From: Antedon mediterranea
Taxonomy: Eukaryota; Echinodermata; Crinoidea; Comatulida; Antedonidae
DNA: 64,000 nt
Direction of reading: 5' to 3'
Assembly: GCF_964355755.1 (NCBI RefSeq)
Contig: NC_092674.1
Coordinates: 687,001 to 751,000, forward strand
This document shows, piece by piece, positions 1 to 64,000 of the stretch; position 1 is the stretch's first letter, and each line of letters begins with the position of its first letter. A program made the translations under genes and the position numbers. Below the pieces are notes generated by a model that saw only the letters and a program-made list of their open reading frames with translations, searched no databases and was not told the DNA's origin.

Positions 1-843
1 TACTAAAACAGGAATAGTGTATCATTATTAAATATTACACCAATTATTATTATATCAAAATTGATTAAATTATTTTCTACATAGGCCTCTTATCTAGGTT
101 AGGGCTAAGCATATTAGCTAAAGTTTAATTTTAGGCCTAGTATTACAATTGTCGGACGTAAGTCTTTTTTCACACGCGCTCCAGAATTCTGTCGCAATTT
201 TTTTCTTTGCGGCATGTTATTGGATCGCCATATCAGTTACCTTTTATTCACCGCCAGTTATTGAACTTGTCCTGGCAATCGCTGTTCACCTTATTTGCGA
301 GAGAGGTACACGTGTTGTTCCTAGAGAATGGAATGTCAAAAATGTCTTTGGCACGCCGCTCAGAGAGAAGTCTGTGCGTTGCTGCTGAAACCACGTGCTA
401 TAGGAGGGGAATGCCCCACAATCCTCTGAGCTAGCTGAGGGCTGAATCATTCCGCTACCTGCTAAATAGTAAAGAGGGATTTTCCATCTCTCGGGTCTAC
501 CCGATCTAGGCGCAGGGGTGTGACAAAATATTACTTTCACTCTGCTATGTTCGAGAGACATGTGAGTGAACACGCTCGAAATGCCAACAAACATTGCAGT
601 CATTTGATGAGTGTGTCGCTATAACAATTATTGTTTATCGAAAGTTGAAGACTGTCGTTCAGATTTTGGAACCGTAGTTTGGGCACTTTTGTAAAAGTAA
701 AATTTGACACGATATGACTTGAATAAAAAAACAATCGTTACATAAAAATAAACAACATGATGAGTGTATACACGAATCTATTTAGATACGCTTGTATCGA
801 TTGATTATTAGGCCTATAATATAGCATAATAGCACGTTAAGAT

Positions 844-976
844 ATGCCTCGCACCTTTTTGAAATTGTAAACTATATGCCTCGCATGCCTCGCACTTTTG
901 GAAATGATAAAATGATGCCTCGCACAAATATTTGGCATGCCGCGCTTGCCTCGCGTGCCTCGCTGCCTCGCACTTT
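844..976. repeat. Irregular TGCCTCGCA short repeat
   Basis: The motif TGCCTCGCA and close variants recur about eight times with irregular spacing. No coding signal is convincing. The 1-840 stretch before it shows no recognisable gene. Confidence 0.5.
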
Positions 977-1088
977 GTCAACACTCCGTGGCGCTGGGTG
1001 GCGCATGCAATCTTCCAGGTGGTGTGGTGAAACTCTCCGCCTAGCCTATTTCATTTTCCCGCGTTCCTCTCTCTCTCTCTGCCCGTAC

Positions 1089-2632
1089 CAAAGATTATAT
1101 AGCGCCGCTACGCGGCGCTATATAGGTAACTGTTGCCAAGCTCCTATCTTATAACACTACGCGCCCAGTAAATCCATGGACGCCATTCGGGCGGACAGGT
1201 TATTATTGTGATTTAAATGTAAATGGTTTAAATGTTGCGGTCCGCCTCGAAGTATCTGTCGTTAACCGGGTGTCACGAAAGCTCAGACCACGAAATCTCA
1301 GACCACCTAAGACCTAAGATCACGAAAGCTAAGACCCAACACCTAAGATTACAAATACTAAGATATACTACAGCTTAAAAACAATACTTGTTTATCCATA
1401 CATAATTTTAAACACAGTAGGTTTCATTTATTACCATAAATATAATTTAATACTACCGCAAAACATAGATAAACTCACATTATTTTCGCCCGTTGAGTAA
1501 ATGTATATTTTTTCTTTACAACAAACAAACTTGACGGGTTGTTTGTTGGTATATATTTACTCCATTGTGTTGCTTCAGAGGATGTTTTTCTTACGCACCT
1601 GCCTTTCTTGTATTTTGACTCCAAATTTGTTGACTAACTTTATCCTCAACACCACACTTTTAAATTAGGACTTATAAGTACTTTCAGAAGGAGAAACACA
1701 TAATAACAAATAAATAAATCCTTTAAATTGATGATTTTACAGATGTGTTTCTTTGTATACTGTAATGACAATGTAACTCCTCGAGCTCCCCATGCTTAAT
1801 GTTTTTGTTTCTATGGAGCGCCAAAAGAGCAACAATAATAGTACAAGTATAAAAACAGAAAGAAAACGAAACAAAAAAACTTATCATGATTTTTAAATTA
1901 AAATTTATTTGCCAGTATTTATTTCTTCGTACTTGCATGATTATACTATTATCATTACAATTTTACATTGTTCCATCCACACTGTAGATGGACTCCACAG
2001 AGTTTTCAGCCCTCTATATAATTTTTGCTCTTTTGACGTTCCATAGAAACAAAAACATTGAACATGGCCCATGGGGTAGGCCTACTGTACTGTAGGCTAG
2101 TCATTTTGTGTGCGAGAAAAACGTCTGTAAAATCATCAATTTAAAAATGTATTTGTTACTTTTTATGTGATTCTTTTTCATGAAAGTGCCAATTCTAAGG
2201 TGTGGTATTCAGAATAAATGTTGGGAGTTAAAATACAAGGCAGGTGCGAAAGATAAATATTTGTAATCTTAGGTGTTGGGTCTTAGCTTTCGTGATCTTA
2301 GGTCTTAGGGGGTCTGAGCTTTCGTGGTCTGAGCTTTCGTGACACCCGTCGTTAACCATCCTTATGATTGATTCATGGAAAAGGGAAGAAATTATGTAAA
2401 CAAAGTAAAATAAAAGTTTCTTTGGGATCTGGACACTTTCCGATTAATTCTGTGTGTTTACATTTATATGTTTGGTTAGACAACTTCATTCTTTAACCGA
2501 AACATTGTGGATATTGCCTTGACAACGACTTTATTCCGGTTCAAACTTGTCCGCCGGAATGGCGTCCATGGATTACAAAGGTCTCACCCAGTTACCTATC
2601 TTGCGCCGCGTAGCGGCGCTATACAATCTTTG
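1089..2632. mobile_element. Inverted-repeat DNA transposon (outer element, split by a second insertion)
   Basis: The ends are inverted copies of each other: CAAAGATTATATAGCG at the left and the complement of CAAAGATTGTATAGCG at the right. The inverted similarity runs about 110 bp inward and includes a GC-rich hairpin (GCGCCGC TAC GCGGCGC) and a block containing GGCGTCCATGG. The 7-bp word CCCGTAC flanks both ends (1082-1088 and 2633-2639) and is the likely target duplication. Removing the nested 1268-2347 element and one copy of its duplication leaves a non-coding element of about 450 bp. I cannot assign a superfamily. Confidence 0.75.
1268..2347. mobile_element. Long-inverted-repeat (fold-back, Mutator-like?) element nested in the outer element
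   Basis: The termini are GGGTGTCACGAAAGCTCAGA and its complement. They are followed by matching inverted blocks (CCTAAGACCTAAGATCACG, CACCTAAGATTACAAATA) and weaker inverted similarity reaching far inward. The 10-bp word GTCGTTAACC flanks both sides (1258-1267, 2348-2357) as a target duplication. A 9-10 bp duplication with long inverted repeats resembles Mutator-like or fold-back elements. No transposase ORF is present, so it is non-autonomous. Confidence 0.78.
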
Positions 2633-2704
2633 CCCGTACTGTGTACTACGTGTGTCGCCGTTCTACGTACGCCACCACCCCACTTGGGGGCGCTCCTTGA
2701 AATA

Positions 2705-2845
2705 ATGAAACAACGCCCTCTGTTGGTGTGAAAAATATATTTTTGTGGCTCTGTGAGGTTGTTGCAAAGAAGATAGTGTACTACCAAAAAGAATATACAG
2801 TATATCACAAGAATGAGTAATCCGCGATTTTCCCTGTAACAGTAA
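2705..2845 (+). repeat. Dispersed repeat, copy 1 (inverted relative to 4228-4390)
   Basis: This stretch contains GATAGTGTACTACCAAAAAG, then ATATCACAAG and ATGAGTAATCCGCGATTTT. It is the approximate reverse complement of 4228-4390, which runs into the retrotransposon remnant. It is probably a shared transposon segment. No gene is seen between 2850 and 3500. Confidence 0.5.
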
Positions 2846-3514
2846 TATTGTCCATGTGGTAAGGCGCCGCCATAAGTGTGGATGTATCTGGGATGTATAC
2901 AACTTTTTGTGAAGGTTTCACTAATCAAAGGCTGGACCACCGGAGTATTTTCCGATGATAAAAATGTTATCAACTACATGCCAACATCATGTTAAATACT
3001 ATTTGGATATTTAATTGTTCGTTTTATGCAATTTATTTAGTAAAAACTGCCGTATAAACAGTTTGCTTTATCAACCGGGCGCTACGATAGCGTGTTGGTG
3101 TTTACGCGTTTTCACGAAGGATAGTTTAATAATATTCATATATTTAACTTGTTTCTGGTAAAACAAATAAATGTTAATGACATTTAACATTTTGTCCTAT
3201 TAATAACATGTGCTTTATACTAATTTATATCATAAAAACAATACTTAATTTACCGGGCGTAGAGTAGTACACGGCAATGGTAAAGAATAGGCCGTGCTGA
3301 GTAATATTCGTTGATTTTTGGTGTTGCTGTGTTAGGCCTTTTTTTGTGAACTAACTTAGCATGTTAGTAAATAATTGTCTGTAAAAGTGAATAAACACTA
3401 GTTTGTTAATAAATATGTATTATAAAATAGTTTACAATTGCAAAAACTATCATCATAATTCTATTTAATGTGACATGTATCATGTCTATTAAATCAAGTC
3501 TTATTTAGTATATG

Positions 3515-4253
3515 TATATTTATTTATTCATTTATTTGGAATTACACCTTTAGATCGGTGGCACACTTAGCACAAAGGTGCATCCTTCACAATTATAAAA
3601 TATAACAATTAACAGAAAAGTTAAAAATACAGTACAGTAGATCATTACTTTACACAATGAATACAAAACAAGATATAGTAAAAGTGTATAAAATAAAATA
3701 AAATCAGCTGATAAACACAGCTTATTACGAAAAACCCCCAACTCCTCCCCCCTCCTACTTTTTTTTCAATTTACTTAATGTAGCAATGTAGATAACATAG
3801 TTATTGAGTCATGGAATTCAGTGAATCATTTCGAAATTGCCATGCTTGTTTTAGGTATCTTTTACAAAAACTATCCAAAATATTTTCACACTCTTCATCA
3901 ATTAAATTATCTGAGTATCCCAAAATATATTTAAGTTTGTCATTTTCAGGAGAAGTATAAAAAGTATCAAACATATCTTTGCTGCCATTTCTATACATAT
4001 CCACATATAAATTAAATAATTCCTGATTACGTATATTATTTAAAGCTGGACAATTAAGGATGAAATGATGGATGTCTTCGTCCGAATTTGTACCGCACAA
4101 TTTACATTTTTTATTATTATCAATATTCCAATTTGCAGTTCTATCATTCAAAGGTAGAGTATTTGAACGAGCTTTAAATTTACATCCGCCCTTATGAGGG
4201 CGGGCATCACTCACTGTTACAAATTTCTCATGCAAAAATCGCGGAATACTCAT
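3515..4253 (-). mobile_element. 3' end of a non-LTR retrotransposon (C-terminal CCHC fragment)
   Basis: A 150-codon open frame (4253 to 3801, minus) ends in a region with CKLCG, then HHF, then NCP. This is the C-x2-C-x8-H-x4-C knuckle usually found after the reverse transcriptase domain of non-LTR elements. No RT domain precedes it, so it is a 5'-truncated remnant. Downstream on the minus strand the sequence becomes A/T-rich and ends near 3515 in AAATAAATGAATAAATAAAT, a simple tail typical of such insertions. The frame is open but probably not functional alone. Confidence 0.75.
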
Positions 4254-4967
4254 TCTTCTTGTGATATATTATATTCTTTGGTTCTACACACTATCTTTGG
4301 TTGTTGTAAGGGTAGAGAGTTTGCGTGTGTTGTTCGGTCACTTTTATTTTCCAATAAAATTCATGTTTCTGTAACAAACTGGTAACGTAGTTTGCTTGTA
4401 CTATATCTGTATATGCCTATATGTGTTATTTTAGCTAATATTTATGTTTACATTGCCAAATAATATAAATAAGGCGGGCTAGGCTGGCCTTCTTTTTTAG
4501 GCCTCACTCCCCTCATCATCATATTAACAACTGCGTCGCGATCGAGTGCGAAAAGAACGGGGCCGGGTATGCCTAGGTTTATGCCTAGCTAGGCTAGTTT
4601 TTTAGAATTAGGTAATTGTGATGGGTCTCTCCCATTTCACAATCCGTCGGTGCTAGTTAGACAGCCTTGATGAACCTAGACATTTTGCCAATCCTACATA
4701 CAATTTGTTATTAAAATATTAGATTAAAATAAAATATTTGATTTATTTAATTAGTATTTCAATAATGCCGTAAACCAAACCATCATCATACCGATGACAT
4801 ACAAAAAACATATGGTAGCACCAGGGACCAGATAGCCCTGAAATATCCTCAATATTTAGGCCTACATCTATGTATGTTTGCTTATCACAACAATGCCAGG
4901 ACTCTGAGTGATGGAAATTTTGAAAAAGTATTGAGCTCGAAATAATTTTTTGTATTTTCTAGACAAA

Positions 4968-6704
4968 ATGACAACAGCAGCAAGACCGACCTTTGACACA
5001 GCACGGGGTGGTCGAAATAAAGGTGAAGGAGACTTAAGTGCCCTATCTAAACAGTATTCCAGCAGGGATTTACCAGCACACACTAAATTAAAATACAGGT
5101 ACATTGTTATTTTTAATATGTTGGATCAACTGCCATTTTTATAGGGTTATTCCATTATAAAAGTAGAGTGTTTTGATGACAATTAAGTTGTCTTTTGCTG
5201 AATTATTACCAAAACTTATGTTTCTTTGACAGACAACAAGGACAAGATACACATGATGAAGTTCGCAACCGTGACTTCAGACGAGAGTTGGAGGAACGTG
5301 AACGAGCTTCTGTGCGTGAAAAACGTGGTGATAAAAATAGAGGTGTGCTTTTTAGTGTTTTTAGTCTTTGTACTTGTTTGTTTTTAATATTCTGTGTTAA
5401 AACTGAAACAGAAAATGTTTAATAAAGCTGATTTTTATATAAATTAGACAATCAAAGATAAAATGAATATAAAATAAATTATAAAGAGAAAGGATAATAC
5501 TTCTTAAAATAAAATATGTTTGATGATAAATAATTAAAAAATTAAAATAAATGTATTATTTTCTGATAACACACAGATCAGTCATCCAGCACAAAGCGCC
5601 CACGATTAGAACAAATTCCGGCAGCCAATCTTGATGCAGATGACCCAGAGGATGACTCAGATAGTGCTGTAAGTTGGTAGCTTAATACTCTCCATTCAAA
5701 TACTAAAATAAAACTATTTAAACACATAGCTTACAATTCCCCATTCAAATATAAAATGTGTCTATTGGCACTCAATTCAAAATTCAATTCAAAATAACAT
5801 TTATTTATTTCCTTTTAAGATTTAAACAATAATCAAATAAATAAGAAATAAATTTGCATTACCACGGTTGGCCTTCCAATTTTGATTGACTTGTGCCTAG
5901 TTCTGTAAATGCCGATAAACAGCTAAAATAGACTCTAAATATGCAATGTAATTTCTATGCGTTTATATTACTTATTTTTAGTACTTACCTATTTATGTTT
6001 TCTAATAGGATTCAGATAGTGATGATGATGATACAGCCCAATTATTAGCTGAGTTGAACAAGATTAAAAAAGAAAGGGCCAAGGAACAGATGCAAAAGGT
6101 AATTGGTTGATTCAAATGTGTTGTGTGAACAGGAATAATTAATATCTTCGTCTAGCATTGTTGTATCTATTTGGCTGTTAAAGTTTTCTCATAAATCTTT
6201 AAATTCAACACCTTCATTGTTTATTTTTTCAGGAACTTGAAAGAAAAATAGAGGAAGAAAGAATAAGAACTGAAAATATAATAAGTGGAAATCCGCTAAT
6301 AAATTCACAAAAAGTCAGTGATTTTAAAGTTAAAAGAAGGTTTGTAAAATGAGTTATTACTGCTGTTAAGAGCTTAATTACAAAATGCTTCAATATATGT
6401 ATATATAGGGCCTCTTCAAGTCAGCTATACTGCTGTAATACAGTACCCTTGTGAACCAAAGTTGAATAAATAAACCCCCTCAATCCTCATTGGTTGAAGC
6501 AGAGTGCCTTTCTCAAGAGCCAACAACGAACTAGCCTAGGCTAGCATATTAGTCAATATTATCTCTTGATTTTATAGGTGGGATGATGATGTAGTTTTCA
6601 AGAACTGTGCAAGAGGAGAAGATGACAAAATGGAGAAAAAATTTATTAATGATACAATCCGATCAGAATTTCATCAAAAGTTTTTAACAAAATACATCAA
6701 GTAG
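4968..6704 (+). CDS. CWC15: Spliceosome-associated protein CWC15
   Basis: This encodes a 218-residue orthologue of CWC15 (Cwf15), a disordered nuclear subunit of the PRP19/CDC5L-associated spliceosome. Coding exons are 4968-5098, 5233-5342, 5577-5668, 6009-6098, 6233-6339 and 6578-6704. All introns are GT-AG and phases add up. The N-terminus ([20 protein letters not shown], then [11 protein letters not shown]) and C-terminus ([15 protein letters not shown], then [12 protein letters not shown]) are strongly family-like. The middle holds the expected acidic DSDSDDDD tract and a charged coiled-coil-like segment ([14 protein letters not shown]). An acceptor AG at 4961-4962 just before the ATG implies a 5' UTR intron. 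Length is close to the ~229 of vertebrates. A Penelope-like insertion begins about 80 bp past the stop and may lie in the 3' UTR. Confidence 0.96.
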
Positions 6705-6956
6705 CAGTGTACTGATCATCTCTTGGACAATAATACTGTACTTTGTTAGATAAATCATGAATAATACCACCAAACTTGCGAGTTAGGATGACTATAACGA
6801 GGCATTTAATAAAAAGGCAAATTGCCTTAAAATTTAAATGTGACATGTTTCGAGAAACTATTCTCATCATCAATAATTCCTGGTCTAGCTTTAACAATGA
6901 CATTTCAACTCTTAAATCCATTTTAAGTAAAAACTGTTTTCCACTCAGTATAATTA

Positions 6957-7499
6957 ATGACAATATTTACAGATATCTATATTTTTTCTCCTTGCAATGT
7001 TGCGTCAGTTGAGTCGATTATTGAACAAAACAAGGTTCTTTATTTTAAATTACCTTACTTACAGTTTGCCAAATGCGCACAACAAAGAATCGACAAAATT
7101 ACACATAAATATTGCAAAGGTATTAATATTAAATTAGCTTTCAAATCATTCAAAATTTCAAACTTGTTTAGTCTTAAGGACCCTGTCCCTGATGTGTTCC
7201 GCTCTCGTGTTGTATATAAATTTAAATGTATGGGATGCAATTCCATGTATATTGGTGAAACCAATAGACGGTTATCAATGCGGGTGCGTGAACATTTCAG
7301 GGACAAGGCTTCTCGCATTTTTCAACATCTGTAGGATTCGGAACGGTGTAAGGCCCTCGCTAATGCGGGTTGCTTCACCGTTCTGGATTCTGCAGATTCC
7401 GCTTTCAAACTTAAGGTCAAGGAAGCCCTCCACATCTCATGGAGTAAACCTTCCTTGAACAAACAAATCTATAACTTAGGCGTCACACTTGCCGTATGA
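6957..7499 (+). pseudogene. Penelope-like element GIY-YIG endonuclease domain, one in-frame stop
   Basis: This is the C-terminal part of the Penelope polyprotein. The motif CMGCNSMYIGETNRRLSMRV is the nuclease N-terminal signature (GIY-YIG as Y-IG), followed by REHF. One nonsense codon interrupts it at 7332-7334; the continuation DSERCKALANAGCF and KEALHISW is again typical of the family, ending at TGA 7497-7499. Without a reverse transcriptase the copy cannot move by itself. Confidence 0.82.
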
Positions 7500-7602
7500 T
7501 TGGTTGTTGCCTACATTCCTTGTTTTATTATGCTAATTACTTACTTATTTACATACAATATGTCCTATTGGTATATAAGCACTCTAGGCGTTGTTTACTG
7601 TT

Positions 7603-7634
7603 CTGATGATGAGAATAGTTTCTCGAAACATGTC
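7603..7634 (+). ncRNA. Hammerhead-ribozyme-like core in the Penelope terminal repeat
   Basis: The right arm contains CTGATGA, then a hairpin GAGAA-TAGT-TTCTC, then GAAAC, AT and GTC. This is the order of the minimal hammerhead core described in Penelope-like pLTRs. One extra U precedes stem II and I could not draw a clear stem I, so activity is uncertain. The inverted left arm (complement of 6841-6873) has the first C changed to T. Confidence 0.4.
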
Positions 7635-8299
7635 ACATTTACATTTTAAGGCAATTTGCCTTTTTATTAAATGCCTCGTTATAGTCATCCTAATACTGTA
7701 CTTAGTATGTTCTACTTGATAGAAATTACTATTATCATATTCTTTTTACAAAGGTGGTCATAATATATCGTGTTTCTTTTGACCATTCAGAGCTCACTAG
7801 GAGGATCTAAACTACGAGACCAAGTCTAAAGTACTCTATGATACTGGTTTTTACATGGGGATATTGAAACTCATTTGGATACAGTCTGTGTGTCTAATTC
7901 TAGTCTTTGTTTATTTTGATGAAAAAAGAACAAAAAATACAATTATACTTGCTATGGTATGTAATTTATTTTTCCCCTTAAAAATTGAATATATACAGTA
8001 GTTGGTTCTGTTAATGTGGTTTTGCGAATAAAATTCTTAATTTATGTATGTTTTGGTTGATTTAGCCTGTTATATTATGTAAAAGATGCACCTATTTTGT
8101 ACCAAATAAAGGCTAATAGTACTTTGTCTTAATGTTCTCTTTTTTTTTTTATATTTTTAGTATTAATTAATGTCATTAACAAACACACAAATGGCATTTA
8201 CAGTATTCACACAAAGGTACATTTTAATGTTAACATTATTGTACATTGCTATGCGACATTGGCGTTCCATACTTCAATATACTGTGTATTGAAATCAAA

Positions 8300-10541
8300 A
8301 TGGCGGCTCCAATAACAGTTGGTGGTGGCGGGGGAAATAATCGTACCCCAAAGGACGCTCAAACCATGGTAGCAATTCTAAAAGACATGGGAGTGACTGA
8401 ATATGAACCTCGTGTTATTAATCAGATGTTGGAATTCACATATCGTAGGTTCTTTTTGTCATTAATTCCCCATTCATATAGCTAGGCCTCTACTGGTGTG
8501 GGAACAGTGTTTTGTACTATTGAGCTCCACCGGGGAAATAAGTTCCGGAGCGTTCAGTCTGACCTGTCGTATAGATAGGCATAGTAGACGTAGGCCTGGG
8601 TAATAATCTACATAACTAGATAATAATCTTGTTACAAATGGATTGTAGAACTTTCTTCTTTACATCATTAAAACATTATTGTTCTTTAAAAAATGATAAA
8701 TTTTAATTTATTAATATATTATTAAATTATGATTTTAAAAAATGTAATATTGTAATGTAATATGTTGATCACGAATGTAAATATTATGTGGGTATTGTTT
8801 TACTTGTGTTTTTCTGCTAAGAAAACAATTAATATCATTGTACTGTTAAATGTTTATATATGAATCATGAATGACTTAATCAATCAAACCTGAATCTACA
8901 GTAGTACAATATTAAATTATTTTTAAAAAAGATAGAGGGCAGTCGTCTATTTAAAAAATAAAAAAAAGATGAATAAATTTAAGTTGATTGTGTTCCTTCT
9001 CAGGCTATGTAACAGATATTCTTGATGATGCCCAAATATTTGGTAATCATGCTGGGAAAAAAGTAATAGATGGAGAAGATGTACAATTAGCAGTACAGAC
9101 ACGTATGGATCACTCCTTCACTTGTCCCCCTCCCAGAGAGGTAAGCTATAATGGTGTTGGCACTATGAATGTCTTGAATAAAAGAATCAACAACAATCTA
9201 ACTCAATATCCTAGTTTTTTTCAAGTTTCATAACATTTACATACTCTGATGTAAAAGATAATAACAAACAAAGCAACAACAAAATGATATGTCTTTGAGT
9301 CTCTCTATTGTACAATAAATAACATGTTTCTATTTATGTTTTTTTGCAAGATTGACAATAAATTATATATATTTATTTTGTTGTGTTGACTTGCAGCTAC
9401 TACTAGAAGTTGCTAGGGTAAAGAACAACACTGCCCTTCCTGCTATTAAGCCGCATAATGGGCCGAATCTGCCTCCGGATCGATATTGCTTTTCATCTAC
9501 AAACTATAGACTTAGGTCCAACAGTAGAAAAGTAAGTCCAAAGTTGTTCTATTCTGTTAAATGTATGTATATTTTACTACTAAAGACAATGTGGAATTAC
9601 TGTACATAAATGTTGATTTTAATTTCTATTTTCAGACATCTGGTATGGTACTCCCATCACGGTTAAGTCTAAGTTCATCATCAGGTGAGTGCTTTGATTC
9701 AAATATCATGTTTACTCGCCACGCCTTTGTGCACTCAAAAAAGAAACTGTTTGTAACATGTTATTCTGAATCAAAGGATTTATATGTGTTGATTTTTATC
9801 TTTCAGGAAAGGGCACTACTATTACCTTAACATCTAAATCAAGCGGCAGCAAAAGTGTAGCACCACATGCTAATGTCCTCACAACACAAAGCAGTAATGC
9901 ACCCAAAGGTATCTTTATATCCGTCATATAATATTGTGTGAACAAATGACTAAGAAGTAATGAATGCAATTACCACAGCATATGTGATACTGTTACAACT
10001 CCTCAAACAATGAATTATTTCCTTTTTGTTTTGCTATTTGTATTGTAATTTGTAATGTGTTCTCCATTTCTGGAGGCATTTTGAATGCATTGAAAGCAAA
10101 CATTTTTTGATAAGGAGAGTATTCTGCTTATTCTATGGCTGTGTGTACAGTATACTACCCACTTCTTAAGCTCTGTCACTATCAAACTTTATGTGACAAA
10201 AACATGTGATGTGCCCATATATGGACAAGATGATATATCACTACCATATTTGGGCAAACTAGTTTGATAGTGTTGACAGAGCTTTACACTTTTGTTTGTA
10301 TTAGCATATTTTCACAGATCAGGACATACAGTTGCTACTAAAACTGATTTATAGGATTATTTAACCATAACATTATTGTACAAACTGTAACCAGTCTAAT
10401 TAAAATGATTTTGGTTTGTTTACAGCAATTCCTCATATTCAACTGCAGTCAATCAAAACGGAGAAAAGGGATACAGCTTCACCGCAGCTCAACATAATAA
10501 CTATCAATCCAAGTATAAAACGCAAATTTGATGAAGATTGA
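8300..10541 (+). CDS. TAF9: TFIID subunit 9 (histone-fold TAF)
   Basis: This 227-residue protein is orthologous to TAF9, the H3-like histone-fold subunit of TFIID and SAGA that pairs with TAF6. Exons are 8300-8444, 9004-9140, 9397-9531, 9636-9684, 9807-9908 and 10426-10541; phases agree. The histone fold spans about residues 17-90 ([46 protein letters not shown]). It is followed by the conserved extension [18 protein letters not shown] and LPPDRYCF. The tail is serine/threonine-rich and ends KRKFDED, a short version of the vertebrate acidic tail. The start codon follows a gene-specific glycine-rich leader (VGGGGG). A polyadenylation signal AATAAA lies near 10694. Confidence 0.96.
10168..10286. 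mobile_element. MITE of the CTGTCTACACTATCAAAC family, copy 1
   Basis: This copy lies in TAF9 intron 5. Its termini are AGCTCTGTCACTATCAAACT and the near-complement AGTTTGATAGTGTTGACAG. The core has TGTGATGTGCCCATATATGG and ACTACCATATTTGGGCA. There is no coding capacity. Confidence 0.8.
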
Positions 10542-10869
10542 AAAAGTGATTGAAAACATATTTTAATGTTTGTCATTAGGTTTATATTGGCTAGAGGACA
10601 TACTCATCCTCTAGTCAATCTATATAATCTCATTAATTTTATAACAAATACAGTATAACTTAAGTTGTAGCCTCTATGTGTGTGAAATACTGTAATAAAT
10701 ATGGTATTTGTTACCATTATATAACATATTACTAGTCTTACTTATAAGAGAGAAACCTTTTGTATAATATTTTGAACTTTATTTGGAATGTGAATATTAA
10801 CAAATACTGTATTATAATTCTTATCAGATTTGTTGTATTACGAGCACATGGTTGATTGATAACCATAAT

Positions 10870-10931
10870 CATATCACTACCATATTTGGGCACATCACAT
10901 TTTTTGTTTTATAGTGTAGACAGAGCTTTAG
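10870..10931. mobile_element. MITE of the same family, copy 2 (half element)
   Basis: Only the right half remains: ATCACTACCATATTTGGGCA, then CATCACATTTTTTG and ATAGTGTAGACAGAGCTTT. It sits about 330 bp past the TAF9 stop. Confidence 0.75.
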
Positions 10932-11322
10932 AAATTAATACCAACATTACAAAGGCACAACCAACAATATACACCATCTATAATATAAACCTTAAAATAT
11001 TTATTCATTATTTCAACAATGAGGAAAAAAATACTGTTCAATAACATTACCTAAATAATTGCAACAATCTGTTGAAAACATTATGTAGAACATAATATAG
11101 AGAGAACATCGTAATTTTCCAACATACAAACATTTCAAAAAACAAGAATTTATTACAATCATTATTGGTAAATATCAAATCCTCTTTTATCAAATTATAA
11201 CACCATTAAATTTACAATATCATACTATTGCAAATAAATGCTAGGGCAATTATACAGCATGTTTTATTTTCAAATCAAATTGTTTTAATGTGAAAATTAT
11301 GACATTTAAAGATATTTAATAA

Positions 11323-11772
11323 ATAGAAGAAGTGTACCTGCCAATTTAAATAGAGCTTTTAAACTGAGCATTATTCACACAAGTACAACATCCCTAGATA
11401 GAAGAAGTGTACCTGCCAATTTAAATAGAGCTTTTAAACTGAGCATTATTCACACAAGTACAACTTCCCTAGATAGAAGAAGTGTACCTGCCAATTTAAA
11501 TAGAGCTTTTAAACTGAGCATTATTCACACAAGTACAACTTCCCTAGATAGAAGAAGTGTACCTGCCAATTTAAATAGAGCTTTTAAACTGAGCATTATT
11601 CACACAAGTACAACATCCCTAGATAGAAGAAGTGTACCTGCCAATTTAAATAGAGCTTTTAAACTGAGCATTATTCACACAAGTACAACATCCCTAGATA
11701 GAAGAAGTGTACCTGCCAATTTAAATAGAGCTTTTAAACTGAGCATTATTCACACAAGTACAACTTCCCTAG
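11323..11772. repeat. 75-bp tandem satellite, six copies
   Basis: The unit begins ATAGAAGAAGTGTACCTGCC and repeats at exactly 75-bp spacing (11323, 11398, 11473, 11548, 11623, 11698). Copies are almost identical, differing mainly as ACATCCC versus ACTTCCC. It lies between the tail-to-tail TAF9 and SELENOT genes. Confidence 0.95.
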
Positions 11773-12044
11773 CATACTTTCTACACTTAATCTACTCAAT
11801 TAGGTCTTTAAGAAACAAGTTGAGAATACATCCAGCCAATGCAGCCAGTTTCACTGGTTTAAGTATCAGCTATCATCAGGTCAAAGGTCATTTAAAGACT
11901 TAATCAAGTACGATTGAAGGCAGGACACATCTGGAACTAAACAAAATGATTGTTTTTATTATAGAAACATTGATAAATATAGAGTAATATTTTTTTATGT
12001 ATTTACCAATGACAACTTCCAAACTTACCAAACATGTTATCATT

Positions 12045-13977
12045 TTATTCCTTAAAATTAAGATTCATAATATTGTTATCCAGGATGTTGACCAACTCGC
12101 CATATTTTGGGATTCTGCCAGATTGCATTTTGGACCAGATAGGGATATCTGAAATGGTAAGTTAATGAAAATTGTAAAGAGACAAAAATAATGCAAATGT
12201 AATAACTTAAAATATAAAACAAAAACAATTTAACCCTGAGACATTCTGAGCCTTACTGCACTTCAATTTTGTAAACGCATCATGTACTGCAAATCTACCT
12301 TTAAATACTAAAGTCCTGTTCAATTGAAAGTTTGGAAATTCTTACCATTTAGAGAAATTTCAAAGGCTCCAGTAGACAACAACTGAGTTTCTACAGCATT
12401 GGAAATGAAGAAGATCATCAAGCATGCATACACCTACAGTTCAACAAAAACATCATTTATTTCATGTGATACGGTATTCTACCCCAAGTCTCTTTTAGTT
12501 TGAACAGTCCAAGGTTGTATAGGACGAATCCCCTTTTGGAACAAATTAATACTGATCTCTTCTTCTACACAGATCATACAACATTTAAACACATAAGGAA
12601 GATAAAACAAACTAATGTAATTAAAAAGAACAATTATATTTTAATTATAGTGTAGTATTCAATTCAATTCCACGTAAACATTTATTTTCTTTCTTTCAAT
12701 CAATAATAAAACAATAATGAATAAGGTATTAAAAAATTAAGTACGAGTTTCAAATAATACATTTCATGAATATAATATATAAACACGACAGGCAAAGAAC
12801 ATTAGTTCTAAACCGCCCAGTAATATACTGAAATTTTAATTAATTAATTTGAAACGATAAAGATGAGGAAATATAATATAAATATATAGCTTATATAGAC
12901 TATTTTCAGTTATACATAATATACAGTACAGTATTCATTTACAAAAATCAGAGACAACAACTTTAAAACTAACCTTATTTTCAGTAGCCCAGTTCCAGAT
13001 GGCAGGAGTGTTCATTCCAGCGGATTCAAATGGATTACTACCAAACACCAGCATACCCATAATCACTAGCTTGGCCATTGACAGAAAGGATGCAAGGTTT
13101 TGCCTAAGAGGAGTTGGGGGGAAGTTGGTCCCTTCTATGCTCAACTCTGGGTAACGTTGAGACAAGTGGAACCGGTAATCCTCGAAGGCTTTTCTGTACC
13201 CTCATGATATGCTGAAAAGAATTCAAATTAATATTCACATAAAATACTGTAGTTATAAATAATTTAGAAATTTATTCATATACATAGATAAATCATTTAA
13301 AAAAACTACTTTATTAAATTACAGCTACATAGATTTATTAGTAAAAATGCACTAGGCCTAGCTAGGCTCCTCCTCTACCCTCCTGCTATAACAACAATAT
13401 AAAAATCATGCATGCTGCAGTTTTTGTTTTTCTTTATATTTATTATTTTATATATAAAAACATCATTAAACATCAGATCATATCATTTGACATTATTAAT
13501 TAATTACTGTATTTATTTGAAAATAAATATAGGCCTAGCCTAGCTAGGGCTTGGCCTAGGTTTAGGCCGGCCTAGCCTAGGATTATATTTTATTATCCAG
13601 GTCTAGGCTATTCATTCTAGTACCTGTATAATCATTTCATTGAAGAAAAAAAAAGAATACAAAATGTCTGCCTTGGCTTCATTGCCTAGGCTAGATGTTA
13701 CGTAACATGCCAGCAAAGCTAGCTGGAATGTTCGCTTAGCCCAACTCGCTAGACAGTATTAAATATACGATACTGGCATATAGAGTGTACGACCAGTAGG
13801 CCTAGCTTTTCAAACAATTTTTACTTACCAGTACAATACTTTCAGTGTCGGGCCTGACAAATGAGAAAATTTAGGAATCTGTCTTTCTTCTATTTTTGCG
13901 TCTGTTTGACTTATTTCTCGGTAAGTGAGAAAACAAATAAGAAATAAAACAGCCGCTGAAATTATCCGAGTCGCCAT
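12045..13977 (-). CDS. SELENOT: Selenoprotein T (UGA-encoded selenocysteine)
   Basis: This is an orthologue of the thioredoxin-like ER selenoprotein T. Exons (minus): 13829-13977, 12974-13211, 12346-12433 and 12045-12148; 192 residues if UGA is read as Sec. The redox motif C-I-S-U-G-Y-R is split by intron 1, with TGA at 13202-13204 giving Sec53 and Cys50. The N-terminus has a signal/anchor (IISAAVLFLICFL). A hydrophobic stretch (FLSMAKLVIMGMLVFG) and PAIWNWATENK, then LLSTGAFEISLN, IPIWSKMQSG and ELVNILDN match the family. Length agrees with ~195 in vertebrates. Reading UGA as Sec needs a SECIS element in the 3' UTR (below 12045 on the minus strand); I could not pick one out by eye. ORF finders would break this gene at the UGA. 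Confidence 0.95.
13520..13700. repeat. Low-complexity AGGCCTAGCC-rich stretch
   Basis: Overlapping words built from TAGGCCTAGCC recur within SELENOT intron 1. The same words are scattered over the window and look like a genome-wide compositional feature rather than a gene. Confidence 0.5.
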
Positions 13978-14721
13978 TTTGTCGCGACGACGACTACTCA
14001 GCAATTTTTTTTATCGTTCTTTTAAATTCATCATTAAATTGTTTGATCAAATTAAAAAATATAAGCGTACAGGCCCATTTCAAGTCTATAGGCCAACTAA
14101 AAAAATGTAAACACAATAAAATAAATATTCTAATACATAATACATTTTTTTAGTAATTCAAATCAACTTAAATTAAATCTTAATAATACATTTTGTAAGT
14201 GTCGACTGCTTTTTTTATGATCAAAACAAAAACAATACTGTGCTGCTTAAAATGAATTTTCATAAAACGACGTGTAACTAATCTTAATATAGCATTAAAT
14301 AGTTCTAGAAGGTATATTTTGTCGTGTTAGGTGGTTTAATTAGCTTCTAATATCATTTTATGTATTCAAACTATAATCAGCACCAAAAAAGTCACCAGAA
14401 AATTTTGCAATTTAGCAATTGCCAAATTGTGTCTAGCTAGACTAGAAAGGTAAATATTTTTATTTATTCCCCACTTGGTAAAGGAGACCATGGATAATAT
14501 TCACACTGTAGCAACTCCTCTGTCTGAAGTAAATTTGATTTGTAGTCATTTGTAGTGTAGTATTACTATAATTAATATACATTTTAAAATCCAAATATAA
14601 CAACACACTAAATTTATTTGTATTATAATAAATCAGGGAGGTATTGTAAATACAGACATGTTATTCTCATAACTTTTTAATTACTGTATTAATTGCTTTT
14701 CACAGCTTGTATTTATAAAAG
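13978..14721. promoter_or_regulatory. Divergent intergenic region SELENOT / RHBDD1
   Basis: Two start codons face away from each other about 745 bp apart, so this is probably a shared or paired promoter region. The RHBDD1 ATG is preceded by an acceptor AG (14704-14705), so its transcription start and first non-coding exon lie within this region. No clear TATA box is assigned. Confidence 0.45.
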
Positions 14722-16815
14722 ATGATGCGGCCGAGAAGAAGACGACAAGGAGGTTTTGGGCTTGTTCTTCTGTTTATGCAATTGGCTCGTTTTGGCTTCA
14801 ATCATATTCCTCCTACCACGCTGATAACAATTGGTTTAAACATTGCTGTGTATCTCAAAGTCCTCAATGGATTCTTATACAGTATTATTGGCAAACCATC
14901 AATTCAGAGGGTATGTGTGAGCGCAGTTAGTGTCTGGTATCGGAGTGATTGGTCAAGGCTCTTCCTTGCGGCATGGTTCCATCTTGATGACTGGCATTTG
15001 TACTACAACATGGTGTCGTTTTTATGGAAAGGACGGTCACTTGAGCATCGTTTTGGATCCTACTACTTTGCGTACTTGATAGCTGCTTTTTCTGTAATTA
15101 CTAATATCGTAATGGTTGCAGTTAATTTCATTGCTGCTGAGCTACTGGATGACGATTCCTACATTCTCAGCTGTGCAGCTGGGTTTTCAGGTAATTTAGT
15201 AAAAAAACCACTCTGGGTCGGTCTTTGTATACTCACAAAAAAAGGGGATAACAGAGCCAATCAGGAGTTGGCCATCATGATTCAAGGTGGTCTAGAGTAA
15301 AAAATGTACAATCACCACAAAAAATTGAATCATTTATTTCTTTATCAGTGAGATTTCAGACAACATGCACATTTGTAAGTTTCCTTCTTGCTGCAGCTAA
15401 AGAAATAATGTGACATCTGAGGGGATTATATTACTGTATATTTATAAAATTGAAAAACTCTTTCAACTATAATTTTTTTTACAGGTGTCCTATTTGCCTT
15501 GAAAGTGGTCACCACTCATTTTATGCCAAATTACAGGCAAAGCATTATGGGAATTATTAGTGTCCCATCGCAGTGGGCATGCTGGGTAGAGCTGGTCCTT
15601 ATACAGATACTAGTACCACGTGCTTCATTCACAGGCCACCTTGCTGGTATCTTAGTTGGACTTGCGTACACTAAAGGCCCTTTAAAGAGAATCATGGATT
15701 CTCTAGCTGGAATTGTCACAAATTTTGGTAATTTTTCATTGATATTTGTAAGTCTCTTTTTACTGTAAAGGTTGTTTTTAGTTTTAAACTCCTAGATAGC
15801 TGCTGAAGAAAGGGTATGTCAGGAAGGTGAAATATATAATATTAACTTCTTTTGTAGTTAAACTTAAACTCAATGGTGAACAATACATTTCAGGTGACTC
15901 AGCACAGAGAAATTATAGACGTTCTACTGCAGGAAGGCATCAAAATACAAATAGAGGGCAGACTACAGGCTTTCGGGCTCAGGCGTCTGGGGGTCATGGG
16001 TTCCAACGAGATACATATACAGGAGGTATGAGTGAAGAAGAACAAATAGCAGCTGCTATGAGGAATAGCCAACACTCAGGTGTGTTTACTTGCTTGATTT
16101 AGTTAATTCTCAGAAAAAAAGGTGTTATTCCATTGGTGGTATTCCTAGGAATAGGGGCCAAGCTTATAGCTCCTCAGTGAATTCAATTTATTTTTATTTT
16201 TTACTAAATGCGATGTGAAATATGGTAGGCTCTACTGGTCAGGATTGTTATTGATAGTTTGGAAAGCAATATGTTTTAATGATCAATAAACTAATAAATT
16301 AATATTAATCAATCTATTCAGCATCACCATCATAAATATCATCACCATATCAGCACTGTATAAATCTCTTTATCATCATTAAATTATTATCAACATGATC
16401 ATCTTCATTATGTATTTCAACCAAATAACCTAATGACATTTACAATATTAAACTATTACAATATAAAGCTCTGTCTACACTATCCAACAAAAAAATGCGA
16501 TGTGCCCATATATAGACATTATGATGTCATATCAATACCATATTTGGGCACATGACTTTTTTTGTCAAACTAGTTTTGACCCAAATTCCCAGTCCCAATT
16601 GAGAACTATTTTAAAGTTAAAATCCTTTTTTTTTTACAGTGCCTGGTAACAACAGTGAGTCATATCCATCAGCACCCCCTGCAGAAGATGTTAACAATCA
16701 TCAAAATGTAAGATCACCGACTTTGCCACCATACCCTTATGGACACGCCTCCAGTGAAGGAATAAGTAACGAAGAACTAAGAAGACGACGATTAGAAAGA
16801 CTAAATCAAAGATGA
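14722..16815 (+). CDS. RHBDD1: Rhomboid-related protease 4 (RHBDL4)
   Basis: This 357-residue protein is the ER intramembrane serine protease RHBDD1/RHBDL4, which acts with p97/VCP in ER-associated degradation. Exons are 14722-15190, 15485-15727, 15894-16079 and 16640-16815. Family features include HLDDWHLYYNMVSFLWKG, the catalytic serine in GFSGVLFALK (Ser156, split over intron 1) and the catalytic histidine in FTGHLAGILVGL (His208). The cytosolic tail has a ubiquitin-interacting-like helix (SEEEQIAAAMRNSQ) and ends in a VCP-binding-like basic helix (SNEELRRRRLERLNQ). Exon 2 must use the GTAATT donor at 15728; the GTAAGT downstream would throw the next exon out of frame. The protein is longer than the ~315 residues of human, mainly in the tail. 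Confidence 0.95.
16464..16580. mobile_element. MITE copy 3 in RHBDD1 intron 3
   Basis: The left end is AAAGCTCTGTCTACACTATC and the core has GATGTGCCCATATATAGACA and ACCATATTTGGGCACA. The right terminal repeat is eroded after GTCAAACTAG. Confidence 0.8.
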
Positions 16816-17071
16816 TTGTAGGATGTGGTATATTCTAAAAGAATTATGCAAATCCTGTACTGTACTGTCCTGTCCTCTAATGTGCATTTTATGTATATTA
16901 ATTATGTAAATATTTAATTTACATAATATAATGTGCATTCTATGTATCTTATATGTAAATATTTAATTTGCATAATAATGTAAAAAACTGTAACATTTTT
17001 ATCTGTGGAACATTAGTGCTACGTAAGAAACAGAAATAAAAAATTGAAATAAAATCAGAAAACGTTTGTCT

Positions 17072-20000
17072 CTAGTGCAATACGGTAGACTCTCGGCCTG
17101 TTGTTGGCTTATTACCAAACTGTTTTGGTCGACACATTTTGACTCGAAGTACAGGAACATCATTTTGAAATACTAAAATATGTTTAAAAACAAGAAAATT
17201 AGTCACACATATAAATGCTATTAATTAACTAACTGCGAGTAACCATAGATATTAGTTTGAAAAGTGGTAGGAAAATATTTTTGTGAATTGAGGAAACCGT
17301 ATACTGTATTCTCTAAGAGAAAATAGTTGTGTCGACAGATTTTCATTTTGCACCATGATAATTCACGGCTCTTTTGTGTCCAAAATCTACTAAATTCTCG
17401 TCCCTACAATGCTGGTTTGATATGTTTTTAAAAACGTTAGAACTACCTTTGATATTTTGAGCAAGATTAGTTTCTTCAACGGGTTCTTTTTCAAAACTAG
17501 CGGTCGCTGTGTCTGTTTCTTTTTCAAAACTAGCGGTCGCTGTTTCTGTTTCTAGAATTAAAATTAAAAATGAATGAATCTTAAAAAATGATTGAACAAA
17601 ATAATGTAAACGTTACACAAGCGTTATATGTTTCGATCATGGGGGCCAACAATGAATGACTGTTTAATTTGTGTAATGCATTCGGTTTAAATAGTCTACA
17701 ACATGCACACATATGTAATAATTATAAGAAATGCGCATTACAGTAATTGTGTTATCAATATAAACATAGGTGAAATGGATCTCTGTATAGTATTCATAAC
17801 ATTTTTCTTTTGGATGATCCAAAAATGTTATGAATATGGACATAGATAAATGTTCAAAATAAAAATGATATACCTGTATCATCGTCGGACCATGAGGACG
17901 AATCATCACTCTCAGTGTCCAACTGACCGATAGAACCTAAGCGTTAAATACTGTAGAAGAACTTTAAATTACTGTATTAATCAGGCATAACAACATAGTT
18001 ACTTACCACCAAGGTAAATATCATCAATTGCAATATCCCCAGTATATGAACGTCCTCCAATGCCTTCGAATACGATGTAGTTGTCGCCATAACCATTGTG
18101 TGCGAACTGTACTGTACCAGCATGCCACACATTTCCTTGGGTGCCATTTCTTGACCATAACAATTCATCACCTAATTTTGATGTTCTGTAAACGTTGAGT
18201 GTTCCAATAGTAGAGCCATACATGTGATAGTAAAATGATAACGTTAAACTTTGTTGTTCTGGTATCTCTGGACTTCTAAGGCGAGCTGAATTTCCATTAC
18301 TACTTGTGGCGTATGATGTTTCAATATAAACATAATAATCAGCTTTGTGTGTGGAAGTAAACAAGAAAAACAACAAATACACTACGTTATTCTAATATCA
18401 AGGAGTTATTTTTGCCGAAAATGTTAATAAAAGGAGAACAAAAACAGATTAAAACAAAACAAAAACCTAAGGGGTGTTTTTAAAGTGCGAAGTTAATGGG
18501 TTGAACAACCCCTCTAAGCAATATATTTGGACTTTCTAAAACTTGACACTTGGTACTTCGTAAGTAACTGAACTTATTGTTTAGCATGCAACCCTTACAA
18601 TATTTCTTGTAAACTTACATTTATAACCTGAATGTCCGTCTGTTGGTCCAGTTCCATGTGATGACGTAGAACCGTTATTGCGTGTCCAATCAAAATCATC
18701 GCCAGATTCTTGAGTCCAACCATCAAAGCCAGACTGAAAATCTGTATCTGTGTCAACTACGAAAAAAAAGAAACTGAGATATATGTAGGTACTGCTTACG
18801 GAAGATGTTACCTTGATTAGATGCTAGAAAAGATTTTAAACTTTTTCTTGAAACAAGCTATTAATCTTTTTGAAAAGAAGCTAGAATCCTAGACAATACT
18901 TTTGTCTAGGTTTTAACTCTGAGTACTTTCTCTGGTTTTTAACCTACGTGGACCCTCACACAAAATGCTCCTTCATAAACGTTGGTCAGTCTGAACATAT
19001 TTTCTGTTCTGTACCTTTGTGAAGACTCTTACAAAAAGTCTTTACAGTAAAGATGAATATCAAAATTATTAATATTATTAATATTTGCATTAGGTCTATT
19101 AGTAAAATATACCGATAATGAAATATGTCTACTATTCGATAATAATCAACAAAAACATATCAAGAAAATAACATCGAGAAAATGAAAGATATTTCTCTAT
19201 CATTAAAACAGCTAAACATACTATAGTGTCGTCAGCAACGTCTTTAGTGACACAATCACGAGAGACAAGGTATCGGCTACTTTTTTAATATCTTCTTAAA
19301 GACCTAGTGTCACTCTATAAGTGTAGGTTAAAGTTAATGTAGGAAAATGTTTTACAAAATTCTTGGATTAGCCCTATATTATAGCCGTCTGCATTAAATC
19401 AAATTCAACTTACTTGTTGACGTGGTAGGCCATCCAGTAACCGTATCTGTAATGAACAGATTAATTGTTTAGAGTTACAAACAAATTAGAAATACTGATT
19501 TGGGAAATTAGGATTTGAATTAAAGGAAATTATTTTAAAATAATTTAGCAACTTCAATGCTATATTTAAATAAATTCCAGTTACAGATTTGTTATTATTC
19601 TCTATATATAGAAAAGATATAGGCCCCTACCGTTTAATAAAGTCGTCAACAGTTATTTTAGTGTATTTTGGTAATAATAATCATTGATGCTCTTTTATAG
19701 TCAAGTGGACGCGACTCTATAGTTCACTATGTTGGTTGGTCGGTCTGTCGGTCGGTCTGTCGGTCGGTCCGGTATCACTATGCGTTTTAGCACGCGACTT
19801 ATGGCTGTTGGCCTTGTTATTGTCCCTTGACAATTTTTTTTTAAATTATGCCATTTTAATGTCACATTAATAGTTATTCATTTTGACCAAAAATTGGATA
19901 TAAATGTATATAATAAATAATAATAATATAAATGTAAATAATGTATTTACCTGAAGAAACTGTAATTTTAAGCAAAAGCCAGCCAATGGGTTTTTGGTTG

Positions 20001-20427
20001 AATTTATTTTGTCATATTAGTGAAAACATTTTTTTGTTCATTTTCTTTTTCTACGAAAGTCATTAACTATATTAAAACTACAAAATAACCTATCCAAAGT
20101 CTGATTTCATTTATCTTCATTGTTCGTGTTTGTTCATCTTTCTAAAACGTTTACCGTCTTGACGCTTTCCACAGAAATGTTTTAGGTAATATTTTATAAC
20201 TCTATACATACATAGATATGAAAGAAATTATTATTAACTTCAACTAAATATAATTTTCAGCGTTCTTGAATAAATTGAAAATGTTAAATTAATCTGTATA
20301 GGCCTATATGGTGCGGTAGTAAAATCTGTAAACTTATGGCCTACCAAACGTGCCTCTTACCGAAAAAGAAAATTCTCCAAAACATTCCTACCACTAGTAC
20401 CGCCAGAGTAGTCGTGTAAAGCAGCAT
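17072..20427 (-). CDS. Small secreted MAM-domain protein
   Basis: This is a predicted 280-residue secreted or surface protein with one MAM domain, an extracellular adhesion module. Exons (minus): 20361-20427, 19414-19446, 18619-18756, 18007-18342, 17874-17936, 17447-17551 and 17072-17172; all internal boundaries are phase 1. Exon 1 encodes a hydrophobic leader ([17 protein letters not shown]). The MAM domain spans about residues 36-192 ([39 protein letters not shown]). It is followed by an acidic Ser/Asp segment ([13 protein letters not shown]), two 36-nt repeats encoding TATASFEKE, and a basic Cys-containing tail ([11 protein letters not shown]). I recognise the domain but no named orthologue. 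A 9-nt microexon at 19951-19959 (acag/TTTCTTCAG/gtaaat, minus) would also keep the frame. Confidence 0.8.
19740..19785. repeat. GGTCGGTCTGTC short tandem repeat
   Basis: A 12-bp unit GGTCGGTCTGTC repeats about three times in intron 1 of the MAM gene. A CGCGACT word lies on each side; no function is apparent. Confidence 0.6.
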
Positions 20428-20696
20428 GCTGTTATCGTATCTATAACTGGTCTACAACTGTACACATAATTGTCAACAATATCTATCATTAGGATTTTTA
20501 CGTAATCTTCGTAAGATTATTTAAAACACGTTTCATTAAACTATAACAACCTCTAATCGAAAATATATTATACATTTTTTTGTTTATGGGCTGCACTACG
20601 AATACATGAAGTGATATATGCAATAAATGTTATTGAGTTTTATTAGTTTTTATGTTTTTATTCTGTCGTTTATTATATACCAATTTACAGTAGTTA

Positions 20697-21289
20697 TTGC
20701 ATATTACTCCCTTGTATACTGTAAAGAGGTTAATGGATGGGATGATGGTGATGGTCCGGATGGTGAAAACATGCTATATTGCATATTACTCCCTTGTATA
20801 CTGTAAAGGGGTTAATGGATGGGATGATGATAGTGATGGTCCGGATGGTGAAAACATGCTATATTGCATATTACTCCCTTGTATACTGTAAAGGGGTTAA
20901 TGGATGGGATGATGGTGATGGTCCGGATGGTGAAAACATGCTATATTGCATATTACTCCCTTGTATACTGTAAAGGGGTTAATGGATGGGATGATGGTGA
21001 TGGTCCGGATGGTGAAAACATGCTATATTGCATATTACTCCCTTGTATACTGTAAAGAGGTTAATGGATGGGATGATGATGGTGATGGTCCGGATGGTGA
21101 AAACATGCTATATTGCATATTACTCCCTTGTATACTGTAAAGAGGTTAATGGATGGGATGATGATAGTGATGGTCCGGATGGTGAAAACATGCTATATTG
21201 CATATTACTCCCTTGTATACTGTAAAGAGGTTAATGGATGGGATGATGGTGATGGTCCGGATGGTGAAAACATGCTATATTGCATATTA
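20697..21289. repeat. 82/85-bp minisatellite, first block (seven units)
   Basis: Units begin TTGCATATTACTCCC at 20697, 20779, 20864, 20946, 21028, 21113 and 21198. They are 82 or 85 bp long depending on one GAT-like triplet (ATGGTGATGG versus ATGATAGTGATGG). Open frames through it are an accident of a repeat lacking stops; each unit shifts frame because 82 and 85 are not multiples of 3. Confidence 0.95.
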
Positions 21290-21598
21290 TATAACACCTA
21301 TATAAATTCCTGTCATTTGATTGGACGAATGTGGGTCACATGGCGTGCAATAGTACGCACTATTCAACGATCGTTAAATAGTACTTTTTGAAACATTTTT
21401 GTGTACGAAAAAAAAACGTCTAGATGTTATATAAAACAAATAATGAATGTTTTGTATTCGTGTAATGGTACAAATAATGGCACTTGGTGAATGATGAAAG
21501 GTTATATCAACTCGGCTTTGCCTCGTTGATATAACCTTTCATCATTCACCTCGTGCCATTATTTGTACCATTGCACTCATAAACATTCATTATTTGTA
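21290..21598. mobile_element. Palindromic insertion inside the minisatellite
   Basis: This 309-bp segment interrupts the array between two halves of a unit, with TATTA present at both junctions (21285-21289, 21599-21603). Its right half is a near-perfect fold-back: 21436-21511 pairs with 21523-21597 around a GGCTTTGCC loop. No ORF of interest is present, so it is a non-autonomous hairpin-forming element. Confidence 0.75.
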
Positions 21599-22351
21599 TA
21601 TTACTCCCTTGTATACTGTAAAGAGGTTAATGGATGGGATGATGATAGTGATGGTCCGGATGGTGAAAACATGCTATATTGCATATTACTCCCTTGTATA
21701 CTGTAAAGAGGTTAATGGATGGGATGATGATAGTGATGGTCCGGATGGTGAAAACATGCTATATTGCATATTACTCCCTTGTATACTGTAAAGGGGTTAA
21801 TGGATGGGATGATGGTGATGGTCCGGATGGTGAAAACATGCTATATTGCATATTACTCCCTTGTATACTGTAAAGAGGTTAATGGATGGGATGATGATGG
21901 TGATGGTCCGGATGATGAAAACATGCTATATTGCATATTACTCCCTTGTATACTGTAAAGAGGTTAATGGATGGGATGATGGTGATGGTCCTGATGGTGA
22001 AAACATGCTATATTGCATATTACTCCCTTGTATACTGTAAAGAGGTTAATGGATGGGATGATGGTGATGGTCCGGATGGTGAAAACATGTTATATTGCAT
22101 ATTACTCCCTTGTATATTGTAAAGAGGTTAATGGATGGGATGATGATAGTGATGGTCCGGATGGTGAAAACATGCTATATTGCATATTACTCCCTTGTAT
22201 ACTGTAAAGAGGTTAATGGATGGGATGATGATAGTGATGGTCCGGATGGTGAAAACATGTTATATTGCATATTACTCCCTTGTATATTGTAAAGAGGTTA
22301 ATGGATGGGATGATAGTGATGGTCCGGATGGTGAAAACATGCTATATTGCT
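21599..22351. repeat. 82/85-bp minisatellite, second block (nine units)
   Basis: The same unit as at 20697 resumes after the palindromic insertion, with unit starts near 21679, 21764, 21846, 21931, 22013, 22095, 22180 and 22265. Units are nearly identical, suggesting recent amplification. Confidence 0.95.
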
Positions 22352-22815
22352 ATTATTGCGTTGTTGTTTATTATACATACACATAACTTTAAGAATAGTT
22401 TAATATATAACTACAAATGAAACTCATGCATGTCATCCAATATGAAAAGTAATCATTTATTATTAATGATTATTTTACAGTATACAAAAATTCATAATTC
22501 ATCATTTTGTGGCGCGATTATTAAATAGGTTTAATAAACAATTATTAGCAGTAGTACTGATCTAGTGATTAACTAACAATAACAATGTGTGAATGTGTAG
22601 GTTGTTGATAAAACAAAATAACAACATAATAATTAATATAGTACTTTATAGAACACAATTTTACTATTCACCAGAAAGAAAAATAAATTATTTGAAAAAA
22701 AAGAAATACAAATATATTGCTAAAAGCAGAGGGTGAAAATAAATGTTTTCCCTATTATGTTTTCACTTGTTTCCACACAATGAACTCTATCATTGTATCC
22801 ACACAATGAACTCTA

Positions 22816-25800
22816 TCATTGTATCCACTGCTGTAAGTTAGATTGTATTGTTTTCCTTGCTTGTATAAGTTGGGGTAAATCCTGAGCAGTTGCTGGATAC
22901 ATGTTAGCACAGTGCGCAGTACCTGTAAAACAACACACACAGTATTTAGTATTGTTAATTTTTTTATTTACATATAATTTCTTATAAAATTTAACCATTC
23001 TAATAATATGGTTTCAGCCTTTTTGGCTATTTGTATCATTGATTGTCTGTTTTCGGACAATAAATATACCTGTATTATTATTATATTATTTATATTATTA
23101 ACATAAGCTTTAGCCAATTTGTTTTTTTCTTAATGGATCTACTATATGAAAAAACTGCATCACAATTAATGATTCACAATTAATGATTCAAAATTAATGG
23201 GAAATAGGATTACTTGCTTTGTTATAAATTTCTTATTCAAATCATGTAATTTTTAACATTCATTCATTTCTTTCTTTTTCAATGTAAACAAAATACAAAT
23301 AAAATTATAAATAATAAAGAGTCAAAACCTAGGAAGTAACAACATTTGACGGTCTCCCTCCAAAAAAATATGACGGGTCATGTTAAGAAAAGCTGCAAAC
23401 AAAGTAATTGTCCAATCCAAGAATTACTTACAAAAGTGTTAGCAAAATGGTCTTACCATTTATAAAAACAGCTTTCGCATCATCCCCAATACTTGTTGTG
23501 ATCCCTAGGTAGTGCCAAGGGTCAATGGAACCATTAGGGAACACAATCTCGGATACTTGTATTCCATATCCACCATAGTTTGTATTTGTTCTTTTAACAT
23601 TTTCTTCAATTGTTGATCGATTAAACTGTTTACCAAAAATATCTTGGCAAAGTTGGATGGAGAAGCTGCAGATGAGAACAATTGTTGATTTTTGTTTATA
23701 TTTACAACAACAGTATATTCACTGATTTCTTTCTTTATTTCTTGAAAAAATATTAAATCTTGGTTGTGAAACATGAGAAAGATAAGGTTCACATATTTGT
23801 AAAAAGACCAACTTCATGTGCCCTATACAACTGTATATTTTTCATTAGGTCTAAAGTTCTGTCTACACTATCAAATATGGTAGTGACATGCCCAGATATG
23901 GTAGTGATATGACATCATCATGTCTATATATGGGCACATCACATAAAGTTTGATAGTGTAGACAGACCTTAAGAAATTACTGATTTTCTTACGTGACTGG
24001 AAAGTGCTGTCCAAATGGCTGTTGCTTAGAATCTGTTGACTGGAAAAAGGCAAACTCAGAACATGTTTGGTAAACCCATTGACGGCCTAAAATTAGACAT
24101 CATTTGTGTACAGTGATTCTCGTGTTCTTAGAGGTTATCACCAATATTATAGTATACCAACTTAAGTATATGCTTACCTCAATCCAAACACAAAATGATC
24201 AGTGGTAGTGGTTAAGTACATTTAGCTGGATCTTTTTTTCACGAAATTGTCTCATTCTGTATTTTAAAGTCAGGCTTTTAGGTAACCAATATGTCACTGC
24301 AAATTATGTACAGTCAATACCGGAAACCTTTGAGCTGGCCAAATATGTCTGGTATTGGGCATGTGTTTTTAATGGTAAAAATTAATTTGGTACGGTTTGG
24401 ACTGTTTGGAAAAGTCTGGTATTGGAAGAGTTTCTGATTTTCAAAGAGTCCAGTATTGGGAGAGTTGACTGTATATGGATATTGTAGACTTACCTCCCTC
24501 AGCAGATGCACTATCCCATGATATATTACGATACTCTGCCACCATGCTGTCATATTCAATGTCCAAGCACTCTGTTTTGTAAGTGGACATTATAAGCGAG
24601 TTGAATTTGGCATACCTTTCAAGAACATCACCAGCTGATTCATCACACATAATGTCACAAATTGTATCAACTGTTATATTTGTTCCTAAGGCACCCTAAA
24701 AAAACAAGAAGTACTGATTTGTTTTCTGTATCTAAGCTGGCACAATATTCACAGGAATCTACCTATTTCCTTTATTTATTTCACTTGAACTTAATTATTA
24801 AAGATGTATTGTCCCTTTGACAAATTCCCAAAAAATTAAAAAAATAGATTTCGAAAAAAAGTGGGTCATTTTGAAGTATCGTAATAGTTATTAACTTTCA
24901 CCAAAAATTAGTCGAAAAAAAAATCATTAAACTGAAATACAGACGTTTTTTTGTTAAAAAAATAACTTTGACTTCCAGTTACAGTTTTCGATCAAAACAT
25001 ATCTTATAATGCAACGCGCTTGTTTGGCTACTCTGTATGCATAATCATAAAACTTTCTCGCGATCTGTGTGAAAATACCTTCTCAACCATGACGAGTTGT
25101 AAACAATCCTAATTAGCATCATGCATAATGCATACTCGTGGTTTGAAATCTTTGTTTACTTTCGCTCGTGATGATTTTCCAGACGAAATGTAATCAAATA
25201 AATTTACCTGTAAATTACGTAAACTTGTTGTTTTTGGCTCGAATTTTCGACTTAAAGTAAAAAACTTTAATATTACTTTGATATGGCCAATTTAAATTTA
25301 GAATATTTTTAACTTCATTTTTTGTGTTTCAAGGGACAATACATCTTTAATGTTAATTAAATTATATTTTGTAGTTACTCAAAGGAAGAAAATAAATGTT
25401 ATTGTTGAATTGAATTGAAAAATTTGTATTCTCTGTAATCAAGAACATCAAACACACACTCCTCTGATATCCAATTAGAATAAACTGTAGCTTGTTCCAC
25501 CTCTTTATATTGACACAACAGGCAAAGAAAATTCATTCTAAACTGCCAGGTCATATACTGAAAATCTATTAATTAATTTGAAACGATAAAGGAAATCTGT
25601 GAGAATGAGAAAAAAGTCAACCCAACCTTTTGATATTGATACACAGTTCTGTGAAAATGATATTTAGCTTTGCTTACCTCAAACTTTCTGTTATCTTTAT
25701 TGTATTGTACTATGTTCATAAAGTTACCAACAATGTTCACAAACATGTTGGAAACATCATTTTTATTTGTTCCATCAAGTGGATTACACAACCTTTAAAA

Positions 25801-27997
25801 AAATATTTGATACTTGTTTACAGTGAAAAAGTCAATACATGAATTGAATTGAATTGTATAAATTAATTGTTTCATAATTTTTGACTGAGAAGCTAGTTCA
25901 GATATATCATTTACAATCTTGCATCTGATGGTATAGAGAGAGGCTCAGCTTTATTTAAAGTAATACTCCTTGACGTTAATGATAATAAGCATACGTTTAA
26001 TGTTGGTTCCCAAACCGTTCCAGAAGTGATGCAATGGTATCCCAGTAAATTTAAGCAACTACAGGATTACATAAAAAATTAAAATCAAAAAAGTTGATTT
26101 TTTCTATCTACCCTGCCTATGCAGCTCTTTTATTTTTATTTATATACAGGATTACATATATTGTGATTACTTAAATTAAGACTTACTTAAATGATTTAGT
26201 AAGCGTCTGCCATCCCAACGGGTGAAGTAACAATGAATCTATCATCTGTGTAGCACTTTGGATATTGTCGTTGCACTTTGACCCATATTTTGTTGTTGTG
26301 AGAGAATCTCTTACAACTTCTAAATATTCTGAGAAATAAAATGATAGTAATATTTTATTTATTTCATTTTCATGTTGGAGCTGTAAAGAAAGGATAATAA
26401 AAGACCAAAATAGTCACAAGAAATGTCGTGTTTTATCATCATAGCAGCTAGTTGTAAAGTAAGTGGAAGAAGAGCAGAAAAAATACAACTTTACCTGGAA
26501 AATTAAGAGTTGCCTGAAATGGGGCACTTGTAGAAACAGCGCCATCTACAAGGTGCGGGTACTTCAGACGAAACCATGCCGATAAGCTGCCTATGACAAA
26601 ATAATTCACATATCAACGATCTTCTTATCAATTAGTACAAAAGTAAATTGTAACAGTACTAGTGATTAACAAAACATTTGTCACTTTCAATCTTATTTAA
26701 ATTAATTTATCTGCAACTAAGAATCCATCCACCCAAAGCCTATTTGCTAGACTAACTTCTAGAATTAGACATTTACAGAACACCATAATTATCACAACCA
26801 CAACCCCTTCTCTTACCTGGATATGATCCTCCAAATGAAACCCATTTATTATCAGCCAAGTTCATTTTCACTGCCATACATGCCCTAAAGTATGCTAGAT
26901 CAGCTAAGGCCTGTTCACTGCTTAGAAATCTCAGATTTTGGACACTTAAATCGCTAAAAAAAATTAATCAGATAACTACAGTACAAACAAATTTAAATAT
27001 TCTCTTCACTTCAATGATTTAAAATGTGTTCAATTCTTAATATAAATGATACTATTTTTTTAAAAAAACAAGAATTTAAGCAAGGTTTCATTAATAGCAA
27101 TACCTGGTTGGATGACTATCTCCATAGAATCTATGTTCCAACATTAAACATAAAGCATTGTAAGTTTTTGCAAATTCTATCCAAGTACCAGTGATCATCC
27201 AAGCCGCGTTGGCTTTACCTTCTCCTCCAATCATTAGAAAAACTGGGCCACCTTCTTTAAAGAATGTGTCGTTAACAAAATACCTCTAAAACACAAACAT
27301 AATAAATTAATAGTAGCGCATGTTACTAAATAATGTAATATTATTCATATATATACAACTGAGGACTAGTGCTGTTCCACCGTACCACGCCGCCGAGAAT
27401 GTTAAAGAGTCGCTATCCAATCAAGTTTGAACAATACCATGAAAGTGGTCTAATGGTTAGGACATCTGCATATTAAGCAGGCGGTCCGAGTTCGAGTCTC
27501 GGTTGGGGCGACTTTTTTCTCATTTTCACAGATTTCCTCATCTTTATCGTTTCAAATTATATATATATATATATTAATATAGGCCTAACTTTATTTGATT
27601 TTTTGCAAAAAGGATTCAAGTTTATACCACTCACTGACACTGCCAGTCAGTTATTATAAGCATAAGTATTTAAGTACATAAAATACCATAATTATAATTT
27701 AATATTCCTACTAGGCCTAGCTACTATACAGTACGCTATTGCACAGCCTACAGTAATAATACAGCAGAAGGGATTTTATTACCATACCTGCTTCCACGTA
27801 TTGGTATCGGTGGGATCAAAATGATCCAATTTCTGTTCAAACCATTGTTCTGGAGGTAAAACATCATGATGGCTGATAATTGGAGGGGTCAGCATCCCCC
27901 CGCGTGGTCTTCCGAAGAAAAATATTGGATAGGCAGCTTCAGAAATAATGAAAAACAAGCTAAAAAGGAGGAGAAACCTCCGAATATCAACCTCCAT
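22816..27997 (-). CDS. Family S28 serine protease (PRSS16 / K12H4.7-like)
   Basis: This is a 497-residue serine carboxypeptidase-like enzyme of peptidase family S28 (prolyl carboxypeptidase, DPP2, thymus-specific serine protease), closest in pattern to PRSS16-type members. Exons (minus): 27788-27997, 27104-27285, 26817-26953, 26495-26590, 26187-26328, 25678-25792, 24494-24695, 23993-24086, 23457-23665 and 22816-22922. A signal peptide ([14 protein letters not shown]) precedes [19 protein letters not shown]. The catalytic triad is visible: Ser174 in GGSYPGSLSAW, Asp441 in PNGSIDPWH, His466 in [19 protein letters not shown] is also typical of S28. The enzyme probably acts in the secretory or lysosomal path. 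The methionine at 27997 was chosen because it gives a clean signal peptide; an upstream in-frame ATG lies at 28030. Confidence 0.93.
23851..23971. mobile_element. MITE copy 4 in an S28 protease intron
   Basis: The termini are AAAGTTCTGTCTACACTATC and the inverted GATAGTGTAGACAGACCTT. The core has ATGACATCATCATGTC and ATATATGGGCACATCACAT. Confidence 0.85.
24798..25350. mobile_element. 553-bp inverted-repeat element (MITE-like)
   Basis: The ends are TTAAAGATGTATTGTCCCT and AGGGACAATACATCTTTAA, a perfect inverted pair, within an S28 protease intron. The interior is A/T-rich and non-coding. The superfamily is not assigned. Confidence 0.7.
27443..27560 (+). repeat. tRNA-derived SINE copy (tRNA-like head and conserved tail)
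   Basis: The head has a good A box (TGGTCTAATGG), an anticodon-arm-like CTGC-ATATTAA-GCAG, a T arm with GTTCGAGTC, and ends in TTTTTT. The 5' acceptor strand does not pair with the 3' strand (TTGGGGC), so this is not a working tRNA gene. The tail (CTCATTTTCACAGATTTCCTC, then ATCTTTATCGTTTCAAATTA) recurs inverted at about 25570-25620 and 12840-12865 and in + sense near 39655-39700. Confidence 0.65.
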
Positions 27998-28369
27998 GTT
28001 TTGAGTTTTGACTCGATTGCAGTGTATCACGTGCTTGTGTCAAGTGTATATACACGTGATGTCAAACAATGGACCAATCACCTGCGAGTCGCGGACCACA
28101 TTTATAACACAAATAATATCTTCGCTGTATGTAAGCCTACTACTGTATTGTAGTTACAAAACGCCATGGACAACTAGACGAGAGCACCGCAAAAAACAAT
28201 TCGGAAAAGTATTATGAATACTGTACAAATCCATATTTTTACTTTTAATATTCTGAAATCGATATGTTTGAATAATGTATATTATGGAAATGCCCAGAGG
28301 ACGGGTAGGCTACATATTTATTTCTGATGTAAACAAATTTGACACAGATTCTTCAGAAAAGGTCTAATA

Positions 28370-28402
28370 ACCCCCCCCCCCCCAACCCCCCCCCCCCCCC
28401 CC
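28370..28402. repeat. Poly(C) tract
   Basis: Two runs of C separated by AA cover about 33 bp. Length may be unreliable because homopolymers are prone to sequencing error. Confidence 0.85.
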
Positions 28403-31400
28403 ACCTTTCATGGCATACTCTAGTACTGTAGTAATGTTATTTATACATTTATTAGATTTTCCTTATAAATTAATATCAAATCAAACAAAGGGATTCGCTC
28501 ATTGGTTGAGACATGGAGGAGGAAATATTCCTCCATGGTTGAGACTCTCTCCCCCTGTTAAATGGTCGTGACATTCCTGTATGAGGGCGTTATTACAGAA
28601 ATCCAACAGATGATTGACTTATCGGTATTCATTGGATAAAAGCGAGTAATTACTGTCACCATAAATAAAAACTTTCTAAAGAGTGACATTGATGATGAAC
28701 ATCCCATCACCAATATTTTGATTATACATCAATATTAAATATTATTAATTTGTGACAAGTTCTGATCTGATCATCAGATGAATTATCGGAAACTCGAGGA
28801 ATGATTATGACGTCACATGACTCGAAGCATCCGACTCCATGGTGTAAAGGCACGAAATGGTCGAAGTTTATCTGTAAAGTTTGTTTGTAAAAACTATAAA
28901 CAAAACATCCTGAACAATTGATTTATGCACGTATTCTTAAGAAATGTTTTAATATCATACCGTAGTACGTGTAAACAGAAATAAAGTAATCTTAATGCGC
29001 GCTCATTCAGTCAGCGTAACCACGGAGATAGGACACGTCAAACTTATGACGCCGCGTTAAATTGCTGATGAAAATTGTATAACTTTTGTACGCGCGCGTC
29101 AAGTTCGTGCTGGCACTGAGTATTGCAATCAGCAATTAATGGTGTATTTTTAAATTAATTTATAAGGAATGCTTTCTACCGTGGAGTAGACTAAACTATG
29201 TCACTTATTAAGTTTGATGTTATATTATGGCAGTCATGCATAAGATAATAACGACATTACTGTATTCATCAAACCGAGTTACGACGAGAAATATCACATT
29301 TATTACTTGGAATAAATACACGGCATATAGGAAGCAGTGTAGAGTGATCGTCGCCAGGAACAATATTTATTACAGTCATATTCGCGTTGTAATAATGATG
29401 AATTAATGCTGACTGATCAATGCTGTCCAGTTTAGATACGTCGTCGTATACGATAATTGTTTTCATCGGCCATTAGGTCTATGCAAAGAGACAGGTTTAT
29501 GCGTGTGGATATGGTTGGAGTTTACGAATGGATGTAAATTTCATAAACCAAAGGTAAGATTTGGACTATTAAAATTGATGCTAGTAGCGGAGATCGAGAA
29601 AGAAATGAATTATATTTAGATATCAGCATTTCTATATTATATGTCCAGCAGCAATGTCCGATGGGAAGAGCAACTTGAATGGGTCTCTACAAAATAATAA
29701 TATTAAGAACCCCCATCAACATTGTGAAAATTAAATGTTATAACCATATTATTATTTGAACTGATAAACCATCAAAAGCTATCAAATGCGTAAACTAAAA
29801 TAAATGATCTAAAAAACGTACGTGGGATAGAAAAGAAATTGCAATTAGGCCTATGTGTCATTAGATAGAAAGAATAATTATGAAAACTTGCAACCTATGT
29901 TTCTTTGGAAGGATGTTAAATATTAATTAAAATGACTAAACACTTAATGAATGCATGCTAACTACGGATAAACATGTATGTATTTGACTACACGTAATTT
30001 AACATACTGTATTTATTTTCTAAAGTTGTATTGTTTACACGGGTATATTTTACCTGTAACAAATAGCAGACATTGTGAACTCATGGGTGTTATTCTAAAA
30101 TGTGAACGAACCCTGACAAATAATAAACAAAATTACCCCTAAGCATTTCAACCAATCGTACTCAGTGGGTACCAATATATATTTTTTATTTATCTTTATT
30201 CTGTATCATGTCAGACTGATAGCATTCTTAACATACTGAACTATAATTATTAATTTAAGCTTACAATAGAACGATTCTTCTTTAACGATTGTCACGTCTG
30301 TAGATAGATATCACCTGTAATATTATGTCCTGCTATGTTATTTTTCATGACGTCACATAATTAGATTGAAATCCTACAGGGCATGTTGTAAGATTAAACA
30401 TTTCGATATTTTTCAATACATCAATCAATCAATCATACACAAATTAGGATGGAGAACGTACAATAAAGTCAAAGCTTGACAAATCTGGTTAATAACCTTT
30501 TACACTAACCACGCACGACAAAACGCTATTGAAAAAAAGTGACACTTATATTATAATATACGGTATTCCACAATTTCCATCAATTTTTAAAATGAATAAA
30601 AAAAATTAGGATTTTTTTCATTTTTTTTTTTTTGTGGCTTTTAACTTTTCCTCTGATGAACTGGTGGTTGCTGGTTGATTTATGGAAATTGTGGTTTTTG
30701 GCCGAGTAAAACAAGGAAATCTCACACAGGCTAGACACATGAAATGCGTGGTTCTGCTGACTTACGATTCATGCAATGGTAATTTGTGACTGAATTGAAT
30801 TCCGAAGTTCAATCAATGTTATAGGCATTTTTAAGAATGATCCATTACAGTTTGTTTCCGCATCAGCAATCACATTTTTTACGTTGGGTAAAATAATATT
30901 CATCAATGCTCTTAATTGCCTTGAACAAAAAAAAAAACAAGTGTGGAATATGTGGACATACCGCAGAAACATTTTCAGGTGTATAATGTACCCTCCAGCA
31001 ACGAAAAAAAGTAAAGACCTAAACTTATGTTATTTTTATTTTCCATGCCTTTCTATTTGCTCTGGTAACAAGTAAAGCTCCCTATAATATTTTTTTTTGA
31101 ATTTATATTAACTTTATATTACTTTTTCTATTTCTCGTGTTTTAGTACTGACTGTATAATAAACCTAAAATAGCATATATTACAGAAGTGAAAATATTTA
31201 GCACGGAAGTTTAGTAATGTTCGGAATTAGTAAGATAAGCCTATAGTTAAATCCCAACTCGTCTCCTCGTACTTGATCAGAAGGCTTCCGTTTCACTTTC
31301 AGGCAGCAAATACTCTGGTTTGAAGAAACTTGATTGGATTGGATTATGTAATGAGCCATGATTTCACGGTCACCATCGGTCAGTATAATTCTGAAGGCCC

Positions 31401-31973
31401 ACTTATCGGTAACAAGACACAACATCCGACACGAGTAACTGTGCTTTTTCAATTATTTTGTTCTGTGAATGTCCATGAATGTCACAAAGAAAGGTAAGAC
31501 AATAATGTTTAGTATTCTATAATTTAGTACAATCTTTAAATTCATTTAATTTATGACGATGTATGTTTATTTTTCAAAGAGTTTTCATAGACATTGTATT
31601 CGCTTTTTTACAATGCATTGTCTACACAGGGAGGTTCACCTCCCTGGTCTACTACATATGATTCTATTAAATAAGCCATGTACTTGTACAACTTCAACGC
31701 CTCAACGTGAAGCAAAGATGTTTTTGCTTTCGCTAGACTTCTGAGTCATATTCAGTCTATGGAGGTATCGGTACACATTTTCATGAGTCTATATCATTCA
31801 TCACCTATAGTAGCACAACCAACATATAATGTTTTTCCTTTCACTTACATCTAAATCCAGAATCATTAATTACATTGTCGCTGAACATTGAAATGTGATC
31901 ATTTGCAATCGATTATTAATTATGTTAGCAATTTACAGACATTAAAATGTTACTTTCTCATATTTCGTTTTCA

Positions 31974-32118
31974 CACAGGTCATGTATTAATTATATAGAC
32001 ACGTTCTATCCTAATCTATACAGTACATGGACACAGGTCATGTATTAATTATATAGACACGTTGTATCCTAATCTATAACAGTACATGGACACAGGTCAT
32101 GTATTAATTACAGTACAT
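31974..32118. repeat. 58-bp tandem repeat, about 2.5 copies
   Basis: The unit begins CACAGGTCATGTATTAATTA and includes TAGACACGTT and CAGTACATGGA. It recurs at about 31974, 32032 and 32091; the third copy is truncated. Confidence 0.8.
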
Positions 32119-32608
32119 GGAAACGCAAAACGTCTTAGGCTCGTTCACATTATTACACCGTAACCTAATTCTGTTTAAATATTATAATAAAAAAATATAA
32201 AACAAGTAATAAGTATCCGTGGTTTAAATGAGTTTTATGGCATTTATGTCTTTCAAAACGTTAGACCCACGCAATATATTTTGAATTACTTACAACTTCT
32301 AAAATCATGATTTATTGAGATCTGTTTATTATACTGTAGGCCTTATACGATGAATATAATATAAATATTTTTTGATAAAAATAATATTCTATAGGCCTAC
32401 CTAAATTCGTAATTCATTTAATTAATGTTGTTATACAGGAAATGTACTGTATGTCCTTCTAATGTTGATGACATTCTTCATTAATTACCATAATTAGTTT
32501 AATTGTTTTGTACTGCAAGGACAAAATATAAACAAAGAGAGTTTATTGCCGAAACGAAGAATAATTGCTTTTTCTTTCATTTGTAGTGATGATAAACCAG
32601 AATACTAT

Positions 32609-32793
32609 TAAGTTCTGTCTACACTATTAAACTGTATGTGACTGTGCCCATATATGGACATGATGATGTCATATTACTACCATAATTAAGCATATTACTG
32701 CTATATTCAGAAAAGGGAGGTGAAAAATACCTCCCTGTTCAGAAAATCACACTTTTTTTGTCAAACTAGTTTGATAGTGTGGACATAGCTTTA
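32609..32793. mobile_element. MITE copy 5 with an extra internal hairpin
   Basis: The termini AGTTCTGTCTACACTATTAA and TTTGATAGTGTGGACATAGC bracket the family core. About 60 extra bp carry GGGAGGTGAAAAATACCTCCC, a hairpin apparently inserted or gained within the copy. Confidence 0.8.
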
Positions 32794-33007
32794 GATAGGT
32801 TTTATTAGACATTGTTAAAATTGTATTTTATTGTTTTATAAAGCAAATCATGAATATAGGCCTAGATTTGGGGAAATAGTGCCGAAGAAATAGAGAACTG
32901 TTAGCGGTAAGTTTACAGTAGACGATCTAATACATGAAATGAAAAAAAATGTATGTCAAAATTGTTAAAATCTTAAGACAAAGGTTCTTAAGGAAATGGC
33001 AAGTTAG

Positions 33008-33365
33008 CCGCAGGAAGCGATAACCAATCCACGGGGAAATAGAACTAAGACACGAGTCTTGTCATAGTTTACATGTTTCTGTACATAAACATGAACTGCA
33101 CGTTATGGGCGCTTGTCTATTTATCCGCAGGAAGCGATAACCAATCCACGGGGAAATAGAACTAAGACACGAGTCTTGTCATAGTTTAAATGTTTCTGTA
33201 CATAAACATGAACTGCACGTTATGGGCGCTTGTCTATTTATCCGCAGGAAGCGATAAACAATCCACGGGGAAATAGAACTAAGACACGAGTCTTGCCATA
33301 GTTTACATGTTTCTTTACATATGGACGTGAATTGCGCGTATGGGATCTTGTCTATTTATCCGCAA
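33008..33365. repeat. 117-bp tandem repeat, three copies
   Basis: Units start CCGCAGGAAGCGATAA at about 33008, 33126 and 33242 and end GCTTGTCTATTTAT. The first two are almost identical; the third is diverged near its end. Confidence 0.9.
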
Positions 33366-34065
33366 AGAGAGTCCAGGTCGGGAGAAGGCATGTTTTCGTA
33401 CTTTAAATAACATAGAGTAAGAGTCTTAAATACCAATGTGTGTCTTACACACATTGTTTTCTTTCTCTATAAAAACGGAATGCTGTAAAACATAGAAGGA
33501 CATTGAAGAATGTAAACACGACACCCTAACATTTTGCCCATCCGACCAGCACGGAATTAAACTCTCCCATCCATTTTTATTTCCAACATTTCTGACGACA
33601 CCTGCCGAATCGTTTATTAGGGATTTGCGTCTATAGATCCTTTAAATATTTAAAGTAAACATCTGCATTCGTGCGTGGAACATTAATTCAGAAACGTAAC
33701 ATTTAACATACAAATTGAAAAGAAATCAAATTAACATAAAGATATCATTAGTATTCATATCGTGATTTGCTAATATGTTGTTATAATATATTATTTTATT
33801 TATGCATCGAAAATAACTAGAACGATAAAACATTTAATTCAGACATTCTAAATTAAAAACAAGTCGGTCAGCATTCGATTTGTTACAGAATTGATTATTA
33901 TTCATTTATGAGTTTTCTACGGTTTAATAATGATGAGGGTAATGTCTTATAAAACTAGAAATCAATTAGATACAGTGGTTGCGGATTACAGTTGATAAGT
34001 TGATGATGTCACACATGAATGGCATTCATAAATCGTCATCTTTACTTCAGCAAGTAAATTGATAC

Positions 34066-34370
34066 ATTATGATGATGATAATAATAACGATGATGATGAT
34101 AATAACGATGATGATGATAATAATGATGATGATAACGATGTCGATGATGTCACACATGAATGACATTCATAAATTGTCATCTTTACTTCAGCAAAATTGA
34201 TGTCAGATATGATAATAACGATGATATGATAATATTAAATGATGATAACATTGATGATGATAACGATGACGATGATGATAACGATGATGATGATAACGAT
34301 GATAATGATAACGAAGATGATGATAACGATGATGATGATGGTGATGATGATGATAACTATGATGATGTTT
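34066..34370. repeat. GAT/GATAAC microsatellites with an imperfect duplication
   Basis: Runs of GATGATGATAAC-like trinucleotides occur in two blocks. They are separated by a duplicated word (TGATGTCACACATGAATG at about 34002 and 34146). The second block ends about 65 bp before the acceptor of the sulfotransferase coding exon. Confidence 0.85.
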
Positions 34371-34456
34371 GTTTGGTCATCCTTTCCATTTAAACAAAAA
34401 GTCCAAATTTATTATTATGAATTTACTTTTTTAATTTCAGAGAACTGTTTGGGACG

Positions 34457-35761
34457 ATGAATGTGGCAAAACGCGCAGTGACGTTATTTATATTTGTTTC
34501 CATGACGATGCTTGTATTACTAAACTGGATCAGTAACCAAGACAATGAGTTTGATTCATCAGAAAATGGACGCTTCGGTAAGAAAATAATATATGATTAT
34601 GAAACGTCAAAGACGCATCAATTAAAAGGTCAAGACACCCGAAAAGGTATCACCGCCAGCGCCTCGAAACTCAAACCGTCATATCCGGAACATGGAAACG
34701 TTAATCCTAGTAACAGTCACGTAAAGGTCATCCTTCTTGGAAACATGCGAACGGGGTCAAGTTATGTCGGGGAAATATTCAACCAAAATCCTGATTTCTT
34801 TTACGTGTTTGAGCCCCTCCATGCCGTTGATAAACGCTACGAAATTAGCCCATCTGAGCAGACAAGTTCGGGAATTGTAGCGAAATATGCAAGCGCTTTA
34901 CGAAACATACCTAAATGCAAATTTTCATCTAATTTTGTTAGTGACTTAAGTGACTGGGGGTTATCAAAGAAGATGAGTAATGATATTAGTGATTTATGTA
35001 AAAAGAGGACTCGTTCTTGTAAAAAATTTAGCGTTTCCGAGGCGCGCGCATTCGTAGTGCAACTGAGTCGCGAGTGTCAGAGTCGAAAACACTTCGCAAC
35101 TAAAACAATCCGCGCAGATTTTTCTCTTATGAAAATTTTACTAGAAGGAGGAATGGATTTTAAAATCATCCAGCTCATTAGGGACCCACGAGCGGTCGCA
35201 AATGCAAGGAAGAATTATTATAAGACGTCTGTTGAAAATCTTATCAAACAAAGTGGTAGTCGAATGGATGCTGCTATATTGAATTCACCAAACCTAACAT
35301 TGTACGATGTTGAGCATTCGTCCTTATCTGTACGAACGATACAAAGTTATTGTAAATGGATATGGAACAGCATGGGATGGATAGACGAAAAACCAGAATG
35401 GTTACGTAACAGATATAAATTAATTCGTTATGAAGATTTCGTAATGGACCCAATTAAAATCAGCAAGCAAATTTATGACTTCATTGGCGTTCCATATCAT
35501 GAACGTGTACAATCATGGTTAGTTGACGCAAATAAGATCGAAAATACTAATCGGGACTTGTTTCAGACAAGAAAAAAGAAATCAGTTGAGGAATTATTCC
35601 TTTGGAGAAAAATGTTAACGTATGCGGAAATTAAAGAAGTACAGGACACGTGTGCGGGCGTCCTCCAATCTCTGGGGTATACAAAATTAAATAATGAAAG
35701 GGAATTAAAAGACGATAACATTCAAATGCTTTCTAGTATAGAATTTGAAGAAAGAAGATAA
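34457..35761 (+). CDS. Carbohydrate sulfotransferase (Gal/GlcNAc 6-O type, CHST1-like)
   Basis: This single-exon 434-residue type II membrane protein is of the Golgi Gal/GalNAc/GlcNAc 6-O-sulfotransferase type, which transfers sulfate from PAPS to glycan sugars. A membrane anchor lies at residues 8-25 (VTLFIFVSMTMLVLL). The 5'-phosphosulfate-binding loop is VILLGNMRTGSSYVGEIF (91-108). The 3'-phosphate-binding motif is IIQLIRDPRAVANARK (237-252). The C-terminal conserved segment YKLIRYEDFVMDP is present. An acceptor TTTCAG at 34435-34440 just before the ATG points to a spliced 5' UTR. A paralogue lies 4 kb away in convergent orientation. Substrate cannot be told from sequence. Confidence 0.92.
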   Translation: MNVAKRAVTLFIFVSMTMLVLLNWISNQDNEFDSSENGRFGKKIIYDYETSKTHQLKGQDTRKGITASASKLKPSYPEHGNVNPSNSHVKVILLGNMRTGSSYVGEIFNQNPDFFYVFEPLHAVDKRYEISPSEQTSSGIVAKYASALRNIPKCKFSSNFVSDLSDWGLSKKMSNDISDLCKKRTRSCKKFSVSEARAFVVQLSRECQSRKHFATKTIRADFSLMKILLEGGMDFKIIQLIRDPRAVANARKNYYKTSVENLIKQSGSRMDAAILNSPNLTLYDVEHSSLSVRTIQSYCKWIWNSMGWIDEKPEWLRNRYKLIRYEDFVMDPIKISKQIYDFIGVPYHERVQSWLVDANKIENTNRDLFQTRKKKSVEELFLWRKMLTYAEIKEVQDTCAGVLQSLGYTKLNNERELKDDNIQMLSSIEFEERR

Positions 35762-36589
35762 TGACGTGTTGCCGGACACAATGTGCGCAGATACAAAGTA
35801 GCTGCGTACATAGTTTGTAATTATTTGCAATTATCCATATGTCCAAAATATTGTGGATCTAAGAAAACTTGTTTCTATATTTCGTTTAGGCTAAACATAT
35901 GGAATCTATTTTTATAACGCATGCACATTAAACATTACGTTTCGTCGTCCAGAGAAAGATTACAAAGTAGTGACGTCAACAAAATATACGAGCAAACTCC
36001 TATCGTCAATAAAATCAACAATTGTTTTAATTTGTGTCTTTTTATACGGGAATACTGTATGTATATTTTTTTTAATCAGCTTGGTTCCACTCAAGGTTCC
36101 AACACGATGGATCAACTCAATTGCGTTGTGCTTATACGCGCGCATTTGCACCCAAGTGATAAACATAGCATCCCTGTGTATTTTAATTAGACCTACAGTA
36201 TAACTAAAAATACGATGATGATTATATCATGGGCGCCGAGAGAACCTCCCTCAACTCGTTCGAATAAATATTTAACGTTATAGATCATTTGATGTAAACT
36301 AACCATACATCTATCATGAGATAGTAATTACCGATGTTCAATCATATTTCTCACCGTCGTCTCCTGTGGAATACCTGGGATATATGACGCAATATGATAC
36401 TCTTGATTATTTAAAAAAATTCATTGATATCTGTATGTTATTTACAACGAACAGGACAACGAACGTCATTTGGATTTTGATTTCCATTATAGCAAAGAGA
36501 AAAACATCTGTGACTGGACAAATCTAATGAGATTCATTTTATTTCAATCTGGTAAAGTCATACCATCTGAGATTGATGAATCGTGTGGT
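35762..36589. other. Spacer after the + strand sulfotransferase
   Basis: No gene is seen; the small frames here overlap on both strands and lack motifs. It presumably includes the 3' UTR. Confidence 0.45.
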
Positions 36590-37206
36590 TTTTGTGAAGA
36601 AACACACACGTGCGTCATATCTATCTGAGATTGTGTGTTGTGAAGCACACGTGCGTCATATTCTATGTGTGTTGAGAAGCACACGCGCGTCATATCTATC
36701 TCTGAGATATCGTGTGTTGTGAAGCACACGTGCGTCATATCTCTGAGATATCGTGTGTTAAGCACACGCCCGTCATATCTATCGTGTCTTGTGAAGCACA
36801 CGCGCGTCATATCTATCTGAGATATCGTGTGTTGTGAAGCACACGCGCGTCATATCTATCGTGTGTTGTGAAGCACACGCGCGTCATATCTGAGATATCA
36901 TGTGTTGTGAAGCACACGGCGTCATCTGAGATATCGTGTGTTGTGAAGCACACGCGCGTCATCTGAGATATCGTGTGTTGTGAAGCACACGCGCGTCATC
37001 TGAGATATCGTGTGTTGTGAAGCACACGCGCGTCATCTGAGATATCGTGTGTTGTGAAGCACACGCGCGACATATCTATCTGAGATATCGTGTGTTGTGA
37101 AGCACGCGCGCGTCATCTGAGATATTGTGTGTTGTGAGGCACACGCGCGTTATATCTATCTGAGATATCGTGTTGTGAAGCACACGTGCGTTATCTGAGA
37201 TATTGA
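36590..37206. repeat. Palindromic CACACGCGCGTCAT minisatellite
   Basis: About fifteen units of roughly 33-46 bp share TGTGTTGTGAAGCACACGCG followed by CGTCAT, with or without ATCTATC, and TGAGATATCG. Each unit holds two self-complementary words (GTGTG...CACAC and GATATC), so single strands can fold. The open frame on the minus strand is repeat-derived. Confidence 0.9.
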
Positions 37207-39997
37207 TACGGGAAAGTCAACTTAGGATAACCCCCTATACTCTAACATTATGATGTTGTAGGCTTATTCATCATGGTTAACTAAAAATATTATGGTTATG
37301 CCTACCATACAAGAATGAGAAAACAAAAGGGAAAAGAAGTGAATATGAATCCTGTTTTGCGGGAACATTCCTCTGCTCTCATTGATTACGAATGATTTTC
37401 GCGTCACAAGTAAATCGAAATATATGAATACGCGTGCTATATTAACCAAAATATTCAATTCGGGCGATCCAGATACAGGGGCCAAACTAAACTTTACCGG
37501 CTCAGACACAAATTGGTATTTCAATTTCAAAATGAACGTGACAATAAGGAAAGATAAATTCTAGCCCAAAGGCAAATCAAATATGCGTCTACGTCCAAAT
37601 AGATACGCGTCAGCACGTAGTCAATCAAATAAATGCATACATAGTTAGTTAATCTTAATTAGCATTCACAAGTTCAGACTTATTATTTGTGTGTCTAGTG
37701 TACAAAAACTTGTGTCGAATATAATTAACTTATTTACGTTTATTGATATCGTCGTGCGAGGTGTTAACTAATTTTCGGTTAGACGCGTACGGATTTCAGA
37801 CATCAATTAAATAAGATAATAGGAATTCTAATTGCAAGAAATTACATGAGAATTTATCCATCCTGTTATTGGAAAGTTACTTGCTGTTGATGTGTATGGA
37901 ATATTTTTAAAAAATCTATTTAATTATTGATGCATTGAGGGTAGATGATTATTTGTTATATTTTCTTGCTGTTGACTGATTGTATGTAATGATAACATAA
38001 TTCAATTGAGTTGCTGTCTCAGGTTTGTGACGATGTTTTTGTGTGTAGGCCTACAGTCAAAGAATGAGGAAGGGCAAGCTACAGCCTACCACTGTTGATG
38101 ATTGAATATGTTTAAAATTATTATCTACTATACACTATCTTCATATTTTTGTCGTATTATAAATATGTATACATATCAAGTCAATTTTTATATTTTCTTC
38201 TACATCAGGAGAAATCATCAGATTTCATAATTCTGGCAAACCTATCAAAACACAGACGTCTCTTCTGCAATATTAATGGAAAGTGATCTATCCTCAAAAG
38301 AAATATTATCTTCATCAAATTCACGTCGTTTATGATTTCAACTGCCTGCATTATAACATATCCCTTTCCATCTTATACAATATCTCAAAATTACACATCT
38401 CCACAATTTCATGGGGCGAATTAAGGGGCATCGTTCATTCAATATCGTGCTTTTTTTAATGATTTTTTTACTTTCGAGTTTCTATTGAAACCGTTTCATT
38501 ATTTATAATAAATGTTAATGCTAAAATGCTAATTTGGACTTGCATTGATACGATGACGCTCCATAATATCAGCAGGACTGATTTAAATTTAAATATGATG
38601 TAATGAACTGATAGTGGGAACTGTAATTACACCATGGAGAAATAAGTTAGTCTAGAAATTAGATGGTCTAGAAATAATGTTAGCCCTAACTTATTTCTCC
38701 ATGATTACACTTATAATTGCATCAACGGCGGAGCATTCGAGTTACTGAACAAGTGGAATGGAAACTTATGTATTACTGTACTCGCAAGACTGCATATACA
38801 GTATACACTTATCTTAATCGCAAGACTGCATATACAGTATACACTTATCTTAAAACAGATTTAAAGTAGATATCATAGAACTTCTATTCTAGGAACACGC
38901 TTGGTTCCTAAAAGTGTCCCTTAATAGAGGTATCGCCAGAATAGGAGTTGGCTGTAGGAATACTGTATTTCCCCTTTTCTTCATTTCAAGTGGAAAATGT
39001 TTCTTATATACTAAGGTGTCTTCCGAACCGAATATAGGTGTACCAATGGAGTTGCTGTTGCAGTATAAAGTTTGACATAAATACAGGATGTTTAGTTCAC
39101 AATCCAAAAAAGGAAGCATGTTAAATCATTACCGGGATAAAAAATACAGACATAAATATCAAATCATAAATTTATTCTCTTTGAAAGTAAATATACAAAC
39201 TAAAGAAAGTTAAATATTTAAATATTAATTGCCATTCCCAAAATGATAAAAAAATACACTGTTTTGCATAAAATAATAACTCATAATATAGCACATTTCC
39301 TGGATGATAAAACTACAGGTGGCGCCATCTTGATATGACGTAGAGGTAAAGGTAGCATACAGTTGCATACAACACCACCTTACACTGTTTACTGATAATT
39401 CTTCATTTGTCCATAATAAAAATACCAAAAGGTAAAAATGAGTAGAATACAGATAAATGTAGATAGTTAGATATAGACTAAAAGATGTAACACATTCAGT
39501 GTTCTCCTAATACCGAGCAGGATAATTAGAGAATGTTTATCAGCTCTGCATGAACATTTTGCCAACCCTATACTATACAACAATAAAATAATACTTTATA
39601 AAAATTACTACAATAATACTGCAGCAGAAAGTTTGGGGTATGAATCTTGGTTGGACCAGCGTTTTTTCAATCTCACAAATTTTCTCATCTTAACTGTTTA
39701 CAAATAAAATATATCATTGTTATAAAAAATGTTTAAAAAAATGAAAATAATGTTAGACTTGACTGAAGACTTTATAATTCTTTAGAAAAAACATTGTTAT
39801 GGATAACTTGGAAGATAAGACGCCAACAAGTATAGTCATTTTATTGATGAAACTTTTTCACACAATCTTAACAATGCTCCTATCCAGTTAGGTTACATTA
39901 AGTGAGCATTATTTAAAAGCAAATCAAAATGTTATGATCGTTGGATGATGAGGAAACTTGTACTGTCAAACTTGACTATTCCTGTCAAATGTTACCA
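37207..39997. other. Spacer between the convergent sulfotransferases
   Basis: No supported gene is seen. It holds a fold-back at 38640-38705 (ATGGAGAAATAAGTTAG with its complement), a 42-bp direct duplication at about 38775-38855 (TCGCAAGACTGCATATACAG) and a SINE-tail fragment near 39640-39700. Confidence 0.5.
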
Positions 39998-41206
39998 TTA
40001 AAGGATGAAATCCCCAAATTCAAAAGAAGTAAAAACTGGAACACTAAAGTTCTGCAGATCTGAATCATTGTACATTTTAATGTACCCTAACTCAGCCATA
40101 ACATCACCACACAAATGCTGAACGAGTAAAACATCTTTTAACGACAATGAAGAGCGCCAACTGGTGGCGGTATATGTTGAGTTACGCAATGTGCTAAATG
40201 TTGATGGTTTTTTTACATTTTCTGCATTTGTGTTGTTAATTAACCATTGCTTAACATTCTCTGGTAATGGCACACCCAGGAATTCATAAATTTTGTTGGT
40301 GGTTTCCAAGGGGTTCACTGAGAAGTCCTCATAGCGGAGAATCTTATAGCGACCTTGTAACCATTTTGGTTGTTTGATTGCATATGATAATGTTTTACGC
40401 ATCCATTTACAAAGTTTAGGAATGGTATTCATCCTACGAGATGGGTTCTCTTCCAGTAAACCCATTTCATTTAATGATGGTAAAAATCCTTTAACTTTTT
40501 GGTGTTTCTTTCCGTAATATGACCTACGTGAATTAGCAGTCCCTCTTGGATCACGCACTAAATGAATAATTTTGACATTTTGATGCTCATCTTCTACTAG
40601 AGATTGTAGAACTTCAATATCGGATCTTATAAACTTCATAGCCAAATTAGCACCAAGTTTTTTACATGCTTTATTAAAAAGGACTGGATCAGCCTGTTTA
40701 CACTTTAAAGTCTTCTTACAAATAGGTGAGACATTCTTACTTTTTGACCTTGCAAGCGGCCATATTGCAATACCCTGTACGAATGGTAACGTAAAATCAC
40801 ACATGCTTATTTTGCGCAAAAGTTTAAATGACTCTCCTGAAAATGTTTTGTCCGATTTACTAATTAATCCTTTTCTTTGTTGGACATCAATACTTTGCAA
40901 TGGTTCAAAAAGATAAAATAAATCATTATTTTGGTTTAGAATTTCTCCAATAAACGTAGAACCTGTCCTCATTCTTCCAACAAGCATAATTTTCAATCCA
41001 TATTTTTGCCGACGAGATTTTGATGACAAACTGCCTCTAAAATCTATCATTCTGCTTAAACCAGCGTTTTTTGTTGAGAAAGTGTTGTGAGAGTTGATTG
41101 GGTAATTGATGATCTCTTGAGTGTTGAGGTCAACATTGGTGTATACAATAAATATAGACAGAATAGACCCAATGAATAATACTGCAAGACCAGCAATCTG
41201 CTTCAT
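39998..41206 (-). CDS. Carbohydrate sulfotransferase, paralogue of 34457-35761
   Basis: This single-exon 402-residue Golgi type II sulfotransferase has a membrane anchor at residues 4-24 (IAGLAVLFIGSILSIFIVY). The 5'-PAPS loop is IMLVGRMRTGSTFIGEIL (73-90) and the 3'-phosphate motif is IIHLVRDPRGTANSRRSYYG (213-232). The C-terminal YKILRYEDFSVNPLE segment matches the same position in the neighbour. The minus-strand sequence before the ATG reads CTATAG then AGTGCAGA, so a 5' UTR intron is likely here too. Both genes lost or lack coding introns, consistent with local duplication of an intronless-CDS ancestor, although sequence divergence is considerable. Substrate is unknown. Confidence 0.92.
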   Translation of the reverse strand: MKQIAGLAVLFIGSILSIFIVYTNVDLNTQEIINYPINSHNTFSTKNAGLSRMIDFRGSLSSKSRRQKYGLKIMLVGRMRTGSTFIGEILNQNNDLFYLFEPLQSIDVQQRKGLISKSDKTFSGESFKLLRKISMCDFTLPFVQGIAIWPLARSKSKNVSPICKKTLKCKQADPVLFNKACKKLGANLAMKFIRSDIEVLQSLVEDEHQNVKIIHLVRDPRGTANSRRSYYGKKHQKVKGFLPSLNEMGLLEENPSRRMNTIPKLCKWMRKTLSYAIKQPKWLQGRYKILRYEDFSVNPLETTNKIYEFLGVPLPENVKQWLINNTNAENVKKPSTFSTLRNSTYTATSWRSSLSLKDVLLVQHLCGDVMAELGYIKMYNDSDLQNFSVPVFTSFEFGDFIL

Positions 41207-43711
41207 TCTGCACTCTATAGTTTAAGATCTACATCTGCAGTATTCTTCCAGTCATATAAATTCAGTCTTACTTTCAACCACTCAGCTTCAATTCATACAG
41301 ATCCATAGCAAAATACTGAAAAAAGGTCAGATTGGTTTACAAGTCTAAGTACAGTGAATTAAATACTACACAATTGTTCAATATAAATAAATTGTCATGG
41401 TTACACACACCACAAATTTGAAGAATACCACAATAAAATAATAAATACACATAAAGATAGATTTTTACAATGTATTTAACATACTGTAAACTACATACTG
41501 AAATAACATGCAAATTATTATGGTATAAAACTCCATGAACTTTAACTGGAAATATAAATCTATAGTATCATTCATAGACGTCAGCAATTAATGGCATTTT
41601 AAGCTTTGTATTTCACAAATAGCATTGTTTATAGCTGTTACTCGATCTTCTCTATTTCAGAATTTCAAAATGTGCTGGTTGACTGAGAAGAACCATATTA
41701 AGAGCCATTGTAACTTAAAAGCAATGTTTATTAAGGAATATTAATAAAGTTAAATTTAACATTTTTGTTGTTTTGGATATTACAGAAATTCTTCAGTATA
41801 TTGTTTGTGACACACGATTCTAATCTCTAGGCATTTACTACACTTTCTATTTAAATTACCTTATAAGATGGATGATGAATCTAATGATATGGTGCATAAC
41901 ATTACACGGCCTCTAAGGACTCATATAATTATCAATATAAAAAATACATGTATTTTTCTTATAAAAATATTATATTATCAATATTTGTATTCACAATGTT
42001 AAATGTAGCTTATTCAAATTGCATTTAATATGAAGCTATTACCATATTGAGTACAGCTCCCGGTACATCCTCTCAACTAAATTTGTCAAGTAGCTTGTGG
42101 TGACCTTGTTAATTAGATAATGAAGATTATGGGATATATCTTTTAAGGTCTACAAAGAAAATGGGTTTAGAAATCAATCTTAAACTTTGAATGGTCAATA
42201 TCCTTAAATGAAAATTGTTTTTTTTAAACTGCAAGCTACCAAAAAAAGGCGAGCTACTGTCCCAATTGGGATCCCTTATTTAAATTTTCATAATTTCCAG
42301 CTTGCCTATACTAAAAACCACTGACACACCTTTAACTTAGTGGATATGATGAACATTGAGGGAGTGAAACGTATCCTGTTTGAAGACAAGGACAATGAAT
42401 TTAATCGTTTGGTCGCATCAACCAAAAGTAGAAGAATGAATGGACTTAATTCTTGATTAAACAACAACAATTAAAATGGTGTAAAAGGGTGACTGGATAT
42501 ATTTCAAAAATTGTCAACGTGTAAAACTAAAATTGATTCTCTGATGTGATAAGTAGTTATAGTTAGGCATACATCAACACAGTTTAATTTATAATTCTAT
42601 TTTTTTACACTTTCATTTTTTTACAAACATTTATTTATTATTTAATTATAGTAATTCTTCATATTATTATAATACAAGATATAGAAATATGTCATGCAAT
42701 CATCATATTCATAATGTAAAAAATAATGAAATAAATTTTACAAACTTTACATCACTATGAAAAATGTGTATGTTCTACCTAATATGCACCTCAACACACC
42801 ATATAGGCCTACGGTAGAGGAGAATGAGTAGTAGTATTGGAAACCCAGCCATATGGCCATATCATAATGCATGCCTACACACGACACATGTAGGCCTCCT
42901 ACTCACTACACTAGCTAGTAACATAGACTGCCTGCTCTTTGTGGAACTCCGTATCTTTATACAAACAAGTCTAAAAACTAGCTACATACATACATGGGTT
43001 AAATACTCACTTTTTTTAAAATATTATTTGTTTGTGTTCAATCAACTTTAGTTAGTACAGTAGTAGGGTCTAGCCCCTTCGCTTGACCCTCTTCTTTTCT
43101 TTTTCCGCGATCAATCCCAAAAGAACAACAAAAGACGTTTTAAAGATTTAACCTTTAACCTCAAGGTTCGATTGGAAAATTGTATGATTCCGTCTATACT
43201 AGTCTCGAAGTAAACTTTTGCGCATGCACACACATTTAAGTGGTGGATAATCAATAGTATCAAAGATACACTATCTTTGATAGTATCCAATCGAATACAT
43301 AATAGATGGCGCGAACTTCCCAATGTGTTGTTTTCCGATTCAAGTTGTCATACAAAAAATAGGTATTTAATATACATATGTAAGAGTTTTATACTTTCTA
43401 TTACTAGTACTTCTATTTCTACTACTATATATAATACTAGAGGATAGAGCGTCTAGATCTAGCAAGCCTAGCTATGGCGGTGTGAAAGGCGTGTATTACT
43501 ATTTAGCCAGCCAGTAGTAGTAGTAGGCCTACCTACTACTACACTGTCTGTTGTGGCAGTGTGAGTGGTACATTGGTGGTGGTAGGCTAACTAGGCCTAG
43601 ACTCTAGACGGAGCTCTTTCTTTATTATATTAAATATAATACAGTCTACTGTAGTAGTCCTAGGCCTAGTTGGTATTTTGAAATGTTATTTAGAAAATTA
43701 TCTTTTTACAG
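41207..43711. other. Divergent spacer sulfotransferase / RFC4
   Basis: No coding gene is recognised. It should hold upstream non-coding exons and promoters of both flanking genes. The RFC4 ATG follows an acceptor at 43710-43711. Confidence 0.5.
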
Positions 43712-43714
43712 AAA

Positions 43715-46700
43715 ATGGATGCATTTTTAAAGACGAAAAGTGGATTACCAATTCAAAAACCAAAGAAAAAAGATGAAGAAGGAAGTAGCGAAAGAAAGAA
43801 AAGTGCTGTGACGCCTTGGGTTGAAAAATAGTAAGAGTTTCAAACTTTTTCTAATTAAAATGTTAGTTATATTATTATTATTATTATCAAAACTATGAGA
43901 ACATATTTAGAGGACATTGGTTGTCTTTTTTTAAAACTACTTCATTTTTACTCTTTTCAGTCGTCCAAAGACCGTTGATGAAGTTTCATTCCAAGACGAA
44001 GTGGTAGCTGTCCTGAAAAAGTCGTTGGAAGGCGCAGATGTAAGATCTTTTAAGCTCTGTCTACACTATCAAGCTAGTTTGACATCATCATGTCCATATA
44101 TGGGCACATCACATTTTTTTGTCACATAATGTTTAATAGTTCAGACAGAACTTTACATTTGTTTCAATTTCATTTCACTAATACATAGTTGATGAATTCT
44201 TCAAATTTTAAAGAGTTAATGGTTTTTTTTCACATTTCAGTTGCCAAACCTCCTTTTCTATGGACCTCCTGGTACAGGAAAAACATCTACAATTCTAGCC
44301 ATCTCAAGAGAATTATTTAGGTATTAACAATTACTTTTCATTGGCATCTTCATCTGGCAGAGGAGATGGCCATACATAAAGAAAAATATATAACAGTATA
44401 ATGAAAACTAACAAATTATATATAAATATGTATGTTCTTCAAAATAGAATACAGTATTATTGTGGTGAACCCATTCACCCTAGTTACCCACATAACATCC
44501 TTTTATTTCATACAAGATTTCTCCTTAAAGAGTTTCATAATAAAATCCAGTGTAAAAATCCCAGACTGTATTGCTGTATAGCCTATAGTATTATATGATC
44601 TCCCACTAAGCCTTTAGCATTGAACAGCTTGTGGGATATCTACATCACACACCTAACCCTATCCGTCGTTCAATAGTGACAACCCTCTTCAAGTTATCCT
44701 ATGACCACCGCTACATTCTACTGAATTTGGCATGTTTTTTTTACAGTGCTGATATATACAAATCCAGAGTTTTAGAACTGAATGCTTCTGATGAAAGAGG
44801 AATTAATGTTGTTCGTGACAAAATAAAAAATTTTGCTCAACACACAGCTAATACAACAAAACCAGAGTGAGTAACTTTGACATTTTTATTGTCTATTTCG
44901 TGCCTAGGTTACATGGATAAACCGACAATAGCCCATGTTCTCCAGAGGTAGGGCTTAGATACGAAAAGTAAAAGTTCCTCCTCCTGGACCATAAAGAACC
45001 AGTCCGCAACAACGCCCTTATGTGAGAATTTATTTTTTGAATTATTATTGAAAATACTGACATTAATACTGTACAAAGAAATATATGTACAGTAAGTGTA
45101 ATACATTAGAAGATTTTCAAGTATGTAACCCAAAAAGCTTAGTAGCTTATTTCCATTGGAGTCCTTCAGTACTTACTGTATTATAAAAATGTATCATGTA
45201 TCATGACCCCTCTTATGCAAATAACATTTAAATAACAACAATTTATGCATCATTTGTCAATTTCTAGTGGAACACCGTGTCCTCCATTTAAGATTATCAT
45301 TTTGGACGAGGCAGATTCAATGACTACGCATGCTCAGGTATTTAAAACTATTAAATACAATTTATTGTGGTATCATTTCAATATTATAACACATGGAGTG
45401 TGGAAAATGTAGGGTCAAAGGTCACACAATTGATATGAATGGGTTTATGTTCTCTAATAATATGTTTTGTTTTTTTCAGGCTGCCCTTAGACGAACTATG
45501 GAAACGCAGAGCAAAACAACAAGATTCTGTCTCATATGTAATTACATTAGCAGGTATAGCTAGATTCTAAAATGCTCTATGATTACTTGACCTAATTATA
45601 GATTTTAAATCCATAAAGCTTTATTTTTTTTACAATCTTCTTTATAGGATTATTGCACCAATCACTTCTCGTTGCGCAAAGTTTCGTTTCAAACCACTTG
45701 GAGTAAAACATCAAAAAGCGACACTTCTTAACATAGCTGGCAAGGAAAATGTTAAGTGTAGCGAACGGGTAATATCATTAATCAATTCAATCAACAATAA
45801 ATCTATTGATCAATAATTCTTTTTGTTATTGTTATTCATGTTTGTGGATCTCACAGCTTGTTGTGGCATACCATTTTGTTTGTGGATCTCACATCTTGTT
45901 GTGGCATACCATTTTGTTTGTGGATCTCACATCTTGTTGTGGCATACCATTTTGTTTGTGGATCTCACATCTTGTTGTGGCATACCATTTTGTTTGTGGA
46001 TCTCACATCTTGTTGTGGCATACCATTTTGTTTGTGGATCTCACATCTTGTTGTGGCATACCATTTTGTTTGTGGATCTCACATCTTGTTGTGGCATACC
46101 ATTTTGTTTGTGGATCTCACATCTTGTTGTGGCATACCATTTTGTTTGTGGATCTCACATCTTGTTGTGGCATACCATTTTCGACTATAATGCCATTATT
46201 ATTGTTTTATCAAATTTTCTTATTATTATACAAATTTAAATTGAAAAATTATCAATTCAATAGTCATGAAATCTATCATCAATCAATACTGTAATTATCT
46301 ATAGTCAGTAATCTATCAATCGATAATCAATAATTAATAAAAAAAATTATATAAATAAACAAAATTACTTTTGAATCACTTTCCACACACCATGTTTTCT
46401 TATAGGCATTGTTAGCAATAATACAAGTTACAGAGGGCGACCTTCGTAAAGCTATCACACTATTACAGAGTGCACATAGGCTGAAAGGGGAAGAGGGAAT
46501 CACTGAAGATGACATTCAAGAAATTGCTGGTGTAAGACATTGATTACTGCAGTAATGTCATATACTATAACTTAGCTATTTAAATATATTAATATTTATT
46601 TAACAACAGGATATTTAAATGAATATTCGTTATCTTTCCTTCATGAAATTACATAATTTTAACAGTGGTATAACACAAGGGTCAAAGGGCCTTGGTTTAG

Positions 46701-47251
46701 CACTCCTAGAGGCCCTCCAACGCTGGATAGATGCATTGGGCTTATATTCGTTTTGCCACTTTATTTTAATCGTTTCAACTGTTTCTGTAGTAATATTTTG
46801 TTTTTGTTATTTAGTCTGTACCAGTATCAGTTGTATCGGACCTGATCAAAACATGTCACTCTAACTCATTTGAGAAACTAGATGATGCAGTCACAAAGAC
46901 ACTTGCCGAGGGATATGCAGCCAGTCAGATGATACTGCAAGTAAGGCTTACACCAGACATAGGGGGTTACACCAGACATAGGGGGTTACCCCGGTTATCG
47001 GCCACTCACTCACAATATAAGAATATAATTTTAATAAAGTATAGTTTCTACAGCAAATACAATTTTGTGTTATATATTATTTTCAGATTCATGAGATAAT
47101 AGTAAGTCAACCTGATCTGAACGACAACCAGAAATCCAAGATATGCGAAAGACTGGCAATTGTTGATAAGCGTTTGATAGATGGCGCCGATGAATACCTT
47201 CAAATAATGGACCTTTTAACCGTTGTTATGACTCAATACTGTACAGCTTGA
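43715..47251 (+). CDS. RFC4: Replication factor C subunit 4
   Basis: This encodes the 358-residue RFC4 clamp-loader ATPase subunit, which helps load PCNA at primer ends. Exons are 43715-43830, 43961-44039, 44241-44320, 44747-44866, 45268-45337, 45480-45553, 45648-45768, 46406-46531, 46815-46940 and 47087-47251. Motifs are PWVEKYRPK, Walker [10 protein letters not shown] (73-81), Walker [11 protein letters not shown] (141-150), sensor 1 ICNYISRI and the arginine-finger SRC (187-189). RFC boxes such as [10 protein letters not shown] and [12 protein letters not shown] are present. Length matches the ~363 of vertebrates. A MITE sits in intron 2 and a 38-bp satellite in intron 7. A likely polyadenylation signal AATAAA lies near 47469. 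Confidence 0.96.
44050..44154. mobile_element. MITE copy 6 in RFC4 intron 2
   Basis: It starts TAAGCTCTGTCTACACTATC immediately after the donor of exon 2 and ends TTCAGACAGAACTTT. The core (GACATCATCATGTC, ATATATGGGCACATCACAT) matches the family. Confidence 0.8.
45841..46182. repeat. 38-bp satellite, nine copies, in RFC4 intron 7
   Basis: The unit TTTGTGGATCTCACATCTTG plus TTGTGGCATACCATTTTG repeats nine times at exact 38-bp spacing; only the first copy differs (CACAGC). It lacks stops in all three + frames, which explains overlapping long open frames that are not genes. Confidence 0.95.
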
Positions 47252-48297
47252 AATCATTAACAAATATATGAAATAATTACTGCATTTATACAATAACTGA
47301 GACATTAAAAACATATGTACTGTACGCCACAATGAGGAGTGGACCGGTGGTTTTGTATTCAAACGAAAAAATTTTTTTTAAATATTTAAGTACGGTAATA
47401 CAGTATGTAAACACGGCAACATGTGAAAGACAACTTTGCAGTTCTTTATTGAGTTTTTTTGTTTTGAAATAAATATAAACTTTCTATAAGCATTGAAACA
47501 GATTTTTATTTATAATACTATAATGCTCTATCTAGCAATAAATGAAATCATTTCATTTTCTGTGTTTGTATGGTGTCCAGGTACTGGATTACATAGTATA
47601 ACAATATTGTAGTAATTTTAAACTCACCATGATGTCTACCTTTAGATAGCTTTATTTGTCCTCTATCATCGATCATATTTAATAATTAAAATAATGTAAT
47701 TAACTATGTAAACAACCTACCTTATATTTACAAACCAAGATTTGCGCGAATGTGTTTTGTGTTTGGCCTGTGGCTGTCTGTAGGCTGTACTACGGTCACG
47801 GTAATTAGCCAGCCTCAACCAGCTCGCGTGACGACTTAGCCTGCCTGGTCCCCTTGCCTTGCTTGACCAGCCAAATATAATTATAAATACTCAAAAGGTA
47901 GCCTACTTACCCACTCAATCTTGATCTCCTATCAGACAAGTATATAATCCTAGTTAAAATTTGTCATAAATATAGCTCCATGATAAACAAATATACAGTT
48001 TTTACTTCGATATCAAAGTTCTCAGGTCTTCTCAGCAGAGGCCACCGTGACGTTCAAAGCCTAGCGCCAAGGATCGTCTGGTACCGGTCATGACGTGACG
48101 TACTCTCTTCGGATTGGCTTAAACTTTCGTTTTGTCCGCATCATCATCACATTAATACCGGGGATTAATACAAAAAAGGTTGAACGCAATTGTAGGCGCA
48201 CTTATCTTTTGGTGGTACTGTAAATTAATTATGGTTACCATGTTTTTATCGTGTGGTGTTACAAGTCTTTTAGTAGGCCTCTCAAGTCATGTTCCTC
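47252..48297. other. Spacer after RFC4
   Basis: Apart from the RFC4 3' UTR I see no gene here. A GC-richer stretch around 47750-48120 has no ORF or motif I recognise. Confidence 0.45.
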
Positions 48298-48300
48298 TTA

Positions 48301-49066
48301 GGCCCTGTTTCTGCTGCCAACTAAATACCGTATATTATACGGTATATTTTTGGCAGCAGAAACTGCGCTCATAAAAAATATACCGTATTTTGTATACCGT
48401 ATTTTCCTCACAAAATTTGTGGATAAAATACGGTATTTACAAATTTATACCGTATTTTTTGTACCCGTTTCTGCTGCCAATAAAAAATACCGTATTTTTT
48501 TTTACATGACAAAAGGTCACCATTCGTGTTTTTATTTTCTGTCAGCTGCTTTATACACGTGTATAGATATATTCAGCGAAGACGTCACAGTTTTACTAAA
48601 TAAATGTGTGTGGGGAAGCTAAAATGTCTGGCCAACTAAAAGGTAATAAAAGAGACAACCACATTTATAAAGACATTTATAAAAAAATAAAGCAGGAGTA
48701 TGGAATAGACTTGTCTCCAAAGCAAGTAAACTACTCAAAGCTGAAGAGCCTGCGAAAGCAGTACAACATTGCAAAATACAATAACTCGGGGAGGGAACGA
48801 ATTAATTGTCCCCATTACGATGCTTTCTGTGCTCTCACAACATCTCTATCACTAGGGCTAGGCTGTTGAAAGTGAGACGTAAAACTTCCTTTATTGCGAC
48901 TTTTAATTATCGATCAAATAAATGAATGGCATTTGGGGTAAAAAAGATGAAATTTAACACGACCACCCAAGAAGTATTGTTAGCAGAAACGGGGTACTAA
49001 AAAATACGGTATAAAAAATACCGTATATTATACCGTATTTTGAGCAGTTGCAGCAGAAACAGGCCC
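48301..49066 (+). mobile_element. PIF/Harbinger-like element carrying a SANT/Myb-like ORF
   Basis: The ends are GGCCCTGTTTCTGCTGC and GCAGCAGAAACAGGCCC, flanked on both sides by TTA (48298-48300, 49067-49069). A 3-bp TTA duplication and such termini fit the PIF/Harbinger superfamily. There is no DDE transposase in the 766 bp, only the small ORF at 48624-48869. Both subterminal regions carry many ACCGTAT words, several as palindromes (ATACCGTATATTATACGGTAT-like). Confidence 0.75.
48624..48869 (+). CDS. Small SANT/Myb-like DNA-binding-type ORF inside the Harbinger-like element
   Basis: The 81-residue frame begins MSGQLKGNKRDNHIYKDI and continues KIKQEYGIDLSPKQVNYSKLKSL and NIAKYNNSGR, ending with INCPHYDAF. 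The pattern (variant I/Y-K-x-I, then a helix with QV-x-x-K-x-K-x-L-x-x-x-Y) resembles the Myb/SANT-like trihelix domain of Harbinger accessory proteins. The protein appears truncated after the third helix. A start at 48606 in the same frame is possible. Whether it is expressed cannot be told. Confidence 0.5.
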   Translation: MSGQLKGNKRDNHIYKDIYKKIKQEYGIDLSPKQVNYSKLKSLRKQYNIAKYNNSGRERINCPHYDAFCALTTSLSLGLGC

Positions 49067-49789
49067 TTACAGAATACGTCGTTGACAGTCAAAGCCCATG
49101 CTACAAACGGATCCCAGCTCTATATAAAAATATAGGACAATAATCGACTCAACTCGCTTGTTTCGTTTACGTCCTTGCGTTGTAAACACGTAACGCAGCG
49201 ACGTATATTTCTATCCTGTTTATTGGACAAATAGACAAACCAAAATACAGTGTTTGGCAAATATTCCATAATTATTTATTTCAAATAAATAAGGAGTACA
49301 ATAAGACTAAATTTGGAAGGCATAACAATTTTAGTCTCCTCTCTGAGAATGCAGTAAAAAAAAAACTTAAGTGTAAAGTACAAAGAATTGAGTTTTTATT
49401 TTAATTTAATTCTGAAATATGTAAATCGTTTGAGTTTCTTAAAGTCATGGAATATATCGAACACAAAATGGAAAAAAACATCTTTGTTTAGCCTTGCAAT
49501 TAATTCACAAGGCCACATTACCACATGTTTTTCTTTACGTTTACAATTACAACAAAATGTACACACGACGTCATTAATACAGATATCAATATCAAAGAAA
49601 AAGTTCATTTCGCCTTTTCCTTAAGCAAAAATTGTTTCACAAAGATTAGTTAATTTTCGAGGTTATTTGTCCTCAGCACTAAAATCTAATTTATATCCAA
49701 TTAACATTTAAATACAAGTGATAGATCTCAAACTCTCGCTCTATACTACAAAGTCTTTTATATATAATTTGTAACTTAACTACAACGGC

Positions 49790-49830
49790 GTGGTTGCAGG
49801 GGGATTCACCCCCTGCGCCACTTGGAGTGG
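49790..49830 (-). other. Paired stable hairpins in the probable eIF4A 3' UTR
   Basis: GCAGGGGG (49796-49803) and CCCCCTGC (49809-49816) form an 8-bp perfect stem with a 5-nt loop. It is followed directly by CCACTTGGAGTGG, a second small hairpin. They lie about 230 bp past the eIF4A stop on the minus strand. The rest of 49070-50052 shows no gene. Confidence 0.45.
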
Positions 49831-50052
49831 CTTCTTTAAGAAACCGAAGTTCCTTTTCTCAACGAGATATGTCCAGTAGATAATACTTCATCCACAATGG
49901 ATTTTATACCAATATATGGTTCAATTAAAAGATCACAGAGCGGCCATCAATATTTCTTGTGTATATATAGCAGCGGTATAGCAAAATCCTCGTAAACGTT
50001 TTTTATCTCCTAGACAAATATCAGATAGCGAGCCACACGTGTTCTCGTAATT

Positions 50053-53000
50053 CTAAATCAGATCGGCGACGTTCATTGGCATCTCATCTACGACTGTACT
50101 GTAGAATTGCTCAATGTCGTGCATCATACGTTTATGTTCTTCAGTAACAAAATTTATAGCCACGCCCTTACGGCCAAATCGACCACCACGTCCGATTCTG
50201 AAAAGAATTCAATTGAAGGGTTATAGATATATTTCGGAAAGCAATATAAAATATCAACTAATCCAGAAACAAGTGCAATGTGGTTACAGTGACCAAAGTC
50301 AAGTACTGGTACGTATACTAGTATATATGATCATTAAAAGAGAGTCTTCAATTTTTGACCGATAGTAGTAACAAGCTAGGTCAATTGAGGCATCGTCTAG
50401 AAACAAGCTAGGTTAATTGATGTGTTGTCTAGACCTAGGAACAACCAAAAATGGTGTCCAGCAAGGAATCGCATCCCATATGTGAACAATGAATTGAATT
50501 TAAGTAGGTTGTCGCTTAGAAAAAGCTATCCAATGTAAATGATAAGTATTAGTAACCATCGACATACCTATGAATATAACTTTCCCGGTTTGTTGGGATA
50601 TCATAATTTATAACAAGGGACACTTGTTGAACGTCAATACCACGCGCAAGCAGATCGGTGGTAATGAGTACTCGGCTGGAGCCGGAGCGGAATTCCTTCA
50701 TGATCACATCACGCTCTTTCTGATCCATATCACCATGCTGTAAAACAAAATTAATATCAACAATAAACGTTGTGTATAATGTACTATCGTGACAGCCAGT
50801 TTCTCTCTCTCTGCATACCAGTATCCGTCTGTAGTATCTGGCCTTCCTTGTTATGGAGGAATATAGTCATACAAGTTCAGGTATAATACACAAAATACAT
50901 AACATTAAAATGTCCATTGCATGGTTTGACTCCTCAGTGACAGCTGCGTAACAGCTCTGAGAAAGCGCAGGAATATGCAATAGCTCGTCCACAGCAATGC
51001 AAAGCATCCGGGACAGAGTTAATTTCCAACGTAGTGTATGGGAATGTACCTCATTGCTGTTAAGCTGAGCTCCCTTGAACCACAGAGACAGAGCCATGTG
51101 AAGGCCAGTTCACTGGATGTCAACGTTGGGCTACTTTTAAATATTTACTTAGAATCCTTACCATCATAGACACGGTGAAGTCTCTGCTTTTCATTTTGCC
51201 AGCCAACCAATCAACTTTCCTTCTCGTGTTACAAAATATAACAGCTTGAGTAATAGTTAGCGTCTCGTACAGATCACATAGCGTATCCAATTTCCACTCC
51301 TAAAAAAGAAAATAATTTGTCATCGTGCGTAAATACAAATTATTTTTACAACTGTTAAATATTATCTGTACTTTTCTATTGTTTTAAACATTGTTTATAT
51401 AATTGAAACTGCAGTGTATTAAAGATTTTCTGATTTTAATTTTTACATGAATGATAAAATAAAAGATGGATTGAATTGAATTGATAAATATATCTTTAAA
51501 AATCAACCAGAAATTTAAGATTATTCTTTAATTTGTTATCTTGCGTGAAAATACTAACCTCTCTTTCAACGCTAACATAAAATTGTTTAATTCCTTCTAG
51601 AGTTAACTCCTCTTTCTTCACCAAGATCCTGATTGGATCACGCATAAACTTAGTTGTTACTTCTAGAACTTCAGCAGGCATTGTTGCAGATAGCAATACG
51701 ACCTGTAAATCTTTATTTGGCAGTAGTTTGAAGACGTCATAAATCTGGTCTTTGAAGCCGCGAGACAACATTTCATCGGCCTCGTCCAAGACAAACATCT
51801 TAATTTTTCTTGGATCTTTATTTCACAAGAATAAATAACAAAATTGGTTATAAAACGATTCTTATTCAATACAGAAATGGATGCAGGTAATGTTGTTTAT
51901 TGCTGGTCTCCTTGTCATAGCTGCACAACAGCTCTTCAGAGAGCACAGGAATATACAACAGCTCATAAACAGAAAAGGCCAAATCACACAGACAAGCGGC
52001 ATCAGTAATAAAAATATAGAATCAATGCTATTTCTTATGACCATTACACACATTACGGAGCGGATGGGCGGCTCTTGCTCAAGATATTAACATATTCTAC
52101 GTTGGACAAGCTACGCGGTTTTCCGTTACCGCTCGTCTGCGTAAATAGGCCTTACCGCAAAGTTTTGCTAATACTGCAAAAATTTAAATGTATAAACAAA
52201 TAAAAGTGTCCATTGCATGGTTTGACTCCTCAGTGACAGCTGCGTAACAGCTCTGAGAAAGCGCAGGAATATGCAATAGCTTGTCCACAGCAATGCAAAG
52301 CATCCGGGACAGAGTTAATTTCCAACGTAGTGTATGGGAATGTACCTCATTGCCGTTAAGCTGAGCTCCCTTGAACCACAAAGACAGAGCCATGTGAAGG
52401 CCAGTTCACTGGATGTCAACGTTGCAACATGTTTGAGTGCCACACATTTGCTAAATCGTATGCTAACTCTTTTAAACTACTCTCTTACCTAGGGCCCTCC
52501 TAGAAATCATATCGTTGACTCTTCCTGGGGTGCCTACAACTACGTGGACACCAGCCTTACATCTAGCAGAGTCATCAGCTACACTGGTTCCACCAATACA
52601 GGCATGACACTTGGCCTTCATGTAATCGCCCAATGCAATGATTACCTTTTGAATCTACACACAATAAAAAGCATAGTCAAAATTGAATACATCAAGTGAA
52701 TAATTTGATAATTGGAAGATCTGTACATTGTATGTCATTTTGACTATCGCATGGTTTGACTCCTCAGTGACAGCTGCGCAACAGCTCTGAGAAAGCGCAG
52801 GAATATGCAATAGCTCATCCACAGCAATGCAAAGCATCCGGGACAGAGTTAATTTCCAACGTAGTGTATGGGAATGTACCTCATTGCTGTTAAGCTGAGC
52901 TCCCTTGAACCACAGAGACAGAGCCATGTGAAGGCCAGTTCACTGGATGCCAACGTTGGGATACAATCAAGGTTTCTAACTGTGTGATGTAGTAACAATT

Positions 53001-56000
53001 CAGCCTACGTACCTGTTGGGCCAACTCTCTGGTTGGAGCAAGGACCAAAGCCTGGCACTGCATGAGAGTGATATCAATTTGTTGAAGGATTGAGATTGCA
53101 AATGTGGCTGTCTTTCCTGTGCCAGATTGAGCTTGGGCAATCACATCAAATCCTAATGAATCAAAAATATTCATTCTGATAATAAGTGGAAACAAGTTTG
53201 ACCATTGTTTTTTATTGTTATATTGTTTGGAATTTGAATAAAGAAATAAAATGATTCGACAAGACTAGTTAAATCTTAAATTTTAGATCAAATATCAAAG
53301 ATTGTGGTTGTGTGGATTGAGATAAATACCACTTGATTCTAGTAACACCTCACCCATTAAACACAACCGGTTTACTTTCCTTCTTCTTGACGTCCCTGAT
53401 TTCATTGTTACAGAGTAACTCATGCAAGGTGCTTTTTGAAGAAGTTAACATTTCATATATTGATTTACAAGAATACAGCCGCAGCTGTGCTTACCTTTGC
53501 AGCATGGCATAATAGCTCTTTGCTGGATGGCAGATGGCCTTTCAAAGCCATAAGCATAAATGCCTCTAAGGAGGTCTTCTGTTAAACCCATATCATCGAA
53601 GTGTTCTATTATCTCATCCCAATTACACTATAAAATATAAACCAATCAAATTAAGAGGAATAGGTGATTTTTTTATTAAAGATAATAGGTAGAATACAAA
53701 TATCAAAGATTGTGGTTGTGTGGATTGAGATAAATACCACTTGTTTCTAGTAACACCTCACCCATTAAACACAACCGGTTTACTTTCCTTCTTCTTGACG
53801 TCCCTGATTTCACTGTTACAAAGTAACTCATGCAGGGTGCTTTTTGAAGAAGTTACAAAGAATAATTTTTAGTTTAAGGCACAATGAGCAACTGGCATTT
53901 AATCAAGTTTTCCAATTTGTAACTGGTCTAAAGGAAAATCAATAAATTGTTCCTCCAATATATTCACTGGAATCTTACCTTGCTAAATACTGTTAATTAA
54001 TGAACAACTATTAAAAAGGATTATAGAATTCATTGTCTCAGCCAAGATTAATAACATGAAGTAAAGAATTATTCTTTATTACTAGGGATAACGATGCAAA
54101 ATTAAAATTTGTTATTTTTCAACCAATTTAAACATTATATGTTAGTATTTTGTTTCAATATTCCAATAAAAGAATTACGAAAATCTGACTTGTAGTTTTC
54201 GAAATATAAGGTCTAAAACATCTCCGAAAATGATCGTTTTTGGCCACGAACGTTGTAAACAAATTGCGCCCTCAGTCGACAATTGTATGAACCACACCGT
54301 TTTTTGATAAAATAATTACAAATAATTACATTTTATAGTAATTTATTTTGTATATCAACATTGGAAATATCAATAAAATATGTTATTAAATGTTTACAAA
54401 ATATATAAAGTTGTTTATTTAACGGAATTCGTACAAATTCATTGCTCTAAATTTGTGTAGTAACATCAGTACAGACAGACCATGTGACTTCGCGGTACAC
54501 GCGAGAGAAAACATTCCGCTGTGGGTGATTCGCGTCCACCAATCAAATAGCCAGGATCCAAAATCATTCAACCGTGAGCTCTGCCGATCGCTGGAAATCT
54601 CAGCTTTGATTGGCTTACGATGACATCATATCACAAAATGGTGGTTTTGTAGTTGAGCCTCACGTAATTTTCACAATTTTATTTAAAAAATGAAATAAAT
54701 GGACCTGCTTTATGGTATGTGTGATTTTTCTCTAAAATATTTAAATAATAAAGGCTTCATATAGAGAAAAAACCGTTTTTTTGGCACTTATAATAAATAT
54801 TTCTCAGAGAAAAAAGCACATGGCATGTAGAACTATATTATCTTGGTGTAGGAAGACAAACAAATCCCAGGTCATGAGAGGCTCAACTACAAAAACAAGG
54901 TTGAATAGGTTAGGTCACTGGACCGTCGAAGGTTTTTGAGTAAACAATTTACCGCGTATGGTCATACGCGCCAGACAGTACGATATTTTACAGGGCATCA
55001 CGTATGCAAAACCCAGGAGAGCAACAAATCGCTCTCCTCAAATCACCGAGGAGAGCAATTCGCTCTCCTTGCAAAAATTTTAAATCGCTCTCCTCAAATA
55101 TTTATGTTGAAGTTGAAGGATGGTCGCCCTTATTAAAAATGGCTGGCCCTTATTAATTTTTTGTACACATTTTTTTGCCCGACAGGGGATAACCCCCCCC
55201 CCCCCCCCCGGGCACAACAAATGTATACTGTACCTCTCCCCTAAAATCCCCCACACCCACCTTTACACACAATATTTTCCGTGGGGATCGTATTATTCTA
55301 CAGTACAAAAAACTCAAGCCAATTTTTTTTTTATGGCCTGGGTAGATTGGGTTTCAGGAGCCTGGAGAATCCTGTCCTGGCCAACTATATGCCTTTCTTT
55401 AGCCTACCTTTTCTAGCCTAGCTTGTTGGCCTAGAAATCAGACAGAAAACCTGAAAAGTATTTACCTGCAATTCATAAATTATACAATTCTAACATGCAA
55501 CAGCCATTAAAATATTGATAATAAGTTACAAAGTGTCATTTTAAAATAATTAAGAAAGATATTTGATCGTGTTTACATGTGTCACACATGGGCGCACGCA
55601 CAATAGGGGAGGGCTGAGAGAGCTTCTAGAAGATGCTGACGTCACACATCAGCACGTGTTTTGAGGAGGATTTGAGTGACCAAAATTGGTTAGAACTTTT
55701 GAAGAAATAATCCATCTTCAAAATGACATAATTAAAGCAACCAGCAGCTAAGCTTTTTTAAATAATAAACATTATATTTAGGCCTCCTATATTAATGTTT
55801 CCTTTTAAAATTAAATATATTTTATTAACTCGTTCCATAAAAACATAAAGGGAAAAATTATTGGTTGGGACATGATCTTCCTGTAAAGGAGGTGTTTCTA
55901 TGACACCGTACTGGTTGCACTATGAGGCGATGAAGTAAACTCGCCCTTGAATGCGCGCAGGCAGGGGAATCCCCTTTGTTGGTACCTCGCACTGTGAGAT

Positions 56001-59000
56001 GGAGCGCGATGAATTGCTCTCCTTTTCGAAAGTTGTTGATTGCGATCGCGCTCGCGATCCTTAAAAACGAGGGACTGCCATTAGGCTTGTAGCTTTATAA
56101 CTTAGCTTATAGGCCTAGGCCTAGATTGGTTTTAACTTTTAAAAATCCACGTGTTTTTAGGCCTCTTGACAGAAAAATCAACACTGTCAAAATCTAGGCT
56201 CTATTTTGAAAATTAAGGAGCGCGATAAATTGCTCTCCTCAAAGCCTGTTGAGGAGCGCGGAGGAGCGCGGTCGCGCAGGCGCTCCTTATAAATGATGCC
56301 CTGATTTTAACCACATTTTTTACATGTTTGGTTGAATATAATGACGATAAAAAATAGTTGATCTTATGGAATGATATGTAAATAAATAAATACTCAAAAG
56401 AATTATGTTTACAGTTCAATTATTTTCAGAATAATATTACATAAAAATGTGTTTACCAATGGACAAATAATCGCGTCAATGACATAGCGCGCATGGTAAC
56501 GTACGCGGAGTTGAATCGTGGCAGTAACAATGGAGTCAACTCTCGGTAACCCTATTATTACTCCATGATAATGATAATTAAATATTCATTGATAATTACC
56601 TCAATGACACCAGGATCCATGCCTGGTGGGTCAGAGCCTCCATCCTGCTCTCTGTCTCTCTCTCTTTCTTTATCATTTGGACCATTGTCCTGGGTTTGAC
56701 TATAATAAACGACAAATAAATCAAGATTTAAAAAGGAGGGCTAATTCAAGTCAGCTGTACTTCTGTAGGACAGATGTTGGGTTGGAGCTGTTACACAACA
56801 AAGTTGAATAAATAAAATTGTATAACCAATGACTGCGTTTTCACAAAACGGAAGACATCTTTGATTGATGACCAACAATGTTGTGCAGGGAAGTGAAACC
56901 AACAGAAATATCTCTAGCGTTTTCAGGCCACCATGTGCATTAAAAATTTACCGTAAGGCCAAATAAAAAAATATACTTGTTAAGCGTCACACCTTCATAA
57001 ATTTTCAGGGGCGGGGGGACGGTTTTTTTTTTTTTTTTTTACTTTTTATAGAGGTATATTTTTGCGCGGTGGACGTTTTGCCCCACTTTTTTAGGACGAA
57101 ACGTCAAACTTTTAAAATGCGAAACAGAACAAAATTGACTATGTATGAAATATTATTGCTTATGACAAAATTGAGTTTTGTATTGTTTATATCCAGACGT
57201 AATTAAAACATTAAATTTAATTGCCACCAAGCGAAATTGTAGGCCTTAGGCTAACTAATCCGTCCAAGGTGCTACCCCAACCTCACTCATCGGCCATCCG
57301 CCGTCTCTCGCTCGACTCATCTATCCAGGAAATTCCCTATCGCGAGAAGCATGATTTGGTCTCAATAATACTAAATAGTGGGCTGATTTATAGTTTGAAA
57401 ACAGCTTACGGCATTTCTTAAGTGAATTTTTATTCAACGTATTCATTCTTCTTTGATGAATCCTTTGCCAATTGCTGTGTAAATCAGTATTTAAAGTTGT
57501 GATGCAAAAAGTGTATGGAAACCCATCGCCCAACAGGACCTCGTGGTGTGCCGATCTCGAGCGCGAGATCATCGTAAACAAAATTGGTAGAGTCCATTAT
57601 GTATGGGGTGTTTCCTATTTACGAACCTATAAAAAAACGCGCTTCGACCACTGTGTAGGCAAAATATTTATTTCGTTAAATCCCTAAATTGATAATCGCG
57701 TATTCTGTAATCACGTGACTGATGATGTAATCCTCAGCGACGTACTAAATGCACATGATTTAATGTGTTGGGGAAAAAGCTTGCTGTTTACCACATTACA
57801 TGATTCACGGTGCTATTCGCGTTTCCTTTACGTAAATCGGCGGCGTGTAAATGAAACAATTGTTTTCACCAATTTGCCGTTGTCGACATAGAGCGATCGG
57901 CGGCTAGCGTTGTCTAAGCTAAAAAGTATGTATTTTTTCAAAAATTACACTAGCCTAACAAACATTTGCTAGTTTTGAAATTTTCAAATAGCAATTATGA
58001 AGAATCTACTAGCAAAATGCTAGTTTGCTAGCGTGAATTTCGAGCCCTACTCTGGAGCTGGGTCGGGCCGCTGAACTTTCCGTTGTATATCGGTAAAAAA
58101 AAAATAAAAATAAAAAGAGAGGCGGCTGGATAATGAGGAGCGGGCGGTGACGCTTAACAAGTATGTTTTTTTATTTGGCCTAAAATTAAATGAATGAATA
58201 AAAAAAATTAGAAAATTGTTTTGATCGCAAAAAAGACTGTACTGTAAAGGCCCCTAAAGCATACTATAGGCACACTTTCCACATGTGATATTGGCACATT
58301 CGATTGGGACTATAACGTTATGAGCATTGATTGAGTTATTATTACTGAACCAACAGTCCTTCATCAACTTTAATTTACGTTAACTATTTAAATGAAAAAG
58401 TATAAACATTTTCTGTTGAGAAAAAAAATGTTACAATTTACGATTCCAACAATTGTTAAGCACAACAAAGGTTTGTGAATAAATAAATAGGCCTACCTAT
58501 GCCAATTAATTATTATTCCTTTTATTTTTCAAGATTATATATTGAGCCTACCATTTAGGCCAATTCCAGTGTGAGTATTATTAATTTAACTTTGAACGGA
58601 CAACAGAAATCAAAGAATGAAGAACCAAGAAATTTGAATTGCAAAATGGCTGCCATGCAATAAAATTTATTGAACACGTTTATACACGAAATAATAATTA
58701 AAATAATAGCCTATATAGGCTTAAAACAGCAGTTTCATATGAATTACAATATAAATTATTGTAAAATGTTAACAAATATTTACAATGGAGAATTTTTAGT
58801 TTTCTAAGAACTAAAACCGACCACATTTTTTATCGATTCCATCCTCACCACCGACACAAGCACGTGTGTGAAACGGTGAAAATGAATGAGAACTCAGGCA
58901 GGCAGACAGTACCGGTTCATATTGTACGGATTAAAAGACATTAAAAACAATATTTCTACATAAAAAATACTTAGACATGTTACTAAAACAATAAAGAAAC

Positions 59001-59082
59001 CAACATATCATTTAAAATAAAAAATAAAATATCTGTGAATGAAGAAATAGCAAAATTCTTACCCTCTATCATCGCTTGACAT
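50053..59082 (-). CDS. EIF4A: Eukaryotic initiation factor 4A (eIF4A1/2 type), snoRNA host
   Basis: This 422-residue DEAD-box RNA helicase is the eIF4F subunit that unwinds mRNA 5' UTRs. Exons (minus): 59063-59082, 56600-56699, 53495-53627, 53013-53152, 52489-52654, 51559-51815, 51162-51299, 50568-50737 and 50053-50197. Motifs are the Q motif [13 protein letters not shown], motif I AQSGTGKT (92-99), PTREL, TPGR, DEAD (197-200), SAT, ARGID and HRIGRGGR, ending [29 protein letters not shown] and [12 protein letters not shown] place it with eIF4A1/2, not eIF4A3. The N-terminus is longer than in human and charged ([14 protein letters not shown]). Introns 2, 3, 4, 5 and 7 carry H/ACA-type RNA sequences in sense orientation; introns 1 and 2 also carry transposons. 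Confidence 0.96.
50908..51130 (-). ncRNA. SNORA73: U17/snR30 (SNORA73) H/ACA snoRNA, copy A, eIF4A intron 7
   Basis: The RNA reads from about 51130 to 50908. It starts CCCAACGTTGACATCC and carries GGCTCTGTC, GGGAGCT, then the 3'-hairpin signature CATATTCCTGCG (m1 motif) and CAAACCATGCAA (m2 motif). It ends ATGGACA plus 3 nt (ACA box 50911-50913). U17/snR30 guides 18S rRNA maturation through m1/m2 pairing rather than pseudouridylation. Placement in an intron, on the sense strand, is the usual animal arrangement for snoRNA genes. The 76-codon open frame across it is spurious. Confidence 0.88.
51885..52106 (-). ncRNA. Diverged U17-like sequence, copy D, eIF4A intron 5
   Basis: On the minus strand it begins TCCAACGTAGAATATG, like the U17 5' end, and later has GAGCTGTTGTATATTCCTGTG (an m1 motif) and GAGCTGTTGTGCAGCT, aligning with copies A-C. 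The m2 motif AAACCAU is lost (GACCAGCAATAAACA instead) and the first half is much changed. It is probably a decayed copy. It shares an intron with the intact copy B. Confidence 0.6.
52204..52425 (-). ncRNA. SNORA73: U17/snR30 (SNORA73) H/ACA snoRNA, copy B, eIF4A intron 5
   Basis: It is almost identical to copy A over about 220 nt, with the same m1 (ATATTCCTG), m2 (AAACCAT) and ACA box (52207-52209). It differs at a few positions, such as GCAACGTTGAC at the 5' end and AACGGCAATGAGG. All consensus motifs are kept, so it is likely functional. Confidence 0.86.
52738..52960 (-). ncRNA. SNORA73: U17/snR30 (SNORA73) snoRNA, copy C with altered ACA box, eIF4A intron 4
   Basis: It is almost identical to copies A and B through m1 and m2 (ATATTCCTG, AAACCAT). 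After m2 it reads GCGATAGTCA where A and B have GCAATGGACA, so the ACA box position holds UCA. The next ACA lies about 8 nt further on. The copy may be inactive or use a variant box. Confidence 0.75.
53300..53446 (-). ncRNA. H/ACA box snoRNA (unidentified), copy 1, eIF4A intron 3
   Basis: The 147-nt RNA has the canonical two-hairpin layout. The 5' hairpin is closed by CUUCUUC/AAGAAG with an apical GUUAC-UCU-GUAAC. The hinge holds an H box AAAGUA (ANANNA). The 3' hairpin is closed by GGUUGUGU/ACACAACC. It ends ACA plus AUC, exactly three nucleotides after the ACA box. The target and vertebrate counterpart are not identified; EIF4A genes of vertebrates also host H/ACA RNAs. Confidence 0.8.
53708..53854 (-). 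ncRNA. H/ACA box snoRNA (unidentified), copy 2, eIF4A intron 2
   Basis: It is a near-identical duplicate of the RNA in intron 3. The H box (AAAGUA), both closing stems and the terminal ACAAUC are unchanged; the few differences fall in loops and internal regions. It sits on the other side of exon 3. Confidence 0.8.
54991..56303. mobile_element. hAT-like inverted-repeat element in eIF4A intron 2
   Basis: The ends are CAGGGCATCA and TGATGCCCTG, flanked on both sides by ATTTTA. CAGGG...CCCTG ends resemble hAT elements, though the visible duplication is 6 bp rather than 8. Subterminal regions carry repeated GGAGAGC/GCTCTCC and GGAGCGC words around GCGATT. A poly(C) run lies at 55189-55210. No transposase is recognised. 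Confidence 0.6.
56954..58182. mobile_element. 1.2-kb inverted-repeat DNA transposon in eIF4A intron 1
   Basis: A 36-bp terminal block beginning AGGCCAAATAAAAAAATATA and continuing CTTGTTAAGCGTCAC is repeated inverted at 58147-58181 with about one mismatch. The interior has short frames on both strands without recognisable domains, so it is non-autonomous or decayed. The superfamily is not assigned. Confidence 0.65.
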
Positions 59083-60171
59083 TGTATTCTGCGTAAACTG
59101 CGCGGAAAAGACCTTACATGACCGGCGCCTTACAACTCAACGTTTAAATTAATGCTCCTACGCCTATTTCACAGCACTACTTTTTAGTTCAAAGTTTATG
59201 TCCACAGTTAGCAAATCAAAATTCTCATAAATTTATTTCTAACCATCAAAATTAAGAAAACAATATTTTACTGATATTCTTTTTTAAATTCATGCTGGTT
59301 TAAACAATATTAATATACTTATATAATGGGCGGAATGTTATGTAGAGTGAAGAATGGGATCTGGCTACGTTATTCCCTCCCTTTGTCGACATAAGAACAA
59401 GGATTTTGATTGGTCAACACATTATGACCAAAGTTAGTATTTCGCAATACATCGGTGGTAGAGTCATGGTCTATTAAAAAAAAAGTCCAGATTTATTTTG
59501 CAATTCATCATTCCAAATTGTGTTATTGTGTAATGTAATTTGTTGGAATGGAGGAGGAGACAAATTCACGTAAATAATAACAAAATACCATTGCGAAATA
59601 ATCGTCGTGAAGTGACGTAAACGTACACATGCAAGATGCTCATGCTTGTTGCTTTTTAGGAGCAATTTCATATTATATAACAGTAGGCCTAACACTAAAA
59701 AAGGGGTTTTTTTTTCCAATAATTTAAAAATCGAGACTGTAATTAAAAATCTTTTTTAAAAATTCGATGAGATGACAATATATGAATTGTTTGCATTTAA
59801 TGTATTTGGGATGAGATCAAGCTCTCTCTCCCTCAAGGATTTTTAAATTAAGGACGTATAGCCTACTCAACTCTTATAATAAAAAAGGAGGGATCATGCC
59901 TAAATAGGATCGTCATTTCTATTAATAATTTTAACCGGCAATTAATGTCAATCAATTAATTCTTGTACTTTGTAACTGAGACTTTTAAAGCTATACAGGC
60001 ATGAATTTTAAATATAATATCTGGTTAATTGTACATCAAATATTTGTAACAGAAATCAAGACGAAAAAGCATGAATTTCCCTAATATGGTCAAATACAAA
60101 ATTTTTCAAAAATTTGCCATAAAAACCAGGAAGACTTTTTTTCAGTAGTTAGGTAGTTTAACCAATGTAAT

Positions 60172-60187
60172 AACATTTCTGGTGACT
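60172..60187. repeat. Target-site duplication, left copy
   Basis: AACATTTCTGGTGACT is repeated exactly at 63123-63138 and brackets the L1-like insertion. Confidence 0.9.
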
Positions 60188-63122
60188 TTATTAAAAAATG
60201 ATTGTACTGCCAATGAGAGCATAGAAGCAAAAATTGCAAAAAAAAACAAAAAAGCTGGAAAATATTTATGATAATGAAACAAAAGGTGCATACGTTCTAG
60301 AGTAAAATGGATCGAAGAGGGCGAACGTAGCACTAAATATTGTCTTAGTCAGGAAAAAAATAAGGGGAAAAAAAACCAAATCAAATGTTTACAAAACGAG
60401 AAGGGTAGAGTACTAACGAAGACAAAGGAAATCCTTTGTGAGGAAGTTAGATTTTATAGGCATCTATATGCAAATAAGGGTATACCCCTTAAAAAAATAA
60501 ACACTTACCTAGATAAATCAAATGTAACGAGTTTAACTGAAAAAGAAAAGGGGATATGTGAAGGTATTGTCACAATAAATGAATGTACCAATGCAATTAA
60601 AAAAATCAAATTAAATAAAACTCCCGGATGTGATGGCTTGACCGTTGAGTTTTATTTACATCTCTGGGATGACATTAAACACATTGTTTGTGACGCTCTA
60701 AATGCATGTTATTTTAACAATGAAATGAGTTCTACACAGAAACGTGGTATTGTAAGCCTATTATACAAAAAAGGTGATAAAAAATTGCTTGAAAACTGGC
60801 GTCCTATCACTTTATTAAATACAGACTACAAAATTTTAACTCAAATTCTATGTATGAGACTTCATAAAGTAATTGAAAATGTAGTTGACAATGACCAAAA
60901 GGGGTACATTAAAGGACGATTCGCTGGAGAAAACGTCCGTCTAATTAATGATATTCTGTATTATACAGCAGAAGAACAAATCGAAGGAGCTATTCTATTC
61001 CTTGATTTTAGAAAAGCATTTGATTTTGTAAATAGAGATTTTATGTTTAAGGTACTAAAAAAATTTAATTTTGGAGACTCCTTTTTAAAATGGGTAAATA
61101 CAATTTATAGTAAATCTGAATGTGTTATTGTTAATAATGGTTGGATATCAGAAAGTTTTGAAATGGAATGCGGAATAAGACAGGGTTGCCCATTGTCGGC
61201 GTTACTCTTTATTTTAGTAGTAGAAATTATGGCGTGTAATATAAGAAAAGATAAATGCTATAAAGGAATATCTTTACCTAACAATGATAATGGTGAGGAA
61301 GTTCGCATTGCGCAGCTGGCAGATGACACTGTACTCTTTATGGGAAATGAAAAAAGTATAGAGATTGGTTTAAACATTGTTAACAAGTTTGGTAAAGTGT
61401 CTGGTATGACTTTAAATTAAAAAAAAACCAACGCTATATGGATTGGCAAAAATGTAAACAAAATTCAAAAACCATGCAGTCTAAATTGGGTTAATGAACC
61501 AATTAAGATTTTGGGTATTTATGTGGGATATAATGAGAACAAATGCAGTGAATTAAATTGGGATAGTAAGGTGGCAAACTTAGAAATGCTACTCATAGAT
61601 GGAAAGGAAGAAACCTAACCTTTTTTGGCAAAGTTACCATTTTAAAAAGTTTAGCTTTGTCTAAACTAACATACAATGCATGTATAATTGATGTACCAGA
61701 TGATGTTATTTTTAAAATAAATAAATTGATATATAACTTTTTATGGAATGGAAAAACAGAAAAAATAAAAAGAAAAACTTTAATCGGTAAAATGATTAAA
61801 GGGGGCATAGGCATGCATGATTTCGCATTACACATAAACTCTCTGAAAATGATATGGGCAAGAAAATTACTGTGTAGAAAACACGTAAGATGGAAAATCT
61901 TACCACTATACTATTTTAACAAATTTGGAACCGAACAACTAATTTTAAGTATGTCAATTATCAATTTTCAAAATAACATGGGCTTAGATAATATACCATC
62001 TTTTTATTATAATGTTCTAAAGTGTTGTGTTGAATTTAATAATATGAATAATGAAGGTACAATTAACGAGTATGAAGAAGTGATAAAGCAAAACTTATGG
62101 GGTAATAATGATATTAAATGTAGAAACAAACCACTATTCTTTAAGAACTGGATAGATGCAGGTTTTAATCAAATTGGAGATATAATTATTTTCAATCGTC
62201 TAATGAAACCTATAGAAATAATTAAACAATTACGTACTAAGAAAAACTGGATAGCTGAATATGTTTCTCTAACCAGAGCTATTCCAAAAAAGTGGTTAAG
62301 TATAATTAAACATAATATGCCAAATATGAACCAATATATGAATGTGAATCTGGAATACAATATCAACAATATAATTAAGATGACAACAAAAGATGTTTAT
62401 TCTAACTTTGTTAATAATGTTTTTATTCCCCCGAAAAGCATACTTAAATGGAATAACATATTTAATGAAGATATCAAGTGGTGTGATGTCTGGAAAAGAA
62501 AAGTGAAAAACGAAAAAATTAAGAAATTCGCCCAATTGAATTACAAATTACTAAATAGAGTTGTACCTACAAATCTAAAACTGTATAACTGGAAACTGAA
62601 AAATAATAACATATGTAACAATTGTGGAGTCATTGAAGACGAAAAACATATGTTTTATTATTGTAGACGTAATCAAATACTATGGGAAAAAATTGACAAT
62701 ATATTTAAAAAGCTAGATAACAGCAGTAGCTCGTTCAAAGAACTCCTGTTAGGAAGTAAATGTCAATTAAAAAACCAATTGTATTCAATAGCTGTGTACG
62801 TCATATACATAATTAAAATTAAAACTGAACTTAAAAAACCTGTATGCCAGAATCCCTGGATTCAGTTTAAATATATTTTAAAAGATATGAATACACTAGG
62901 CATGTTGTAACTTATAAGTGGCATCCATTTTTGTATTTTAAGATGTACAGTTTTTGTATGCATATAATCAAACCACTATATGTATAAAGGCTAAAAGAGT
63001 AAAAATCAGAAAATAACGAAAAAAGTAGAAAACAGAAATTTAATGTATGAAAATGAAATGTGAACGAAATTTGTATGAAAGAATGAATAAAGGTGGTGGT
63101 TAACCACAAAAGAGAAAAAAAA
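60188..63122 (+). mobile_element. 5'-truncated L1/Tx1-type non-LTR retrotransposon
   Basis: The insertion carries a reverse transcriptase ORF2 without its endonuclease. Reading starts near 60258 (KLENIYDNETKGAY), shifts frame, then continues VKWIEEGERSTKYC and NKTPGCDGLTVEF. RT motifs are WRPITLLNTDYKI, LDFRKAFDFVNR, GIRQGCPLSALLF and LADDTVLF. After a stop at 61418-61420 the family sequence continues (KKTNAIWIGKN); near 61590 there is a further frame change, then an open frame 61657-62910 (LSKLTYNACI, FLWNGKTEKIKRKTLIG) ending in a CCHC knuckle (CNNCG, HMFYYC). The 3' end is A-rich (AAAAGAGAAAAAAAA). Exact 16-bp target duplications show a complete TPRT event. Confidence 0.9.
60260..62910 (+). 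pseudogene. L1/Tx1-like ORF2 (reverse transcriptase and C-terminal domain), broken
   Basis: This is the coding part of the element: RT fingers-palm, thumb and C-terminal zinc knuckle. At least one nonsense codon (61418-61420) and two frameshifts (about 60295 and 61590) break it. The few lesions and the intact target duplications suggest a fairly young insertion. The catalytic box reads LADD rather than the usual YADD or FADD. Confidence 0.85.
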
Positions 63123-63138
63123 AACATTTCTGGTGACT
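63123..63138. repeat. Target-site duplication, right copy
   Basis: Exact repeat of 60172-60187, directly after the A-rich tail of the element. Confidence 0.9.
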
Positions 63139-63814
63139 CCCTAGAAGGTGAAAAAAGATGGTGGATATACGGTGGATAATTTTTTTGCTTTAGCATGAAA
63201 ATAAAAATCTGAAGTTGAATAAAAATACTAGAAATGTAAAATTCAAGTTATATTACCTATATTTAGTCATTTGATAACATTTTTTACCACACCGTTTATT
63301 TTTCATAGCTTTATTAATGCCTCTCTATTTACAAAATTTGTGTATAAAAGAATAGAGATTTTACTGTGTAAGTTGAACTATCCCCCCACTGATAAGAAAG
63401 TGCTTATTTTCAACAAGCTCGTGTAACACAAATAAAATCCCAAAAATTATGAAACATAGGGGAAACTATAGATCGATAATTATTGGAATGTATGATCAAT
63501 AGAAATTTTTTGCCCGCACCTGGCCTTTAACAAGCTCGACCTCGACGGTACGAGGCGGTTCTGGAACCCTCTTGCCCGCAATTATTTAGGGTTTGTTTTA
63601 TATTGCGGTACACTACGTTTTTTCATTATTTGCGCGCGAATCGCACGTGCGTAATAATATTCATCTTGTGACGTGGATAATTTCGAAACCAATCAGAATT
63701 AATTAATGTTCGCCAGTGAGAACTATAATATTGTGGATTGAAACAATATTTTATTAAATATTGTTTAAATGTTGTTAAATATTGTTGTGTCACCAGAAAT
63801 AAGTTTTATCGCCT

Positions 63815-63953
63815 TAAGCATTGTCTACACTATCAGACTTTATGTGATGTGATGTGCACATATATGAACATGATGATGTCATATATCACTACCATATTTG
63901 GGCACATCACATTTTTTTGTCAAAACTAGTTTGATAGTGTAGACAGAGCTTTA
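63815..63953. mobile_element. MITE copy 7
   Basis: The termini are TTGTCTACACTATCAGACT and AGTTTGATAGTGTAGACAGA. The core has CATGATGATGTCATAT and ACCATATTTGGGCACATCAC. It is one of the most complete copies here. Confidence 0.85.
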
Positions 63954-64000
63954 TTCAAATAAATCATCTGATACATAGCTAATTTATTTTTATTTTAATA

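Follow-up and report, generated by a model that had tools for sequence, protein, structure and literature searches.

The genome of the crinoid Antedon mediterranea carries three copies of the box H/ACA snoRNA U17/snR30 (SNORA73) in introns 4, 5 and 7 of a single gene for the translation initiation factor eIF4A. The identification of these intronic copies as U17/snR30 genes is solid. That they are genuine genes lying sense to the animal's only canonical eIF4A and most likely served by the standard intronic biogenesis, we hold with high confidence.

First, the copies match the U17 family over their full length. A scan (cmscan) of the window, that is, the whole 64,000-nucleotide stretch analysed here, against all Rfam families returned three full-length matches to RF00045 (SNORA73, U17/snR30), all on the minus strand and sense to eIF4A: copy 1 at 50908-51129 in intron 7 (130.9 bits, E 2e-32), copy 2 at 52204-52425 in intron 5 (126.1 bits) and copy 3 at 52738-52959 in intron 4 (119.9 bits), each well past the family's gathering score of 74 bits. 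This Infernal/Rfam check bears out a sequence-only reading of the same DNA, which had already named the copies U17/snR30/SNORA73. Each copy is 222 nt long, and any two differ at 5 to 13 of the 222 positions; an independent repeat finder delimits the same three as a direct-repeat family of 225 nt with 95-98% identity to the reference copy. The m1 (ATATTCCT) and m2 (AAACCAT) elements are intact in all three, as had been claimed, and the predicted folds of every copy put both m1 (AUAUUCCUG) and m2 (AAACCAU) in the 3′ hairpin, inside its internal loop or next to it. Copies 1 and 2 are complete: each shows by inspection an H box (AAATTA in the DNA, AAAUUA in the RNA) of the form ANANNA, and in each the ACA box follows the start of m2 at the proper distance, 14 nt. 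Copy 3 fails the ACA part of this arrangement, since it reads TCA at the place of the box and its next ACA lies 8 nt further on (+22 as against +14); the earlier description of "mostly an ACA end" thus applies to two of the three. The CCAACGT start ascribed to the whole set is found in copies 1 and 3 but not in copy 2, whose first base has changed from C to G (GCAACGT). From these features, copies 1 and 2 are probably working genes, and copy 3, through the loss of its ACA box, probably accumulates poorly and is weak or non-functional.

Second, the host is a complete protein-coding gene. Joined at their donor and acceptor sites, nine exons on the minus strand run from an ATG at 59082 to a stop at 50053 and give a continuous protein of 422 aa, the introns being of the GT-AG type. 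The exons lie at 59063-59082 (exon 1, with the ATG, a GTAAG donor and the joined protein open), 56600-56699 (exon 2), 53495-53627 (exon 3), 53013-53152 (exon 4), 52489-52654 (exon 5), 51559-51815 (exon 6, with the DEAD box), 51162-51299 (exon 7), 50568-50737 (exon 8) and 50053-50197 (exon 9, with the stop), so the introns that bear U17 span 53012-52655 (intron 4), 52488-51816 (intron 5) and 51161-50738 (intron 7). Once the first two exons had been placed, the coordinates, strand and intron numbers originally assigned to three near-identical sense copies of ~220 nt all held, as did the naming of the host as eIF4A, now reconstructed in full as a gene of the eIF4A-I/II type. The best PDB match of the protein is eIF4A-I (701 bits, E 4e-210), ahead of eIF4A-III (607 bits), which makes this the initiation factor and not its exon-junction-complex paralogue. 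The next-closest gene in the genome, on contig C10, shares 43-86% identity per exon and is probably eIF4A-III, and no other gene comes as close; judged by these comparisons, the host is the animal's only canonical eIF4A gene. Open frames 73-94 aa long do run across the U17 copies; might the copies be conserved short coding sequences, either alternative exons or hypothetical ORFs, and not RNA genes? We give this next to no credence, because the covariance model is matched from end to end, structure and box motifs included, and because splicing at the donors and acceptors of the neighbouring exons removes the copies and leaves an intact eIF4A; the sequence-only reading had likewise warned against taking them for hypothetical ORFs. 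5′ TOP start sites are known in many snoRNA host genes, and a CTTTTCC that precedes the eIF4A start codon by about 25 nt (59083-59112, minus strand) resembles such a site and is a putative one.

Third, no source of U17 other than this eIF4A gene is visible in the genome. An RF00045 search of the whole 354-Mb assembly, in which the best candidates were scored and stretches of N could hide a locus, found no further U17 locus beyond these three, and a DNA search of the genome with copy 1 returned the same three copies and no other; the identification has thus met neither a missing covariance-model match nor an alternative U17 locus. A need for U17/snR30 in 18S processing is, as far as is known, general in animals. 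The RNA is critical for this processing where it has been tested (PMC7601244), and, with only three copies in the genome, at least one of them should work and very probably does. These searches also bear on the idea that the copies are retroposed snoRNA pseudogenes, the functional U17 gene lying elsewhere. Some decay evidently occurs, as the lost ACA box of copy 3 and a relic nearby attest, and H/ACA copies in mammals have mostly spread by retrotransposition, to which the scattering of most human copies among different hosts has been put down (PMC8178906). Yet no copy elsewhere came to light, all copies sit sense in one gene with m1 and m2 intact in each, and A-tails or adjacent target-site duplications were looked for beside the copies and not found, which together make such an origin most improbable.

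The history of the set as genuine U17 genes can be read in part from the copies themselves. Their near-identity ends close to the RNA ends and their flanks do not align; copies 1 and 3 differ at nine positions, six of them within the last 11 nt. A pattern of this kind would be better explained by recent copying, or by gene conversion from intron to intron, than by retroposition; the set probably arose by duplication between the introns of one gene, and the same two processes may have kept its members alike. A fourth copy has already decayed: downstream of copy 2 in intron 5, a stretch at 51894-51986 on the minus strand aligns locally with the 3′ hairpin region of U17 at a score of 79, where 500 dinucleotide shuffles reached at most 42. 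It keeps m1, its m2 is broken, and cmscan gives it no Rfam match. With probably working, failing and relic members side by side, the gene offers a compact natural case of how H/ACA copies are born, probably homogenised and lost to decay.

Fourth, the copies can pair with the animal's own 18S rRNA, which was located by sequence pattern, with expansion segment 6 (ES6) read from several rDNA copies and one copy (L015) left out for having no recognisable full 18S. At rm1 this 18S reads GCAUGGAAUAAU / GCAUGGAAUAAUGG; the vertebrate rm1 sequence is CUAGGAAUAAUGG. The duplex of the crinoid's own m1 and rm1 is predicted at -10.9 kcal/mol, compared with -6.9 for a vertebrate-type m1 on the same rm1, because UAUUCC is followed by a UGC that is able to pair with GCA if a single U bulges out. 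As the crinoid m1 also pairs with a vertebrate-type rm1 (-11.5 kcal/mol), the covariation is suggestive and not strict, and this one comparison in one species points in the direction expected if U17 acts on this animal's 18S. The rm2 sequence GUUGGUUUU is also present, and by inspection the AAACCA of m2 can pair with UGGUUU, so that m1 and m2 both find complementary sites in the animal's own ES6. The m1 variant AUAUUCCUG is listed for Tetrahymena and C. glabrata too, and variation in m1 and m2 is matched by changes in rm1 and rm2 (PMC7601244). As a side observation, the rDNA on contig C2 is scattered in many partial copies, several of which have an intact 18S 3′ end and lack the upstream 18S landmarks.

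From this anatomy, the most likely route from eIF4A transcript to U17 supply is the standard one. The eIF4A pre-mRNA would be transcribed and spliced, and its debranched introns trimmed by exonucleases to ends shielded by the bound H/ACA proteins; the mature U17 of ~220 nt would then pair through m1 and m2 with rm1 and rm2 in ES6 of the 18S pre-rRNA and thereby support 18S processing. A tie between eIF4A transcription and U17 supply would follow from such intronic placement and biogenesis, though one of the three copies has lost its ACA box. It has also to be considered whether the copies are under selection for regulating eIF4A splicing, for instance through snoRNP assembly vying with splicing, beyond supplying U17. 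Computed from the coordinates, the distance to the 5′ splice site is short in every case (about 32, 63 and 53 nt for copies 1, 2 and 3), and intronic snoRNAs have been reported to affect host splicing (PMC10324135); as dosage and duplication by themselves explain the repetition across introns, we consider a selected role of this kind highly unlikely.

The U17 genes share their host with a second H/ACA family, present at 53300-53446 in intron 3 (copy a) and at 53708-53854 in intron 2 (copy b), both on the minus strand, 97% identical and with the same pockets; a genome search found just these two copies. They match RF00412 at 26.9 and 29.2 bits, short of its gathering score of 80 bits. On the animal's own 28S, taken from a single and possibly imperfect rDNA copy (L022), one pocket forms 4+9 pairs around GACG[UC]GCUUUUUGA and the other 7+6 pairs around UGGAUUG[UU]CACCUA, each pocket lying 14 nt from its own box, H (AAAGUA) or ACA. 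The target sites (1504 and 1573 of the L022 reverse strand) are 69 nt apart, and both SNORA21 sites are thus accounted for by two pockets of one RNA. Chicken SNORA21 (ACA21), which resides in intron 3 of RPL23, addresses the same pair of sites at the same spacing (28S 3886 and 3955; PMC2653536); the crinoid RNA instead occurs twice, in introns 2 and 3 of eIF4A, and has diverged too far for the Rfam cut-off. Judged by its pockets, this RNA is the equivalent of SNORA21 in function despite the failed Rfam score. The names ceN82 and SNORA81 were rejected for this family, as in a scan of rRNA pieces both pockets found their best fit at the pair of SNORA21 sites.

Taken at its boldest, the arrangement would make eIF4A the obligate and sole source of U17 by selection, two H/ACA families having been amplified over five of the eight introns to make 40S biogenesis keep step with the expression of a core helicase of cap-dependent initiation, and gene conversion homogenising the copies; we regard this as rather doubtful.

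How unusual is this arrangement? Intronic snoRNAs move among broadly expressed genes (PMC3511168), and two H/ACA families multiplied inside one host are less usual than the human pattern of separate hosts, yet such multiplication is not new in view of U17 in Xenopus. There, as reported in 1994, U17 occupies every one of the six introns in a ribosomal-protein gene; it is made by exonucleolytic trimming of the introns, the same route that we infer here. In both animals U17 is repeated across introns of a single protein-coding gene whose product belongs to the translation machinery; they differ in the host (eIF4A as against a ribosomal-protein gene), in number (three copies and a relic as against six) and in the second H/ACA family that shares the crinoid host. 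In human, U17a and U17b likewise place more than one copy of the same RNA in introns of one host, U17HG (SNHG3), which has no protein-coding potential, whereas the host here codes for eIF4A (PMC7601244). Vertebrate EIF4A2 is in turn an eIF4A gene with intronic H/ACA snoRNAs: introns 3, 8 and 9 of the chicken gene host three snoRNAs (PMC2653536) and the human gene hosts SNORA63 (PMC7072173), although the families differ, U17 and SNORA21 being absent from those listed there. The sequence-only reading had set the crinoid gene against human SNHG3; it was right that the human host is non-coding, but SNHG3 is a poor yardstick and the novelty was overstated, given the six ribosomal-protein introns of Xenopus and the other snoRNAs of vertebrate EIF4A2. 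The open-access literature, invertebrates included, yielded no report of U17 in eIF4A introns, a weak indication that none exists; what appears to be new is the combination of U17 and eIF4A alone, repeated intronic U17 being already known, for example from frogs. The host of U17 thus differs by animal lineage, from a ribosomal-protein gene in Xenopus through the non-coding U17HG in mammals to eIF4A here, and another translation-machinery host with repeated copies adds a useful data point on what governs the choice of snoRNA host, co-regulation with ribosome production or only broad expression.

Finally, mobile elements lie on either side of the eIF4A gene. Just upstream of it, two adjoining ORFs on the plus strand (60278-62910) match a reverse transcriptase (PF00078, E 1e-31) and, weakly, zf-RVT, the signature of a LINE-type retrotransposon. 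At about 48300-49072, terminal inverted repeats (GGCCCTGTTTCTGCTGC / GGGCCTGTTTCTGCTGC) with TTA at both sides enclose a Myb/SANT-like ORF (PF13837, E 2e-9), and the element looks like a non-autonomous DNA transposon of the PIF/Harbinger type; a weak mir-1784 match at 48291-48381 sits on the palindrome at its left end.
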